A DNA stretch of 64,000 bases from Methylomarinum vadi (GTDB lineage Bacteria > Pseudomonadota > Gammaproteobacteria > Methylococcales > Methylomonadaceae), in NCBI RefSeq assembly GCF_000733935.1, contig NZ_JPON01000001.1:4104623-4168622 (forward strand), in the 5' to 3' direction. The position numbers were made by a program, and so were the translations under genes. Of this stretch, positions 1-64,000 are shown piece by piece. How positions within the stretch are numbered: the first letter of the stretch is position 1; each line of letters starts with the position of its first letter. The notes beneath the pieces are model-generated. The model searched no databases, was not told the origin of the DNA, and saw only the letters and a program-made list of their open reading frames with translations.

Positions 1-765
1 GCCCGATAAACCATGCGGGTAACCCGTGCCGTCCCATTTTTCATGGTGATTCAGCGCGATTTCCGCCGCGAGTTGAAAGATCGGGGCGTTGCTCTGTTTG
101 AGGATGCCGTGACCGATACTGGCATGGCTTTTCATGATATGCCACTCGTCAACATCGAGTTTTCCCGGTTTTTTTAATATGGCGTCGGGAATTCCGATTT
201 TGCCGGTATCATGCATAGGCGCGGCCAATTCCAGTAGCTTGCAACTTTCTTCATCCCAACCCACTGCCTCGGCGATGGCACGACCGTAAGCGGCCATTCG
301 CCAGATATGGGCACCGGTGTCGGTATCGTTATAATGCCCGGCCTTGCCTAGCATGTGAATGGCATCGTGATAGCTCTTTTCGAGTTTGTCGGCCCGAACC
401 AGCGACAAGTGGGTTTGCACCCTGGCCTGAACGATGGGGGCCGAAATCGGCTTGGTGATGTAATCGACCGCGCCGACCTCGAAGCCGGCCTGTTCGTCGA
501 TTTCTTGTGTCATGCCGGTGACGAATATGATGGGAATACTCTCGGTTTCTCGATCATTCTTGAGTTGGCGGCACACTTCGTAACCGTCCATGTCAGGCAT
601 TTGCACATCGAGCAATATCAAGGAAGGGCTATGTTTGTTGACGGCCTGGAGGGTTTCCCGACCGTTGCGGGCAAATACCAGGGAATGATACTGCTTCAGC
701 GCCATGCGCAAAACGCCTAGGTTATAGGGTTCGTCATCGGCGCATAAAATGGGTCCGTTGATCAT
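1..765 (-). CDS. Response regulator with HD-GYP domain (3' end outside window)
   Basis: Two-component response regulator whose output domain is an HD-GYP phosphodiesterase, a family that hydrolyses cyclic di-GMP. The visible 255 codons begin with a receiver domain: acidic pair D10-D11, phospho-acceptor D53 in LLDVQMPDMDG, and the conserved Lys in ITKP. An HD domain follows, with HD at 185-186 (MHDTGKIGIPD) and the HHEKWDGTGYP signature at 240-250. The ATG lies 2 bp after the stop codon of the upstream hybrid kinase, so the two are almost certainly cotranscribed and the kinase is the likely phosphodonor. The C-terminus lies beyond the left edge. Function is from family knowledge; activity is inferred from the intact catalytic motifs. 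Confidence 0.92.
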   Translation of the reverse strand, partial: MINGPILCADDEPYNLGVLRMALKQYHSLVFARNGRETLQAVNKHSPSLILLDVQMPDMDGYEVCRQLKNDRETESIPIIFVTGMTQEIDEQAGFEVGAVDYITKPISAPIVQARVQTHLSLVRADKLEKSYHDAIHMLGKAGHYNDTDTGAHIWRMAAYGRAIAEAVGWDEESCKLLELAAPMHDTGKIGIPDAILKKPGKLDVDEWHIMKSHASIGHGILKQSNAPIFQLAAEIALNHHEKWDGTGYPHGLSG

Positions 766-767
766 GA

Positions 768-3700
768 TTAGTCGTCCTGCATTTCGATCTTTAAGTGTGT
801 CATAAGGTGTTTGGTTTGTTCCTCGGCGGCGCGAAAGTCGAAGTTATCAATCAGTTCGCGGATAGGGTCCAGCATCGGTTTTGGCAATATTTTCTCCAGG
901 GCAAGCAACGAAGGTTCCGCATCATCGGGATTGTCCTTATCGAGTGCCTGTAATAGTTCCCGCAGCCACTGCCGGGGAGCTTCGCTGTTCGTTACACAGG
1001 AAATCTCCGCTTGCTGTAAATGGGAGGTTTCGGTGAGTCGCCGGATTTCAGAAAATGTATCGTCGAGAGCCGACTGTAATCTTTCCAAGCGACTGCCCAT
1101 TTCTCCTGAGGTGGAAAGAATCCGTTCGATTTCTTCGGCCTGACTCCAAACGGCCATCATTGCCAGGTTGCCGGCCGTTCCTTTTAATTTATGGGTCAAA
1201 GCGAGCGCCATATCGAGATTGCCTTGGCTAACCAAGTCGCCGATCTCGAGGCCGTCGCGACCGTGGGTATCGGCAAATTTGCGCAGATATTTGCAATAGG
1301 TCGTATTATCTCCCCAGCTGCTCATGGCGCGACGCATATCGATGAGCGGAAGTAAATCGGCAGCGTCTTGATTGGCCGGTATGGGGGCGACTGGCTCCGG
1401 TTTGACATCTTGTTGTTGATCGACATACGTTTGCAATCGGCTGATCAGGTCCTCTACATCGAATGGTTTGGCGATAAAGCCGTTCATGCCCGCGGCCATC
1501 GCGGCAGCCTGTTGGTTCTTGAAAGCCCCTGCAGTCAAGGCGATGATGGGTAGGGCGGTGAGTCCCAGCGACTGGCGGATCTCGTGGGTTGCGGTATAGC
1601 CATCCATCACCGGCATCTGGACATCCATCAATATTACATCGATTAATTGAGGATTTTTCTTTAACCATGCCAAGGCGGATTGGCCGTCGTCCGCCAACTC
1701 CACGATGGCGCCTTCCGATTGCAGAATTCGGCTCGCCATGTCGCGGTTGATTTCGCTATCGTCCACCACCAAAATACGCAATCGTTCCAGCCGTCGCCCG
1801 TTAGCCGCTGTGAGGGGGCTCTTGGTGGAGGTTTTTCCGGCGAGGTTTTTTCTTGCCTCGGAGAGCGCATTGTATAACGCCGATGCCGTGATCGGTTTGC
1901 TTAGAATGGCGCTGGCCAGCCCCGTTCCCGCTTCATTCCTCAATAGATTTCGATCATGGGCCGTGGCCATCACAATGATGGGGGCGTTGGGAATATCGCC
2001 TAGAATCGCCTTGATTTTCTGTCCCGCTTCGAGTCCGTCCATGCCCGGCATGCGCCAGTCCAACAGAATTAAGTCGGGAAGTTTATTGTTTTCCGCCCCA
2101 ACCCTGATGCGTTCGATGGCTTCTTCACCCGAGGAAACCACGTCCGGATTCCAACCCAAGCTACGGACCATGGCAGCCAGCATTTCCCGAGCGACCGGAT
2201 GATCTTCGGCGATCAGCACGTTCTGGAAAGTCATTTCTGGATGCACATATTCGAGTGGCTCGATCACTTCCACCGGCAGTTCAAACCAAAATTCGCTGCC
2301 TTGGCCCAACTCGCTGCTGACGCCTATTCCGCCGCCCATCATTTGTACTAAACGGCGGCAGATAGACAGTCCGAGACCGGTGCCGCCGAATTGTCGTGTC
2401 GTCGATGTATCTTCCTGGCTGAATGCACTAAAAATTTCCTCTTGCTTATCCTTGGCGATGCCTCGGCCGGTATCGCTCACGCTGAAACGCAAGACGTTCT
2501 TGTCATCGTTTCTCGTAATAGGTGTTACGGTTAATGTCACATTGCCGTGTCGGGTAAATTTGAGCGCATTACTGGTCAGGTTGACCAGAATTTGTTCGAG
2601 TCGTAAGGCGTCGCCGCGCAGGAATTCCATACCTTCCGGGGCTGGGCCAATGAGTAATTCGACATTGTCGCTGTACTCGACGACCGACATCAGGGTGGCG
2701 ACATTATCCAGTACGTCGTTCAGCCGGAAGGGCGTCTGTTCGATTTCCAAACGGCCGGATTCGATTTTGGAAAAATCGAGAATATCGTTGATGATACCTA
2801 ACAGGGAACGACCGGCGATGCGAATTTTCTTGACCAAATCGTGTTCTTCCGTTTCTAGCTGGGCTTGCTCCAGCAGATAGGCCAAACCCAATATGGCATT
2901 CAGCGGGGTGCGTATCTCATGGCTCATGTTGGCCAGGAAATTGCCCTTGATGTTGGCCAGGCGTTCCGCCTCCTGTTGCGCCGCTTGTAGTTCGGCAGTT
3001 CGTTCTTCGACGCGTTGTTCCAAGGCGTCATTGATTCGAACCAGTTCGTCCTGTATGCGTTTGCGTTCGGAAATATCGACGATCGTCGCCAGCACGAAGT
3101 CTTGATCGTTGTCGCGATAGGGGCTCAAACCAATTTCTATCGGAAACACCTTGCCGTTCTTGTGGGTGCCGTACAGGTCGCGACCGGCGCCCATGGCGCG
3201 GGAACTGGGCTGACGTAAATACTGCTGGCGTCGAGCCTGATGTTGTTTCCGCTCTTGTTCGGGCAGCAGTATTTCCACGGGGCGGTTGATGATTTCCGCC
3301 AGCGGATAGCCGAACATATTCTCGAAGGCCGGATTGGCCATCACGATTAGGCCATCGCCATTCACCACCAATAGGCCGCTGGTATTGGCTTCGAACAACA
3401 TTCGAAAACTGGCCTGGGCTTCTTGCAGGCGATGTGCCGCTTCCACTTCGCTGCGTGCCAGTGCCGCAGCCTTTTCCGCCTCGCCGCGAGCGTTCTTCGA
3501 TTGTACCAGTCGCGCGATGCCGAAACCGAATAACGCCAGCAGGATCAAGGCGCTGGCGATCTTGGCCGGCCACACTTGTTTGGCCAGCGCGGCCAAATCG
3601 CTGGCGGGCAAATGGGAGACCTCTTTCCAGCGGATATCATGCCCCAACCAATTATTGCCGACCGGTAAAGGAGAAACGGTATTCCAGGTCCAAAGGCCAT

Positions 3701-4367
3701 CGTGCTGGCGTATTTGTCCGGAATCCAGTTTCGCTATTTGCTTCCACGCCTGCGGATGCCGGCTGCCTAGGGTGTCGTTTCGCTGGAACTTGAATCCCCA
3801 CTCGTCGCTCGAATCGGGACTCTTGAGCCGGTAACCGTCTTTATTGAGCAGCATTAAACGGTCTGCCGCTGGGCCGGCGCTAGCGACGAAGGCTTGCAGC
3901 ATGGAACTGGCGGCGATATTGATAATGAGTATGCCGCGGGCGGCACCGGCCGCGTTGAAGAGCCGCGTGGCAACGCGTAACGTCGACTTATAGGGAACCT
4001 CGATGCTGCCGTTATCCATATTCAGGTCGAGAGGCGAAATGTAGATTTCACCGCGATTCAGTTTCATGGCATCCTTGAAAAAATAACGGTCGTGTTTGTC
4101 TTGCAACTCGTTGCCAGGTACCAGGTATTGTGTTCCCCTTCTGTTATTTACCCTGATCCGTTCGATGCCATGCTGGTCGATCCAGCGCGCCTTGTCGTAA
4201 CTAGGATTGCGCGACATCAGCGAGATAAAGGCGTTCTCCATCGGTTTGGGATCCGTTTTTGTCAAGGCCTCATACACACCTCGCACCGGTTGTTCATGGT
4301 TCAGACTGAGTAGATGACGGATCGGTATGGCTAACGCCTGGTCGAGGCGGCTCATGCCGAGGTCCAC
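768..4367 (-). CDS. Hybrid sensor histidine kinase (HisKA-HATPase-REC-REC-Hpt), N-terminus frameshifted
   Basis: Large hybrid histidine kinase, 1199 residues as an open frame from a GTG. In order: an extracytoplasmic Cache-like sensor (about 1-265), a membrane segment (about 268-287), a short coiled stretch, a PAS domain (about 320-435), HisKA with phospho-His 483 in NMSHEIRTPLN, HATPase, two receiver domains (LLDWRMPGMDG and LMDVQMPVMDG) and a C-terminal Hpt domain (THKLKGTAGNLA). The sensor should sit between two membrane helices, but the first is missing here. It is encoded in another frame by the overlapping open frame at 4352-4549, so the gene looks split by a single-base frameshift near 4360-4367. 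The HD-GYP regulator follows 2 bp downstream and is the likely partner. Confidence 0.9.
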   Translation of the reverse strand: MDLGMSRLDQALAIPIRHLLSLNHEQPVRGVYEALTKTDPKPMENAFISLMSRNPSYDKARWIDQHGIERIRVNNRRGTQYLVPGNELQDKHDRYFFKDAMKLNRGEIYISPLDLNMDNGSIEVPYKSTLRVATRLFNAAGAARGILIINIAASSMLQAFVASAGPAADRLMLLNKDGYRLKSPDSSDEWGFKFQRNDTLGSRHPQAWKQIAKLDSGQIRQHDGLWTWNTVSPLPVGNNWLGHDIRWKEVSHLPASDLAALAKQVWPAKIASALILLALFGFGIARLVQSKNARGEAEKAAALARSEVEAAHRLQEAQASFRMLFEANTSGLLVVNGDGLIVMANPAFENMFGYPLAEIINRPVEILLPEQERKQHQARRQQYLRQPSSRAMGAGRDLYGTHKNGKVFPIEIGLSPYRDNDQDFVLATIVDISERKRIQDELVRINDALEQRVEERTAELQAAQQEAERLANIKGNFLANMSHEIRTPLNAILGLAYLLEQAQLETEEHDLVKKIRIAGRSLLGIINDILDFSKIESGRLEIEQTPFRLNDVLDNVATLMSVVEYSDNVELLIGPAPEGMEFLRGDALRLEQILVNLTSNALKFTRHGNVTLTVTPITRNDDKNVLRFSVSDTGRGIAKDKQEEIFSAFSQEDTSTTRQFGGTGLGLSICRRLVQMMGGGIGVSSELGQGSEFWFELPVEVIEPLEYVHPEMTFQNVLIAEDHPVAREMLAAMVRSLGWNPDVVSSGEEAIERIRVGAENNKLPDLILLDWRMPGMDGLEAGQKIKAILGDIPNAPIIVMATAHDRNLLRNEAGTGLASAILSKPITASALYNALSEARKNLAGKTSTKSPLTAANGRRLERLRILVVDDSEINRDMASRILQSEGAIVELADDGQSALAWLKKNPQLIDVILMDVQMPVMDGYTATHEIRQSLGLTALPIIALTAGAFKNQQAAAMAAGMNGFIAKPFDVEDLISRLQTYVDQQQDVKPEPVAPIPANQDAADLLPLIDMRRAMSSWGDNTTYCKYLRKFADTHGRDGLEIGDLVSQGNLDMALALTHKLKGTAGNLAMMAVWSQAEEIERILSTSGEMGSRLERLQSALDDTFSEIRRLTETSHLQQAEISCVTNSEAPRQWLRELLQALDKDNPDDAEPSLLALEKILPKPMLDPIRELIDNFDFRAAEEQTKHLMTHLKIEMQDD

Positions 4368-4549
4368 ATAGCTTCTTCTTCAGCCTTAACCATGGACAAT
4401 TCCGTCTGAAGGCGTGAGTCGCCTAATAGCCATGTCCTTGCCGCAACTAATATACAGATCGGAAGAAATAACAGCAGAAATTCCTTGATGCTTCCAGGGG
4501 CTGTGGCATTGGCGTCGCGAAAAATTCTTTTCGAGTTAATGAAGAACAT
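4352..4549 (-). pseudogene. Frameshifted N-terminal anchor of the hybrid kinase
   Basis: A 65-codon open frame with a short cytoplasmic N-terminus, one strong hydrophobic helix (FLLLFLPICILVAARTWLL) and a charged stretch ending in KAEEEAM before it runs out of frame. The kinase frame resumes at DLGMSRLDQ on exactly the same bases. Joining the two gives the usual layout of one N-terminal helix before a periplasmic sensor. A one-base loss within GCTATGTGGACC would explain it: GCT-ANT-GTG-GAC reads A-x-V-D-L-G. It could be a real mutation or a sequencing error. Confidence 0.75.
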
Positions 4550-5107
4550 AATCGGAACCCGTTCACTTATCCTTTTATGAAAACAATGCCAACTGCTTGG
4601 TTATAGTTGTTTTGTTAGGGATCGAAGAAGGTGATAAGCGCGTTTGAACACTTAAGCATTAATGGCGAGTTCTAAATGCAGACCTGTGTTTCCTTTTTCT
4701 GCTGTTGTGAAAACATGGAAAAAAATAAACACCAAAATTGGAGGCTAATATAATTCGCCGAATTTAATTGTTAAGTGCGTCTCAATTTGTTGAAAACACA
4801 ATACAAAAAACTCCGGGGATGGCAGTCTGTCCAATTACTGAACAGCAAGATTTCGTAATGGTTGTTTGAAGATCCCGGCTGATTTTTTTTCCCGCAACGT
4901 GCAATTAAAGTGTGATTAAGAATTCGCCATTAAATTTGTTTCGATGCACCGGAACTAACGATATAGTTGTAGTCGATCGGCCATTGGCTTTATGAGTAAC
5001 TGCAGCTTTACTAACAATAAGATATAAAAGAAAAATAAGGCGTGACGAAATGATTCTTTTATTTTGCCTAGGAAAGGGGCAATACTCTATTTATTCTGGA
5101 GATAATT
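4550..5107. other. Intergenic region between divergent kinase and mlaC-like genes
   Basis: A 558-bp AT-rich stretch with no convincing coding frame. It must hold the promoters of the kinase operon (minus) and of the mlaC-like gene (plus). A GGAGAT Shine-Dalgarno is visible at about 5098-5103 before the ATG at 5108. An imperfect inverted repeat (4658-4673 and 4919-4934, 14 of 16 matching) is present but has no flanking duplication, so I do not assign it a role. Confidence 0.5.
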
Positions 5108-5740
5108 ATGATTAACAAACCATTGCTGCCGTTGTTTTTTTGGGGACTCATCGTGATGTCTTCCGCGGCTCCGGCGACCGAGGATGTCGCCCAAGCGCGG
5201 CAAGTCATCGAAACCAGCTCGGAGCAAATCGAAAAGACGCTGCAACAGCCGGCCTATCAAAATGATTTCGCCAAGGCGACAAAATTCGTCGATGGTATCG
5301 TAACCAAATTCGTCGATATGCGTAGGGTATCGCTGCTGGTTTTAGGCAAGAATATCCGTAAATCGACGCCGGAACAAAGGCAGCGTTTTATGCAGGAATT
5401 CAAAATACTGTTGGTACGTACCTATACTCGGGCATTTCTTGAATACAAGGAATGGACTCTTACCTTCAAACCCTATAACGATACCAAGGATGATCGTAAG
5501 ACCATCGTAAAAACCCAAGTCCATCAACCGGGTAAACAGCCTGTCAATATTCATTACCGGATGTTGCTCACTAAGCAAGGCGAATGGAAGGTGTACGATA
5601 TTATCATCGAAGGCGTCAGTTTAGTGACGAACTATCGTTCGACTTTCAACCAAGAAATCGCCCAAACCGGTTCGCTCGAGGGGGTTATTCAAACACTGGT
5701 GGACAAAAATAATAGGGCCAATCCCAAGGAAGAGATTTAG
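5108..5740 (+). CDS. MlaC/Ttg2D-family periplasmic phospholipid-binding protein
   Basis: 210-residue exported protein of the MlaC (Tol_Tol_Ttg2) family, which shuttles phospholipids between an outer-membrane complex and an inner-membrane Mla ABC transporter. A signal peptide covers about residues 1-23 (hydrophobic core, then SSAAPA-T). The body carries the family pattern: FVDMRRVSLLVLGKN, a region ending in EFKILLVRTYTRAF, and a GEWKVYDIIIEGVSLVTNYRS strand-loop near the C-terminus. GGAGAT lies 5-6 bases before the ATG. Unlike a normal mla operon there are no mlaDEF or mlaB genes beside it, so this is a solo copy; hopanoid- or lipid-trafficking roles are known for other solo MlaC-like proteins, but its ligand cannot be read from sequence. 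Confidence 0.85.
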   Translation: MINKPLLPLFFWGLIVMSSAAPATEDVAQARQVIETSSEQIEKTLQQPAYQNDFAKATKFVDGIVTKFVDMRRVSLLVLGKNIRKSTPEQRQRFMQEFKILLVRTYTRAFLEYKEWTLTFKPYNDTKDDRKTIVKTQVHQPGKQPVNIHYRMLLTKQGEWKVYDIIIEGVSLVTNYRSTFNQEIAQTGSLEGVIQTLVDKNNRANPKEEI

Positions 5741-5753
5741 CGTGTCGGGAATG

Positions 5754-5903
5754 CAGCAATTCCCAATTTGGATAACAGAGAGGGCTTGGGGGTGTTTGGC
5801 GAGGATGCCGCCGTCAAGCCCCCAAGGACGGGTTCACGGCGTTCCTCGACAGACACGCCTCAGGCCCTAAACACCGCTAAAATGCTCAAACTGAGAATTG
5901 CTG
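5754..5903. mobile_element. MITE-like element with 17-bp terminal inverted repeats and 10-bp target duplication
   Basis: A 150-bp noncoding unit. Its ends are CAGCAATTCCCAATTTG (5754-5770) and CAAACTGAGAATTGCTG (5887-5903), inverted copies matching at 15 of 17 positions. Directly outside them lies a perfect 10-bp direct repeat, GTCGGGAATG (5744-5753 and 5904-5913), which is the signature of a transposition event. The interior has further palindromic segments (CTTGGGGG and CCCCCAAG) and no reading frame. It sits 13 bp after the mlaC-like stop codon. The mobilising transposase is not in the window; a 10-bp duplication is compatible with IS4-like elements among others. Confidence 0.75.
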
Positions 5904-5961
5904 GTCGGGAATGAGCCTTAATAACTGAACGATCTCTTTGTGCCAATGTAGGAAAACAGCC

Positions 5962-6378
5962 ATGCGAAAGCTCGCCAATAACCATTCGTTAAAACTGGGA
6001 TTGACCGGTTTCAGCTATGGCGATTTATACGATGCCAACCGGTTGCAGGATTTGTTGGCTTTGTTCGATCGCTCGGTAAGGCACCACGACCCCAGTTTAT
6101 TTTCCGAATACGAGCATTACCGTAGCTGTCAAGGCAATGGGATGGATCCGGTCAATGTTTCCGAATTGCTGGTCAAAATGGCGCCGTTGGTCGGGCAATT
6201 CGTAGCCCGGTTGTTCGATGTGGATGAAGACCGTATCAATCAAGTCAAGCACATACGTCAAGAATTCGATACGGTGTTTGTTTATCGTAATGAGGTCGTT
6301 GCCAAGCTGGACAAGCACTTTCAACACGAAGATGCCGAAAACTGGGATAGCGCGTTAATTATCCATCATAAGGTTTAA
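5962..6378 (+). pseudogene. 5' fragment of giant FAD-dependent oxidoreductase, cut by IS200/IS605 element
   Basis: First 132 codons of a large oxidoreductase gene. The ATG at 5962 is chosen because AGGAA lies 7-8 bases before it; the frame stays open a little further upstream but without a better start. Native sequence ends at position 6357 (WDSAL), after which the frame runs into the insertion element for a few codons and stops at 6378. Deleting the 589-bp element exactly joins this frame to the one that starts at 6947, so the two pieces are one gene of about 1219 residues. The fragment alone has no recognisable cofactor motif. Confidence 0.85.
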
Positions 6379-6946
6379 ACCACCGGCTTTAGCCGGTCAG
6401 CTTTAGCTGCGATAATTTGCCCAAGGAGGTGGCGATGGACTATAGATACGGCAGCCATACGGTTTACCAAATTGAGTATCATTTTGTTTGGGTTACGAAG
6501 TATCGTTATAAAGTGCTGAAGGATGAAATAGCCGAACGAGTGAGAGACTTGGTGCGGCAGACATGCGAAGCCTTTGAGATACGGATTATCAAAGGTGTCG
6601 TGAGCAAAGATCATGTGCACATTTTGGTGAGTGCGCCGCCGACTATGGCCCCAAGCGAAATCATGAGGCGAATCAAGGGACGAACTTCGAGCTATCTGTT
6701 CGAAGAGTTCCCGCACTTGAAAAAGCGATATTGGGGTCGACATTTTTGAGCCCGCGGTTATTTTTGCGCCACAGTGGGGCAAATGACTGATGAGATGATA
6801 AAGCAATATTTGGAGCATCACTTTGAACCTAATCCAAACGATAATTTCAAGATGGAGCCCGACTAAGACGCGTCGTTTAGTCGACGCGTATCCGGACTTT
6901 CAGTCCGTTATTGGAACCCACCCGCTTGAGCGGGTGGTTGTTTAGT
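6358..6946 (+). mobile_element. IS200/IS605-family element, copy 1 (589 bp)
   Basis: Single-transposase element of the IS200 type. It has no terminal inverted repeats and makes no target duplication. Instead it has subterminal hairpins: ACCGGC-TTTA-GCCGGT near the left end and CCACCCGC-TTGA-GCGGGTGG near the right end, plus ACGCGTCG/CGACGCGT and GGACTTTCAGTCC. Comparison of the three copies places the left junction after TTA and the right junction after TTTAGT. This copy interrupts the oxidoreductase gene. Copies 2 and 3 appear identical base for base. Confidence 0.93.
6435..6749 (+). pseudogene. tnpA: IS200-type TnpA transposase with in-frame TGA before the catalytic Tyr (copy 1)
   Basis: HUH single-strand transposase of the Y1 type. 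The ATG at 6435 is preceded by AAGGAGG. The HUH motif is intact (DHVHILVSAPP). After GRHF the frame hits TGA at 6747-6749, where the family normally has Trp (HFWARGYF). Beyond it the same frame continues with ARGYFCATVGQ and MIKQYLEHHFEPNP to a TAA at 6864-6866, which would give the full family length of 143 residues. The nucleophilic Tyr of the family is in the MIKQYL helix, so the 104-residue product that stops at TGA lacks it. All three copies share this codon. Confidence 0.88.
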
Positions 6947-9900
6947 CGTCAACGCTTCGACCGGTTGATTGCCGCCATGATCAGTCCCGTTGCCTGGCAA
7001 CATGACCCGGAAGCGTCGCTGGGCCAATTGGTGGCCGATTTGATGCAATTGCGCAAAGTTGAAGACATGACGGTTTTTAAACAACGCCTGCATTCCAGGG
7101 CCGAGACGGTTGCCGTGCTGGGCGATACGTTGCAAGCGGAAAGTCCGGTGGAATTTTCCGAAATATTGCTGGATATCATTCGTCGCTGGAGCTATGCCGC
7201 GTTGTTAGATCCCGTTGTAAAGGAATTTGTCAGTGACTGGGTCAGTTTCAAGACGCCGAAGAAAACCGATTTCAATAATCTGGTGGAACATGCCACCATT
7301 CCGCAGTCGGGTTACCGGGCTTGGACCGCTGCGCCTTATCACCACCGTCGCCGCGACGGTTTCGCCCTGACCGACAAGCGTTTCGATCAGCGTCGGGTTT
7401 TATACGAAGTCGATCATTGCATCTATTGTCATGGTCGCGCCACCGATTCCTACGCCAAAGGGATGAAAAACAAGAAAGACGGTAGTTTTAAGAGCAATCC
7501 CCTGGGCGTCACCATTACCGGCTGTCCACTGGAGGAAAAGATTTCCGAGATGCATCTTGTCAAGCGTCAGGGCGACAATATCGGCGCGCTGGCGTTGATC
7601 ATAGTCGACAATCCCATGTGCCCCGGCACCGGTCATCGCATCTGTAACGACTGCATGAAGGGCTGCATCTACCAGAAAACCGAACCGGTCAACATCCCGC
7701 AAATCGAAACCAACGTGTTGACCGATGTATTGTTCATGCCCTGGGGATTCGAGATCTACAGTCTGTTGACGCGCTGGAATCCGCTGAATGTCAAACGCCC
7801 CTGCGCCTTGCCTTACAACGGCAAAAACGTGTTGGTGGCGGGCATGGGGCCGGCCGGTTATACGCTGGCGCATTATCTGTTGAACGAAGGTTTCGGCGTG
7901 GTCGGCATCGATGGGCTGAAGATCGAGCCGTTGCCGGAATATTTAGTCGGAGATGGCCAGAATCCGCCGCAACCGATTCATGATTTCAAAGACTTGTACG
8001 ACGATTTGGATAAGCGGGTCATGCTCGGTTTCGGCGGGGTGGCCGAATACGGCATTACCGTGCGCTGGGACAAGAACTTTCTCAAGGTCATTTATCTGAA
8101 CCTGTTACGCCGCTCCGCCTTCCGCTGCTACGGGGGCGTGCGTTTCGGCGGCACGATGACGGTCAACGAGGCCTGGGACATAGGTTTCGACCACATCGCC
8201 ATCGCCAGCGGCGCCGGCAAGCCCACCATCATCGAGCTGAAAAACAACCTGATCCGCGGCATCCGCATGGCCTCCGACTTTTTGATGGCCTTGCAATTGA
8301 GCGGCGCGGCCAAGGAGGCTTCGTTGTCGAATTTGCAGGTACGCTTGCCGGCCGGCGTGATCGGCGGCGGCTTGACCGCGGTCGACACCGCCACCGAACT
8401 GCTGGCTTATTATCCGGTACAGGTAGCAAAAATCCTCCACCGCTACGAAAAGTTGGTGGCGGTCTATGGCGAGGATGCGGTCAGGGCCCGTTACGATGAA
8501 GAAGAGTGTTTGATTCTCGATGAATTCTTGGCGCACGGCCGCCTGATCCAATTGGAGCGCAACCGTGCCGAAGCGGCCGGCGAAATGCCCGATTTTTTGC
8601 CTTTATTGAAGAAATGGGGGGGTGTGACGCTGTTTTATCGCAAAGGCATCAAAGATTCCCCTGCCTACCGGCAAAATCACGAGGAAATATACGAAGCATT
8701 GGCGGAAGGTATCATGCTGGCCGAAGGGTTGAGTCCGCTTGAAGCAATCCCCGATGCCTACGGTCATTTACAAGCGGTGCGCTTCGAGAAGCTGGAGCAG
8801 CAAGAGGGGTGTTGGCGGGCAATCGATGAATTGCAGGTAACACTGCGAAGCCTGTTCATTGCCGCCGGCACCTCGCCCAATACCATTTACGAATCGGAGC
8901 ATCCCGATACTTTCGAGATGGACGGCAAGTTCTATCGGCGCCATGAGCCGGAAGGAGAAAGCAGCCGGCCGGAGTTGCGGCCTATCGCCGACACGACACA
9001 GCCCAAGATCGGTAAACCGGCACCATTCACCTCCTATCATCGCCAAGGCAGATATATTTCCTTTTACGGCGACAATCATCCCGTCTATGCCGGCAACGTG
9101 GTCAAGGCGATGGCCGGCGCCAAGGACGGATATCCCTATATCGTCGAGCTGTTCGCCAGGGATATTGCCAAGCTCGATCCCTCGGGGCAAGATCAACGTG
9201 AACATCAATTGCAGCAATTCCAGGCGCGCTTGGATGATGCGTTGCGCGCCTATGTCGTTGCGGTTAACCGCTTGACGCCGACCATCATCGAAGTCATCGT
9301 CAGGGCGCCGTTGGCGGCGCGGAAGTTCGCGCCGGGCCAGTTTTACCGGGTGCAGAATTTCGAAACCTTGGCGCCGGTGGAGGAGGGCACGGTGCTGGCT
9401 TCGGAAGGGGTCGCGCTGACCGGTGCCTGGGTCGACAAGGACAACGGCCTGATTTCGTTGATCGCGTTGGAAATGGGCAGCTCGACGCGGTTGTGCGCGA
9501 CCTGGAAAACGGGCGATCCGATCGTGGTCATGGGCGTTACCGGCACGCCGACCGATATTCCGTCCGGCAAAACCGTTTTGTTGATTGGCGGCGGCCTCGG
9601 TAATGCCGTGTTGTTTTCCATCGGTAAGGCGTTGCGCGCCGCCGGCAACCAGGTGATTTATTTCGCCGGTTACAAAAATCGCGAGGACGTGTTCAAGGTC
9701 GAGGAAATCGAAGCCGCGGCCGATTTGATCGTCTGGTCGGTCGACAAACTTCCCGGTAATACGCCGATCCCGGCGATCCGGCCGCAGGATAAAAGTTTCG
9801 TCGGCAATATCATCGAAGCCATGCAGGCCTATGCCGAAGGAAGGTTGGGGGCGACGCCGATTCATTTAGACGATGTCGATCACATGATCGTGATCGGTTC

Positions 9901-10210
9901 CGATAGGATGATGGCGGCCGTCAAGCAAGCCCGTTACGGTGCGCTAAAGCCATATTTCAAGAGACACCACGAGGCGATCGGTTCGATCAATTCGCCGATG
10001 CAGTGCATGATGAAGGGGGTCTGTGCCCAATGTCTGTGTAAGCATATCGACCCGGAAACCGGCGAACCCTATTTCGTTTATTCCTGCTACAACCAGGATC
10101 AGGAACTGGACCGGGTCGATTTCGACAATCTGCACGCCCGGCTACGGCAAAACTCGGTGCAGGAAAAACTGTCGTCCTTGTGGTTGGCCTATCTGCTGGG
10201 ACGGATTTGA
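6947..10210 (+). pseudogene. 3' fragment of giant FAD/NAD-dependent oxidoreductase
   Basis: The remaining 1087 codons of the gene cut at 6357. A GltD-like flavoprotein half carries dinucleotide-binding motifs (VLVAGMGPAGYTLA and GVIGGGLTAVDTA) after a Cys-rich region (CIYCHGRA, CPGTGHRICNDCMKGC) suited to an iron-sulfur site. The C-terminal half resembles PyrK or ferredoxin-reductase modules: an FAD-binding barrel, an NAD loop (LLIGGGLGNAVLF) and a [2Fe-2S]-type Cys set (CMMKGVCAQCLC). The family is thus a GltD-like/PyrK-like fusion electron-transfer enzyme; the substrate is unknown. The frame is open from within the IS and an internal ATG at 6977 exists, so a protein lacking about 140 N-terminal residues could still be made. 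Confidence 0.85.
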
Positions 10211-10269
10211 GTTCAAAGGGGGGGTGCAACCCCGTCATCTCGCGATGCCGCAACGAGTATTCCACGTGC

Positions 10270-11997
10270 CTACTTGCTTTTTCCGCGCTTCGATTTCGAT
10301 CCCACGCGTTTTTTGCTTTTCGCCTTTTTCAGCAAGGAGGGGTCGGTTCTGGAAATATTGAGCGGCTGACCGGCGACGCGGACTCTTTTCAAAGCATTGA
10401 ACAGTTCCTTCGGCATGCCGGCGGGCATTTCCACGGTGCTGTAGTTTTCCTCGATCTTCAAGTTGACGATGTGTTCGCCGTCGAGGCCGATTTCATTGGC
10501 GATCGCGCCGACGATGTTGCCCGGCTTGACGCCATGGCTTTTGCCAACTTCCAAGCGAAACTGCTCCATTGCAAGCGCGCCTTGTTGCCGCTCTTTTTTG
10601 GGTCGACTCAGCTTCGGTTGGTTTGCTTGTTTGGTTTGCGCCTCCTGCTTGCGGGCTTTTTTCGGCAATTCTTTCAGCAGCAACGGCGTATCGCCTTGCG
10701 TTAGCTTGGCCAAGGCGGCGGCGATCTCGACGGCGGGCACATCGTGTTCGACCTGGTATTGTTCGACCAATTGCACGAAAAAGCTCAATTCCTCGCTCGC
10801 CAGCGTATCGGTGATGCGCTGTTTAAATCGCTTAATGCGCGCATTATTGATGAATTCGGTGGAAGGAAGCTGCATCTCCTCGACTTTTTGCCGAGTGGCC
10901 CGTTCGATATTGCCCAGCAGGCGTTTTTCCCGGGGCGAGACGAACAAAATCGCATCGCCGCTGCGGCCGGCGCGTCCGGTCCGGCCGATGCGGTGGATAT
11001 AGGATTCGGTATCGTAGGGGATATCGTAGTTGACGACATGGGTGATGCGGTCGACATCCAATCCGCGGGCGGCGACGTCGGTGGCGATCAGGATGTCCAG
11101 TTTGCCGTTTTTCAGGCTTTCGATGGCGCGTTCGCGCAAGGCCTGGGACATGTCGCCATTGATGGCGGCGGCCGAATAACCGCGTGCCTCCAGCTTTTCG
11201 GCCAGCTCGACGGTGGCGGTCTTGGTTCGGACGAAAATGATCATGCCATCGAAACTTTCCGCTTCCAGGATGCGGGTCAGGGCATCGAGTTTATGCGTGC
11301 CGCTGACGAACCAGTAACGCTGGCGAATGTTTTCCGCCGTCGTGGTCTTGACCTTGATGGTGATTTGCTCGGGATTGTCCAAATACTGCTGCGCGATTTT
11401 GCGGATTTCCGCCGGCATCGTCGCCGAAAACAGCGCCGTTTGCCGGCTGGCCGGCGTCTGTTCCAGTATCCATTCGACATCGTCGATAAAGCCCATGCGC
11501 AGCATTTCATCGGCTTCGTCCAAAACCAGACAGCTCAGGTTATCCAGTTTCAGCGTGCCTTTGCGCATGTGGTCCATGACCCGGCCAGGCGTGCCGACGA
11601 TGACATGGGCGCCGCGCCGCAATTGTCGCAGTTGTGTGCTGTATTCCTGCCCGCCGTAGATGGGCAGGACATGAAACCCCTTTAACTGAGAGGCATAGCG
11701 TTGAAAGGCTTCGGCGACCTGTATGGCCAGTTCCCGGGTTGGCGCCAAGACTAAGACTTGCGGATCTTTTTGCGACAGGTCGAGGCGCGACAGAACCGGC
11801 AGGGCGAAAGCCGCCGTTTTGCCGGTGCCGGTTTGCGCCTGACCGAGGACGTCCCGGCCGGCCAGTATGAAGGGGATGATTTGCGCTTGTATGGGCGAAG
11901 GTGTTTCGTAACCGACGCTTTCCAGTGCCTTTAGTACGGGAGTCGATAAGCCAAGATCCTGAAAAGAAGAAGTGGCGGGGGAATGAGAGTCGGACAT
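10270..11997 (-). CDS. deaD: DEAD-box ATP-dependent RNA helicase
   Basis: 575-residue DEAD-box helicase of the DeaD/CsdA group, which unwinds RNA during ribosome assembly and mRNA decay, especially in the cold. Motifs run in order: Q motif (GYETPSPIQAQIIP), Walker A AQTGTGKT, PTRELA, GTPGR, DEAD (VLDEADEML), SAT, and HRIGRTGRAG. A DbpA-type RNA-binding domain follows around 470-550 (LEVGKSHGVKPGNIVGAIANE), then a Lys/Arg-rich tail. Length is between CsdA and shorter DEAD proteins. The gene ends 59 bp from the convergent oxidoreductase gene, with no obvious terminator between. Confidence 0.95.
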   Translation of the reverse strand: MSDSHSPATSSFQDLGLSTPVLKALESVGYETPSPIQAQIIPFILAGRDVLGQAQTGTGKTAAFALPVLSRLDLSQKDPQVLVLAPTRELAIQVAEAFQRYASQLKGFHVLPIYGGQEYSTQLRQLRRGAHVIVGTPGRVMDHMRKGTLKLDNLSCLVLDEADEMLRMGFIDDVEWILEQTPASRQTALFSATMPAEIRKIAQQYLDNPEQITIKVKTTTAENIRQRYWFVSGTHKLDALTRILEAESFDGMIIFVRTKTATVELAEKLEARGYSAAAINGDMSQALRERAIESLKNGKLDILIATDVAARGLDVDRITHVVNYDIPYDTESYIHRIGRTGRAGRSGDAILFVSPREKRLLGNIERATRQKVEEMQLPSTEFINNARIKRFKQRITDTLASEELSFFVQLVEQYQVEHDVPAVEIAAALAKLTQGDTPLLLKELPKKARKQEAQTKQANQPKLSRPKKERQQGALAMEQFRLEVGKSHGVKPGNIVGAIANEIGLDGEHIVNLKIEENYSTVEMPAGMPKELFNALKRVRVAGQPLNISRTDPSLLKKAKSKKRVGSKSKRGKSK

Positions 11998-12157
11998 GAA
12001 AAAACCTGCAAAATAAAGAAGTGACTTCGCCTGATACGAAGATAACCGCTCATTATATGATAATTATGTAGTTTTCAATAGAATTATTATTCGAATGGAG
12101 AGAGGGGCATGCCGTGGCCGACAATTCAACGAAGCGACTGGGTTTTTATGGTTTGCT

Positions 12158-12166
12158 TGGTATAAT
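12158..12166 (+). promoter_or_regulatory. Extended -10 promoter for dapA
   Basis: TGGTATAAT is a perfect -10 hexamer preceded by the TGn extension. It lies about 40 bp before the dapA ATG. No good -35 hexamer is present at 17 bp, which is usual for extended -10 promoters. Confidence 0.6.
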
Positions 12167-12204
12167 GGCAAGATTTTAATGTTAATTGTGGATGAGAGAT
12201 TTGC

Positions 12205-13080
12205 ATGATTCAAGGTAGCATCGTTGCTTTAGTAACACCGATGAAAGAAGATGGGGCCGTGGACAAGGATAGCTTAAAAAAGTTGGTTGAGTTCCATATA
12301 GAGCAAGGCACTGATTCACTGGTCGCAGTGGGCACTACAGGGGAGTCTGCAACTCTGGACGAAGAAGAGCACTGCGATGTCATCAAAGCGGTGGTGGATT
12401 TCGTCGCCGGTAGAATTCCGGTGATCGCCGGGACCGGCGCCAATTCCACGACGGAAGCGATCGAATTGACGGCAAGAGCGAAGGAAGTGGGCGCCGACGC
12501 CTGTCTGCTGGTGACGCCTTATTACAATAAGCCGACCCAGGAAGGTTTGTATCTGCATTTTAAGGCGGTCGCCGAAGCGGTCGACATTCCTCAGATTCTC
12601 TACAACGTGCCGGGCCGCACCGCTTGTGACATGCTACCGGAAACGATCGGCCGATTGGCCCGTATCGGCAACATCGTCGGCGTCAAGGAAGCCACTGGTG
12701 ATTTGCAGCGGGTCAAGCAAATTCGCGAATTGACCGGCGATGACTTTGCCCTGTACACCGGCGATGACGCCACCAGCCGCGAATTCTGCCTGCTCGGCGG
12801 TAACGGCAGTATCACGGTGACCGGCAATGTCGCTCCCAAATTGGTGCATGAAATGATTAGTGCGGCCATCAATGGCGACCGCGAGATCGCCGAGGCCATC
12901 GACAAAAAATTGGCCGCGCTGCATAAGACGCTTTTCATCCAATCCAACCCGATTCCGGTTAAGTGGGCCGTCGCCGAAATGGGGCTGATGGCCAAAGGCA
13001 TCCGCTTGCCGTTGACCTGGCTGACGGAAGACTGTTACGACGCGGTGCGCGATGCGATGCGCCAGGCTGGGGCCATTTAA
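12205..13080 (+). CDS. dapA: 4-hydroxy-tetrahydrodipicolinate synthase
   Basis: 291-residue DapA, which condenses pyruvate with aspartate semialdehyde in the lysine/diaminopimelate pathway. Typical features: the N-terminal [10 protein letters not shown], the GTTGE loop, the YNVPGRT strand and the Schiff-base Lys in GVKEATG. Length equals the family norm. GGATGAG lies before the ATG. Only a few bases separate it from bamC, the dapA-bamC order common in gammaproteobacteria. It uses the same intermediate, aspartate semialdehyde, that the doe operon generates, though nothing shows a regulatory link. Confidence 0.97.
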
Positions 13081-13084
13081 GTTA

Positions 13085-13747
13085 ATGATGGGTAGAATTG
13101 GGATTCTGGCGGTCGCGGTTGGGTCGGTGCTCGGCGGCTGTTCGGCGATTAAGAGTTATTTTCCCGATAAGGAAAAGGACTATCAGTATTCCACCGAGAT
13201 TGCGCCGCTGCAGATACCCCCTGATCTAAAGGATAATGCCGTTAGCGATAAGGCTTTGCTGGCCGAACCCATTGATCGGCAGCCGACCGGCATACCCAAT
13301 GCCGCCATCCCTTCCACCCCTGCCGCCGCCCCAACATTCATTCCGGTCGAACTGGTCGATTACGACGGTGGCGCGACCCGTTTACGTATCGAGCAGCCTA
13401 TCGCGATCGCCTGGCGTTATGTCGGCAAGGCGCTCAGTCATCATTCGATAGAAATCCTCAGCCGTAATGAAGATCAGTATAGTTACGACGTCCAGTACGA
13501 TCCGAAAGCCCGTAAGGTTGAAGACGGGGCCCTTTGGGATGAGTTGGTGTTTTTTTTCGGGGACGATCCTACTCAGGAAAAGGAATTTCATATCCGAATG
13601 GCAAAAAAAAATGCACTCATGACCGAGGTGATTGTACTGGATAAAAATGATCAGCCCCGCTCGCAGGGGGCGGCCATGAAACTGCTGACCCTGTTGCGCG
13701 ATACGATCAACGAAGATCTTGCCGAAGACGCAAAGAAAAAAAAATAG
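13085..13747 (+). CDS. bamC: Outer membrane assembly lipoprotein BamC (NlpB)
   Basis: 220-residue lipoprotein of the Bam complex, which inserts beta-barrel proteins in the outer membrane. The start at 13085 gives a short signal peptide with the lipobox LGGC. It is followed by the conserved linker that contacts BamD (KSYFPDKEKDYQYSTEIAPL and IPPDL). The two helix-grip domains seem represented by one clear domain (EQPIAIAWRYVGKALSHHSIEIL), so the protein is shorter than the E. coli 344 residues, as often in this group. It begins 4 bp after the dapA stop. Confidence 0.88.
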   Translation: MMGRIGILAVAVGSVLGGCSAIKSYFPDKEKDYQYSTEIAPLQIPPDLKDNAVSDKALLAEPIDRQPTGIPNAAIPSTPAAAPTFIPVELVDYDGGATRLRIEQPIAIAWRYVGKALSHHSIEILSRNEDQYSYDVQYDPKARKVEDGALWDELVFFFGDDPTQEKEFHIRMAKKNALMTEVIVLDKNDQPRSQGAAMKLLTLLRDTINEDLAEDAKKKK

Positions 13748-13789
13748 TCTTCGGACTTTTCAGAATTTCCTTTCATTCATACCAGACTC

Positions 13790-16700
13790 ATGATCACATT
13801 TCCCGGAACTTTCGCTCTTTCACATTTCCGCCTCAACAAATTGTTGGTCGATTTGCAGGCCATCGATCGAAGCATCGAAACCGTCTCGGCCCGTTATGTG
13901 CATTTTATCGATGCCGCAACCGAATTAACGGTGCAAGAGCGGCATATTCTGCAACGCTTGTTGGATTACGGTTACGCAGCCCCAACGAAGGAGGTGCAGG
14001 GTGAGACTTTCCTGGTAATACCGCGACCGGGCACCATTTCGCCTTGGTCGAGCAAGGCCAGCGAGATCGCCGAACGTTGCGGCTTGGACAAGGTTAGGCG
14101 CATCGAACGCGGCATCGAATACCGTGTCGCCGCTAAAAATCCATTAGCGGGCGAAAGCAAAGCGCACCTACACGATTTGATTCACGACCGCATGATTCAA
14201 ACGGTGGTCGAGGATGCGTCGGGACTGGATTTGTTCGAGGAACACGAACCCAAACCTTTGCAAACCGTTGCGATCATCGAGCAGGGCAAGGAGGCCCTGG
14301 TCGCTGCGAACGGCGAGTTGGGCCTGGCCTTGTCCGACGACGAAATCGATTATCTGACCGACAGCTTCACCGAACTAGGCCGGAACCCGACCGACGTCGA
14401 GCTGATGATGTTCGCCCAGGCCAACTCAGAACATTGCCGCCACAAGATTTTCAACGCCGACTGGACCATCGACGGCGTCGAGCAGGCGCAGTCGTTATTC
14501 AAGATGATCCGCAATACCGCCGAAAAAAGTCCGATAGGCATCCTGTCCGCCTACAGCGATAACGCCTCGGTGGTCGAAGGCGCGAAAACCAAGGTTTTAA
14601 TCCGCGACGCCAACACCCACGAATACGGTTATGTCGTGGAAGATGCGCATATCTTGATGAAGGTCGAAACCCACAACCATCCGACCGCGATTTCCCCGCA
14701 TCCGGGCGCGGCGACCGGTTCCGGCGGCGAGATCCGCGACGAGGGCGCGACCGGACGGGGTTCTGCGACCAAGGCCGGTTTGACCGGTTTCAGCGTGTCG
14801 CATCTCAAAGTTCCCGGTTACCAACAACCCTGGGAAGAAGATTTCGGCAAGCCGGGTCGCATCGCTTCCGCCTTGGACATCATGCTCGAAGGCCCGATCG
14901 GCGGCGCCGCGTTCAACAACGAATTCGGCCGTCCGAATATCGCCGGTTATTTCCGTACTTTCGAACAACCCTCGGAAACCGGCGAGGCCAATGTCTATCG
15001 CGGCTATCACAAGCCGATCATGATTGCCGGCGGCATGGGCAATATCCGGCCGATGCTGGTCGATAAACAACCGATACCGGCCGGGGCGCTGATCATCATC
15101 CTCGGTGGGCCGGCCATGCTGATAGGCCTCGGTGGCGGTGCGGCCTCGTCGCAAACTTCCGGCGAAAGCGCTGAGGAACTGGATTTCGCCTCGGTGCAGC
15201 GGGAAAATCCCGAAATGGAGCGGCGTTGCCAGGAAGTGATCAATCATTGCAATTCCCTGGGCGATCAGACGCCGATCATCTCGATCCACGATATCGGTGC
15301 CGGCGGTTTGTCCAATGCGGTGCCGGAAATCATCCACGACTGCGACCGAGGCGGGCGCTTCGAGCTGCGCGACGTGCAAAACGCCGACAAAGGCATGTCG
15401 CCGATGCAGATCTGGTGTAACGAAGCGCAGGAGCGCTATGTCGTCGCGATCAAGCCCGAATCGCTGGACCAATTCAAGGTCTTCTGCGAGCGCGAACACT
15501 GTCTGTATGCGGTGATCGGCGAAGCCATCGACGAAGAGCATCTGACCCTGAGCGACAAGTGGCTGGGCGGAAAGCCGGTCGACCTGCCGATGTCGGTGTT
15601 GTTCGGCAAGCCGCCGAAAATGCACCGGGACGTGACTCACGAAGACAAGGTCTTGTCGGCGTTGGATCTGACGGATGTGACGCTGGACGAGGCGGTCAAA
15701 CGGGTCTTGGCGTTTCCGGCCGTGGCCGACAAGAGTTTTTTGATCCATATCGGCGACCGATCCGTGACCGGTCTGGTGGTGCGCGACCAAATGGTCGGTC
15801 CGTGGCAGGTGCCGGTGGCCGATGTCGCAGTGACCGCCTCCGGTTTCCATGCCGTGACCGGCGAGGCGATGGCGATGGGCGAGCGCACGCCGCTGGCCTT
15901 GATCGATGCGCCGGCCTCGGGCCGCATGGCGATCGCCGAGGCCTTGACCAACCTGGCCGCGACCCGCATCGACGGACTGGGCCAGGTCAAGCTTTCGGCC
16001 AACTGGATGGCGGCAGCCGGCAGCAAAGGCGAGGATGCGGCCCTGTTCGACACCGTCAAGACAGTCGGCCTGGAACTGTGCCCGGAATTGGGTATCTCGA
16101 TTCCGGTCGGCAAGGACTCACTGTCGATGAAGACGGTCTGGCAAGACGAGGACGGCGAGAAGACGATGACGTCACCGTTGTCGTTGATTATCACGGCCTT
16201 CGCGCCGGTGGCCGATGTCAGCCGCACGTTGACGCCGCAACTGCAAGACCGGGACAGCGTATTGCTGTTGATCGACCTTGGCGAGAAAAAGAACCGTCTG
16301 GGCGGTTCGGTCTTGGCCCAAGTCTACAAGCAATTGGGCAACGAAGCGCCGGACGTCAACCCGGCCCTGTTGAAAGCCTTTTTCACCGCGATTCAAACCC
16401 TGAACGTGCAGGACAAACTGTTGGCCTACCATGACCGTTCCGACGGCGGCTTGCTTGCCACCGTCACGGAAATGCTGTTCGCCGGCCGCAAGGGCGTCGA
16501 TCTCGATCTGAATTTGCTGGGCGACGACGCGCTGGCGGCCTTGTTCAACGAGGAACTTGGCGCGGTGATTCAGGTCGCCAAGGAAGACCGCGAACAGGTT
16601 CTGAATGCGCTGTTGTTGTCCGGACTGGGCCATTGCACGTTCGAGATCGGCCGGGTGACCGATAATCAGACGCTGAAGATCAGCCATAACGGCCAGCTGC

Positions 16701-17650
16701 TTTACAGCAACAATCGCGCCGAACTGCAGCAATGCTGGTCGGAACTGAGCTACCGGATGCAGGCCTTGCGCGACAATCCGGACTGCGCCAGACAACAGTT
16801 CGAGCGTATCGCCGACGACAACGACCCGGGCCTGTCGGCACAATTGAGCTTCGACGTCAATGACGATGTCGCGGCCGCATTCAGCAACGCCGAACGGCCC
16901 AAAGTCGCGATCCTGCGCGAGCAGGGCGTCAACGGCCATGTCGAAATGGCGGCGGCCTTCGACCGCGCCGGTTTCAAGGCCATCGACGTGCACATGAGCG
17001 ACATCATCCATGGTCGCGTGAACTTGCAGTATTTCAAAGGCTTAGTGGCCTGCGGCGGCTTTTCCTACGGCGACGTGTTGGGCGCGGGCGGCGGTTGGGC
17101 CAAGTCGATTCTGTTCAACGATAGGGCGCGCGAGCAGTTCGCGGCCTTCTTCAAGCGTCCCGATACCTTCGGCCTGGGCGTTTGCAACGGTTGCCAGATG
17201 ATGTCCGGCATTAAGGAAATCATCCCCGGCGCCGAGCACTGGCCGGCCTTCAAGCGCAACGATTCCGAGCAGTTCGAGGCGCGCGTCGCGATGGTCAAGG
17301 TGCAGGAATCGCCGTCGATCTTCTTCGCCGGTATGACAGGATCGATGCTGCCGGTCGTGGTTGCGCACGGAGAAGGGCGCGCCGAATTTTCCGGCAGTCC
17401 GGAAGAGGCGCAGGTGGCGCTCAGTTATGTCGATAACTACGGCAACGTGGCAACCGATTTTCCGGCCAATCCGAACGGTTCGCCGCTTGGTATCACCGGC
17501 CTGACGACGACCGACGGTCGTTTTACGATCATGATGCCGCATCCGGAGCGCTGTTTCAGGGCGCTGCAGAATTCCTGGCATCCGAACGACTGGCGCGAGG
17601 ACGGCGCCTGGATGCGCATGTTCAGAAACGCGCGCGTTTGGGTGGGTTGA
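13790..17650 (+). CDS. purL: Phosphoribosylformylglycinamidine synthase (large, single-chain)
   Basis: 1286-residue FGAM synthase, the ATP- and glutamine-dependent fourth step of purine synthesis. The N-terminal domain ([14 protein letters not shown]) is followed by the FGAM synthase cores ([60 protein letters not shown]) and a C-terminal glutamine amidotransferase domain with nucleophile Cys in GVCNGCQMM and the His/Glu of [10 protein letters not shown]. Length is that of the gammaproteobacterial single-chain type. It starts 42 bp after bamC. Codon use matches its neighbours. Confidence 0.97.
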
Positions 17651-17773
17651 AATTTAAAAAAACGCTACCATATATACGGGTAAAGAAAGCTTTCCTTTGG
17701 TTACAGGGGTGCGGCTATGTGCCGTGCCCTTATTTAATAACACTCAATGTCCTATTAAGGATGGGAGGAAACT

Positions 17774-18211
17774 ATGGCTTTAGTCCGTTATGAACCCTGG
17801 AACCTGTTGAATCAACTACAACGCGAGCTGGAGCGCATGCATGAAGGCGATGCCGAAGGCGGCTCTATCGCCACTGCGCAATGGGCGCCGGCCGTCGATA
17901 TCAAGGAAGAATCCGATCGTTTCGTGCTGCATGCCGATATTCCTGGCGTCAAGCCGGAAGAAATCGATGTCAGCATGGAAGATGGCGTGTTGACGATCAA
18001 AGGCGAGAAGGAAAGCGAGTCCAAGACCGAGGAGAAAGGCTATAAACGCATCGAGCGTTCCTACGGTTCCTTCTACCGCCGTTTCAGCCTGCCGGATACC
18101 GCTGACCCAGAAGGCATCAGCGCCAAGTCCAAAAACGGCGTGCTGGAAATTGTCATCCCCAAACGGGAAGCGGTCAAGCCGAAGAAAATCAGTGTTGCTT
18201 CGGAAGAATAA
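17774..18211 (+). CDS. Small heat-shock protein, Hsp20/alpha-crystallin family
   Basis: 145-residue cytoplasmic holdase chaperone. It has the N-terminal MALVRYEPWNLLNQLQRE seen in proteobacterial class A Hsp20, then the alpha-crystallin beta-sandwich (WAPAVDIKEESDRFVLHADIPGV, GVLTIKGEKE, YGSFYRRFSLPDTAD) and a short C-terminal tail. The anchor motif appears as the GVLEIVIPK strand. GGGAGGAA lies 4 bases before the ATG. A strong terminator follows. I could not find a convincing sigma-32 promoter in the 120 bp upstream. Confidence 0.95.
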   Translation: MALVRYEPWNLLNQLQRELERMHEGDAEGGSIATAQWAPAVDIKEESDRFVLHADIPGVKPEEIDVSMEDGVLTIKGEKESESKTEEKGYKRIERSYGSFYRRFSLPDTADPEGISAKSKNGVLEIVIPKREAVKPKKISVASEE

Positions 18212-18216
18212 AAAGG

Positions 18217-18244
18217 AAACGGAGCCTTCGGGCTCCGTTTTTTT
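18217..18244 (+). terminator. Rho-independent terminator after hsp20
   Basis: Perfect 8-bp stem ACGGAGCC/GGCTCCGT closed by a TTCG tetraloop and followed by a run of T. It begins a few bases after the Hsp20 stop codon. Confidence 0.93.
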
Positions 18245-18324
18245 ACACGCAAGCGGGTTACGCTGAGGAATAATTGCCGGCAATCTGTAAGTTCTGCGGC
18301 GGATCTTGAATTGTAGCGGATTTT

Positions 18325-18537
18325 TTAATGAGTGCCGCAATCTGATTTGGCGTGTTCTTCCAATAATTCCATCACCGTGCTGTCGCACGATCCGCAGCCG
18401 GAGCAGGCGCCGGTGATTCTCGAAATCCGCTCCAAATTGTCGACGCCCTGGTCAATCAATTGCTTGATTTTCGCTGCGGTCGTGCCGCTGCAATCGCAAA
18501 TCACTTCTTGCTCTTCTTCCCGGTTGGATGGATTCAT
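18325..18537 (-). CDS. BFD-like [2Fe-2S]-binding domain protein
   Basis: 70-residue protein of the Fer2_BFD type. It has the pattern VICDCSGTT at the N-terminal side and TGACSGCGSC further on, giving the four cysteines (C-x-C and C-x2-C) that hold a [2Fe-2S] cluster in bacterioferritin-associated ferredoxin and in NasB/NirB-type modules. It differs from the true Bfd at 27692 and is not beside a bacterioferritin. It stands alone between convergent hsp20 and the YpsA-like gene. The redox partner is unknown. Confidence 0.8.
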   Translation of the reverse strand: MNPSNREEEQEVICDCSGTTAAKIKQLIDQGVDNLERISRITGACSGCGSCDSTVMELLEEHAKSDCGTH

Positions 18538-18604
18538 TATCAGCGTTTGGTAAAACTCGTAAAAAAAAATAAAACCATGATACCGAACAAAGGGATAACT
18601 GCAA

Positions 18605-19069
18605 CTATCGGGTTGCTAAAAATTTTTTTACCGCTTGCAGCGTGAATTCATAGGCATTTTCTGCATCGTTAGCTCTGGGGCCCGCCACATTCAAGCAGGC
18701 AACCGAGTGGCGCTGGACAAAATCCGTTATGCGTTGCGCGGCCTGTGAACTGTTGACCGAATCGCCGTCGAGCAACAAATAAGGCTTGCGGTGTTGTTGG
18801 CAATACTCGAGCGTTTTGAGCGTTCCGCCGAATAGATGCGAAAAATAAATGATCAGGCTCGCATGGCTGTCGATGACGTTTTGTTCGGTTCTTCGGTCAT
18901 AGTCGGCGCCGGCCAGTTCGACTACAGGATAATGGTATGGGATATTGCCATCCTCGGCCATCCTGCCGGCCGGACAGCTACCGCCGCAGGGAACATTGGC
19001 GGACAAGGCTGCGTCCAACGCAGCCCGGTCGACGCCGGTTTGTCCACCGGAAATGATTTTTATCGCCAT
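18605..19069 (-). CDS. YpsA/LOG-like putative molybdenum-carrier family protein
   Basis: 154-residue protein with a Rossmann-like start, IISGGQTGVDRAALDAAL, and the motif CPAGRMAEDG. This matches proteins annotated as putative molybdenum carriers (the cpYpsA branch of the SLOG/DprA-like superfamily), which are thought to bind nucleotides or nucleotide-derived signals. The molybdenum assignment rests on one old family annotation and should not be taken as a function. The gene is divergent from the DUF2750-like gene at 19266. Confidence 0.75.
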   Translation of the reverse strand: MAIKIISGGQTGVDRAALDAALSANVPCGGSCPAGRMAEDGNIPYHYPVVELAGADYDRRTEQNVIDSHASLIIYFSHLFGGTLKTLEYCQQHRKPYLLLDGDSVNSSQAAQRITDFVQRHSVACLNVAGPRANDAENAYEFTLQAVKKFLATR

Positions 19070-19265
19070 GATTTTAGACGGCAGGGCAACGCATGTTAGA
19101 TTTTGTCAGGTATCACACAACCGTACATTATTGTACTATGCCGCGTTCGGGTTAAGCCGATAAATTTTTGCAAAAGTCGGTTATCTCATTGATTAAAAAG
19201 GCGGCGGTTTGTTGGTTCAGATATTGCTGTTAGGATATATCTTGTTAAAGGTAAATGGTTTTACG

Positions 19266-19676
19266 ATGCGTTACGAACCTTACGAAGACGAATATGCTGC
19301 AATTCCGGCTATGACGGATGCACAATTACTGGAATATTTCATTTCCCGGGTTTATGAGACCGAAGAAGTGTGGGGGCTCAAGGAAGGAGGCGCCTATTGG
19401 ATGACCTACGGGCGGGACGGCCGGGAAATCCAGCCGCTTTTCGCCTATAAACGTTATGCCGAGGAAGCGGCCGTAGGCGACTGGGAAGTCATGATTCCCG
19501 TGGCCGAATCGTTGGAGTTCTTCATGGAAAGGACATTGACGCGGTTGGAACAGAATGACGTGGTATTGGAAGTGATGCCGCGCGAAACAGGCCGAGGGAG
19601 TTTGGTGACGCCTCGGCAATTGTTCGGTATTCTCGAAGGAATAATAGATGCGGGTGAATATACGATGGAGGGTTAA
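19266..19676 (+). CDS. DUF2750-like protein
   Basis: 136-residue soluble protein starting at MRYEPYEDEY. The central part (TEEVWGLKEGGAYWMTYGRDGREIQPLF, then a KRYAEE segment and LEFFMERTLTRLEQNDVVLEVMP) follows the pattern of DUF2750: a W-x-L turn, a D-G loop, an acidic helix and a final V-x-V-x-P strand. A longer frame exists upstream to 19209, but the ATG at 19266 is where conservation-like sequence begins. No function is known for the family. Not in an operon. Confidence 0.6.
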   Translation: MRYEPYEDEYAAIPAMTDAQLLEYFISRVYETEEVWGLKEGGAYWMTYGRDGREIQPLFAYKRYAEEAAVGDWEVMIPVAESLEFFMERTLTRLEQNDVVLEVMPRETGRGSLVTPRQLFGILEGIIDAGEYTMEG

Positions 19677-19756
19677 GACGATAACGCGTATTCTTGTATC
19701 GAAAAGCAAGCGCCGTCGAAATATTCAGGTAGGCCCCCTAAACTCTCCCCAATTCG

Positions 19757-21292
19757 TTAATCCTCCGGCCTGGCTGTTTTGAAGCGAGCGGAAGCGCCTA
19801 TCAGGCCGATGACGAAAAAGGCCGTGCCCACCAGGGTAAAGCGCAGATTCGGTTCATCCAGGGTCAAATCGTCGGTCGTATAAAGCATGATGACAACAGC
19901 GACGAAACCCCAGCCGATAAAACGCAACACGGCACCCAGTATAATTTCGGGTAGAGTTTCCGACTCACTGGCGGGCGTATCCATTCGATAGGCCACGAAA
20001 CCACACACTAAAGCGGGTAGAATGCCCCAGCGCATATGTTGAATGAAGCTTTCCAGAAAATTGAAATCTTCACGATGGTACAAGGTTAACTCAAGAACCA
20101 GGACCGATGCCGTCGTACTGACGATGAACCCTAGAATCATCATAGTCATGTAAAAACCGTAATAGCGGTCGGACTGTTCTTTTTGCCGCCGGAAGGTCAG
20201 GGTTCGCGAGATAAAAACCAGTGTGATCGGTAGGACATACATCGGAATGACATAGGCGATCCAGCGTAGCGTGGTGTCATCGAAATGTTCTAACGGTTGG
20301 TTGGGATAAAGAAACGTATTGTGTAGAAAAACCGAAATTTCCCGACCCAGCATGACGCCGATGGTGGCCGCGGCCGTGAACAGCATGACGTATTTATAGG
20401 TGTGTTTCAGGCGGGCTTCGTGAACATTGCCGCCAAGTTGTTTCACCGTCCGCCAGATGTCGTCTTCGCTGGCGCTGCCGAATACCACTAGGCAGGCGAG
20501 CAGCCGGCAGAGCAGGCCGGTGAGCTGATCGAGTTCCTTAATCAATTTTACCGTCTTGGTGTAATGAGGCTCCGCTTCCTTCCAGACCGCGATTTTCTCG
20601 GACATTTCATTGTAAGAGATACAGATCGTTCCCCATTTCAGAGACGGCTCATTAAACAAACGACGAAACGAGTTTTGGTTGGCGTAATTTTGGATTTGGT
20701 CGAAAAGAAGACAGTTATGCGCCCATTTATATTCGACGGTATTACTGGATTTATCGAAATCGCCGGGGTCGATACTCGCCACGAGGAGGCGGTCGGCAAT
20801 GCGTTTTTTCAAATCGTCGTCGACCGCTGAGAGTCTCGATGCTATCAAAGCATTGTAAACCTCGACCGCTTTGGTCGGTATGGCAAACGCATCATGAATG
20901 CTGTCCCGCAGGATAAGGATGGGATTGAGTTTGATTTCCCACGAGATAAGAAAAAGAAACAGGCCGGCGGCAATCAACGGGATAATCGTGCTGCCGTCCA
21001 AACCGTTCAGCAGGTTTACCAATTCTTGCGAACGCAGGTTTTTCACGATCAGCGTGACCAACGGTTCCAGTGGGAGCCACTGCCAGGTCAGTAATAAATA
21101 CAGGATCGCCATTGATGTGCAGTACGATGCGATGCCTATCCAGTAGGTGCTTCTGCGAATGAAGTATTGAGGCAGGGTCGGTTCGGCGCCTAACTGAATG
21201 CGGCGTTTTTGGAAGGATCGATAGGCGAGATAGAATGCGGCTCCGGTTCCGACAATCTGCACTACAAGGTAAATCAAGAATTCGGCGGTCAT
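19757..21292 (-). CDS. Polytopic inner-membrane protein of unknown function
   Basis: 511-residue protein that I do not recognise. It has about nine hydrophobic helices: one at the N-terminus (FLIYLVVQIVGTGAAFYLAY), two or three more before residue 130, a soluble stretch of about 150 residues with several Trp and Cys (EYKWAHNCLLFDQI, GTICISYNEMSEKIAVW), then paired helices to the C-terminus. The cytoplasmic or periplasmic middle domain is helical and charged. It stands alone, convergent with the DUF2750-like gene. A sensor or transporter role is possible but no motif supports either. Confidence 0.75.
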   Translation of the reverse strand: MTAEFLIYLVVQIVGTGAAFYLAYRSFQKRRIQLGAEPTLPQYFIRRSTYWIGIASYCTSMAILYLLLTWQWLPLEPLVTLIVKNLRSQELVNLLNGLDGSTIIPLIAAGLFLFLISWEIKLNPILILRDSIHDAFAIPTKAVEVYNALIASRLSAVDDDLKKRIADRLLVASIDPGDFDKSSNTVEYKWAHNCLLFDQIQNYANQNSFRRLFNEPSLKWGTICISYNEMSEKIAVWKEAEPHYTKTVKLIKELDQLTGLLCRLLACLVVFGSASEDDIWRTVKQLGGNVHEARLKHTYKYVMLFTAAATIGVMLGREISVFLHNTFLYPNQPLEHFDDTTLRWIAYVIPMYVLPITLVFISRTLTFRRQKEQSDRYYGFYMTMMILGFIVSTTASVLVLELTLYHREDFNFLESFIQHMRWGILPALVCGFVAYRMDTPASESETLPEIILGAVLRFIGWGFVAVVIMLYTTDDLTLDEPNLRFTLVGTAFFVIGLIGASARFKTARPED

Positions 21293-21652
21293 GTTGCAGT
21301 CGCTCCTACATACTGTTTTTAACGTTTCGAGGTTAGGGAAGACGTCGATTCCGGTTTGATACTCAACATGCTTGTCATGAAACGATGGCCTTTTGGGCTG
21401 GACGCAGTCAGCCTTGAAGGCAGTCGCGTGTCACGGATTCGATAATGCGTATTATAACCGGACATAAGCGGGTAGGGGCGACCGAAGTTATCTTGACGAT
21501 GGTGAATGAGCATTTTGAAATACGGACTCTGTCAACATGCAAAAGGATAATTGAAGTCGAATTTTCAATGTTGGCTCAAGGTCGAATCATATCATTAACA
21601 TTTATCCCATTTTTACAGATATTGGGTTTCGTCGTCGCTTTGCGGAAGGATT
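21293..21652. other. Intergenic region downstream of the ectoine-degradation operon
   Basis: 360 bp without a convincing gene. It must hold the promoter of the membrane-protein gene that ends at 19757. I see no strong terminator hairpin after doeC and no repeat. Confidence 0.4.
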
Positions 21653-23014
21653 TTATTTGATCCAAACTTGCTTGGCATTGACAAACTCTTTGATGCCATG
21701 AGGCCCCAGCTCACGGCCATAGCCGGAACGTTTGATGCCGCCGCTGGGCAGGCGCGGGTCGGTTTTGACGATACCGTTGACGGCGACTTGCCCGGCATTC
21801 AGCAGTTTAGCCGCGCGTTGCGCCAATTCGTCGTTCTCCGTCCATATGCTGGCGCCGAGGCCGTAATCGGTGTCATTGGCCAGGCCTATTGCCGCCCCGA
21901 AATCGTCGGCGGCTATGACGGTCATGACCGGGCCGAAGGTTTCCTCGCGGAATGCGGCCATTTCTGGCGTTACGCCAGTCAACAGCGTCGCCGGGTAAAA
22001 AAAACCGGGAGTCGCCGGGATTTCGCCGCCAAGCAGGCATTGGGCCCCGACCGCGATCGTTTCGCTGACTTGACGGTGTAAATTCCGTCTAAGATCGTCG
22101 CGGGCCAGCGGGCCGATGTCGCTATCGAATGAACGCGGGTCGCCTAACTTCAGTTTTTCCAGGCGAGTTTTCAGGAGCTGGACGAAGTCATCGTGGATGC
22201 TTTGTTCGACGATGACTCGTTTGGCCGCGATACAGGACTGGCCCGCGTTGATGATGCGCGACAATGTCACAACATCGGCGGCGCGTTCCAGGTCCGCGTC
22301 TGCCAGTACGATACAGGGGTCGGACCCGCCCAGTTCCAAAACCGAGGGTTTCAGTTCCGCGGCGGCTAGCGCGGCGACTTTACTGCCACCGGCACTGGAA
22401 CCGGTGAAAGAGACGGCGGCGATGTGGGGGTCTCGTATCGCCGCTGCAACCGATGGCGTGGTCACCGGCAGATTGACCGCGATATTGTGCGGTGCGCCGG
22501 CCATGGCAAAGGCTTCGACGATCGCGGCGGCGCATCCGGGGACATGGGGGTCGTGTTTCAAGACACAGGTATTGCCTGCCATCAACGCCGGGGCTAGGAA
22601 ACGGAACGCCAGCCACAGCGGTGCGTTCCAGGGCAGTATGCCGAGGATGGTGCCGAGCGGTTGATAACATACATAACTGAGCGAGGCGTCGGAAGCCAAT
22701 ACCTCGTTGGCCAGGTAGTCTGCCGCGTGTTCGGCGTAGTGGTCGGCGCACAAGGCCGCTTTTTCCACCTCGGGGCCGCCTTCCTTGACCGGTTTGCCCA
22801 TTTCATCGGCCATCAGGTCGGCCAATCGGCTTTTATGTTCTCGAAGTACGGTGGCCACGGCGCGTAACACCTCGGCTCTTTCCGAGTAAGTTGTCGCGCG
22901 CCAAGCGGGAAAGGCCTGGTAAGCCAAAGCGATGCGTTCATGCAATTGGGTTTCGTTCAGGCTGGGGTATTCGGCTATTTTTTCACCGGTGTAGGGATTG
23001 GTTGCGATCAGCAT
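21653..23014 (-). CDS. doeC: NAD(P)-dependent aldehyde dehydrogenase, ectoine-degradation type (DoeC)
   Basis: 453-residue aldehyde dehydrogenase close to succinate-semialdehyde dehydrogenases. In ectoine catabolism DoeC oxidises aspartate semialdehyde to aspartate. Seen: the N-terminal YTGEKIAEYPS, the catalytic Glu in VLELGGSDP, the nucleophile Cys in NAGQSCIAAKR and EETFGPVM. It is the last gene of the operon, 15 bp after doeA. The start at MLIATNPYTG has an AAGGAGG-like site upstream. By sequence alone it could be a general semialdehyde dehydrogenase; the position after doeA and doeD supports the assignment. Confidence 0.82.
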   Translation of the reverse strand: MLIATNPYTGEKIAEYPSLNETQLHERIALAYQAFPAWRATTYSERAEVLRAVATVLREHKSRLADLMADEMGKPVKEGGPEVEKAALCADHYAEHAADYLANEVLASDASLSYVCYQPLGTILGILPWNAPLWLAFRFLAPALMAGNTCVLKHDPHVPGCAAAIVEAFAMAGAPHNIAVNLPVTTPSVAAAIRDPHIAAVSFTGSSAGGSKVAALAAAELKPSVLELGGSDPCIVLADADLERAADVVTLSRIINAGQSCIAAKRVIVEQSIHDDFVQLLKTRLEKLKLGDPRSFDSDIGPLARDDLRRNLHRQVSETIAVGAQCLLGGEIPATPGFFYPATLLTGVTPEMAAFREETFGPVMTVIAADDFGAAIGLANDTDYGLGASIWTENDELAQRAAKLLNAGQVAVNGIVKTDPRLPSGGIKRSGYGRELGPHGIKEFVNAKQVWIK

Positions 23015-23029
23015 GGTAACCTCCTTTTG

Positions 23030-24286
23030 TTATGTACTAGTGACGGCCTCTTCGACGACTTTCTTGTTAGAAGTTTGCTGAGGCGGGGTCTTTTCTACGC
23101 TAAGTGACTTTTTATTGGCCTTGGCCGGCTTCACGACAAAATCTCGCTCCAGCGTGAAGAATGATTCACAACCGTCTTCGGTGATATGAATGGTATCCGA
23201 GATCCCGCAAGTTTTGTCGCCGTCCACGCCCCACATCCAAGGGATGATATGGAAGGTCATGCCGGGTTCCAACACGGTCGAGTCACCTTGTTTCAGACTC
23301 ACGATATAGCCTTCGTCCCAACTCGGCGGGAAAGCGATGCCGATCGAATAACCGGAGCGAGTAATCAGCTGTGCGCCGACATCGTTATGGGAAATGATGT
23401 TGCGAACCAGGTTGTCCACGTCAGAGACGGTCATGCCCGGCTGAACAAATTCATGAACCGCATCCAGCGCCTGCTTCATCCGCTCCTGGGCTTTGTACAT
23501 CGAGTCGGATAATTTACCTAAAACCACGGTACGCATCATTGCGGTATGGTAGCGGCGATAACAACCGCCGACTTCCAGGAATACATGTTCGCCGGCCTGA
23601 ATGCAGCGGCCTTCCCAGGTGGCGTGGCCGATCATCGTTCGCGGGCCGGAGGTGACGTAGGGCATGACCGAAGGCGGTTCTCCGCCGGCTCGGAACATGC
23701 CGGCGCTGATCGCGGCGCCGATGTCGTTTTCGCTGGCGCCGACCTCGCAGGCGTCGATGCCGGCCCGCATGCCGGCCTCGGTCGCCGCAGCGGCCCTGCG
23801 CATCAGTTCGATTTCGACCGCGGACTTGCGGATACGGCCTTGTTCGACGATGCCGAAACAATCCAGCAGTTTGCCTTCGGTCAGCGTCGTATGCACACGG
23901 TCCTGTTGATAGGCGGGGAAGAAGTAACTGTTGCGTTCATAGCCGATGCGTTTGTCGGCCAGACCGAATTCCTTCAAGGCATCGACCAGCATTTGTATCG
24001 CGTCGCCGGTATCGGGATAGGGGCGGGTGCGTTCGACCCAGGTGCGGGCGATGATATTGGATTCCTCCATCGCCCGCGTAATCATGAAGGGTTCGTCGTC
24101 CAACGGGATGACCAGCGCCTGGAAAAAGGAATAGCCGGTGGTTTGGTAATCGGTCAAATACATGATGTTTTCCGGATCGCTGATGACCACCGCATCCAGA
24201 TGCCGTTGTTCTATGCGCTGGCGCAGTTCGGTCAAACGGCGCTGATATTCCTCGAAAGGAAAGGTCATGTCGTCACGTTGTTTCAT
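23030..24286 (-). CDS. doeA: Ectoine hydrolase DoeA (peptidase M24/creatinase family)
   Basis: 418-residue creatinase-fold enzyme. DoeA opens the ectoine ring to give N-acetyl-2,4-diaminobutyrate. The N-terminal creatinase domain (about 10-160; ENIMYLTDYQTTGYSFFQALVIP) and the C-terminal pita-bread domain (PYVTSGPRTMIGHATWEG, EVGGCYRRYHTAMMRTV, GIAFPPSWDEG) follow DoeA rather than metal-dependent aminopeptidases, since the usual metal ligands are not evident. The ATG overlaps the doeD stop by 4 bp. A Lys/Gln-rich tail of about 35 residues follows the domain. Confidence 0.88.
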   Translation of the reverse strand: MKQRDDMTFPFEEYQRRLTELRQRIEQRHLDAVVISDPENIMYLTDYQTTGYSFFQALVIPLDDEPFMITRAMEESNIIARTWVERTRPYPDTGDAIQMLVDALKEFGLADKRIGYERNSYFFPAYQQDRVHTTLTEGKLLDCFGIVEQGRIRKSAVEIELMRRAAAATEAGMRAGIDACEVGASENDIGAAISAGMFRAGGEPPSVMPYVTSGPRTMIGHATWEGRCIQAGEHVFLEVGGCYRRYHTAMMRTVVLGKLSDSMYKAQERMKQALDAVHEFVQPGMTVSDVDNLVRNIISHNDVGAQLITRSGYSIGIAFPPSWDEGYIVSLKQGDSTVLEPGMTFHIIPWMWGVDGDKTCGISDTIHITEDGCESFFTLERDFVVKPAKANKKSLSVEKTPPQQTSNKKVVEEAVTST

Positions 24287-25554
24287 GCGGCCTCCATTAC
24301 TTTATCGGTTGCGCTTAGCAAAATGTCCAAGCCGTCTTTCAGGTCGTCTTCGGGAATCGTCAACGGAGGAATCAATTTGACGACTCGTCCGCCGGTGCCG
24401 CAGCTGGCGATCAGCAGCCCGGACCGGAAGCATTCTTCGACGATGGCCTTGGCCCGGTTGCCGTCGCCGACATCGAGCCCGATGATCATTCCCTTGCCGC
24501 TGATCTCGACTGCTGTATGGCGTTTTTCCAGGGCGGTCATGGCTTCGTTCATGATTCGGCTTTTGCTGCGGACTTCCTGCATTAGACTGTCGTCCTCGAA
24601 ATAAGCCAATGCCTCGGCGCCGGCGACGAAGGACAAATCCTGGCCGCGGAAAGTCCCGGTGTGTTCGCCCGGCGACCAGTGTTGGTCGATTTCCGGTTTG
24701 ACCAGGTTCATCGCCATTGGCGTGCCCATGCCGCCGATTCCCTTGGCTAGGCAGATGATGTCCGGGTCGATACCGAGATCGTCGAAACTGAAAAACGACC
24801 CGGTGCGGCCGCAGCCGACTTGGATTTCGTCGACGATCACCAATGAATCGAGCTCCCGCGCCAGTTTTTCCAGAGCTTGCAGCCAGGTTTTACTGGCGAC
24901 CTTGACCCCGCCTTCGGCTTGTATCGTTTCCACCAGGAATGCCGCCGGTGGCGTGATACCGCTGGAACTGTCGAGATAATAGGCGCGCAACTGCTCGATA
25001 CTGGCCATGCCGCAGCCTAATTGGCAACCCGGGCACATTTTCTCGCAGCCGAACGGAAAATGGCGCACATGCTCCAACGGCACGCCGGCCGCGGCGCGAA
25101 AATGCTGATTGGCGGTGCAACTGAGCGCGCCGAGCGTCATGCCGTGAAAACCGTGGCTGAAGGCGACGATCTCGCGCCGGCCGGTGGCGCGGCGGGCAAG
25201 TTTTAGCGCGGCCTCGACCGCGTTGGTGCCGGTGGGCCCCATGAATTGCAGTTTGTGAGGCATGCCGCGCGGTTCCAGTATGACTTGAACGAATCGTTCC
25301 ATGAAACGGCGCTTGGCGGTGGTGTGCAGGTCGAGGCTATGGGTGACGCCGTTGTTTTGGATATAATCGATGACCGCTAGCTTCATGCGCTCGTTGTTAT
25401 GGCCGAAATTGAGCACGCCGGCGCCGGCGAAGAAATCGATGTATTCGTTGCCGTCCTCGTCGGTTTGCCGGGCATTGCTGGCTTTGTCGAATACCACCGG
25501 ATAGAGCCGGCAATAGGCTCGGATCTCGGATTCTCGCTCATCGAATATGCTCAT
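24283..25554 (-). CDS. doeD: Diaminobutyrate transaminase DoeD (EctB-like, PLP-dependent)
   Basis: 423-residue class III aminotransferase. DoeD turns 2,4-diaminobutyrate into aspartate semialdehyde. It is very similar in pattern to EctB: NEYIDFFAGAGVLNFGHNN, the PLP Asp in IVDEIQVGCGRTG, the Schiff-base Lys in CLAKGIGG and the HTGTFRGQ segment. It could be read as the biosynthetic EctB, but no ectA or ectC lies near while doeA, doeC and a deacetylase do. AAGGAG lies upstream of the ATG. It overlaps the deacetylase by 17 bp and doeA by 4 bp, implying translational coupling. Confidence 0.88.
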   Translation of the reverse strand: MSIFDERESEIRAYCRLYPVVFDKASNARQTDEDGNEYIDFFAGAGVLNFGHNNERMKLAVIDYIQNNGVTHSLDLHTTAKRRFMERFVQVILEPRGMPHKLQFMGPTGTNAVEAALKLARRATGRREIVAFSHGFHGMTLGALSCTANQHFRAAAGVPLEHVRHFPFGCEKMCPGCQLGCGMASIEQLRAYYLDSSSGITPPAAFLVETIQAEGGVKVASKTWLQALEKLARELDSLVIVDEIQVGCGRTGSFFSFDDLGIDPDIICLAKGIGGMGTPMAMNLVKPEIDQHWSPGEHTGTFRGQDLSFVAGAEALAYFEDDSLMQEVRSKSRIMNEAMTALEKRHTAVEISGKGMIIGLDVGDGNRAKAIVEECFRSGLLIASCGTGGRVVKLIPPLTIPEDDLKDGLDILLSATDKVMEAA

Positions 25555-26734
25555 ATTGATCTCCTTTGGTTGAAGGGGGCACGGGTGCGCCCACCAGGCG
25601 CGCGAACAGGCGCGTGACGTAGGGTATTAAACGATCGTTGAAATCGTAGTGGGGGCTGTGGCAGGGGTAGGCGTGATCCTGGCCGTCGTCGGAGCCGATT
25701 AAGGCAAAGGCTCCGGGAATTTCCTGCAAGTAATAATGAAAGTCCTCCGAGGCCATGATGGGAAGAGGGATTTGCCGGTCCAAACCATCGGTGCCGAATT
25801 CCTCTTGCCAAAGATTGCGAACGCGGGCGGCCTGTGTCGGATGATTGATGGTGGCGTCATAGCGCGGCAGAATTTCTACCTCGCAGTCGACGCCGTAGCT
25901 TTGCGCGGTTTGCCGGCTGATTTCGCGAATCAGTTGGTTGGCCCGGTCGCGGCTGGTACGGTTGGGCACGCGTATGCTACCAAGCAACACGGCCCGTTGC
26001 GGAATGACGGTAGGTTGACTGGGCGCTTCTATCGATGTGACGCTGACCACGACGGCTTGTTGCGGCGCAAGACGGCGGGCGACGATCTGTTGCAGAGCCA
26101 TGACGACTGCGGCGGCCGCCAGCACCGGATCACGGCACAGTTCCGGCTGACTGGCATGACCGCCTACGCCTGTCAATGTAATGACGAAGGTGCCGTTTCC
26201 GCACATGACCAGCTCATCGGGGCAGACCAGTTTGCCGAACGGCAGCGCCGGCCAATTGTGCCAACCATAGATTTCGTCGACGCCTTCCAAGGCGCTTTCC
26301 TCTATCATGCGCTTGGCGCCGTGACCGCCTTCCTCGGCCGGTTGAAACAGCAAGGTGACGGGACCGGGCAGTCGTTGTTCATGATGTTTGAGCCAGCGCG
26401 CGGTAGCGAGGAGTGTGGCGGTATGACCATCGTGGCCGCAGGCATGCATGTATCCCGTCTGGCGCGAGCACCAATCCTTGCCGGACTGCTCGTGGATGGA
26501 AAGCGCGTCGATGTCGCCGCGCAGCGCGATATGCGGCGCTTTGGTTCCGGATCGGTTCAACCAGGCCACGGTGCCGGTATCGGCACAGGGACGCCAAGCG
26601 ATGTCCATTGCCGTCAATATCTGGCGTATCTTTTCGGCGGTTCGCGTTTCCTCCCAGCTAGGTTCGGGATCGGCATGTAACTGGCGACGTACAGTGACTG
26701 CCTGTTCCATGGTTTCCTGCCAATAGCTTGTCAT
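25538..26734 (-). CDS. doeB2: N-acetyl-diaminobutyrate deacetylase, M20D amidohydrolase (DoeB2 type)
   Basis: 398-residue M20D-family amidohydrolase. In doe clusters this type removes the acetyl group from the N-acetyl-diaminobutyrate made by DoeA. Metal-site motifs are intact: RGDIDAL, MHACGHDGHTA, PAEEGGHGA, and the late MASEDFHYY and CHSPHYDFND. It is the first gene of the operon. In Halomonas the step is done by an unrelated aspartoacylase-like DoeB, so this is the alternative enzyme. IS copy 2 ends 46 bp before the start codon, so any promoter must lie in that gap or inside or beyond the element. Confidence 0.82.
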   Translation of the reverse strand: MTSYWQETMEQAVTVRRQLHADPEPSWEETRTAEKIRQILTAMDIAWRPCADTGTVAWLNRSGTKAPHIALRGDIDALSIHEQSGKDWCSRQTGYMHACGHDGHTATLLATARWLKHHEQRLPGPVTLLFQPAEEGGHGAKRMIEESALEGVDEIYGWHNWPALPFGKLVCPDELVMCGNGTFVITLTGVGGHASQPELCRDPVLAAAAVVMALQQIVARRLAPQQAVVVSVTSIEAPSQPTVIPQRAVLLGSIRVPNRTSRDRANQLIREISRQTAQSYGVDCEVEILPRYDATINHPTQAARVRNLWQEEFGTDGLDRQIPLPIMASEDFHYYLQEIPGAFALIGSDDGQDHAYPCHSPHYDFNDRLIPYVTRLFARLVGAPVPPSTKGDQYEHIR

Positions 26735-26780
26735 AGAGCTGCTCCCGTTAATTCCGCCAATGCAAGGGCATAGTGGGTTA

Positions 26781-27369
26781 ATTATCCATCATAAGGTTTA
26801 AACCACCGGCTTTAGCCGGTCAGCTTTAGCTGCGATAATTTGCCCAAGGAGGTGGCGATGGACTATAGATACGGCAGCCATACGGTTTACCAAATTGAGT
26901 ATCATTTTGTTTGGGTTACGAAGTATCGTTATAAAGTGCTGAAGGATGAAATAGCCGAACGAGTGAGAGACTTGGTGCGGCAGACATGCGAAGCCTTTGA
27001 GATACGGATTATCAAAGGTGTCGTGAGCAAAGATCATGTGCACATTTTGGTGAGTGCGCCGCCGACTATGGCCCCAAGCGAAATCATGAGGCGAATCAAG
27101 GGACGAACTTCGAGCTATCTGTTCGAAGAGTTCCCGCACTTGAAAAAGCGATATTGGGGTCGACATTTTTGAGCCCGCGGTTATTTTTGCGCCACAGTGG
27201 GGCAAATGACTGATGAGATGATAAAGCAATATTTGGAGCATCACTTTGAACCTAATCCAAACGATAATTTCAAGATGGAGCCCGACTAAGACGCGTCGTT
27301 TAGTCGACGCGTATCCGGACTTTCAGTCCGTTATTGGAACCCACCCGCTTGAGCGGGTGGTTGTTTAGT
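26781..27369 (+). mobile_element. IS200/IS605-family element, copy 2, upstream of the doe operon
   Basis: Same 589-bp element as at 6358-6946, reading as identical throughout. Left junction TTA at 26778-26780, right end TTTAGT at 27364-27369. It lies between the doe operon, transcribed away from it on the minus strand, and the bfd region. It therefore separates doeB2 from its original upstream DNA. Confidence 0.93.
26858..27172 (+). pseudogene. tnpA: IS200-type TnpA with in-frame TGA (copy 2)
   Basis: Identical to copy 1: AAGGAGG before the ATG, HUH motif present, TGA at 27170-27172 in the HFWARGYF position, and the same frame open beyond it to TAA at 27287-27289. Confidence 0.88.
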
Positions 27370-27370
27370 T

Positions 27371-27556
27371 GGTGCGATTACCACGCAATTATGTGACATT
27401 TTGGTGCGTATTGAATTCAATGCACTTGTTAATAAAGTTTTTGAGCAAGGGTTGTGCCAGGGTGTAAGGAGTTGCGAAATCAGAGGCCTTATCCAGATAA
27501 ATGTTGCCCCCAAGAAGACTAGGTGGAATAAGGCTGTTCTTATAGGAGCTAGCTGA
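27371..27556 (+). pseudogene. Start-less coding remnant with weak resemblance to IHF/HU C-termini
   Basis: A frame open from the IS junction to TGA at 27554-27556, without an initiator. It reads QLCDILVRI, then NALVNKVFEQGLCQG, SCEIRGLIQI and NVAPKKTRWNKA. The order of an amphipathic helix, x-EIRG-x and a basic arm recalls IHF-beta (ALASGDRVEIRGFGSF, then a Pro/Lys/Arg arm), but it lacks the GFG and GRNP signatures. At best it is a decayed remnant; chance is possible. Confidence 0.25.
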
Positions 27557-27647
27557 AACAGATCGCGTAAATTATGCAAGATGTCGTAAAGGCGCTAAGC
27601 GGTTAGAACTTAAAATACCGTATTGAAAAATTATTGCTTTACATCTA

Positions 27648-27666
27648 AATAATAATTGTTATCATT
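27648..27666 (+). promoter_or_regulatory. Candidate Fur box before bfd-bfr
   Basis: AATAATAATTGTTATCATT matches 12 of 19 positions of the classical Fur consensus and is nearly palindromic. It starts 44 bp before the bfd ATG. A possible -35 (TTGAAA, 27623-27628) and -10 (TAAATA, 27646-27651) would place it over the -10. Iron-dependent repression of bfd is known in other gammaproteobacteria; here it is inference. Confidence 0.55.
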
Positions 27667-27691
27667 AGCAAAAAATTGATGAGGGTTAGCT

Positions 27692-27892
27692 ATGTATGTT
27701 TGTATCTGTAAAGCGGTAACCGACAGTCAGTTGGAATTAGCGATTAACGAGGGTTTATGTACACGGCGTCAGTTGTTTGAATGTTTCGGTGTGGGCGGTG
27801 ATTGTGGAAAATGTAATAAGGACATTCGTGAGTTGCTTAATCATAATAAGGAGCATAAGCTTAATGAAGCAACGAACGAGTTAGCGGCTTAA
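27692..27892 (+). CDS. bfd: Bacterioferritin-associated ferredoxin
   Basis: 66-residue Bfd, which carries a [2Fe-2S] cluster and reduces the bacterioferritin core to release iron. The cluster Cys pattern is complete: C-x-C in MYVCICKAV and C-x2-C in [11 protein letters not shown]. Length matches the family. GAGG precedes the ATG. Bfr follows 25 bp downstream, the functional partner, so the pair forms an iron-storage operon, probably under the Fur-like site upstream. Confidence 0.95.
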
Positions 27893-27917
27893 TTTCAAAG
27901 ACACACGGGAGAACGGC

Positions 27918-28382
27918 GTGAAAGGCGACACTAAAGTCATAGACTATTTGAACAAGGCCCTGGAGAATGAGTTGACGGCCATCAACCAATATTTTTTGCA
28001 TGCCAGAATGTATAAAAATTGGGGATTCGATCAGCTCAACGACAAGGAATATCATGAATCGATCGATGAAATGAAACACGCCGATCGCTTGATCGAACGC
28101 ATCTTGTTTTTGGAGGGATTGCCGAACCTGCAAAGCCTGGGTAAGTTGCTGATTGGCGAAAATCCTCAGGAAATGCTGCAGTGCGACCTGAAATTGGAAC
28201 AACAGGCGGTGCCCTTGTTAAAAGAGGCCATCGCCTATTGCGAAGAGGCTAAGGATTATATTTCCCGGGAAATTTTTGCCGCTATCCTGGAGAGCGAGGA
28301 AGAGCATATCGATTGGCTAGAGACACAACTGGAATTGATCGATAAAGTCGGTTTACAAAATTATCTGCAATCGCAGATGTAA
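27918..28382 (+). CDS. bfr: Bacterioferritin
   Basis: 154-residue haem-binding ferritin that oxidises and stores iron in a 24-mer shell. The start is a GTG at 27918 giving [18 protein letters not shown]. The ferroxidase ligands E18, E51, H54, E94, E127 and H130 are all present, as is the haem ligand M52 (DEMKHADR). The C-terminal [21 protein letters not shown] is typical. It is cotranscribed with bfd. Confidence 0.97.
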
Positions 28383-28515
28383 AGTTCTCTTCGTTTCGGC
28401 GGATTGTTTGCGGACAGTCGTCGAAACGCCAACGATTGTGATGACAATGTGCTGTCAGCTATGTGCCGGTTTAAACAAACGGGGCGGTGCCAGTAATTAA
28501 ACAACCTGTCTCATC

Positions 28516-29298
28516 GTGAAAGCCTATAAAACCTTCATTGGCTTGATAGCCCTTAACTACATAGCCTTTGGCGGTTTTTTGTACTTTTTCCAGGATTTTT
28601 TCCTCTATCATCCAACTCCGTATATTGCTCATCCAGGCCTGCTTGAGAAAGACATTCGCGTAGAAGACGGCACTAATATCAAGTTGTTCGTCGTCAATCC
28701 CGGGCATGGCAGAGCGGTGCTTTATTTCGGCGGCAACGCGGAAGCGGTGGGCTTCAATGCGCCCCGTTTTACAGAAGTCTTGCCCGAAAAAACCGTTTAT
28801 TTGATCAATTATCGGGGCTATGGCGGAAGTAACGGAGAACCTTCCGAAGCCGCTTTCTATAGCGATGCGCTCAGTATTTATGACCGGCTCAAGCCGCTGC
28901 ATACGGAAATAGCCGTCATCGGCCGAAGTTTAGGCAGTGGTGTGGCGACTTATCTTGCCGCGCAACGAAATATCAGCAGACTGGTGTTGGTTACGCCTTT
29001 CGACAGCATCGAGAATGTCGCGCAGAAAAAATTCCCTTTTTTCCCGGTTTCATGGATTTTAACCGACAGCTACGATTCGTTGGCCCGGGCAACAAAAATC
29101 AAAATTCCGGTTTTAATTCTGGCGGCGGAGAATGACCGGATTATAGAATCGTGGAGTACGGACAATCTGATTGCCGGATTCCCTGAACGGCAACGCGAGG
29201 TTCACGTTTTGCCCGATAGCGATCACAATTCCATTTCCCTCAGTCCGAGTTATTATCGAATAATCGGCCAGTTTTTAGATGTTAAATCAAATAAATAG
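28516..29298 (+). CDS. Membrane-anchored alpha/beta hydrolase
   Basis: 260-residue hydrolase with an N-terminal hydrophobic helix (TFIGLIALNYIAFGGFLYFF) followed by the LYHPTPY segment found in BEM46/ABHD13-type hydrolases. The nucleophile elbow is GRSLGSG, with oxyanion-strand AVLYFGGNAE, a later Asp (AAENDRII) and His (DSDHNS) completing the triad. The start is GTG at 28516. It faces the same way as bfr but 133 bp away, so it is probably separate. Substrate unknown; likely an esterase or acylhydrolase at the inner membrane. Confidence 0.78.
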   Translation: MKAYKTFIGLIALNYIAFGGFLYFFQDFFLYHPTPYIAHPGLLEKDIRVEDGTNIKLFVVNPGHGRAVLYFGGNAEAVGFNAPRFTEVLPEKTVYLINYRGYGGSNGEPSEAAFYSDALSIYDRLKPLHTEIAVIGRSLGSGVATYLAAQRNISRLVLVTPFDSIENVAQKKFPFFPVSWILTDSYDSLARATKIKIPVLILAAENDRIIESWSTDNLIAGFPERQREVHVLPDSDHNSISLSPSYYRIIGQFLDVKSNK

Positions 29299-29422
29299 CG
29301 CTTTCGCGTTCGCTGGTTTAAGGGCAAATTATTGCCCCCTAAAGCCGATGTCGTATTTGTCTTGCATGTCGATGAGATAAAGGTATATTGTTAAAAAAAA
29401 TTTTATAACGAGGCATTGGGTA

Positions 29423-31363
29423 ATGGATAATTCGAAACAAGACGATTTCCTGAGCTATATAAAGGCTTTCCTTGGCAATCTTTATCAATTGCTGAAAAAA
29501 TTGTTGTCATTTGTGGACGACAAGCTTTCGTCCAAGGAAACCGAATACGACATCAATCAACCTTCGGATAAGAAGCAGAATGCCCGTGGAAAATGGCGGT
29601 GGTTGGCTATTGCCTTGGCCGTCATCATGCTGTTGTCGATATTCAACAATGCGGAGCAGTTAAGCCGGGAGGAAATTCCCTACAACCAATTTCTGAAGGC
29701 GGTTAAGGAAAACCAAGTCGAAAGGGTGGTCGTTACCGAGAAATATATGATCGGTAATATGAAGAACGGCGAAGAATTTACCACGTTCCCGTTATGGAAC
29801 GAGGAACTGGCCGAGCTGATGGAAAGCCATGATGTCGAATATCTGGTAAGAAGCAGCGAAAGCTGGCTGGGTAACATCCTGTTCAATTGGGTTATCCCCA
29901 TGGTTATTTTGGTGTTCATCTGGTCCTGGTTCTTTCGCCGTACCGCGGCCGGCGGCCCCGGTCGCGAATTTTTAAATATCGGCAATAAAATCCGCATTCA
30001 TCCAGAAACCGGTTCGAAGATAACGTTCGATGATGTCGCCGGCGCCGACGATGCCAAGCAGGAATTGAAGGAAACGATCGATTTTCTTCGCACCCCGGAA
30101 AAAATCCAGAAACTGGGTGGCCGCATGCCCAAGGGGGTTTTGCTGGTCGGATCGCCCGGAACCGGAAAGACGTTGCTGGCACGGGCCGTGTCTGGCGAAG
30201 CGGGGGTACCGTTTTTCAATATCAGCGGTTCCGAGTTTATCGAGTTGTTCGTTGGCGTCGGTGCCGCGCGGGTACGGGAATTGTTCGAACAGGCCAGACA
30301 GAAAGCGCCTTGCATCATCTTCATCGATGAGCTCGATGCCATCGGACGTTCCCGGGGCGGTCCGGTGGTGATGGGAGGCCATGACGAAAGGGAGCAAACC
30401 TTGAACCAATTGCTGACCGAAATGGACGGTTTCGATCCGTCCTCCGGCGTCGTCGTGATGGCCGCGACCAACCGGCCGGAGGTGCTGGATAAGGCATTGT
30501 TGCGGGCGGGGCGCTTCGATAGGCAAATCGTTGTCGACAAGCCCGATATGCTGGATCGGGTTGAAATCCTGAAACTGCATTGCAAGCACTTGACCCTGGC
30601 CGAAGACATCGATTTCGCCGTGATCGCCAGGCGCACGCCAGGCCTAGTCGGGGCGGATCTTGCCAACATCGCCAATGAAGCGGCGATCATCGCCACGCGT
30701 CACGAGCAGGACAAAGTGACGATGGCTAATTTCGAAGCCGCCATCGATAGGGTTCTGACCGGGCCGGAAAAGAAAAACCGCGCTTTGAGCCCCGACGAGA
30801 AACGTCGGGTGGCCTATCACGAAGCGGGCCACGCCCTAGTTGCGGAGCAGGTGCCGACAGGCCAGCCGGTACATAAGATTTCCATTATTCCGCGGGGCGT
30901 GTCGGCCCTGGGCTTTACCCTGCAGCTACCGGTGGAGGAAAAATTCCTGTCCACCGAGGATGAATTGAAAGACCAGTTGGCGATACTGCTAGGTGGGCGC
31001 ATGTCCGAGGAGCTGGTTCTCGGCAGCATCTCCACCGGCGCCCAGAACGACCTGGAAAAGGCCAGCGAAATCGCCCGTAACATGGTTTGTTATTTGGGTA
31101 TGAGCAAGAAGCTGGGGCCCCTGACTTATGGCAAACGCCAGCAGCTGCAGTTCCTTCCCACCGAGGAAACCGAGCAGCGCAATTACAGCGAGGAAACGGC
31201 ACGATTGGTCGACAGCGAGATCAAAGCACTTATCGACGAAGCGCAGAAGAGGGCGCGCGATATTCTGACCAGACAGCGCAAGATCTTGGACCAGTTGGCG
31301 GATTTATTGCAGGAGCGAGAAGTTATCGGTCGCGAGGAGTTGACCGAATTGTTGAAGAAATAA
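29423..31363 (+). CDS. ftsH: ATP-dependent zinc metalloprotease FtsH (extended N-terminus paralogue)
   Basis: 646-residue AAA+ membrane protease. A cytoplasmic N-terminal extension of about 55 residues precedes the first membrane helix ([15 protein letters not shown]), then a periplasmic domain ([20 protein letters not shown]), a second helix, Walker A GSPGTGKT, Walker [12 protein letters not shown], the pore-like [10 protein letters not shown], the second region of homology ([21 protein letters not shown]) and the zinc site HEAGH. The extension and an isolated locus (no rlmE or folP beside it) suggest a second, non-housekeeping FtsH, though only one copy is seen here. Confidence 0.93.
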
Positions 31364-31880
31364 TCCGTGTCGTCGACACAACGGGAGTGCTTGTTTGCAC
31401 TCCCGAACAGCGACTATCGCCGATCCTAATATTTAGGATTTTGCCGTCACCATAACCTCTCTCATAGGGGGCATTGGCAAAGACGGTTAAAGTATGGTTG
31501 TTTCGCCCGCTTCCGGTTGTATCGTCAATTGCGTATTTTTTTTGCCGAATGTCATGAATCGATCGGATTGCATAGAGTGCCAAGAATCATCCCTCCTTCT
31601 CTCAATCGTATCTAGTTCACCGTTTTTAGCGCGGTCATTACCCTCGCAGCATCCGTATCATCTTTGCTGAACGCTGGAGTATATACAGTTGACCCAGTCT
31701 TAGCATTGAAATCTGTAATATATTGATAAATAATGAAAAAATAATTTTATGGCACTACAGGCAAGAAAAGTGGCATGATTTTTAATGCATATTAATCAAT
31801 GGCTTGAAGACTTATGGCACTACATTGACAAAGCTGGGTTAAAATGACGCATCGACATCGAACAATCGATTAATTTACAC
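31364..31880. other. Intergenic region between ftsH and the globin-lapDG operon
   Basis: 517 bp without a gene. A hairpin CGGGAGTGC/GCACTCCCG at about 31380-31405 could end ftsH transcription, though it lacks a T run. Another short palindrome (ATCCTAA/TTTAGGAT) lies near 31425-31440. The last 140 bp are AT-rich and hold two copies of TTATGGCACTACA (31747-31759 and 31812-31824), 65 bp apart, upstream of the globin gene. Confidence 0.5.
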
Positions 31881-32267
31881 ATGTCTGAACACACAATCAC
31901 GCCTTATGAACTGATAGGGGGCGAAAAAGCGGTCTTAAGTATAGTGGACCGCTTTTATTTTTATATGGATACCCTGCCGGAAGCCGAAGGCATAAGAAAA
32001 ATGCACGCAAAAAGCCTGGCGGTGGCAAAGGACAAGCTCTTTAAGTTTTTGTCCGGTTGGTTGGGTGGGCCGAATCTGTTTATCGAGGAATTCGGCCATC
32101 CGATGTTGCGACGGCGGCACTTTCCTTTCGCCATCGGCCCGGCGGAACGCGATCAGTGGATGCTATGCATGAACAAGGCGCTTGCCGAGGTCGAGATGGA
32201 CCCGAGCTTGCGCGACGGTTTACGCCAGGCCTTGGCGCAACTGGCCAGCCATATGATTAATCAATAA
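31881..32267 (+). CDS. Group II truncated haemoglobin (trHbO type)
   Basis: 128-residue haem protein of the truncated-globin fold. It has the group II pattern: TPYELIGGEKAVLSIVDRFYFYMD at helices A-B with the paired aromatics, KLFKFLSGWLGGPNLF, and the proximal His in LRRRHFPFAI, followed by the W-x-C-x-N helix. Such proteins bind O2 or NO or take part in redox defence. It is the first gene of a tight cluster with lapD 16 bp downstream, which raises the possibility that a gas or redox state feeds into biofilm control, an inference from position only. Confidence 0.92.
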   Translation: MSEHTITPYELIGGEKAVLSIVDRFYFYMDTLPEAEGIRKMHAKSLAVAKDKLFKFLSGWLGGPNLFIEEFGHPMLRRRHFPFAIGPAERDQWMLCMNKALAEVEMDPSLRDGLRQALAQLASHMINQ

Positions 32268-32283
32268 CTTCCCGGCGGTTATT

Positions 32284-34188
32284 ATGTCTTTATCGAAACA
32301 ACTGGTCATCCTTATTTCCTTGTTGTTTTTGCTGATATTCAGCATCAATTTTGTGTTGAGCGTCAGAAATATAAAGACCTATTTGGAAGGCGAGGCTTCC
32401 ATTCATGCCCAGGATACCGCCACATCGTTGGGCTTATCGTTGAGTCCTTATCTAAGGGACGAACAAGACCCCGTCATCGAAACGATGATCCAGGCCATAT
32501 TCGACCGGGGCTATTACCGGGAAATCCGCTTGGTCAATGTGGATGGCAAGGAATTGGTCGAGTTGCGCGATGACCAGCAGATAAAAGGCGTGCCGGAGTG
32601 GTTTATCGAATGGTTGCCGATGAAACTGGCCGAGGCGCAGAGCGAGATCAGCACCGGTTGGCAGGTGACGGGGACCGTATCGGTGACGGTCAATCCCGGT
32701 TATGCCTATCACAAACTCTATGAACAAGTAAAAAGCGCCTTTTATTATTCGGCTGCGGTTTTCGCGGCGGCGCTGATTTTGTTGCTTCTTGCCTTACGCA
32801 TGGCCTTGCGATCTTTAAAGCAACTCGAGCAACTGGCCGTGACGATTGCCGATGGCCATTTCAGCACGATCGATAACATTCCCTGGACCACCGAGGTCAG
32901 AAACCTGACTCAGGCGATGAACAGCATGTCGCAAAAGGTGGCTGCCATCATCGATAAGTTGCAGCTGAAACTGAAAGACATGGGCGATCAAATGCTGCGC
33001 GACGACTTGACCGGTTTGCATAAAAAGGAGGTCTTCGAAAACGATTTGCGACATTTGTTCATGGAAGATTCAGAGGCGTACATTTATATAGTCAAACTGG
33101 ATAGCTTGACCCGCTTTGTCAACGAACAAGGCTATGAAAAAGTCGATCGGTATATCCAGGACTTTGCCGAGTTGCTGGAAAATTGTTGCCGTCAATTACC
33201 CAAAGGAGTCGCCAATTGTTATCGTTTTTACGGAGCCGAATTCGTCATGTTGCTTAGAAGTGGCGATATCAACCAAGCTCGACAATGCGCCGAACAATTA
33301 AGCACGGAATTCGCCCGTTTCGGCCGACGCTATCAAAAAAACGATGTGGCCCATATCGGTGTGGCGCCGTATTGCGCCGTGACGACCGCGGATACCCTAT
33401 TGGAGTCTGCCTACGAAGCCTATGAACAAGCCAGAATCATCGGCAGTAACGGCTATTTCATCAGAACCAGTCAAAAACCGGCCCGCGATATTGCCGCCTG
33501 GAAAGAACTGGTGTTCGAATGCATCGATTTGAAACGCTATGAGCTGGAATTCGTCAGTCGTATCACCAGTTTTCATGACGATTGCCTGTTGATGGAAGAG
33601 GCCTTTACCCGTGCCTATGATGGCGAGGGCGAGCCGATCGCGATGGCGACCTTTATTTCCATCGCCGAAAAATTCGCCAAGATCGTCACGCTGGAAACCC
33701 AGGTGACCGATCAAGTATTGAGTTTTCTCTTGCAACGGCAATGCCGGCACGCGTTGGCCGTCAATCTGTCGACGCGCACGGTAAAAAGTGCCGAGTTTCG
33801 TGCCTGGTTGGGCAAGCGGTTGAAAAGCAGGCCCCAGGAAGCCGGCAAACTGGTGTTCAGTCTGACTGCCTATGCCGTCGCCAAGGAGGAGGACGTTTAT
33901 CGCGCATTCATAGAGTTCGTGCATGAATTGGGGGCCAAAGTGATTATCAAACGCCTCGACCCCCAGTCCATGTCCGTTTCATTGTGCAAGGCACTGAAAC
34001 CGGACTATATCCGTTTGGCCCGCGAGATCGGGCAGCATATCGATGAGGACCCGAAAAAACAGGCATTCGTCAAAACGCTGGCGGAAGTCAGCGAGCTGCT
34101 GAATATTACGCTGTTTGCCGAAGACGTCGCGGCCGAAGAGGATTGTGTCATCCTGAAGGGAATGGGAATTACCGGTGCCAGCCGCTAA
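32284..34188 (+). CDS. lapD: LapD-like cyclic di-GMP receptor with degenerate GGDEF and EAL domains
   Basis: 634-residue inner-membrane receptor. N-terminal helix (LVILISLLFLLIFSINFVL), a periplasmic LapD/MoxY-type domain (about 30-150, with the conserved Trp-rich loop near PEWFIEWLP), a second helix (about 155-175), a HAMP linker, then GGDEF-like and EAL-like domains. The active sites are degenerate: YGAEF in place of GGDEF, and the EAL motif replaced by MEEAF. LapD proteins are catalytically dead receptors that bind cyclic di-GMP and hold LapG away from its adhesin substrate. The gene overlaps lapG by 14 bp, confirming the pair. Confidence 0.9.
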   Translation: MSLSKQLVILISLLFLLIFSINFVLSVRNIKTYLEGEASIHAQDTATSLGLSLSPYLRDEQDPVIETMIQAIFDRGYYREIRLVNVDGKELVELRDDQQIKGVPEWFIEWLPMKLAEAQSEISTGWQVTGTVSVTVNPGYAYHKLYEQVKSAFYYSAAVFAAALILLLLALRMALRSLKQLEQLAVTIADGHFSTIDNIPWTTEVRNLTQAMNSMSQKVAAIIDKLQLKLKDMGDQMLRDDLTGLHKKEVFENDLRHLFMEDSEAYIYIVKLDSLTRFVNEQGYEKVDRYIQDFAELLENCCRQLPKGVANCYRFYGAEFVMLLRSGDINQARQCAEQLSTEFARFGRRYQKNDVAHIGVAPYCAVTTADTLLESAYEAYEQARIIGSNGYFIRTSQKPARDIAAWKELVFECIDLKRYELEFVSRITSFHDDCLLMEEAFTRAYDGEGEPIAMATFISIAEKFAKIVTLETQVTDQVLSFLLQRQCRHALAVNLSTRTVKSAEFRAWLGKRLKSRPQEAGKLVFSLTAYAVAKEEDVYRAFIEFVHELGAKVIIKRLDPQSMSVSLCKALKPDYIRLAREIGQHIDEDPKKQAFVKTLAEVSELLNITLFAEDVAAEEDCVILKGMGITGASR

Positions 34189-34834
34189 CCTCAAACACAG
34201 ACCGAGCCTCTTTCTGTTCGGCCTGCTATGGGCCTTGGTTGTGTCGGCGACGTTGGAAGTCAGCCAGGCGCTGTTGGAGAGTTTGCGGCAAAAATACGGA
34301 CAGCCGGCGGCCGAACGCGTGCAAGAGTGGCAAAAGTTGATGCAGACGGCGAAAGAATTGCCGGAACCGGAAAAGTTGCGCATCGTAAACGATTTTTTCA
34401 ATCGCCGGCTTCGCTTCGTCGACGACAGCGATTTATGGGGTAAATTGGATTATTGGGCGACACCGGTGGAATTTTTGGCACGGGGGGCCGGCGATTGCGA
34501 GGACTATAGCATCGCCAAATATTTCACCTTGAAGGAATTGGGCGTGCCGGAAGACAAAATGCGCCTGACCTACGTCAAGGCGATCCGGCTCAATCAAGCG
34601 CACATGGTGTTGACTTATTTTGCCGCCCCGCGCGCCGTGCCGATGGTGCTGGATAATTTGATTCCGAGCATAGAAACGGCCGATCGAAGGACGGACCTGC
34701 TGCCGGTCTACAGTTTTAACGGTATCGGCTTGTGGCTGGCGAAAAAACGCGGCCACGATCGCCTAGTGGGTAATTCCGACCGTCTGGATTTGTGGTCTCA
34801 ACTGAAACAACGCATGCTGGAACAATCGTTTTGA
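34175..34834 (+). CDS. lapG: LapG-like periplasmic transglutaminase-fold cysteine protease
   Basis: 219-residue BTLCP protease. In the Lap system LapG cuts the N-terminus of a giant adhesin and releases cells from a surface unless LapD sequesters it. A signal peptide (LFLFGLLWALVVSATLEVS) follows a GTG start. The catalytic triad is C108 in GAGDCEDYS, H143 in NQAHMVL and D160 in VLDNL, with spacing close to known LapG. The overlap with lapD implies coupled translation. The substrate adhesin and its type I secretion genes are not in the window. Confidence 0.92.
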   Translation: MPAANLKHRPSLFLFGLLWALVVSATLEVSQALLESLRQKYGQPAAERVQEWQKLMQTAKELPEPEKLRIVNDFFNRRLRFVDDSDLWGKLDYWATPVEFLARGAGDCEDYSIAKYFTLKELGVPEDKMRLTYVKAIRLNQAHMVLTYFAAPRAVPMVLDNLIPSIETADRRTDLLPVYSFNGIGLWLAKKRGHDRLVGNSDRLDLWSQLKQRMLEQSF

Positions 34835-35580
34835 AACACATTTTTCGTGGCCTTTCCGCCAAACCCTTGCCATTCGATTATCAAATTCGCCGCAGTCAGC
34901 GCGCCAAGAAAACCCGCATCGTCGTAACCGGCGCCAAGATAGAGGTGGTCGCGCCGCCACAGGTCGCGGAGCGTAAAATCCATGATTTTGTTTACGCGCA
35001 ACGGGACTGGATCAGTGCCGCCGTCGAAAAAATGCAGCGCCATCGTCAAGGCATCGCCAAACTGGCGCCGGCCAGTTATGGCGATGGCGCCAAGATTCCG
35101 TTCAAAGGCGATTATTTTCCGCTGATCATCAAGCCGAGCGCATTGCGCCGTATTAAGATCGAGTTTGCCGAGGAAAACGGTTTTATCGCCCATAGTCCTG
35201 ATTCGACGGTAGCGGGGCATAGCGAGTTGATCCGCGTCGCCTTGATCAAATGGATGAAGGAGCAAGCGAGGGCCGAAGGCCACCGCTATATCAAGCTGCA
35301 TGCCGATAAGCATCGGCTCACACCCCGTTCGTTGCGCATCAAGACCCAGAAGAGCCGCTGGGGCAGTTGTGGCGTGAACAACGACATCAACCTCAATTGG
35401 CTGTTGATCATCGCACCGCCGAGCGTCATGGAATATGTGGTCGTGCATGAACTTTGCCATATCCGCCACCGCAACCACTCGCGCGATTTTTGGGAACTGG
35501 TGGCGGATCATCTTCCCGATTACCGGCAACGAAGAGGTTGGTTGAAACAGCACGGTCAAAGCTTGATGCTCGGATTGTGA
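34831..35580 (+). CDS. YgjP/DUF45-type metallopeptidase
   Basis: About 249-residue protein of the YgjP family (WLM/SprT-like zinc peptidases). The zinc site is HELCHIRHRNH, with the upstream family signature SRWGSCGVNNDINLNWLL. I prefer the TTG at 34831, which overlaps the lapG stop (TTGA), over the GTG at 34792 because the sequence from KHIFRGLSAKP onward looks native. It is part of the globin-lapD-lapG operon by overlap. Substrates are unknown; in related families the enzymes act with restriction or repair systems, which gives no clue here. Confidence 0.85.
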   Translation: MKHIFRGLSAKPLPFDYQIRRSQRAKKTRIVVTGAKIEVVAPPQVAERKIHDFVYAQRDWISAAVEKMQRHRQGIAKLAPASYGDGAKIPFKGDYFPLIIKPSALRRIKIEFAEENGFIAHSPDSTVAGHSELIRVALIKWMKEQARAEGHRYIKLHADKHRLTPRSLRIKTQKSRWGSCGVNNDINLNWLLIIAPPSVMEYVVVHELCHIRHRNHSRDFWELVADHLPDYRQRRGWLKQHGQSLMLGL

Positions 35581-36056
35581 TGGTCAAGAAAATATTGTTT
35601 TATCTGGCCGTTGCCGTTTTGATCTTCGGCGGCCAATTTTTTCTTAATCGCGGATTGGCGACCGGTCAGCCTCCGGCTATATTGCAGAAAACCCTGGGCG
35701 GTCGCGAGGCCATGGCGGCTATCGAAAAAGGACCGGCCGTCATTTATTTCTGGGCCGAATGGTGCGGCATCTGCAATATGATGAAAGGCTCGATGGATGA
35801 AGTGTTACGCGATTATCCCGGCATCACTGTCGCGGTCAGGTCGGGCGATGACGGTGCGGTTACAAGCTATCTGCGTCAACATGGCCTGCAATGGCCGGTC
35901 GTCAACGATACCGATGGCGAGATAGCCGGGCATTATGGAGTTAAAGGCGTCCCGGCATTGTTTTTCATCGGCGGCGACGGCGATATTTGGTTGACTTCCG
36001 TTGGCTTCAGTAGCGAGTTAGGGATCCGTTTTCGCTTATGGCTGAGCGGCTGGTGA
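35580..36056 (+). CDS. Membrane-anchored thioredoxin-like protein (TlpA/ScsD-like)
   Basis: 158-residue thioredoxin-fold protein facing the periplasm. N-terminal helix (ILFYLAVAVLIFGGQFFL), active site WCGIC in YFWAEWCGICNMM, cis-Pro in GVKGVPALFFI. The layout matches suppressor-of-copper-sensitivity ScsD and TlpA-like reductases. The ATG overlaps the previous stop (TGATG), so it ends the lapDG operon. A role in reducing the LapG active-site Cys is conceivable but is inference. Its 3' 124 bp overlap the calpain-like gene on the other strand. Confidence 0.85.
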   Translation: MVKKILFYLAVAVLIFGGQFFLNRGLATGQPPAILQKTLGGREAMAAIEKGPAVIYFWAEWCGICNMMKGSMDEVLRDYPGITVAVRSGDDGAVTSYLRQHGLQWPVVNDTDGEIAGHYGVKGVPALFFIGGDGDIWLTSVGFSSELGIRFRLWLSGW

Positions 36057-36919
36057 AGCATACGATCGAAAGGCTTCTTTGCCGCCCAAAATTCAGCATA
36101 GTTGAGCGCGTAACGCGCACTGGCCAAGCCTTTTGCGAGATCGTCCAGGTCGTGCTTTTCGAGGCTGTTTCGGTCGGTGTCCAGGGTCAGATAGCTGCCG
36201 TCGGCAAAATCGATCGCGACGATCGCGGCGGCATGGTAGTCGCTGTAGTCGATTAGCACCATGCTGATGCCGTCGGTATCGTCGGCAAGGATTCGCCGTA
36301 ACGCAATATTTGCCTGTTCCTGGGTGGCGATGGGGATTTCGTGGACAGCATTGCCGGCGAATCGCCTGTATTTGTCGATGTCGGCAATGGTTGCCCCTTT
36401 TGCCCGGTCGCGGTTCAGGAGCAACCATTGTTCGCCGCGTGAAAACAGGAATAGCGCATTCATCGGCACATCGTCCCATAAGCCTTCCGTTTTGATTTGT
36501 TGTTTCCAGAATTTGTCGGCGCCGATTTCCAAAATCGCGACATCGGGATCGCCCAGGGCGGGAGGAGAGAAACCGTCGCCGTCCGAATTGCGCAGGCGAT
36601 AGTTTTCAAGTTCCTGCCTGTCGACGGGGATCGTTTGGGCGGGAAAGTTGGGAAACACGACCGACCAGCCATCGCCGCTTGCGGCTGGGCGGATAGTCGA
36701 ATACAACAATTTTCGACCGTCCGCGTCCTGCCCCAGCGCGAGTAAGGCGGCCAGAAAGAAGCAGTCGCCGGTATCGTTTTGGCCGAAAGATCCCAGCCTG
36801 CCATCGGCGACCGAGGAGCCTGGGTATGCGAATGGATTTTCTAGTGTGATACGGCTATCGATTTTGCTGCAGCCCGCTATGAAGCAGACTGAAACGAGAA
36901 ATAAAGCCGCGGCTTGCAT
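35933..36919 (-). CDS. Calpain-like (C2-type) cysteine protease lipoprotein, putative
   Basis: 328-residue lipoprotein: signal peptide with lipobox FIAGC (C17). The segment FGQNDTGDCFFLAALLALG has the calpain pattern Q-x-x-x-G-D-C-x-F-L-A-A-L, with C53 as nucleophile. A candidate His (H229, DYHAAAIVAID) and Asn/Asp (LDTDRNS) follow at a calpain-like distance, and FWKQQIKTEGLW resembles the middle of that domain. The last 40 residues, rich in Pro and Lys, come from DNA antisense to the thioredoxin gene, so the natural end may have been lost. It starts directly at the stop of the sulfurtransferase gene. Protease activity is unproven. Confidence 0.55.
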   Translation of the reverse strand: MQAAALFLVSVCFIAGCSKIDSRITLENPFAYPGSSVADGRLGSFGQNDTGDCFFLAALLALGQDADGRKLLYSTIRPAASGDGWSVVFPNFPAQTIPVDRQELENYRLRNSDGDGFSPPALGDPDVAILEIGADKFWKQQIKTEGLWDDVPMNALFLFSRGEQWLLLNRDRAKGATIADIDKYRRFAGNAVHEIPIATQEQANIALRRILADDTDGISMVLIDYSDYHAAAIVAIDFADGSYLTLDTDRNSLEKHDLDDLAKGLASARYALNYAEFWAAKKPFDRMLHQPLSHKRKRIPNSLLKPTEVNQISPSPPMKNNAGTPLTP

Positions 36920-37765
36920 TCAAAGTGTTTGTTTCGGCGTGTCGGGGTGTCGTCCCCATTCGGCCCAGGAGCCGTCATAGACCGGCACAATCTCTATTCC
37001 CAGTCGATACAGGGCCAGCGCCAGCACGCAGGCGGACACGCCCGAACCGCAAGTCGTGACGATGGGTTCGGTCAAATCGGCTCCGGCGGCGCTAAACAAT
37101 TCGCGCAGATCAGCGGGCGGCAGCAGGCGTTGTTCGGAGTCGGTCAGGCCGGAATAGGGGATGTTGATACTGCCAGGTATATGGCCGGGCTGTAAACCGG
37201 GTTCGCTGAGGGAACGTCGTCCTTGAAAACTTTCGGGCGAACGGGCATCGATTATTTGCCGGCCGGAATCTTGTTGAATCTGCTTCATCGTTGATATATC
37301 GCAGACCAGTTCGGAGCGATAACGGGCACCGAAGCATCGTTGCGGCCTGGGCGAAGGGAGCATCGATTCTTCCGAATAGGCCAGCTGCCCCCAGCGGGCC
37401 AGACCGCCGTCCAATACCTTGACATGGTCATGGCCGAAAACTCGAAACATCCACCAGGCACGGGCCGCGGCGAAAAAATGATTATTGTCGTAGACAATGA
37501 CCGGCGTATCGTCGGCGATGCCCATCTTTCCCGCGGCCTCCGCGAACCGCTCGGCGTTGGGCAGGGTATGAGGCAACGGAGCATTTGGGTCGGCAATTTC
37601 GTCGATATCGAAAAACAGCGCGTCGGGAATATGGGATTGGCGATATTCTTCTTTGGCGTTGCGCTGTTGTCTGGGCAGGAAGAAAGTTGCGTCGAGGATG
37701 ACTTGTTTATCCGAGTGCGGATTTTGCCGTAATTCCTCGCAACTGATCAATGCCGAGCCGTTCAT
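36920..37765 (-). CDS. sseA: 3-mercaptopyruvate/thiosulfate sulfurtransferase (SseA-like)
   Basis: 281-residue two-domain rhodanese. Domain one (VILDATFFLPRQ, IPDALFFDIDEIAD, HTLPNAERFAEAAGKMGI) leads to the catalytic domain, whose loop is CGSGVSA, the form seen in mercaptopyruvate sulfurtransferases (CG[ST]GV[TS]) rather than thiosulfate-specific rhodaneses. Length is the E. coli SseA size. The start is 1 bp from the hemJ stop, so hemJ, this gene and the lipoprotein form an operon. Confidence 0.92.
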   Translation of the reverse strand: MNGSALISCEELRQNPHSDKQVILDATFFLPRQQRNAKEEYRQSHIPDALFFDIDEIADPNAPLPHTLPNAERFAEAAGKMGIADDTPVIVYDNNHFFAAARAWWMFRVFGHDHVKVLDGGLARWGQLAYSEESMLPSPRPQRCFGARYRSELVCDISTMKQIQQDSGRQIIDARSPESFQGRRSLSEPGLQPGHIPGSINIPYSGLTDSEQRLLPPADLRELFSAAGADLTEPIVTTCGSGVSACVLALALYRLGIEIVPVYDGSWAEWGRHPDTPKQTL

Positions 37766-37766
37766 A

Positions 37767-38192
37767 TCAGAATGGTTTCACCGTCGCCAGAATGACGATC
37801 GCAAACAAAAACAGCACCGGGATTTCGTTGATCCAGCGGAAGAAAACATGGGAATTGCGGTTGCGGTCGTGTTTGAAATCCAACAGCCATTTGCCGCAGA
37901 AAAGATGGTAAACGACCAACAGTAGCAATAGCGTCAATTTGGCGTGCAGCCAGCCGCTGCTACCGTATAGGGCCCAGGCGTAATCGAGCAGCATCCAGAC
38001 GCCGAAAATCAGCGTGATAATCATGCCGGGCGTCATGATGCCGAAATAAAGCTTGCGTTCCATAACCTTGAAGCGTTCCTGGCTGATCGCGTCCTCGCTC
38101 ATCGCATGATATACGAACAGGCGGGGCAGATAGAACAGGCCGGCGAACCAGGTCACCATGAAAATTAAATGTAATGCTTTTAACCAGAGCAT
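37767..38192 (-). CDS. hemJ: Protoporphyrinogen oxidase HemJ (UPF0093)
   Basis: 141-residue four-helix membrane protein that converts protoporphyrinogen IX to protoporphyrin IX in haem synthesis. Family marks: the N-terminal LWLKALHLIFMVTWFAGLFYLPRL with conserved His, the LYFGIMTPGMI segment, SSGWLHAKLTLLL and the C-terminal RWINEIPVLFLFAIVILA. Length is typical. First gene of a three-gene operon. Confidence 0.93.
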   Translation of the reverse strand: MLWLKALHLIFMVTWFAGLFYLPRLFVYHAMSEDAISQERFKVMERKLYFGIMTPGMIITLIFGVWMLLDYAWALYGSSGWLHAKLTLLLLLVVYHLFCGKWLLDFKHDRNRNSHVFFRWINEIPVLFLFAIVILATVKPF

Positions 38193-38317
38193 CGGTTGTC
38201 CTTCGTTTTTGCATGATGATGAATTATGACATGTTATTTTCTTCAGAGCCGATAGATTCCTTAAAGTCCTTGCAGAGCTAGAACATGCATTCTGGTGATT
38301 CTATCTCGCTTTTCTAA

Positions 38318-39409
38318 TTAAAAGCTAAATTGCATTCCTAAGTTGGCGCCTAGTGATTCCCAGTTCACTTCATTAAGTTTTGTTTCCAGAATTCTTCCAT
38401 CCGAAAAATAAGTGGTATCAAATCCTTTGTTATCGGCTTTCCAGTTTTTGTAATCAACCGACAAGGTTAAATGCAGGTTATCATTGAGCCGAATTAAACT
38501 GCCCCACGATAGATCTAAACCTGCGCCTTTGGCTTCATGACTAAAACTTTCCGGATGAGCAAATTCCTCTCTCAAATTCCAGTTGGCCGTGCCTTCGTAA
38601 AAGGCGTAATGATATTGAAAGGAGGTAGTAAAGCTGACTCGGTCCACGATGCTTAATTCACTATCGAAACCAGCCCAAGGACCATACCAAGTAGCATCAT
38701 AACTGCTGTTCAGCCCGCCAAAATTGTACTTTAACGGAATAGTTTGTTTGCCGTTTCTTATTTTCAGATTCTGCTCGTGATAGGAGAATCCCAACATGGG
38801 AGTGAAACTCAGGACTGGTTTTTTGAAACGGCGTGAGGATGGAATCATATTGAATCGGTAACCTAAACCAATGGAAGCATCAATTGTGTCTCCTTCGTCG
38901 GCATTGTTATTGGAACGGGAGAATTCCTGGGTTCTATTGTCACCCCAATAGTCTGAATCCTGATTATCGCCATTAAAAATGCGGCCATAGGTAAATTTTC
39001 CATCCAAGACTATATTGGCTGGTAAATACATCGTTGCACCCAGACCGAATGTTACGATTTCAAGGTCATCCCAGCTTAATTCCGAGAGAATATTGGGAGT
39101 TCCAATCGGAGAAGCAATATTCCAATCTAATTCATCCTGGCGATAGCCGCTGTTAATATAAAACTCCATCAGAACATCTTGTTCAGTGATCTCATCCGCT
39201 AGGCTATCGTTAGGGTTTTCCATAGCTGCTTGATCTTCTTCCCGGTAAATCACCATATGTAGGGCAGGGCCCTCGTCGGCCGTTTCTGCACCGGGATCAA
39301 AAAACTCAATATTGAGGTTGTCTGAGTTAAACGCTCGATTGTTGGCGAATCCAATTCCTTGCACGGCAAGAAGCAAACAACCGACGGAAAATAAAACCTT
39401 GTTTTGCAT
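38318..39409 (-). CDS. Outer-membrane beta-barrel protein of the pilus-like locus
   Basis: 363-residue exported protein; signal peptide MQNKVLFSVGCLLLAVQGIGFA. The body is a run of alternating amphipathic strands rich in aromatic residues and Gly/Asn, ending in a C-terminal Phe (LGMQFSF), the outer-membrane insertion signal. Several strands end in Y/W (AGFDSELSIVDRVSFTTSFQYHYAF). It resembles omptin-sized barrels in length, but I see no catalytic residues and do not recognise the family. The ATG at 39409 overlaps the secretin stop (TAATG), so it belongs to the pilus-like operon and may be a channel, anchor or substrate of that machine. Confidence 0.8.
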   Translation of the reverse strand: MQNKVLFSVGCLLLAVQGIGFANNRAFNSDNLNIEFFDPGAETADEGPALHMVIYREEDQAAMENPNDSLADEITEQDVLMEFYINSGYRQDELDWNIASPIGTPNILSELSWDDLEIVTFGLGATMYLPANIVLDGKFTYGRIFNGDNQDSDYWGDNRTQEFSRSNNNADEGDTIDASIGLGYRFNMIPSSRRFKKPVLSFTPMLGFSYHEQNLKIRNGKQTIPLKYNFGGLNSSYDATWYGPWAGFDSELSIVDRVSFTTSFQYHYAFYEGTANWNLREEFAHPESFSHEAKGAGLDLSWGSLIRLNDNLHLTLSVDYKNWKADNKGFDTTYFSDGRILETKLNEVNWESLGANLGMQFSF

Positions 39410-41739
39410 TATTGACCAGCCTTGTCGATGATGTCCCAAAAAGGTTGTGCGGAAACCAGATACAAATAGGTCGAATCGCCGAATTGCCTGTCCGGTGCCA
39501 GTGTGGTGTCCTCGATCGTCGAAGCCAACCAGCGGCCGTTCAGTTTGCGGTGATCGACCTTAACCGGCGAAGAGGAAATGTTATGTACTTCCAATGCCGT
39601 AACATGCACGCCGCCTTTTTTCCAACTGGCAACCGGAACGGCACGCAGGCTACCGTTGTTTATTTTTAACAAGTCGACATCGTTTTTCCGCGCCAATTCC
39701 GTGGGGCGGATACCGGATACTTGTTCCCGTTCGTGGGCGGGTAATCTGACAGCCTTGGAGGCGTATTTTGTCAGCTCGATATAGGTTTGCTGTGCGGCAT
39801 TTTTTCGTTTGTCAGCTTTTCGTTGTTTTTTCCGTTCCTGTTCCGGACTGTTCCAGCGATGACTGTCCTGTTTGTCCTGAAAACGATATTCCTTATAAGG
39901 CTGTTCCAGCTTGTAGTCTTTGTGTACCCCGCCGTCGTTGGAATAAATATCGAGATTGTCTTGGTTCTTGGTATAGGGATGCACACTGTTGCGGTCCAGA
40001 AAATCCTTACTGAATTTAAAATCCTTTTCGCCATTGCTCATGATATGCGGCTGGATGATGATGATTAGTTCCTCGCGTTTGCGTTCCCTCAGTTCGTCGG
40101 TAAATAGCATGCCAAGCACTGGGATATCTCCGAGTACCGGCACTTTTTTCTCGGCGTCACTGGCCCTTTCGGTGATCAGGCCGCCGATCGCCACCGGCAT
40201 GTTGTTTTGAATGACGATATTGCCGGCAAAGCTTTTGCGCGAAACGACATCGACCGGTACATTTTGTATGGTTCCGGACCCCGTATCGACGGGAATTTCG
40301 GATTGAACTGGACTGATCGCCGATTGGTCAATCAGCAGGTTCAGGTTGACGCTGTTGTCTTTACTGATGCTCGGCGTCATGATCAAAGTCGTACCGATCT
40401 GCTGGCGTTCCACCACGGGGTCATTACGTATTTGATTGACGACTGTACCGGATCCCGTTGCGGTCGTATTGCTGGTGGAAACGTTGAAATCGACGGTGAT
40501 GGGCCGTTCTTCGGCCAACGTAATCCGGCTTACTTCCTGATTGGCGGTCGATACCACCGGGGTTGCCAGTTCGGTGATGCGACCTTCATCCTCTAATAAT
40601 TTGAGACGAGCCGTAAGATTTTTCGAGAGATAACCCGCTACAATCGATGGATCCCCCAATGCACCCCGTACAAGATCGGTGGCATTATTTGCTATTGACG
40701 TGAAATTAGGATCGCTACTTTCGGTGATGTTGATATTGTCGTCACCGATAGAAAACTCGAACGTGGAGCTATAGTCATCGTTCAAGGCAACGCTTAGAAT
40801 TTTTACTTCCAGTAAAACCGTAATCGGCGGCTTGTCCAAGTTACCGATCAATTTTTCGATTTCTCTGATCGCCATCGGATCGCGCGTTCGTACCAGAATA
40901 TTGTTTTGGTTTTTCAGCAAGGTCAGGAAGATCGGCGCGTCTTCCTGGATATGTTGACTAATTTGGCCGGTACTTGCCTGAATATTGCCGGAAATGACGT
41001 CCTGTAGGTTTTTTTGCAATTCCTCGTTGCTGAGCAGCGAAAGAACATTGCCTCGGTTATTCGCTTGAAAGTTGCCGCGGCCGGAACGGTTGCCGCGATT
41101 GTTCCGGTTATTGTTGTTTTGGTTATTGTTGTTTTGGTTGTTAAAGTTGCTGTTGTTATTCAAATTATTGTTGCCGCCGCCGTTGTTGGTGCCGGTATCG
41201 ATAGTGCTTCGGTTGGCGAGCAGATCGAAACGGCGGAAACGGTTTTGCAGATCCTGATAGATTTCATCCTGCTCCTGACCTAATGCCATCTGCACCCGTT
41301 CCGGATACAGGTTTTGAACGGCATAGGCGATCGACAGCACGTTCTGATAACGGGCGGTGAAGACCTTGACATGTTCGCGGTTAGCCTCGACGTTGCCGAG
41401 GCGAAATTCCTCCGCCGTGTACATGCGGTAAATATTCGAATTGGCGTCCTTGCGATACCAGAGATTATAGGTCTTGGCCAGGGTTTCCAACACATCTTCA
41501 GGGGTGACCTTGTTCAGAAACATCGTCACCCTGACGTCGGCGGCTTTTTTCGAGGTAATCACATTCAACCGGTATTGGTCGGATAAAAGTCGCAAGGCTT
41601 CCGCCATTGGTATGTCATGGAACTCGATGCGTTCGATAATAGGGGGATTGTTTTTTGCGGCCGGCCAGGCGGTAGCCGGGGTCATTAAAGTCACGGCGAT
41701 AAACGCGCCACAAATGCTGCTTTTGAAAAAGCGGTTCAT
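39409..41739 (-). CDS. Secretin of MSHA/type II type with C-terminal DUF3438-like extension
   Basis: 776-residue outer-membrane secretin. Signal peptide about 1-27; an N0/STN domain (33-110, IERIEFHDIPMAEALRLLSDQY); an N1-like domain; an Asn-rich low-complexity linker (184-230) coded by AAC/AAT runs; another N-domain (about 240-310); then the secretin core (about 310-568) with the signature VPVLGDIPVLGMLF at 533-546. The core is followed by about 200 residues: a charged linker, then 652-768 (IELTKYASKAVRL, GGVHVTALEVHN, GRWLASTIEDTTL, YLYLVSAQPF), which recalls DUF3438/TIGR03749 proteins of integrating conjugative elements. In MSHA systems MshL lacks such a tail. Operon with the barrel protein (overlap 1 bp). 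Confidence 0.9.
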   Translation of the reverse strand: MNRFFKSSICGAFIAVTLMTPATAWPAAKNNPPIIERIEFHDIPMAEALRLLSDQYRLNVITSKKAADVRVTMFLNKVTPEDVLETLAKTYNLWYRKDANSNIYRMYTAEEFRLGNVEANREHVKVFTARYQNVLSIAYAVQNLYPERVQMALGQEQDEIYQDLQNRFRRFDLLANRSTIDTGTNNGGGNNNLNNNSNFNNQNNNNQNNNNRNNRGNRSGRGNFQANNRGNVLSLLSNEELQKNLQDVISGNIQASTGQISQHIQEDAPIFLTLLKNQNNILVRTRDPMAIREIEKLIGNLDKPPITVLLEVKILSVALNDDYSSTFEFSIGDDNINITESSDPNFTSIANNATDLVRGALGDPSIVAGYLSKNLTARLKLLEDEGRITELATPVVSTANQEVSRITLAEERPITVDFNVSTSNTTATGSGTVVNQIRNDPVVERQQIGTTLIMTPSISKDNSVNLNLLIDQSAISPVQSEIPVDTGSGTIQNVPVDVVSRKSFAGNIVIQNNMPVAIGGLITERASDAEKKVPVLGDIPVLGMLFTDELRERKREELIIIIQPHIMSNGEKDFKFSKDFLDRNSVHPYTKNQDNLDIYSNDGGVHKDYKLEQPYKEYRFQDKQDSHRWNSPEQERKKQRKADKRKNAAQQTYIELTKYASKAVRLPAHEREQVSGIRPTELARKNDVDLLKINNGSLRAVPVASWKKGGVHVTALEVHNISSSPVKVDHRKLNGRWLASTIEDTTLAPDRQFGDSTYLYLVSAQPFWDIIDKAGQ

Positions 41740-41760
41740 AAATATTCCTGAAATACCTAT

Positions 41761-42324
41761 TTAGCGTAGAATCAACGTTTCATTCAGAGGAAAAATCCGG
41801 ATGCGTACGGTATGCATGTCGATGCTTTCCACCGCTATTTCATAGATTGCGTTATCCTGCATAAAAGAAAAGTTACCGCCGGGTTTAACAAAATAGAGTT
41901 TTTTGTTAATGCTCAATAATGCCGAGGAGTTTTTGCCGTCCTCGCTGAAGGTTTTTGCCGCCAGTGTGATTTCGGGCAATTTAAATTCGGTGTCGCCGCT
42001 GCCGCCGCGCCGGGCCGATAAGCGTTTTAATGCTTCGCTAAAGCTCCCGGTCATTTGCGTGGGATCTTTAATGGCGCCGCTATCCGGCGTCAGCGACGGC
42101 GCCTGTTCGGTTTTGGGGGCAGGCCTGCCTGAAGTACTTTTGAAAGCGTCTTTAAGCTTATCCACGATGACGGTCGGGTCGCGCTGCATTTCGGTGGTCT
42201 GGTTAATCTTTTCCACCGTCATCTGCGAGTGCTTGCTGTAAATGGAATTTCGCGTTGTCGAATGATCGGCAACAACCGGCAGCGCAAGGCTTGGCAATAA
42301 TAATATAAGTAGGCTGCGCATCAT
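41761..42324 (-). CDS. PilP/MshK/GspC-like pilus assembly protein
   Basis: 187-residue exported protein: signal peptide about 1-19 (LLILLLPSLALPVVA), a disordered Ser/Thr/Pro-rich middle, and a C-terminal beta domain (EITLAAKTF, SALLSINKKLYFVKPGGNF, YEIAVESIDMHTVRIRIFP, LNETLIL) that fits the homology-region fold of GspC and PilP: a small barrel that touches the secretin. The ATG overlaps the GspF-like stop (4 bp) and the secretin follows 21 bp later. The fit is by position and pattern, not by strong sequence identity. Confidence 0.65.
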   Translation of the reverse strand: MMRSLLILLLPSLALPVVADHSTTRNSIYSKHSQMTVEKINQTTEMQRDPTVIVDKLKDAFKSTSGRPAPKTEQAPSLTPDSGAIKDPTQMTGSFSEALKRLSARRGGSGDTEFKLPEITLAAKTFSEDGKNSSALLSINKKLYFVKPGGNFSFMQDNAIYEIAVESIDMHTVRIRIFPLNETLILR

Positions 42325-43541
42325 GAAGGACTCCCCCCGGCAGCGGAAAACATCGCGACCAGAAACGCGGCATATACGAAGCCGACGATGCCTCCGACGA
42401 AAATAGTCATCAGCGGTGCGATCATCCCGGTCAATTTAGCTATCGCCTGTTGCAATAGCTCGTCATGATAGTCGGTCATTTCGATTAAAATCTCATCCAG
42501 AGTTCCAGAACTTTCACCGACCCGGACCATTTGCAGCAGCAAAGGCATATAGCCGCTATCGGTTTCCAAGGGCTCGGTTAACGACGAGCCCTGCATGACC
42601 CGGTTGCGTGCAATATGGACCTTGCTGGCCATAAAACGATTGCCGTGCAACTTTTCCATTGTTTCCAGTGCTTCGACGATCACCACGCCGCTGCGCAGTA
42701 GTAGCCCCATCGCGCGAGCGAACAGCACGGTGCCGGAAAGTTTGAATACATAGCCAAATATTGGCAGCTTCAAGGCGATGCGGTCCATCCACCAGCGGGT
42801 TCTGGGGACATGATATAACGCAATAAGAGTAAATAGGGTGGAGCCAATAAAGACCCCCACAAAGATGCCGTTGGCCAGAAACCAGTCCGACAGATCAATC
42901 AATGCTTGCGTAATCGGCGGCATCGGTTTGCCCATGATTTGCAGTAGTTTTTTGATTTCGGGAATGATGTTGGTCAACATGAAGACGACCAGGCCGATCG
43001 CGAACAACAGAGTGAAGGCGGGATAGCGCAATGCCGAGACGATTTGTTTTTTCAGCTTGCGGCTGGCTTTCATTTCCTCTGCGGCCTGGTCCATGACGAT
43101 GTTCAGATGGCCCGTCTGTTCCCCAACCCGAACCAGCTGGATCGTGAAATTGCTGAAAATCTTGTGCTGCGACAAGGCATCGGTAAACGAACTGCCCTGC
43201 TGAATCCGCTTGGCAAGATCCACCCAGGTGCCGCGGGCGCCGATGCGACAATGACGGGCGGTCATGTTCAACGCATCGAGCAGACTGATGCCGCTGCGCA
43301 GCATCACAGCCATCTGATGGAATTCGTGCTCGATGTCATCCGGACGAATGGACCGGTAATCCAGCGGATTCCAGCTGAAGGAGGCGGAACTTTCTTGTTT
43401 GTTCTTGACCTCGGCGATCTTGAGCGGAAGCAGGCCCTGGCTCCGCAAGTTGGCGATGGCCGCCTCGCGAGACGGGCTTTCGATCGAGTCGTTCCGTTGT
43501 ACGCCGCTGCGGTCGCGGGCCGAATAACTGAAAACAGGCAT
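42321..43541 (-). CDS. GspF/PilC/MshG-type inner-membrane platform protein
   Basis: 406-residue T2SS F-family protein. MPVFSYSARDRSGVQ at the start is typical, so I take the ATG at 43541 rather than the longer frame to 43577. Two F-domains are clear: first with FHQMAVMLRSGISLLDALNM and a helix pair (FTLLFAIGLVVFMLTNIIPEI), second with LFARAMGLLLRSGVVIVEALE and the C-terminal helix IAPLMTIFVGGIVGFVYAAFLVAMF. It forms the rotor platform that couples to the ATPase. In this operon the gspE-like gene lies upstream, separated by the inserted GxxExxY gene and IS copy 3. Confidence 0.93.
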   Translation of the reverse strand: MPVFSYSARDRSGVQRNDSIESPSREAAIANLRSQGLLPLKIAEVKNKQESSASFSWNPLDYRSIRPDDIEHEFHQMAVMLRSGISLLDALNMTARHCRIGARGTWVDLAKRIQQGSSFTDALSQHKIFSNFTIQLVRVGEQTGHLNIVMDQAAEEMKASRKLKKQIVSALRYPAFTLLFAIGLVVFMLTNIIPEIKKLLQIMGKPMPPITQALIDLSDWFLANGIFVGVFIGSTLFTLIALYHVPRTRWWMDRIALKLPIFGYVFKLSGTVLFARAMGLLLRSGVVIVEALETMEKLHGNRFMASKVHIARNRVMQGSSLTEPLETDSGYMPLLLQMVRVGESSGTLDEILIEMTDYHDELLQQAIAKLTGMIAPLMTIFVGGIVGFVYAAFLVAMFSAAGGSPS

Positions 43542-43606
43542 GGTTAAAAAATGATATCGACAGAGATTAAGAGACACAGAGTTTTACGATTGCACCTGCT
43601 TCGCAA

Positions 43607-43984
43607 TTAATAATCATTCACTAGGCGTTTGATTCCTTTGTGTAACAGAGGGACGCTGAAGTTAATTAACAAGCCGACCTTGCATCCGGTCAGCCTGAGA
43701 CGGGTGAGTAACTGGGCGTCATGGACCGGCATCAGTCTTTCCACCGCTTTCAGCTCGATCACGATTTTATTTTCCACCACCATATCGATCTTGAAGTTAT
43801 CCTTGAGCGTATGATTCTTATATTGAATCGGTAATGACAGTTGGCGTTGAAAATTCAGATATTTCTCGCCGAGTTCAATGGCTAGGCACTCTTCATAGAT
43901 GGATTCGAGCAGGCCGGGCCCCAGTGTTTTATGAACGTCGATCGCCGAGCCGATGATCTGTTCTGTTATCCGGTTTTCGTTCAT
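43607..43984 (-). CDS. GxxExxY protein
   Basis: 125-residue protein of the GxxExxY family: TEQIIGSAIDVHKTLGPGLLESIYEECL gives the name motif, followed by a PD-(D/E)XK-like core (FKIDMVVENKIVIELKAVERL). Such proteins are common, often scattered in mobile or accessory DNA, with no established function; the fold suggests a nuclease. I choose MNENRITEQ (43984) as start over a longer frame. It interrupts a pilus-assembly operon, so it is probably a late arrival. Confidence 0.85.
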   Translation of the reverse strand: MNENRITEQIIGSAIDVHKTLGPGLLESIYEECLAIELGEKYLNFQRQLSLPIQYKNHTLKDNFKIDMVVENKIVIELKAVERLMPVHDAQLLTRLRLTGCKVGLLINFSVPLLHKGIKRLVNDY

Positions 43985-44082
43985 TGTTGCTTTTTGTTGT
44001 CTCACAATAGAGCCGCCGAGAAATGTTTGTCTTGGAAACTTTGTGCCTTTGTGGCAGCGCGGTTCATCATTCCGTGGTTTTA

Positions 44083-44671
44083 ATTATCCATCATAAGGTT
44101 TAAACCACCGGCTTTAGCCGGTCAGCTTTAGCTGCGATAATTTGCCCAAGGAGGTGGCGATGGACTATAGATACGGCAGCCATACGGTTTACCAAATTGA
44201 GTATCATTTTGTTTGGGTTACGAAGTATCGTTATAAAGTGCTGAAGGATGAAATAGCCGAACGAGTGAGAGACTTGGTGCGGCAGACATGCGAAGCCTTT
44301 GAGATACGGATTATCAAAGGTGTCGTGAGCAAAGATCATGTGCACATTTTGGTGAGTGCGCCGCCGACTATGGCCCCAAGCGAAATCATGAGGCGAATCA
44401 AGGGACGAACTTCGAGCTATCTGTTCGAAGAGTTCCCGCACTTGAAAAAGCGATATTGGGGTCGACATTTTTGAGCCCGCGGTTATTTTTGCGCCACAGT
44501 GGGGCAAATGACTGATGAGATGATAAAGCAATATTTGGAGCATCACTTTGAACCTAATCCAAACGATAATTTCAAGATGGAGCCCGACTAAGACGCGTCG
44601 TTTAGTCGACGCGTATCCGGACTTTCAGTCCGTTATTGGAACCCACCCGCTTGAGCGGGTGGTTGTTTAGT
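44083..44671 (+). mobile_element. IS200/IS605-family element, copy 3, inside the pilus-like operon
   Basis: Third identical 589-bp copy. Left junction TTA at 44080-44082, right end TTTAGT at 44666-44671. It lies 7 bp after the gspE-like stop codon and is transcribed against the pilus operon. Together with the GxxExxY gene it splits the operon between its ATPase and platform genes. Confidence 0.93.
44160..44474 (+). pseudogene. tnpA: IS200-type TnpA with in-frame TGA (copy 3)
   Basis: Same as the other two copies: ATG after AAGGAGG, HUH motif, TGA at 44472-44474 at the HFWARGYF position, frame open beyond to TAA at 44589-44591 with the catalytic-Tyr helix. Confidence 0.88.
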
Positions 44672-44678
44672 CCATAAA

Positions 44679-46456
<1,778 letters not shown>

Positions 46457-46481
<25 letters not shown>

Positions 46482-47086
46482 TGTTTCAGTCCCACTTCGT
46501 GTTGTTCGTCATCGGGCAGATTGCCCATGGTCAAAAATACCGGTAGCGCCTTGATCTTTTCATCGGCCAGCTGCCGCAGCATGGCGTAGACATCCACGTA
46601 GCGGCCGACAAAACGGATGCGATGAGTCCTGATTTGGTCGTCCATCTTCAATGCGTCGCTCAGCCATTGCCGGACATCCACGATGGATTGCGGCATATGG
46701 GCGAGTTGTTTTCGTTCGTTCGCCGATTCCTCGCTGATGCGCAGGCGGTGCTGATCCAGCAGCAGCGCGATCCGGTCGATCGCCTCATGACTGTCGTTGC
46801 CCCCATAAAGAAATCCGGCTTTTTCCGACAGTCCGTTTTGCACGGCTTCGTCCTTTTGCTTCAGCTTCAACAGCTCGTCCTGCAAGCGGTTTTTTTGATT
46901 TTCCAGTCCCGGCAGGGCGGCGCTGGAAATGCCCCGTTGCATCAGCAGGCGGTAGGCGTCCTCGGCGGTTTTCGCCTGGTCGCTGACGATGCCGCTGATG
47001 AAGACGAAATAGATCACCGAGATCAGCAGTCCCGGCAATATCCGCTTCAGCCACAGTTCGCGTTGTTGTTCGGGCGTCATCGTCAT
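46457..47086 (-). CDS. PilO/MshJ/GspM-like inner-membrane assembly protein
   Basis: 209-residue bitopic protein: MTMTPEQQRELWLKRI, one helix (LPGLLISVIYFVFISGIV), a coiled coil (about 50-95, LENQKNRLQDELLKLKQKDEA), then a ferredoxin-like C-terminal domain (KMDDQIRTHRIRFVGRYVDVYAMLRQL, KALPVFLTMGNLP). This is the layout of PilO and MshJ. A much longer frame on the same strand reaches 47698, but its upstream part is antisense-like shadow; the ATG at 47086 overlaps the preceding stop by 4 bp (ATGA). Confidence 0.8.
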
Positions 47087-48465
47087 GACTTCTCGTCCTC
47101 GCCGAAGCCCGGAATGCCCTCGTCGATCAGCCTCAATTCGAACGACCAAGGCCCGTGATCCTCGAATAAATCCATCGCCACTTTGGTCGGCGCCTGCACT
47201 TGCCAATTCAGGTCGGCGAGGTTGGCTTGCAAATGGCTCGCCAATTGATTGGCCAGATGCGGCTTCAAGGTTACCCCCGTGACGACGATGTCGTTGTTGC
47301 GCTGTTCGATCGTTTCCACCACCAGTTCCTGGTCGCGGCCATTGGCCAGTTCCCGCAATAATCGAGCGGGACGGTGCTGCAACGTGGCCAGCGTGTTGGG
47401 GATCAGATCGGCATCGCCGGTCAGTTTTCCCAGTTTCTTTTCCAACGCCGCTTTCTGGTCCCGGCTCTGATTGATCTGTTTGCGCAACGCCTGCATGGAG
47501 CGGTCCGTTTGGCTCAAGGCATCGGCTTCGGCCTGGTAATGACGGCTTTGCTGGATGAACCAACCGGCATGCAGCAGGCACAACAACAGGGCGCCGCCCC
47601 CGGTGCCGGCCATCCAGGCGATATCGGGATTGTAGCGGGACGGCGGCGTGATGAGCGGAATCGGAGGATGTTTGGTCGCAATCAAGGTCTGCGCCCATAA
47701 TCCCAGCCAGGCATTCAGGTCGTGTTCCTCGTTCAGGCGGAATTGCGCGTCGCTGTCGGGCAGCACTTCAAGCTTGTTGTTCAGCAGGGTTTCACGGGGC
47801 GTGTCGGTCCCGGCGTCATCCAGCCATTGCTCCAGTTCCGAGCGCCAATGCGGGTTGTCGAAAGAAAAGACCTGCAGGTTCGAATGATCCTCGGTTTGCC
47901 GCAACACATGCAGCTGATTCGGCCAGGCTTCCAGTCTGAGCCATTCCGGGGCCTCCGGCTTGGCCAATGCCAGCGGCAGGCCGCCGGGGTGGAGCAGGCC
48001 GGCCAGCTTGGTTTTGCATTGCTTGGCCGCCTTAAGTAGATCGTCCAGCGCCAATTGATCGATCTGGGTCAACCAATAATCGCTCATGTCGTCGTCGCTC
48101 CTGACGAAGCGAAAGGCGATACGGCTGTCTTGCGAGGACTGTCCGGTGATGCCTTCCAGCTCGAATTGCAGTGCCTGCGTCAATGTGTTTTCGTCGACTC
48201 CTTGCACTTGCAGGCTCGGTACATTGACCAGATGGGTGGGGAGGCGCAGGAACAACAGCCACAGTTTGCGGCCGAACGGGACGGTTTGATCGCTGATTTT
48301 TTGCAGTGTTTTCGCCAGCCTGGCCGGTTCTTCGCAGCCGCGTTCGATCGTTTCCAGATCGGTCAGCAGAACGCCCTTGCGGTCGGCATCGACGCGGAAA
48401 GTCTTGACTTCGGTAATGAACAGCAGGGTGTGGGCGGCGCGCTTGCCAAAACTGGGGAGCTTCAT
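47083..48465 (-). CDS. MshI/PilM-PilN/GspL-like assembly protein
   Basis: 460-residue protein combining a cytoplasmic actin-like half (about 1-280; FRVDADRKGVLLTDLE, FELEGITGQSSQDSRIAFRFV) with one helix at about 285-305 (GTGGGALLLCLLHAGWFI) and a periplasmic coiled-coil plus ferredoxin-like half (RHYQAEADALSQTDRSMQALRKQ; VVTGVTLKPHLANQLASHLQANL). That matches MshI and fused PilM-PilN or GspL proteins, which link the ATPase to the periplasmic frame. First gene of the machine operon. It starts 490 bp after the pilin stop at 48957, with two hairpins between. Confidence 0.82.
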   Translation of the reverse strand: MKLPSFGKRAAHTLLFITEVKTFRVDADRKGVLLTDLETIERGCEEPARLAKTLQKISDQTVPFGRKLWLLFLRLPTHLVNVPSLQVQGVDENTLTQALQFELEGITGQSSQDSRIAFRFVRSDDDMSDYWLTQIDQLALDDLLKAAKQCKTKLAGLLHPGGLPLALAKPEAPEWLRLEAWPNQLHVLRQTEDHSNLQVFSFDNPHWRSELEQWLDDAGTDTPRETLLNNKLEVLPDSDAQFRLNEEHDLNAWLGLWAQTLIATKHPPIPLITPPSRYNPDIAWMAGTGGGALLLCLLHAGWFIQQSRHYQAEADALSQTDRSMQALRKQINQSRDQKAALEKKLGKLTGDADLIPNTLATLQHRPARLLRELANGRDQELVVETIEQRNNDIVVTGVTLKPHLANQLASHLQANLADLNWQVQAPTKVAMDLFEDHGPWSFELRLIDEGIPGFGEDEKS

Positions 48466-48956
48466 TGCTTATTGTAATTCTTATCTATAAAGCCAAAAAA
48501 CATCGAGTTCGCAGGATGGACGGAAAGCAGGGAACCCCATCGTCAGGTCGATAAAATTCGCCGATCTGGGGCGGATCGACCCTTCCAAATTCTTCGTTAA
48601 AAGTCCGCTCATCGAAAACAATCATACCGCTGCACTCTCGACGAAAATGCAGCGGTATAAAAGGGGAACCGGCATCCCTGTCCGGTCCCAAAATCGTCCT
48701 TAATTAAGAAGTCCCTGGGTTGGTAGTCTTAAATCCTTGTTAGACGAAACCGGACCACGAAAAACCGAGGGGAGGTTTGCGGTCCGGTGAGTAGGAAGGT
48801 GTCGCTCCAAGTAGCCCGGATGGCACGTTGGCAGAATCCGGGAAAAGACGTTTGCGGCTTTCCCGTATTACGCGATGGTTTCGTTCGGGCTACTTGCTAA
48901 TTACTTGCTATGTTTTGGAATTCGTCATCGAGTTCAAAACATTATTTAACTAGGTA
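48466..48956. other. Intergenic region with hairpins between prepilin and machine operon
   Basis: 491 bp, no gene. A perfect 11-bp stem ATACCGCTGCA/TGCAGCGGTAT (48624-48634 and 48648-48658) may stop or attenuate minus-strand transcription coming from the prepilin gene. A REP-like unit lies at 48808-48896. The promoter of the machine operon should be between 48466 and 48620 but I cannot point to it. Confidence 0.5.
48808..48896. repeat. REP/BIME-like palindromic element
   Basis: Outer perfect 11-bp arms CAAGTAGCCCG/CGGGCTACTTG (48808-48818, 48886-48896) enclose a second stem CGGGAAA/TTTCCCG (48839-48845, 48859-48865). Such nested GTAGCCCGGAT...ATCCGGG units are dispersed in many gammaproteobacterial genomes. 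Confidence 0.6.
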
Positions 48957-49850
48957 TTAGCTACCTTCTTGATCAGCGCGATCATAAAAGCGTTGCAAAG
49001 ATGCTTGAGGGCCCTCGATATCCGACATAGCCATGGCTGTACATAGTAAAGTGGCATTGTCGGCTGAACCGTTTCGACCCACGTCATTATCATTGTCAAC
49101 TCTAAAGATTGCCACAAAACGGTTGTAACGGTTGTTCGCATTCATCGCGCCGACTTGAGCGAAATGAACCGGCGCTTGCTGTATAGTGCGTCCAATCATG
49201 TCACTTTCAGGTCCCACTCCCAACATGACATAGATGTTATCTACCGTGCCGTCACCATCTGTGTCAGCGGCAGCATTTTGGATGCCACAGATGTGTTCAA
49301 CGTTGTTAATTCCGGGATTAGCAATAGCAGCCGCAGTAGCAGCGGCTTCATCAGGATGAACAGTTAATAAAAAATCAGTCGCAGCCGGCGCTACACCATT
49401 AATAGCTCCCATCATGTTTATGGCCCAATCGCCTGTGCTGTCGTTATAGTTGAATGTTGGATTGAATGCAGTGCAGTCGGCATCCGCGGCATCATCGCAC
49501 ATGCCTCTGAGCGAGGTAATCCCGGCTCTGAATAAAGATTGTGTGTTTGTTGCATTAACGTTAACTGGCGCAACAATTGCGTTATTCATCAAATAACTTG
49601 TTGCAGCACCCGTCGAATCGATCAGTCTGTCTAGGTTTCCTGGATATCCTTGATATTTGGCGTCATAGCCTGCAATTGCTTTAGCAACCTCTGCTAAGCT
49701 ATCGGCGCCGGATGAGTCATGAGTACGGCCGACAAAACCGCCGACATAAGGAATCAATAGACCGGCCAAACCGACCAACACCAGCAGGACGACGGTCAAT
49801 TCAATTAAGGTCATACCCGCTTGGCGGGCCATCTTGTTATAATGTTTCAT
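48957..49850 (-). CDS. Large prepilin-like protein (297 aa), sigma-54-driven
   Basis: Type IV prepilin-like protein. Short positive leader (KMARQAG) then the processed N-terminus MTLIELTVVLLVLVGLAGLLIPYV, with Glu at mature position 5; cleavage would be after Gly12. The rest is a globular domain of about 270 residues, Ala/Asn/Asp-rich, with five Cys and an Asp-rich possible calcium loop (DTDGDGTVDN) near the middle. At 297 residues it is about twice a normal pilin. Its sequence start is very like the 260-residue prepilin at 53277 (MTLMELTVVLLILIALAGLAIPYVGG). Transcription probably begins at the sigma-54 promoter at 50046-50061. Confidence 0.92.
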   Translation of the reverse strand: MKHYNKMARQAGMTLIELTVVLLVLVGLAGLLIPYVGGFVGRTHDSSGADSLAEVAKAIAGYDAKYQGYPGNLDRLIDSTGAATSYLMNNAIVAPVNVNATNTQSLFRAGITSLRGMCDDAADADCTAFNPTFNYNDSTGDWAINMMGAINGVAPAATDFLLTVHPDEAAATAAAIANPGINNVEHICGIQNAAADTDGDGTVDNIYVMLGVGPESDMIGRTIQQAPVHFAQVGAMNANNRYNRFVAIFRVDNDNDVGRNGSADNATLLCTAMAMSDIEGPQASLQRFYDRADQEGS

Positions 49851-50034
49851 GTAGGGTTTCTCCCCGTATTCTCGTTAGTTAATGGTTTAAGTGACCCTAA
49901 CGAAGTCACTGCCCTTAGCTGTACCAGAGCGCCCGGCAGTGGGGGGGAAGCCCTTCCCCCATGTTCGTGACTCTCCTCCCGTTACGGCCGGTCCCGGCCG
50001 TGTCTCATCCCTGAGGCGAACGAACTTGTTAGAC
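49851..50034 (-). promoter_or_regulatory. Structured 5' leader of the prepilin gene (candidate riboswitch)
   Basis: About 184 nt between the predicted start of transcription and the ATG. In RNA order: hairpin ACGGCCGG/CCGGCCGT (49984-50001), hairpin GGGGGAAG/CTTCCCCC (49943-49960), long stem CACTGCC/GGCAGTG (49907-49941), hairpin GTGAC/GTCAC (49891-49909). The last two share bases 49907-49909 and so exclude each other. The loop of the last hairpin (49897-49903) can pair with TCGTTAG (49872-49878) just before the Shine-Dalgarno GGGGAGA (about 49859-49865), a pseudoknot that could mask it. I do not recognise a known riboswitch consensus. Confidence 0.55.
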
Positions 50035-50045
50035 GGTTGATATAT

Positions 50046-50061
50046 AGCAGAGACCGTGCCA
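50046..50061 (-). promoter_or_regulatory. Sigma-54 (RpoN) promoter of the 297-aa prepilin gene
   Basis: On the minus strand TGGCACGGTCTCTGCT: a perfect -24 box TGGCAC and a -12 box CTGCT at the correct spacing (consensus TGGCAC-N5-TTGCW). Transcription would start about 12 nt downstream, near 50034. Sigma-54 control is well known for type IV pilin genes and requires an enhancer-binding activator, not present in the window. Confidence 0.85.
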
Positions 50062-50742
50062 ACAAGTTAACTCGCTGTTTTTGTTGAGCGAACAATGCTT
50101 GAGGTTGCCCAGAAATATAAAAAACTGTGTGAAATAACCTATTTCAGCTGCGGCATATCCCGCATTTTTGCCGTTGCTCGTCGAATGCTAGCGCCTAAGT
50201 AGCTTGTACCCTGCGGGTAAAACCCATCAAGGCTTTATAACCGGTAATCAGCCCGCAGTAGAAACAGGGCGTCAGCGACACCGATCAAGGCCGGCTGAAA
50301 TTTCCGTCGCCTTACCCCTTCCTTTCCAATTTAACCGGCGAAAAGAGTCCGTCAAGTTCTCCCTAGGAACTGGTCGTAAATTATTTTCCAGCGGCCGTTC
50401 TCGCGCTCCGGAGGTTGCCATAAAAGCCAGACTGTAGGTTGGGTTAGCGCAGCGTAACCCAACATAATCAAAAAGATACCTTTTATTACATTCGGTTCGC
50501 CATCCCTTTTCGACATTCTCCTCTCCGGGAGAGGAACGTTACGGTCTAGGTTACGATGCAGAATAGGGTATCTACATCGGGAAGTTATTGTTTGCCAAAT
50601 TCTGAGTGAAATAAGGCAGGACAAATGCTGGAGCTAAAGCGAAGCTTGCGTACCTGCCAAAATCCTGTGACCCCATCATTTATGCTTGGATTGCTTCATG
50701 GGTATATTTATTGCTTAAATGTTTTAATTTTTTGCTCAATCG
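50062..50742. other. Intergenic region between divergent prepilin genes
   Basis: About 680 bp without a supported gene. It should contain the activator site for the sigma-54 promoter and the promoter of the plus-strand prepilin gene. A palindrome GTTGGGTTA/TAACCCAAC (50438-50463, loop GCGCAGCG) is a dispersed-repeat-like unit. No good Shine-Dalgarno precedes the ATG at 50743. Confidence 0.5.
50438..50463. repeat. REP-like palindrome
   Basis: GTTGGGTTA-GCGCAGCG-TAACCCAAC, perfect 9-bp arms. Resembles the arms of the elements at 52123 and 52547 in size and in style but not in sequence. Confidence 0.55.
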
Positions 50743-52095
50743 ATGAAGCCACGTTTATCCATTCAAAACGGTTTTTCCCTGCTGGAATTGCTGGTGGTGC
50801 TGATGCTGATCTCGGTCGTCGGCACCATCGCCATCCGTTCCACGGTGGATATCGGCTATTCGGCCCGCTACGAACAAACCCGCGACCGCCTGGAAAGCAT
50901 CCGCACCGCCATCATCGGCAACCCGAAGCGTACCATCAACGGCCAGCCCGATATCTCGGGGTTTGTGGCGGATATGGGGCGATTGCCGGTAAATTTAAGG
51001 GAATTGGTGGACCAAAATTATTGCACGGTTGATAGAACTATTGATGAAACTACCTCAGGAACAGCGGCGGCGGACTGTAATGCCATAACTGCGGATAGTT
51101 GGGTTAATCAGACTGGGTATACCGCCGGAACGAGTGACACATTAAGTTTTGGATGGAATGGTCCTTATTTACGTATTTCATCAGGAGTAACGGATCCCGA
51201 TACTTATACAGATGGTTGGGGCAGAGAGTCCCAAAATATTTCTGATTTTGATTTTGGATGGCTATATTCAATTACTGGCAATGACTTGATTATAAAAAGC
51301 TTAGGGAAAAACCAGATTGTCGGAGGAATGGGTTTCGACGAAGATTTAAAAGCCGCTGTGTTAGAAGAAGAATGGAAAAAAAACATAGAAGCTGGAATTA
51401 CCGCAAATATTTCCGCTTCTTACTCTCCAGCCGTGCCAGTTCCTTGTGATGCATCAGTTATTGAGGAATCAGCAGTTTGTACTGCAGCCAACTGGAGCGG
51501 AGGGAGTTGTAGCGGGCCGGAAACCAATAAAACTGATTGCCTCAATAATTCAGGAACTTGGACGGATTGCACAGCCTCATTGCCCACATCCAAAGCGTTT
51601 TGTCTAACAAACGGCGGAATATGGTCATTCAATTCTGAGAACATTTGTCTGAAAGTGACTTATAGAGCAATTAATGCCACAACCGGAGCTACGGAAATCA
51701 ATAGTGGCTTTAGCAATAATTCTGTACCGATTACCGAAGATGGATTATCGAAGTTGATAACATTCGGTTTTAATGCTGGATCAAAGTTGCCTGTAGGTTC
51801 GGCGCTTATAGGTGTCTACAGTTCTGATACCGCGAACTGCAATGCTGCCGACACGGTTGCCACTTACCCGGCAACTTGTGTTGATACATTTTCCAGTGCA
51901 ACATTTACACAAGCAAATTGTGTCGCTAATTCAGGAAAATGGAAAGTTATCGGTGGTGTAAACCATTGTTACGGCATGAAATCGTTTGAATGTACAGGAA
52001 CTACTGCTCCAGAGTTAGGCGGTGAATTAAAACTTAAACCGGATATAAAAATACCTATTATTCCTGGTGATCAACTTATATCCATTAACTGGTAA
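50743..52095 (+). CDS. Very large prepilin-like protein (450 aa) with Cys/Trp repeats
   Basis: Prepilin-like: leader MKPRLSIQNG, then FSLLELLVVLMLISVVGTIAIRS with Glu5. After about residue 85 the sequence becomes richer in A+T and in Ser, Thr, Asn and Cys. Three C-[LV]-x-N-[SG]-G-x-W units are present (CLNNSGTW near 51538, CLTNGGIW near 51601, CVANSGKW near 51920), plus further Cys pairs, suggesting disulfide-linked small loops as in surface adhesins. Its size is more like a minor tip pilin than a fibre subunit. The next prepilin gene follows after an inserted REP/RAYT block. Confidence 0.88.
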   Translation: MKPRLSIQNGFSLLELLVVLMLISVVGTIAIRSTVDIGYSARYEQTRDRLESIRTAIIGNPKRTINGQPDISGFVADMGRLPVNLRELVDQNYCTVDRTIDETTSGTAAADCNAITADSWVNQTGYTAGTSDTLSFGWNGPYLRISSGVTDPDTYTDGWGRESQNISDFDFGWLYSITGNDLIIKSLGKNQIVGGMGFDEDLKAAVLEEEWKKNIEAGITANISASYSPAVPVPCDASVIEESAVCTAANWSGGSCSGPETNKTDCLNNSGTWTDCTASLPTSKAFCLTNGGIWSFNSENICLKVTYRAINATTGATEINSGFSNNSVPITEDGLSKLITFGFNAGSKLPVGSALIGVYSSDTANCNAADTVATYPATCVDTFSSATFTQANCVANSGKWKVIGGVNHCYGMKSFECTGTTAPELGGELKLKPDIKIPIIPGDQLISINW

Positions 52096-52116
52096 ATTTA
52101 TCAAGCTAGGATGGGT

Positions 52117-52964
52117 AGCAAGGTAGGATGGGTAGAGGCGATAGCCGAAACCCATCAGTCTGATACAGGTTGATGTCCTGGATAAACGATGGGTTTCGCG
52201 TTGCTCTACCCATCCTACACTTCTGTAAATACATGTCATATAGGTGGGTCGTATGACCAATTACCGACGATTGAGAATTGAGGGAGGGTGTTATTTTTTT
52301 ACCGTGGCGTTGTATGATCGGCGTTCGAAGCTATTGGTCGATCATGTCGATGAATTGAGGGTGGCTTTTGCCGAGGTGAAAAAACGACATCCGTTCCACG
52401 TCGATGCGATCGTGATTCTGCCGGAGCATTTGCATTGTATCTGGACGTTGCCCGATGGCGATTGCGATTTTTCCATGCGTTGGCGCCAGATCAAAGCGGA
52501 ATTTTCGAGGCAGTTGCCGTCGATTGATGCAAGGTCGGGCAGCAAGGTAGGATGGGTAGAGGCGATAGCCGAAACCCATCAGTTTGATACAGGTTGATGT
52601 CCTGGATAAACGATGGGTTTCGCGTTGCTCTACCCATCCTACACTTCTGTAAATACATGTCATATAGGTGGGTCGTATGACCAATTACCGACGATTGAGA
52701 ATTGAGGGAGGGTGTTATTTTTTTACCGTGGCGTTGTATGATCGGCGTTCGAAGCTATTGGTCGATCATGTCGATGAATTGAGGGTGGCTTTTGCCGAGG
52801 TGAATAGACGGCACCCGTTCCACATCGATGCGATCGTGATTCTGCCGGAGCATTTGCATTGTATCTGGACGTTGCCCGATGGCGATTGCGATTTTTCCAT
52901 GCGTTGGCGTCAGATCAAAGCAAATTTTTCGAGGCAATTGCCGTCGATTGATGCAAGGTCGGAC
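52117..52964 (+). repeat. 424-bp tandem duplication of REP pair plus 5' RAYT
   Basis: Two head-to-tail units, 52117-52540 and 52541-52964, differing at only a few positions. Each holds an inverted REP pair (GTAGGATGGGTAGAG ... CTCTACCCATCCTAC at 52123-52218 and 52547-52642) and the first part of a RAYT transposase gene. Unit 1 ends where the RAYT frame is cut; unit 2 runs on into the complete gene. A single REP arm follows the gene at about 53215-53245. Confidence 0.85.
52253..52540 (+). pseudogene. Truncated RAYT transposase (first copy)
   Basis: First 96 codons of the REP-associated transposase with the HxH motif (PEHLHCIW), then joined to the next REP unit, where the frame runs into unrelated sequence. 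It lacks the Tyr motif HVDYIHYNP. A product of the tandem duplication. Confidence 0.85.
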
Positions 52965-53213
52965 AGTCGGGAGAAAAAAGGGGAGCGCGGAATTTGGCAG
53001 CGGCGTTTTTGGGAGCATGCGATTCGGGACGAGACCGATTTTCAACGTCATGTGGATTATATTCATTACAATCCGGTCAAGCATGGTTGGGTATCGCGGG
53101 TAGTCGATTGGCCTTATTCCTCTTTTATGAAGTTTGTCAAACAGGGTTTTTATCCGGCGAATTGGGGAGTGGATCATAGCGATAAAAAATTGGATATTTG
53201 GGAGTATATCTAA
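52677..53213 (+). CDS. REP-associated tyrosine transposase (RAYT), intact
   Basis: 178-residue Y1 HUH transposase of the REP-associated class. It has MTNYRRLRIEGGCYFFTVAL, the HUH pair in ILPEHLHCIWTLPDGDCDF, the RWRQIK strand, the RRFWEHAIRD segment and the catalytic Tyr in HVDYIHYNPVKHG. I take the ATG at 52677 over the GTG at 52668. REP arms of the matching sequence lie on both sides, as expected for the sequences it acts on. It sits between two prepilin genes that were probably adjacent before insertion. Confidence 0.92.
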   Translation: MTNYRRLRIEGGCYFFTVALYDRRSKLLVDHVDELRVAFAEVNRRHPFHIDAIVILPEHLHCIWTLPDGDCDFSMRWRQIKANFSRQLPSIDARSDSREKKGERGIWQRRFWEHAIRDETDFQRHVDYIHYNPVKHGWVSRVVDWPYSSFMKFVKQGFYPANWGVDHSDKKLDIWEYI

Positions 53214-53276
53214 TGATGGGTTTCGCTGCGCTCTACCCATCCTACGGAATGTTAATAAAGTCGTAAGGACGTATAA

Positions 53277-54059
53277 ATGATGAGTTTAAGAAATCAATCA
53301 GGCATGACCTTGATGGAGTTGACGGTTGTATTGCTGATCTTGATTGCGTTGGCCGGTTTGGCGATTCCCTATGTCGGTGGCACCGGACGTATGGCGATGT
53401 GCCAGGCGACCGATGCGACGATGCTGGCGGTGAAGGAGGCCATCATGGGTGGAGCTTCGGGGCCGGGGTTTTATGGGGATTTGTTGGGGGAATATCCGCG
53501 TGATCGATACTTTACGACAGGATACAACCTACATTATTTGTTCAATCGAGATAACGGATTGGATGACGATTCAGATACGCATAATAGCGATACGATAAAT
53601 TTCGATGGTGTGTTCGATGCCGATGAGGAATGGCGTGACTATAATCCGAGGACCGGCGTAGGTTGGCGTGGTCCTTATTTGATGAGCGGACAGATCCCTA
53701 ATTCCGGTATTGATAGTTCGTTTGCTAGTCTTGCAACCCAGATTTACGATCCGGCCACCAATACATCAGGGAAAGTACACGCCATCATTAATGATTCGCT
53801 AAACGCACAGGCAATGGATGCATGGAATCGGCCTATTGTTTTACAGGTCCCATACAATGCAGTGACTGGAAAATACGAGCTGGAATATGCTCGATTGGTT
53901 TCAGCCGGTCCAGGTGCGGGTATAGCGCCCGGCGATGCGAAGATCGATACGGCAATTCACAATAATCCGAATGCGAGTGACCGTGGCGATGACCGCGTGT
54001 TGTATTTAAGAATGCCCGATCCCTATGCAAACGGCAACATTCCTTGCGATCAACTGTGA
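53277..54059 (+). CDS. Prepilin-like protein (260 aa)
   Basis: Prepilin-like: leader MMSLRNQSG, mature start MTLMELTVVLLILIALAGLAIPYVGG with Glu5. AAGGA lies before the first of two ATGs. The globular part is about 225 residues, Gly- and Asp-rich, with GWRGPYLMSGQIP, a module also seen in the 450-residue prepilin (GWNGPYLRISSG). It is thus the third prepilin of the locus. The shared G-W-x-G-P-Y-L motif links two of them and may be a fold element of this pilin group. Confidence 0.92.
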   Translation: MMSLRNQSGMTLMELTVVLLILIALAGLAIPYVGGTGRMAMCQATDATMLAVKEAIMGGASGPGFYGDLLGEYPRDRYFTTGYNLHYLFNRDNGLDDDSDTHNSDTINFDGVFDADEEWRDYNPRTGVGWRGPYLMSGQIPNSGIDSSFASLATQIYDPATNTSGKVHAIINDSLNAQAMDAWNRPIVLQVPYNAVTGKYELEYARLVSAGPGAGIAPGDAKIDTAIHNNPNASDRGDDRVLYLRMPDPYANGNIPCDQL

Positions 54060-54146
54060 TGCTGATGTAAGCATCCCCTAAAATCGCTATATCCATGCTG
54101 TGTTATACACCGACCGATATAAGGCGGTATTTGTCTGGAGAATTTT

Positions 54147-54725
54147 ATGCAACAGGCCGAACAACCGATTTTTGACACCGATGCTTATTTGCTTTGCGAA
54201 GAAGGGCAGGAGGAAAAATACGAATATATTGCCGGCGAGGTGTTCGCGATGGGCGAAGCCCGCCGTGAACATGTTGTGGTAAGCGGCAATGTTTTTGCCG
54301 CATTTAAACAACGCCTGAAGGGTAAGCCATGCCAGGCCTATATCGCCGACATGAAATTGCGTGTCGAGCGGGCGGATGCTTTTTTTTATCCCGATGTGAT
54401 GGTGCCTTGTCATGAAGAGGATCATAAGGCCGAGCAGTTTTTGTCTCATCCCATCTTGATCGTCGAGGTTCTGTCCGAGTCGACCGAAGCCTTCGACCGG
54501 GGTGGAAAGTTTGCGGCGTATCGGTTATTGGCCTCGCTGCAAGAATATGTCATTGTCGATATCAAAACGAAACGGTTGGAGTTTTATCGGCGGACTCCGG
54601 ACAATGATTGGTTATTGCACGATTCGGTGCGCGACGAATTCTGCGAATTCAAAAGTTTGGATTTGTCCGTACCTCTTACCGGAATATTCGAGAACGTCGA
54701 GTTTGAGGAAGTTGGGACAGCTTAA
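54147..54725 (+). CDS. Uma2-family putative endonuclease (DUF820)
   Basis: 192-residue protein of the Uma2 family, a PD-(D/E)XK nuclease-like fold common in accessory DNA: EEKYEYIAGEVFAMGEARREH, then YIADMKLRVE, YPDVMVPC, HPILIVEVLSEST, KFAAYRLLASLQEYVIVD. The Asp, Glu and Lys of the fold are seen. Function not known. GGAGAA precedes the ATG. Confidence 0.9.
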   Translation: MQQAEQPIFDTDAYLLCEEGQEEKYEYIAGEVFAMGEARREHVVVSGNVFAAFKQRLKGKPCQAYIADMKLRVERADAFFYPDVMVPCHEEDHKAEQFLSHPILIVEVLSESTEAFDRGGKFAAYRLLASLQEYVIVDIKTKRLEFYRRTPDNDWLLHDSVRDEFCEFKSLDLSVPLTGIFENVEFEEVGTA

Positions 54726-54790
54726 CTACCGGTCTTTGCATATTATTTCAAGCTGGTGAATGGTCAACCGATTTCGCCGCCTTCCCTCAT

Positions 54791-55090
54791 TTAATCGGAA
54801 TGATTTTTCCGCATCAACTCGGCTATCATGCGTTTTTCTTCCTCGCTTAACAGATTTTGCAGTTGTAGTGGGCGGCTTGCGTTTCGTTGGTTGGCGTGGT
54901 TGGATTTTTTCCTTCGGTCTTCAACCCGCCGGTCGCCTCGACGGCGGTCCTGCTTGGGCCATAAAAAATGTTCCTGCTGCACCCAGGCTAGCCATTCCGG
55001 ACTGCCGAACGGGTAATCGACGGCGCGCCTTTCTTTCACCCGCCGCTCCTGCTGGCGTCTGCTATAAGGCTTGGAATTACTGGAAGTCAT
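54791..55090 (-). CDS. Small Arg-rich hypothetical protein
   Basis: 99-residue basic protein that I do not recognise. It has RRQQERRVKERRAVDYPFGSPEWL, a WPKQDRRRGDRRVEDRRKK segment and a helical acidic C-terminus (LLSEEEKRMIAELMRKN). The repeated DRR(R)-x-x-DRR pattern also occurs in many proteobacterial hypothetical proteins and suggests nucleic-acid or membrane-surface binding, but there is no direct support. Reading frame and charge pattern look genuine. Confidence 0.6.
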   Translation of the reverse strand: MTSSNSKPYSRRQQERRVKERRAVDYPFGSPEWLAWVQQEHFLWPKQDRRRGDRRVEDRRKKSNHANQRNASRPLQLQNLLSEEEKRMIAELMRKNHSD

Positions 55091-55568
55091 AACGTTGATA
55101 TAAAGAGTTTGGTTGGCAACTTAAGTAACGAAAGCAATGGCTTACAAGTGATTGTAACCGGAAAAAGCTGTGGTTAAAAACTTCGTTGTTCGATTAGAGT
55201 TATTTTTTGAATGAAATTTTCCGATATTAGCCGCAGTGAGGTGCTTGCAGCCAAGGTTTTATAACCTCAAAACCCTCTCGTATTTGTCAGTCATTTAATA
55301 CATTAGTGCTTGATCGGTGCTAAAAGTTTCTTATGCTTTTATGGTGATCGATGTGGAGAGATGAAATGCTATTCGTCGCTGTTTCAATTTGATTGTGTGG
55401 CAGTAAGCAGGCCTTTCAAGTGAAATGACAAGGAAAAAAATTGATGTTTCTTTTGAATCGTCATCACCGAACGAGATTGGCAATCAACTATAAATTTCAT
55501 GGTTTTTTTCCTGGAATTGTTTGGTTACAATCAAGAGGTTTTTATTAGCTAATAATAAGGATTGAACA
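55091..55568. other. Intergenic region before rubredoxin
   Basis: 478 bp, AT-rich, no reading frame supported. It should carry the promoters of the Arg-rich gene (minus) and rubredoxin (plus). AAGGA at 55557-55561 is the rubredoxin ribosome site. No strong hairpin or repeat stands out. Confidence 0.45.
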
Positions 55569-55742
55569 ATGGCAGAAGAATTCAAAAAATATAAATGCAA
55601 AACCTGTGGTCACATTTATGACGAAGCGAAAGGCGATCCCAGAAACGGTATCGCTCCCGGAACACGCTGGGAAGATTTGCCGGACGATTGGGAATGCCCA
55701 GGCTGCGGCGCCGCTAAGGTGATGTTTACCTTGGTGAAATAA
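55569..55742 (+). CDS. Rubredoxin
   Basis: 57-residue one-iron electron carrier. Two knuckles hold the iron: [10 protein letters not shown] near the start and CPGCGAAK near the end, with [14 protein letters not shown] between, a near-consensus rubredoxin. AAGGA lies 8 bases before the ATG. It stands alone; typical partners are alkane hydroxylases, rubredoxin reductase or oxygen-detoxifying flavoproteins, none in the window. Confidence 0.96.
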
Positions 55743-55878
55743 GATCAATAATATTGCCGTTAGCTATTGATAACGGCATTGCCGGCCAGGGACGGCCGCT
55801 CCATCAGCGGGTCGGAAATTGACAATTCCGGCGCAACCTAATTACCATGCATCTAATATTAGAGTTATTTAATAATGG

Positions 55879-58800
55879 ATGCCGGTGAATACATCTCCTT
55901 CCTCCACTCATAATCATTTATTGGATCGCCTGGTCGCTTACGCCTTGCGCGGCGGTCTGCCGGTATTCTTTTTTATCGTTTCGTTGTCGTTGGGCGTGAT
56001 CGCGTTAATGCTGACGCCGCGCGAGGAAGAGCCCCAGATCGTCGTTCCGATGGCCAATGTCTTGGTATCAGCCCCCGGCCTGTCGGCCAAGCAGGTGGAA
56101 AAGCAAGTCACCGTGCCGCTGGAAAAGTTGTTGTCGCAGATAACGGGCGTGGAACATGTTTATTCCCGCTCCGTGACCGGCCAGGCCATCGTCACGCTGC
56201 GTTTCTATGTCGGCGAGGACCGCGAGGATTCCCTGCTGAATGTCTACAACAAGTTGTATTCCAATCAGGACAAGGTCCCTGCCGTGGTCGGCAACTGGAT
56301 CGTCAAGCCGATCGAAGTCGATGATGTGCCGATCGTCGTGATCGGCTTGTGGAGCCAACAACCCGACCGATACGGCGATTACGAACTGCGCCGCTTCGCC
56401 GACGAAATTTCCACCGATTTACAGCAGATCGAGGACACCAATCAAATCACCGTCAGCGGCGGCCGTCCGCGCCGTATCAATATTTACTTGAATCCGCAGA
56501 GTCTGGCGGCACGACACACCTCGCCGTTAGAGGTGCTGCTTGCGATTAAAACCGGCAATCAGTTGCATCAGGCGGGTTTGGTGTCAATAGGGCAACAATC
56601 TGTACAACTGGAAGTCGGCGATTTTCTTTATTCGGCAGGGGAACTGCGGGAATTGGTGGTCAATCGGGTCGACGGCGTTCCGGTATATTTGCAGGATGTG
56701 GCCGAGATCGAAGACGGGCCGGCCGAAGTCGACGAGTACAGTTGGTTGCGTTTTGCCGAAAATCATCCGTTGGCCCGGGGCTATCCGGACGATTATCCGC
56801 TGGTGACGCTGGCGGTAGCGAAAAAACGCGGCGCCAATGCCGTCGCTGTCGCCAACGATATTCATCGGCGTATAGAGGATTTGAAAAGCAAATTATTGCC
56901 GGCGGAAGTGCAGGTGGAAGTGTTGCGCGATTACGGTAAAACGGCCAACGACAAGGTCAACAACCTGACCAGCAGTCTCGCTTTTGCCATCGCCACCGTG
57001 GTGATTTTCATTGGCGTTTTTTTGGGCTGGCGGCCGGCGTTGGTGGTCGGTTTGGCGATTCCGATTTGTTATGGCGCAACGCTGGCGCTGGACATGGCTT
57101 TCGGCTACACGATCAACCGGGTGACCTTGTTTGCCTTGATATTGGCGCTCGGTCTGCTGGTCGACGACCCGATCACCGGCATCGATAACATCGAACGCTT
57201 CATGCGCCAGGGGCAGGGCAGCCAGTTCGAGCGTATCATCGCGGCGATGGCCGAGATCCGCCCGGCCTTGTTGATGTCGACGATCACGATTATCCTCGCC
57301 TTCATTCCATTGGCTTTCATCACCGGCATGATGGGGCCGTATATGGCGCCGATGGCGTTCAACGTGCCGGTGGCGGTGTCGCTGTCGACCGTGGTCGCCT
57401 TTATGGTGACGCCCTGGCTGGCCAGCAAGGCGCTGAAGCCGGTCGAGGATGCCGGTACTTCGACAGCGATGAAGGGTTTTTATGCGCGCTTGATTCAACC
57501 CTGCATCGCCAGCCGTCGGTCGGCCTGGTTGCTGGTTGGGATTATGATTGTGTTGTTCCTTATTACCGCCATGTTGCCGGTGTTGCGGATGGTGCCGTTG
57601 AAACTGCTGCCTTACGACAACAAGGATGAAATGCAGATCATCGTCGATATGCCGGAAAACAGCAATCTGGAATACACCGCGGCGATCACCCGCCATGCTA
57701 TGACGCTGGCCGGGCAACTGCCGGAAATCTACGCCCAGGCGGCTTATGTCGGCAAACCGTCGCCAATCGATTTTAACGGTCTGGTGAGACAATACGATTA
57801 CCGCATCGCGCCCAATCTGGCCGATATCCGCCTGACCCTGGCGCCGAAACTGCAGCGCGAACATCAGTCCCATGCGGTGTTGTTGCGGCTGCGGAAATTA
57901 TTGGCGCCACTCAACCACGATGGCATATCGGTCAGGGTGGTCGAGGTGCCGCCAGGCCCCCCTGTGCTGAGTACGCTGGTGGCGGAGATTTACGGTAAAA
58001 CCTTCACCGCCTACGAACAACAGCAACAGGCCGCGCAAGGCGTCATGCACCGTCTGGCCCAGGAACCATTCGTCGTCGATATCGATTCCAGCGTCGCCGC
58101 CGCGCAAAAGCGTTGGCGCTATCGAACCGACAAGGAAAAAGCGGCCCTGTCCGGCATTTCCACCCAGGATATCGCGGCGACAGTGGGTATTGCCAATCAG
58201 GGCCGGGTAGCCGGTTATCTCAATCTGGAGCGGGAAGTGCAGCCGGTCGCTTTGCAGTTGCAATTGGCCAAGCCGGATCGCAGCAGTCGGCATGACTTCG
58301 ACTCGTTGACGATCAAGGGGCGGGGCGGCAACCTGGTGCCGTTGCATGAATTGGGAGAATTTATTGAAATCCCCGCCGACCAGCCGATTTTTCATAAGGA
58401 TTTGCGGCCGGTCGTTTACGTTATGGCCGAACTGGAAGGGCGCACGCCGGCCGAGGTCATCGCCGACGTCAATGCGGATATGGGCGGCGGCGAAACCGAC
58501 GCGCCTTCCTGGGAGCGACGCAGTTTTCTGTCTTCGGGCGGCGGCATGCCTTGGCATTTGCCGGATGACGTGACGCTGTCGTGGAGCGGCGAGGGCGAAT
58601 GGAAAATCACCGTGCGCGTGTTTCGGGACATGGGCTTGGCGTTCGCTTTTGCCCTGGTCGGTATCTTTTTCGTGCTGCGCATACAAACCGATTCGGCTAC
58701 CCTGTCTCTGATCATCATGTCGTCGATTCCACTGACGATCATCGGCATCATGCCCGGTTTTTGGCTGCTCAACCAGTTCGGCGAACGCTTTATCGACGGC

Positions 58801-59133
58801 AGCCCCGATCCGGTCTTGTTTACCGCGACGGCGATGATCGGCATGATCGCCCTGGCGGGCATCGTCGTGCGTAATTCCTTGATATTGGTCGAGTTCATCA
58901 CTCAGGCCAGGGAAGAAGGCATGGGACTGCGCGATGCCTTACTGCAGGCCGGTGCGGTCAGGATGCGACCGGTATTGCTGACAGCCGGCACCACCTTGCT
59001 GGGTAATATCGTCATCGTGTTGGACCCGGTTTTCAGCGGCCTGGCCATCGCCATCATCTTCGGCATCCTGGCGTCCACGTTGTTCACGCTGGTGGTGGTG
59101 CCGACGGTTTATTACCTGATTTACGCGGAATGA
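55879..59133 (+). CDS. RND-family efflux permease
   Basis: 1084-residue inner-membrane RND pump subunit (HAE1/AcrB-like). One N-terminal helix and a large periplasmic loop are repeated in the second half. The proton-relay Asp pair sits in LGLLVDDPITGIDNIERFM (AcrB pattern GLLVDDA). The N-terminal half has EEEPQIVVPMANVLVSAPG and the second half ends in MIALAGIVVRNSLILVEF and VLLTAGTTLLGNIVIVLDP. The permease gene precedes the adaptor gene, the reverse of the usual order, and no outer-membrane factor is present. Substrate unknown. Confidence 0.92.
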   Translation: MPVNTSPSSTHNHLLDRLVAYALRGGLPVFFFIVSLSLGVIALMLTPREEEPQIVVPMANVLVSAPGLSAKQVEKQVTVPLEKLLSQITGVEHVYSRSVTGQAIVTLRFYVGEDREDSLLNVYNKLYSNQDKVPAVVGNWIVKPIEVDDVPIVVIGLWSQQPDRYGDYELRRFADEISTDLQQIEDTNQITVSGGRPRRINIYLNPQSLAARHTSPLEVLLAIKTGNQLHQAGLVSIGQQSVQLEVGDFLYSAGELRELVVNRVDGVPVYLQDVAEIEDGPAEVDEYSWLRFAENHPLARGYPDDYPLVTLAVAKKRGANAVAVANDIHRRIEDLKSKLLPAEVQVEVLRDYGKTANDKVNNLTSSLAFAIATVVIFIGVFLGWRPALVVGLAIPICYGATLALDMAFGYTINRVTLFALILALGLLVDDPITGIDNIERFMRQGQGSQFERIIAAMAEIRPALLMSTITIILAFIPLAFITGMMGPYMAPMAFNVPVAVSLSTVVAFMVTPWLASKALKPVEDAGTSTAMKGFYARLIQPCIASRRSAWLLVGIMIVLFLITAMLPVLRMVPLKLLPYDNKDEMQIIVDMPENSNLEYTAAITRHAMTLAGQLPEIYAQAAYVGKPSPIDFNGLVRQYDYRIAPNLADIRLTLAPKLQREHQSHAVLLRLRKLLAPLNHDGISVRVVEVPPGPPVLSTLVAEIYGKTFTAYEQQQQAAQGVMHRLAQEPFVVDIDSSVAAAQKRWRYRTDKEKAALSGISTQDIAATVGIANQGRVAGYLNLEREVQPVALQLQLAKPDRSSRHDFDSLTIKGRGGNLVPLHELGEFIEIPADQPIFHKDLRPVVYVMAELEGRTPAEVIADVNADMGGGETDAPSWERRSFLSSGGGMPWHLPDDVTLSWSGEGEWKITVRVFRDMGLAFAFALVGIFFVLRIQTDSATLSLIIMSSIPLTIIGIMPGFWLLNQFGERFIDGSPDPVLFTATAMIGMIALAGIVVRNSLILVEFITQAREEGMGLRDALLQAGAVRMRPVLLTAGTTLLGNIVIVLDPVFSGLAIAIIFGILASTLFTLVVVPTVYYLIYAE

Positions 59134-59134
59134 C

Positions 59135-60202
59135 ATGAATAATAAAACGAAAACCTTGTTGATGGCGCTGGCGGCAATGGCTTTGCTGGTGTTGATGATT
59201 TTATGGATGGCCGGGGCATTCGAAGACAAAATTGCGCCGGCTACGCTCGCGGCCGGCCCGGCCTACCAAGGTCAGACATGGCAAGTGAAAAAGCAATCGC
59301 TGCCGCAATTTGAGGAAATCGCCGGCACGCTGCAATCCGAACAATCCGCCTCGGTTGCCTCGCAAATCATGGCGCGGGTCAAACATGTGCATGTACATGC
59401 CGGCGATCGCATCGACAAGGGCGATCTTCTCATCGAATTGGATAATGTCGATTTGAAAGCCCGTGTTGCGCAGGCCCGCGATCAGCGCAATGCCTTATCG
59501 GCGCAATTACAGCGGGCGAAATTACATTATCAACGCACCCGCGATTTATACGCCAAACACAGCGCGACATTGGCCGCATTGGAAGCGGCCACGGCCGAAT
59601 ATCATAGTGTTCGTTCTCAATATTCCGCCGCCGGCGAACGCCTGGCCGAGGCTGAACATGCCTTGGGCTATAGCGAGATTCTAGCGATATTTTCTGGATT
59701 AGTGGTCGATCATTTCGTCGAAGAAGGCGATATGGCGACGCCGGGGATGCGGCTGTTGTCGATTTATGATCCGCATAAGCTGCGCGTTGCGGCCTATGTC
59801 AGGGAATCGTTGGCATTGCAATTACAACCGGGGCAAACGTTGCAAGCCGAGATCGATGCCTTGCGTCGGAAAATGCCGGTCGTCATCGAGGAGATCGTTC
59901 CGGCCGCCGAACCCGGTTCGCGTAGTTTTCTGGTCAAGGCGAAAATCGATCACGATTCCCATTTATTGCCCGGCATGTTTGCCCGCATCCGTATCCCGTT
60001 GGGAGTGGAGCGGAAATTGTTGATTCCGGCCCGTTACATTAAACGCGTCGGACAATTGGACGTAGTGTGGGTGTGGCGTGACGGTGTCGTGGAAAGACGC
60101 TTTGTGCGTTTAGGGGAAAAAAGCAACGATCGCGTGTTGGTAATCAGCGGCTTGCAAGATGGTGAGCAGTTGGTGGCGCCGGAAGATCTAGCGGATCGGT
60201 AA
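59135..60202 (+). CDS. RND periplasmic adaptor (membrane fusion protein)
   Basis: 355-residue HlyD/AcrA-type adaptor. N-terminal anchor helix (LLMALAAMALLVLMILWMA), lipoyl half-motifs (ASVASQIMARVKHVHVHAGDRIDKGDLLIELDN and GLVVDHFVEEGDMATPG), a short alpha-hairpin and beta-barrel (LRVAAYVRESLALQLQPGQ), and a membrane-proximal domain. It starts 1 bp after the permease stop, so the two are one operon. Confidence 0.92.
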   Translation: MNNKTKTLLMALAAMALLVLMILWMAGAFEDKIAPATLAAGPAYQGQTWQVKKQSLPQFEEIAGTLQSEQSASVASQIMARVKHVHVHAGDRIDKGDLLIELDNVDLKARVAQARDQRNALSAQLQRAKLHYQRTRDLYAKHSATLAALEAATAEYHSVRSQYSAAGERLAEAEHALGYSEILAIFSGLVVDHFVEEGDMATPGMRLLSIYDPHKLRVAAYVRESLALQLQPGQTLQAEIDALRRKMPVVIEEIVPAAEPGSRSFLVKAKIDHDSHLLPGMFARIRIPLGVERKLLIPARYIKRVGQLDVVWVWRDGVVERRFVRLGEKSNDRVLVISGLQDGEQLVAPEDLADR

Positions 60203-60311
60203 ACCCGAATGAACGATTCGAAGTCATGATTATGCACGGCAGTAGAAAGCTATCCGTTAGCTGGTATGATAAAAAGCAGTTTGGCTTTGAATAGTGAAAG
60301 GTGCATAAAAT

Positions 60312-60971
60312 ATGTTTCAGCGCTTAAATTGTAAAAGCAATTGCACTAAATCCGTCATAGGGTGGCTTTTGCTGGCATTTGCAACGTTGTCCGAAGGCGA
60401 GACCCGGCAAGATATGGAGTCGTGGAGCTATCATCAAGAATGGGATAAATTGACCAATGTGAATTACAGCCTGGCGCGTTCGCCGTTGCCTCGGCGCGGC
60501 GTGTACGACACGCTGAGATTGGAGGTCGTCTGTAAAAACAAACAATTGCAATTCGCCCTGGACTCCTACAATTTGATTACTTCCAAGGGCAGCGCTTTCG
60601 ATTTCGACTATCAAATCGACGACAACGAGCCGGTGGCCTTGAAAATGCGCACCTATCCGGATACCAAGCGGCGAGGTTATACCGATGAACAGGTAAAACG
60701 TATCGTCGAGGATGTGTTATCCGGCCAGTCGATTTTTATTCGCGTTCACACCATCATCAGGACGGTGCTGTCCAGCAAGATCTCCCTGCAGGGCGCCGCG
60801 CAACCGATAGGCCAAGTCCTGGCCGACTGCGGCGTGACGTTACCGGGGCAGGAAAACGGGCAGGCCGGTTATAGCCTGGCCGATTTCGAACGGGACTTGA
60901 AAACATTGCCTCCGGCACAACAGCGTCGGCTATTGGACAAAATCAAGCTGTTGCTGGATGAAATGCGTTAA
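60312..60971 (+). CDS. Exported hypothetical protein
   Basis: 219-residue protein not recognised. A hydrophobic N-terminal segment (SVIGWLLLAFATLSEGE) suggests export. The body has a beta-rich domain, TLRLEVVCKNKQLQFALDSYN, FDYQIDDNEPVALKMRTYP, SIFIRVHTIIRTVLSSKISL, and an acidic helical tail (LADFERDLKTLPPAQQRRLLDKIKLLLDEM). The first part recalls small periplasmic beta-sandwich proteins such as type VI VasI-like proteins, but this is weak. Its 3' end overlaps a doubtful minus-strand frame. Confidence 0.6.
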   Translation: MFQRLNCKSNCTKSVIGWLLLAFATLSEGETRQDMESWSYHQEWDKLTNVNYSLARSPLPRRGVYDTLRLEVVCKNKQLQFALDSYNLITSKGSAFDFDYQIDDNEPVALKMRTYPDTKRRGYTDEQVKRIVEDVLSGQSIFIRVHTIIRTVLSSKISLQGAAQPIGQVLADCGVTLPGQENGQAGYSLADFERDLKTLPPAQQRRLLDKIKLLLDEMR

Positions 60972-61373
60972 TCGGCCATTGTAACCAATTGACGCTCCGC
61001 CGGTTTCGTTGAACAGCAATACCAGGGTCAGCGCGACCGGTGCCGGCAAAACATGGTCTTTACCTGCGCTGGCAATTCCCTGGTCAGTAAAAGTCAGGAA
61101 ATTTTTAAGTTTGGCGAAGAATCCTTTCTGCTCAAACCCCGGTTTCTTGGCGGGAAGGCTGCCTAATCCGGCGACGACTCGTTTACCTTGCACGAGATGC
61201 CATTCCAAGGGGACGGCGCTGAAGATTCTGTGAAATATCTCATCGGGGTTGATCAGGCGAAAACGTTCTTTTTTGTCCCTATCGAAGGAGAACTTGTGGC
61301 TGGTTGGATGGTCAATGTCTGCAATTGGAACTTTCGATTCTAAGAGGCTAAGGTCTTCCAAGATAAACAGCAA
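60930..61373 (-). CDS. Doubtful hypothetical reading frame
   Basis: 147-codon frame overlapping the end of the exported hypothetical gene by 42 bp. It has a plausible mix of residues (DEIFHRIFSAVPLEWHLVQGKRVVAGLGSL; FFAKLKNFLTFTDQGIASAG) and a hydrophobic stretch near its C-terminal third (LPAPVALTLVLLF), but no motif. It may be real, a remnant, or chance. It fills an otherwise empty 450-bp gap. Confidence 0.35.
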   Translation of the reverse strand: MLFILEDLSLLESKVPIADIDHPTSHKFSFDRDKKERFRLINPDEIFHRIFSAVPLEWHLVQGKRVVAGLGSLPAKKPGFEQKGFFAKLKNFLTFTDQGIASAGKDHVLPAPVALTLVLLFNETGGASIGYNGRLTHFIQQQLDFVQ

Positions 61374-61421
61374 TTCATTCTCTTACAAGATTGGCATTAT
61401 TAGCTAAATAACGGAGTTATT

Positions 61422-62093
61422 ATGAATACACAAGAACGCGAAAAACTCAGTCAATTTTTACAGCAATTGGTTGACGTGAAACTTACCGAAAAGGATCAAG
61501 AGGCGGACAAATACATTAGCAGCGCGATTAGCAATCAGCCGGATGCGACCTATTTATTGGTGCAAAAGTGTCTGATACAGGATCAGGCACTGCACGCCGC
61601 CCAAGTTCAAATCGCGGATTTGCAACAGCAACTGCGGCAGCAAAAGAATGCTACGGCATCCGGCTCTGACTTTCTGCATAACGATCCGTGGGCAACGCCT
61701 AAGAAAGAGAACAGTGTCCCAGGCGCTGACAGTTATCAGGTTCCGTCGGCGTCGGACAATGCTAATTTTTCTCGGATGTCGCCGCAGAACCCAGGAGCGG
61801 GGTTCGGTTCCAGCTTTTTGGGCAATATCGCCAGCACGGCGGCGGGTGTCGTAGCCGGGTCGTTTTTATACCATGGCATTGGCAATCTACTCGGCCATCA
61901 TGGTTCACCCTCATCGTGGGACCAATCCGCCGCCGATGAGCAAGTAGGCGAGCAGACCGTTATCAATAATTATTACGGCGATTCCGATCAATTAGCCGAT
62001 AGCGATATGAGCGATAATTATTTTTCCAGCAACGCTGACGATAGTTTTTTGGACGAAAGCGGTTTCGATGATTTTGATTCGGACTGGGGATAA
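61422..62093 (+). CDS. DUF2076-family protein
   Basis: 223-residue protein: MNTQEREKLSQFLQQL, the conserved QPDATYLLVQKCLIQDQAL, a coiled coil, a low-complexity Ser/Asn middle, a Gly-rich hydrophobic helix (FLGNIASTAAGVVAGSFLYHGIG) and a very acidic C-terminus (DDSFLDESGFDDFDSDWG). This matches DUF2076, proteins of unknown role with periplasmic or envelope features. GGAG lies before the ATG. Confidence 0.88.
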   Translation: MNTQEREKLSQFLQQLVDVKLTEKDQEADKYISSAISNQPDATYLLVQKCLIQDQALHAAQVQIADLQQQLRQQKNATASGSDFLHNDPWATPKKENSVPGADSYQVPSASDNANFSRMSPQNPGAGFGSSFLGNIASTAAGVVAGSFLYHGIGNLLGHHGSPSSWDQSAADEQVGEQTVINNYYGDSDQLADSDMSDNYFSSNADDSFLDESGFDDFDSDWG

Positions 62094-62332
62094 TCGAATA
62101 GCCTAAATATCCCCAAAATTAATACAGCGGAAACGTAGCGCGATACAATTTTTTGTCTATGGACAAACGAGTAACCGAAAACCAAATTGTGGGGATATGG
62201 AAAGAAGCGAAACCCGGTTGCTGATTTTTTTGAGCGGCCGGAAACACGGTATTGGTAAAAGCACTTTTACTTACCGTCGGGAATAAATGGCGGTAAGAAA
62301 CGTCCAATGTGCTGAATGGAAAGACGTTCACA

Positions 62333-63082
62333 ATGGGAAAGCATCACAAACAAGTTCATTCCGGCCTCGACATCTATGTCGGTGCACGGGCTGCCGAAGT
62401 ATTACGTTCGCATTTGCCGGAATTGAAACGGCTGATCGAGATGGAAAGCGATGCCACTTATCATGCTCCCGACATCTTATTCTGGCGTCTACGCGGACGT
62501 CTTCATGATTTTCTGCGTCAGGCGCTTGAATGGATCGGCCTTCGTTGTTCTAAACGGCAATCGAAATTCGGCGATCGATTTTTATACCGGCTTTACCCTA
62601 GTATCTGGTTTGATAGATGGACTTTGCATCAAGAGCGCGCATGGGCTTTTAAGGATGCGCTAAAGCTTCTGCAGCAGTCCCAACTTGCTGTAGCATTGGT
62701 GGAAAATAACATGGTCGGTGTTTCTGGATACAAACTGGGTGGAAAAACGGACGATGGACGCGAGGTCTTTGAAATCACCAAGACGTGCATTTTGCCTCGT
62801 TATCGCAAACGCGGTATTTATCAATTGTTGAGGGAAGCCGTCGTTTGTTTGATACGGCAGCGTCACGGTTCTTCCCCGATAATGTCGTTTACCCGCAATC
62901 AGTCGGTTATCCGGCGTTGTCGGTTTCTTCGATGGAAAAACATCAGTCTGCAGGAATACGGAACGGTACTTAGCCGGGTAGGGCGGAACGGCCCGCCGGA
63001 GGATTTAATCTCTGAATTTATGAAACATAATTGGCAAGCTTTTATGTACGATCCATCCTGGGGGGCGAACGACGATAGTTAA
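62333..63082 (+). CDS. GNAT-like acetyltransferase, putative
   Basis: 249-residue protein. The middle part, VALVENNMVGVSGYKLGG, FEITKTCILPRYRKRGIYQLLREAVVCLIRQ, fits GNAT strands 3-4 and the acetyl-CoA loop (R-x-x-R-G-I-Y), and SFTRNQSVIRRCRFLRWK fits the last helix and strand. The N-terminal 110 residues are helical and of unknown role. Substrate unknown. I take the ATG at 62333 (MGKHHKQVHS) rather than the frame start at 62309. Standalone. Confidence 0.55.
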   Translation: MGKHHKQVHSGLDIYVGARAAEVLRSHLPELKRLIEMESDATYHAPDILFWRLRGRLHDFLRQALEWIGLRCSKRQSKFGDRFLYRLYPSIWFDRWTLHQERAWAFKDALKLLQQSQLAVALVENNMVGVSGYKLGGKTDDGREVFEITKTCILPRYRKRGIYQLLREAVVCLIRQRHGSSPIMSFTRNQSVIRRCRFLRWKNISLQEYGTVLSRVGRNGPPEDLISEFMKHNWQAFMYDPSWGANDDS

Positions 63083-63149
63083 CCGGTTATTTAGGCAAGC
63101 CCATAAGGTGCTCCGATAGGATGCGCCTCCTTGCGTCGGCACATTCTTT

Positions 63150-63469
63150 TTAGCGCACCTTTTCGCGTTTACGCCAATTCAAATCCTCCCGCTTCATCGT
63201 GTCGTAAAGCACATCTTTGCCCATGCCGCCTTGTAAACCTTCGCGAACAAACACCTCGACCGACGCCTTTTTCAACCACAGCGTCAGTGCATAAAACACT
63301 TCATCGATGGGCGTTCCCGAGTGCTTCTTGAAACCGGCGCGATGCAGAAGGTTTTCATCCCGATTTGCTTCCAAAGGCTCGCAAAGATGTTATCCATTAA
63401 TAAATCGCTGCGATTCAAAAAATCGACGGTCAAGGCTGGAAGTTCAGTAATTTGTGTGGCACGATGCAT
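63150..63469 (-). pseudogene. Frameshifted N-terminal remnant of an IS4-family transposase
   Basis: Two overlapping frames hold the start of an IS4-type transposase. The first (from 63469) reads ITELPALTVDFLNRSDLLMDNIFASLWKQIG. The second, shifted, reads HRAGFKKHSGTPIDEVFYALTLW, then KDVLYDTMKREDLNWRKR. Joined in that order they match the family's N-terminal region. The DDE catalytic core is absent, as the sequence ends at about 63150. A dead fragment. Confidence 0.8.
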
Positions 63470-63648
63470 AAGCTTTCTATTTGAAGTGTGGTGTTGGATT
63501 CAAAACACCCCATATTACATCTCATTTAGAATGTATCTTTCCTTATATATCAATTGCTTATTCCGGTTTCTTGGCTCCGACGCTTTAGTTGGTATTATAA
63601 AGATAAGAGGTTTATTTTCCATAATAAAAATAATGAAATAAACATTAA

Positions 63649-64000
63649 TGGATATTCATAAGCGGATATTTGACCATACTCCGGATGGTTTATTGGTTGT
63701 AAGTAAATTGGGCTGTATTTCAGAAGCAAATTCTCAAGCAGAAGCAATGTTCGGGTACGGTAGAAACGAACTCATTGGAAAAGAAATTGAAGTTCTAATA
63801 CCAAGCCGTTTCGCGACATGCCATCGTCAGCACCGCTCAAGCTATTTAAACAATCCCCGTCCCCGACCAATGGGAGCCGATTTGGAGTTGTTCGGTCGAC
63901 GCAAGGATAACAGCGAGTTCCCGGTCGATATTATGCTTAGTCCGATAGGCGATAAGGATGAACATGCCATTTTATGTGTAGTTCGTGACGTAACAGAAAG
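63649..64000 (+). CDS. PAS-domain sensor protein (3' end outside window)
   Basis: The first 117 codons from the ATG at 63649. A PAS domain begins almost at once: RIFDHTPDGLLVVSKLGCISEANSQAEAMFGYGRNELIGKEIEVLIPSRF, then MGADLELFGRRKDNSEFPVDIMLSPIGDKDEHAILCVVRDVTE. The pattern is very like the PAS of the hybrid kinase at the other end (R-MGAGRDLYGTHKNGKVFPIEIGLSPYRD). It is thus probably a histidine kinase or diguanylate cyclase; the output domain is off the window. Confidence 0.85.

Follow-up and report, generated by a model that had tools for sequence, protein, structure and literature searches.

A conserved structured leader RNA between a sigma-54 box and a prepilin gene of methanotrophs, a candidate translational switch

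Results

A prepilin gene with a sigma-54 box

The window, that is the whole stretch of 64,000 nucleotides analysed here, comes from the 4.3 Mb genome of Methylomarinum vadi (G000). The features that concern us all lie on its minus strand and are given in the order in which they would be transcribed.

50047..50062 (-), sigma-54 (RpoN) box TTGGCACGGTCTCTGC, from the sequence and from similar boxes in 24/24 leader copies
49851..50036 (-), structured leader RNA of ~185 nt, delimited with covariance model R1
50023..50032 (-), conserved 5′ element CUAACAAGUU, with candidate partner ACUUCGUUAG (49906-49897, helix P0)
49963..50021 (-), P1/P2 domain: P1 arms 50021-50017 / 49967-49963, P2 hairpin 50001-49984
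49943..49960 (-), PB hairpin GGGGGAA-GGGC-UUCCCCC, from covariation
49943..49953 (-), anti-Shine-Dalgarno strand GGGCUUCCCCC (PB loop and 3′ arm), pairing with 49865-49854 in the alternative helix PS
49907..49941 (-), P3 hairpin: inner stem P3b 49930-49928 / 49920-49918, 7-nt loop CUGGUAC
49872..49903 (-), P4 hairpin UCGUUAG/CUAACGA, immediately upstream of the Shine-Dalgarno (SD)
49854..49865 (-), SD region GGGGAGAAACCC, from the sequence, conserved among relatives
48957..49850 (-), ORF of a 297-aa prepilin weakly resembling GspG, the gene presumed to be under leader control

A first reading of this DNA, made from its letters only, had proposed a near-perfect RpoN promoter and a structured leader upstream of the prepilin gene, and both are borne out. 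At 50062-50047 (-), as in every leader copy compared (24/24), there is a TGGCAY-N5-TTGC-like box at a near-constant distance, 18-21 nt upstream of a conserved AAGUU-like 5′ element, which is what is expected of a sigma-54 promoter. The boxes of 23 copies were called by a regular expression and that of G203, whose first letter differs, separately; G177 and G185 have TGGC where TTGC is expected. From the usual spacing between a sigma-54 box and its start, the transcript is predicted to begin near 50036, and the prepilin gene would be transcribed from this box. A sigma-70 scan of 49700-50300 returned no promoter-like site. Rho-independent attenuation was dropped as an explanation, since a terminator scan found no terminator-like site within the leader.

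The prepilin itself bears a weak resemblance to the GspG pseudopilin (21.4 bits, for a cut-off of 88.85). Its neighbourhood encodes secretin-like and PilC/GspF-like proteins, a PilB/GspE-like ATPase with PilZ and MshEN, and two more prepilin-like ORFs, the NCBIfam matches to the named secretin, PilC/GspF and PilB/GspE families falling below curated cut-offs. Because of the secretin-like, PilC/GspF-like and ATPase neighbours, the prepilin is probably a component of a type IV pilus or of a type II secretion-like machine. In the ATPase (44679-46481) the PilZ domain is N-terminal and is accompanied by MshEN; both domains are linked to cyclic di-GMP. LapD-like and LapG-like genes, both below curated cut-offs, adjoin at 32284-34834. 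Between the prepilin genes, at 52244-53213, a small ORF (MGRMTNYRRLRIEGG...) that looks transposase-like by eye occurs twice in nearly identical form.

Distribution of the leader

R1, a covariance model built from 14 leaders, gave one significant match in the window, the leader, and a second match with E 1.1. At E<1e-10 it matched 23 of the 311 genomes of the order, which belong to 10 genera of one methanotroph family, and at E<=0.01 it matched 28/311; weak matches are those in G119, G225 and G216 (E 0.004-0.009). Nine of the 23 strongly matched genomes lie outside the model (G005, G033, G074, G075, G076, G118, G177, G203 and G246). The 24th leader copy, L100, was found on a contig binned as Nitrospirae that carries a methanotroph leader and prepilin, which is likely a mis-binning. 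Among 369 genomes drawn from the class, a second model, R2, gave strong matches in G000 and G015 only, and we take its weak matches in G330 (2.1e-4 per genome) and G666 (9.6e-4 per genome) as due to chance. The locus is present in Methylotuvimicrobium buryatense 5G and in Methylobacter species, the named carriers, all methanotrophs, including M. buryatense 5G, Methylobacter marinus, M. luteus, Candidatus Methylobacter titanis and the Gigantopelta aegis endosymbiont. Two pattern matches (L085 and L088) were rejected, as the leader structure was not seen in them by eye, and L075 appeared by eye to be a chance match to a perfect hairpin.

A homologous prepilin lies downstream of 22 of the 24 leader copies. 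In G185 the leader is followed by a repeat and a secretin-like fragment (by eye) with no homologous prepilin, and in G197 it stands upstream of another secreted-looking protein. With BLASTN, the last 120 nt of the leader matched 15/237 genomes of the family, the window's own among them, the other 14 at 76-90% DNA identity (local, some partial). Prepilin matches, found in 32/237, gave access to more divergent leaders: the leader is present in 21 of these 32 genomes, and among the 11 others G004 is cut at a contig end while G092 and G166 have a variant leader. Thirteen homologous prepilins are 31-44% identical to that of the window; their N-terminal helix is nearly invariant. In the eight genomes common to both sets, the leader DNA (76-90% identity) is better conserved than the prepilin protein (31-44%), which points to strong selection on the RNA control of the prepilin.

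Departures from the common arrangement were also seen. The variant leader found upstream of homologous prepilins in L032, L034 and L105 is without a recognised sigma-54 box and consists of a GGGYGGG-loop-CCCGCC hairpin, a 7-bp P3 and the SD GAGGAAACCC; R2 scores 16.7 bits on both L034 and L105, apparently one and the same locus, and does not match L032, and the PB/PS complementarity described below is retained in these variants. In G005, the Gigantopelta endosymbiont, ~1.3 kb with a transposase-like ORF (by eye) splits the leader into two pieces (L006 and L007), which have 12 matched leader bases in common, a possible target-site duplication. The leader or its 5′ part was moreover found upstream of genes for other proteins that by eye look secreted, in G177 (L081/L089), G091 (L076) and G197 (L021/L064), accompanied in G177 and G197 by the sigma-54 box, as if promoter and 5′ domain had been re-used before such genes.

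Five helices are conserved through compensatory changes

The fold of the window leader taken alone is mildly unusual (z -1.97; 8/200 shuffles equally good), and the case for structure rests on the homologues rather than on the single sequence. The covariation check that had been proposed as a way to refute the structure was run on them and did not refute it. In A1, a sequence-only alignment of 14 rows in which 29 pairs were assessed, 95.1% of cells are paired, compared with 36-46% in slid controls, and nine pairs show double changes, compared with 4.0 in shuffles (0/500 reach nine); further pair types are not in excess (17 vs 16.2, a value reached by 204/500 shuffles). Among 22 model-fitted rows, 18 of the 29 pairs are doubly changed vs 8.9 in shuffles, and the observed value beats all 500 shuffles on each of five measures, a result that leans toward the model because the alignment was fitted to it. 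A tree-aware test (23 rows, 2000 draws) placed P1, PB, P3, P3b and P4 each above the null (p<=0.0035), with a bias in favour of pairing since the arms were registered by hand. An R-scape-style pairwise test of 14 sequences found 0/38 pairs at E<0.05, which we attribute to the sequences being few and highly conserved. A conserved covarying structure upstream of the gene, as looked for in riboswitches, is therefore found by the alignment and tree tests and not by the single-pair test.

The five helices P1, PB, P3, P3b and P4 are conserved through compensatory changes. In P1, 111/115 cells are paired with 6 compensatory branches, and four of the five pairs show double changes. The corresponding values are 151/161 and 4 for PB (p 0.0035), 152/161 and 18 for P3, 69/69 and 5 for P3b, and 147/161 and 6 for P4; P3b occurs as GCU/AGC, GAU/AUC, GGU/ACC, ACG/CGU and GAG/CUC. 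P2, of varying length, was judged by eye only. The internal loop of the P1/P2 domain is purine-rich and contains GGGA and AGGAG, and conserved unpaired bases are found in the P1-P2, P3b and P4 loops. A long-range helix P0 between the 5′ element and its candidate partner is a possibility, which covariation does not support (179/207 cells paired, 0 compensatory branches); P0 would exclude P4.

The hairpins of the leader fared unequally. PB, P3 (49907-49941) and P4 stand by covariation and P2 by eye, but the hairpin that the sequence-only reading placed at 49891-49909 lacks conservation: 10, 3, 4, 10 and 13 of 14 sequences keep its five pairs. The exclusive elements found here are PB and PS, not the two stems proposed in that reading, 49907-49941 and 49891-49909. 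Likewise TCGTTAG, just before the SD, was correctly seen to pair, but it does so in the conserved nested hairpin P4 (49903-49872) and not in a pseudoknot. On the whole the earlier observation holds and is stronger than was claimed, though it is confirmed in part.

PB and PS would compete for the same strand

The strand made up of the PB loop and 3′ arm (GGGCUUCCCC) shows complementarity to the SD region and its CCC tail (GGGGAGAAACCC), the PB 5′ arm itself resembling the SD region as an anti-anti-SD would. The resulting helix, PS, is made of GGG/CCC, UUC/GAA and CCCC/GGGG, interrupted by a single mismatch and a single bulge, and the window leader contains it when folded to minimum energy. Since some nucleotides belong to both PB and PS, only one of the two can form. 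The PS duplex is available, at -8.6 to -20.7 kcal/mol, to each of the 23 leaders that possess an SD, two of which are variant leaders; L018 and L021 are without an SD site.

In computed folds, the mean energy difference between ON-like and OFF-like states is +1.1 kcal/mol, with values between -5.3 and +7.2. They are at most 3.5 kcal/mol apart in 18 of 21 leaders, 15 of these 18 forming both helices. PB keeps 5 or more pairs in the ON-like folds of 20/21 leaders, and in the OFF-like folds of 19/21 the PB stretch makes 8 or more pairs with the SD region; three leaders (L012, L013 and L035) give computed states without the intended helix.

The covariation of PS is modest. Own partners beat permuted ones with p 0.0002 when 15 types, close relatives among them, are compared; over 9 lineages the exact p is 0.0065, and 0.11 without L035 and L032, and in just 2 of the 9 is the own SD the best partner. 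In all four leaders of the genus g29, a U to A change in the PB 3′ arm creates an A-A mismatch that breaks the PB pair, and the change of GAAACC to GUAACC beside the SD matches it, so that PS is kept; this holds in the hand register, three of the four g29 rows being out of PS register in the fitted alignment. A caveat on PS is that a G-rich SD is bound by any C-rich strand: in 7 leaders, mononucleotide shuffles equal the observed best SD partner with p from 0.000 to 0.074. As an expression platform of exclusive, SD-hiding helices, the pair is backed by its energies and complementarity, with modest covariation.

Discussion

Between a sigma-54 box and a prepilin gene, a family of methanotrophs has kept an RNA structure in which one strand is complementary both to the PB 5′ arm and to the SD region. 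We consider that this is a conserved cis-acting leader RNA of a new family that acts as a translational on/off switch for the prepilin, with a probability of roughly 0.62. In the ON state, the anti-SD strand (GGGCUUCCCC) would be tied up as the loop and 3′ arm of PB, so that ribosomes could reach GGGGAGAAACCC. In the OFF state, this strand would pair with the SD region as PS, enclosing P3 and P4. The P1/P2 domain and the P3b loop, with their conserved unpaired bases, are the likely site where a signal would shift the balance. That both states occur in cells, and the direction of the regulation, we infer.

Three rival explanations were weighed. The leader could simply be structured for message stability or for steady high translation, PS being a by-product of C- and G-rich stretches. 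The modest PS covariation fits this, as does the want of a known trigger; on the other hand, both exclusive helices still pair across divergent lineages, and the g29 leaders compensate in PS while PB is broken. We hold such a leader to be rather unlikely, though a serious contender. The finding that the leader and the prepilin N-terminus are far more similar than the protein body, and that leader pieces also lie upstream of other genes, would suit a recently spread DNA cassette of promoter, leader and prepilin start, devoid of RNA function. However, many compensatory changes are retained on divergent backgrounds, and because of this covariation we regard the cassette as most improbable. Attenuation by a leader peptide, read from the AUG of AUGGGGGAAGGG, could invoke the AGGAG and AUG upstream of PB in the window; this AUG is found by script in 13/23 leaders, and by eye in L021, and the frames downstream of it diverge, which leaves the proposal barely credible.

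As to what would move the proposed switch, the alternatives concern the trigger. Under a reading that we offer as tentative, the leader is an orphan riboswitch class of one methane-oxidising family, whose P1/P2 domain and P3b would bind a small signal, say a cyclic dinucleotide or a one-carbon metabolite, and move the strand between PB and the SD; the sigma-54 pilus gene would therefore be gated twice, in transcription and in translation. A small-ligand trigger is possible, with the conserved unpaired bases of the P1-P2, P3b and P4 loops as candidate contacts. The protein CsrA/RsmA, an unlikely trigger in our view and one compatible with the switch, would bind the GGA motifs of the P1-P2 internal loop (CARGGAWG, AGGAG) and shift the PB/PS balance or block the SD. 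The gene csrA is present in 10/10 genomes tested, but it is very widespread. The motif CARGGAWG, found in 10/23 leaders, is close to RUACARGGAUGU, the SELEX-derived CsrA consensus in the part of PMC7652899 drawn on here, where RsmA/CsrA are also described as acting on SD-masking structures of psl, phz2 and ymdA. Against CsrA, most leaders contain about as many GGA as their shuffles do (6 vs 6.6 in the window), and the GGA near position 29 is missing in L033 and L042 and displaced in L014. The sequence-only reading had hesitated between a translational riboswitch and a thermosensor. The leader does look like a translational switch, but thermosensing is not favoured by the models. An RNA thermometer, in which heat would melt PS or a small GGG/CCC hairpin over the SD, could draw on the partly masked SD of the models and on the predicted SD exposure from 25 to 50 C, which rises from 0.43 to 0.82 in L036, from 0.39 to 0.82 in L039 and from 0.22 to 0.40 in the window; the predicted shift is nevertheless below 0.15 in the other 18/21 leaders, and the helices are strong and GC-rich. 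We judge it very improbable.

In our view, the surface filaments of methanotrophs are poorly understood. If the leader binds a ligand, that ligand would reveal what these bacteria sense while building a filament.

A new cis-regulatory RNA had been suspected at this locus, and comparison with known families supports it. No Rfam 15 family reaches its gathering score on the window, nor its threshold on 21 leader copies; at E<=10 the leader matches no bacterial family, and two animal/trypanosome RNA families match the other strand only. When the loci of 20 relatives were scanned by E-value, 17 matches came up, all below gathering score, one of them on a leader. We found no description of this leader among the best matches in the open-licence PMC literature.

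Among known systems, sigma-54-driven pilin genes such as pilA of Pseudomonas come close in their promoter. The pilE gene of commensal Neisseria also has an RpoN box upstream of a pilin-type gene, but differs in that the opening of the abstract on it does not mention a structured switch leader. The one family match on a leader is to Methylobacterium-1 RNA (RF01712; L072, 1558-1655 (-), on the leader strand), at 30.5 bits for a gathering score of 40; the order of elements is similar (GGA, GGGA hairpin, long hairpin), and RF01712 matched none of the other 7 of 8 genomes tested. Methylobacterium-1 RNA is classed as not cis-regulatory in the table row of PMC2864571, as we understand that row. With the CsrA/RsmA-controlled leaders of psl, phz2 and ymdA, as presented in the cited portion of PMC7652899, ours shares SD masking and GGA motifs. 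It differs from them in that the anti-SD strand also makes a competing, covarying hairpin, and in that its CsrA site is putative. With cyclic di-GMP riboswitches it shares a context, the nearby genes resembling cyclic di-GMP receptors (the LapD-like gene at 32284-34188, 304 bits and below the curated cut-off, and the MshEN/PilZ ATPase). These riboswitches are known as GEMM-I, c-di-GMP-II and a cGAMP variant; the sequence-only reading had seen no GEMM consensus here, and indeed the covariance models of the family do not match the window leader or L052 even at E<=10. There is a likeness, too, with translational riboswitches, whose general design opposes anti-SD and anti-anti-SD platforms. Our leader resembles them in its exclusive helices, which would mask or release the SD, and in the conserved unpaired bases of its folded upstream domain, but it is without an Rfam match at threshold, and any ligand of this candidate switch is putative. 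We accordingly see in it a new family of leader RNA, conserved in its structure, which would regulate the prepilin by a translational switch of a type already known.
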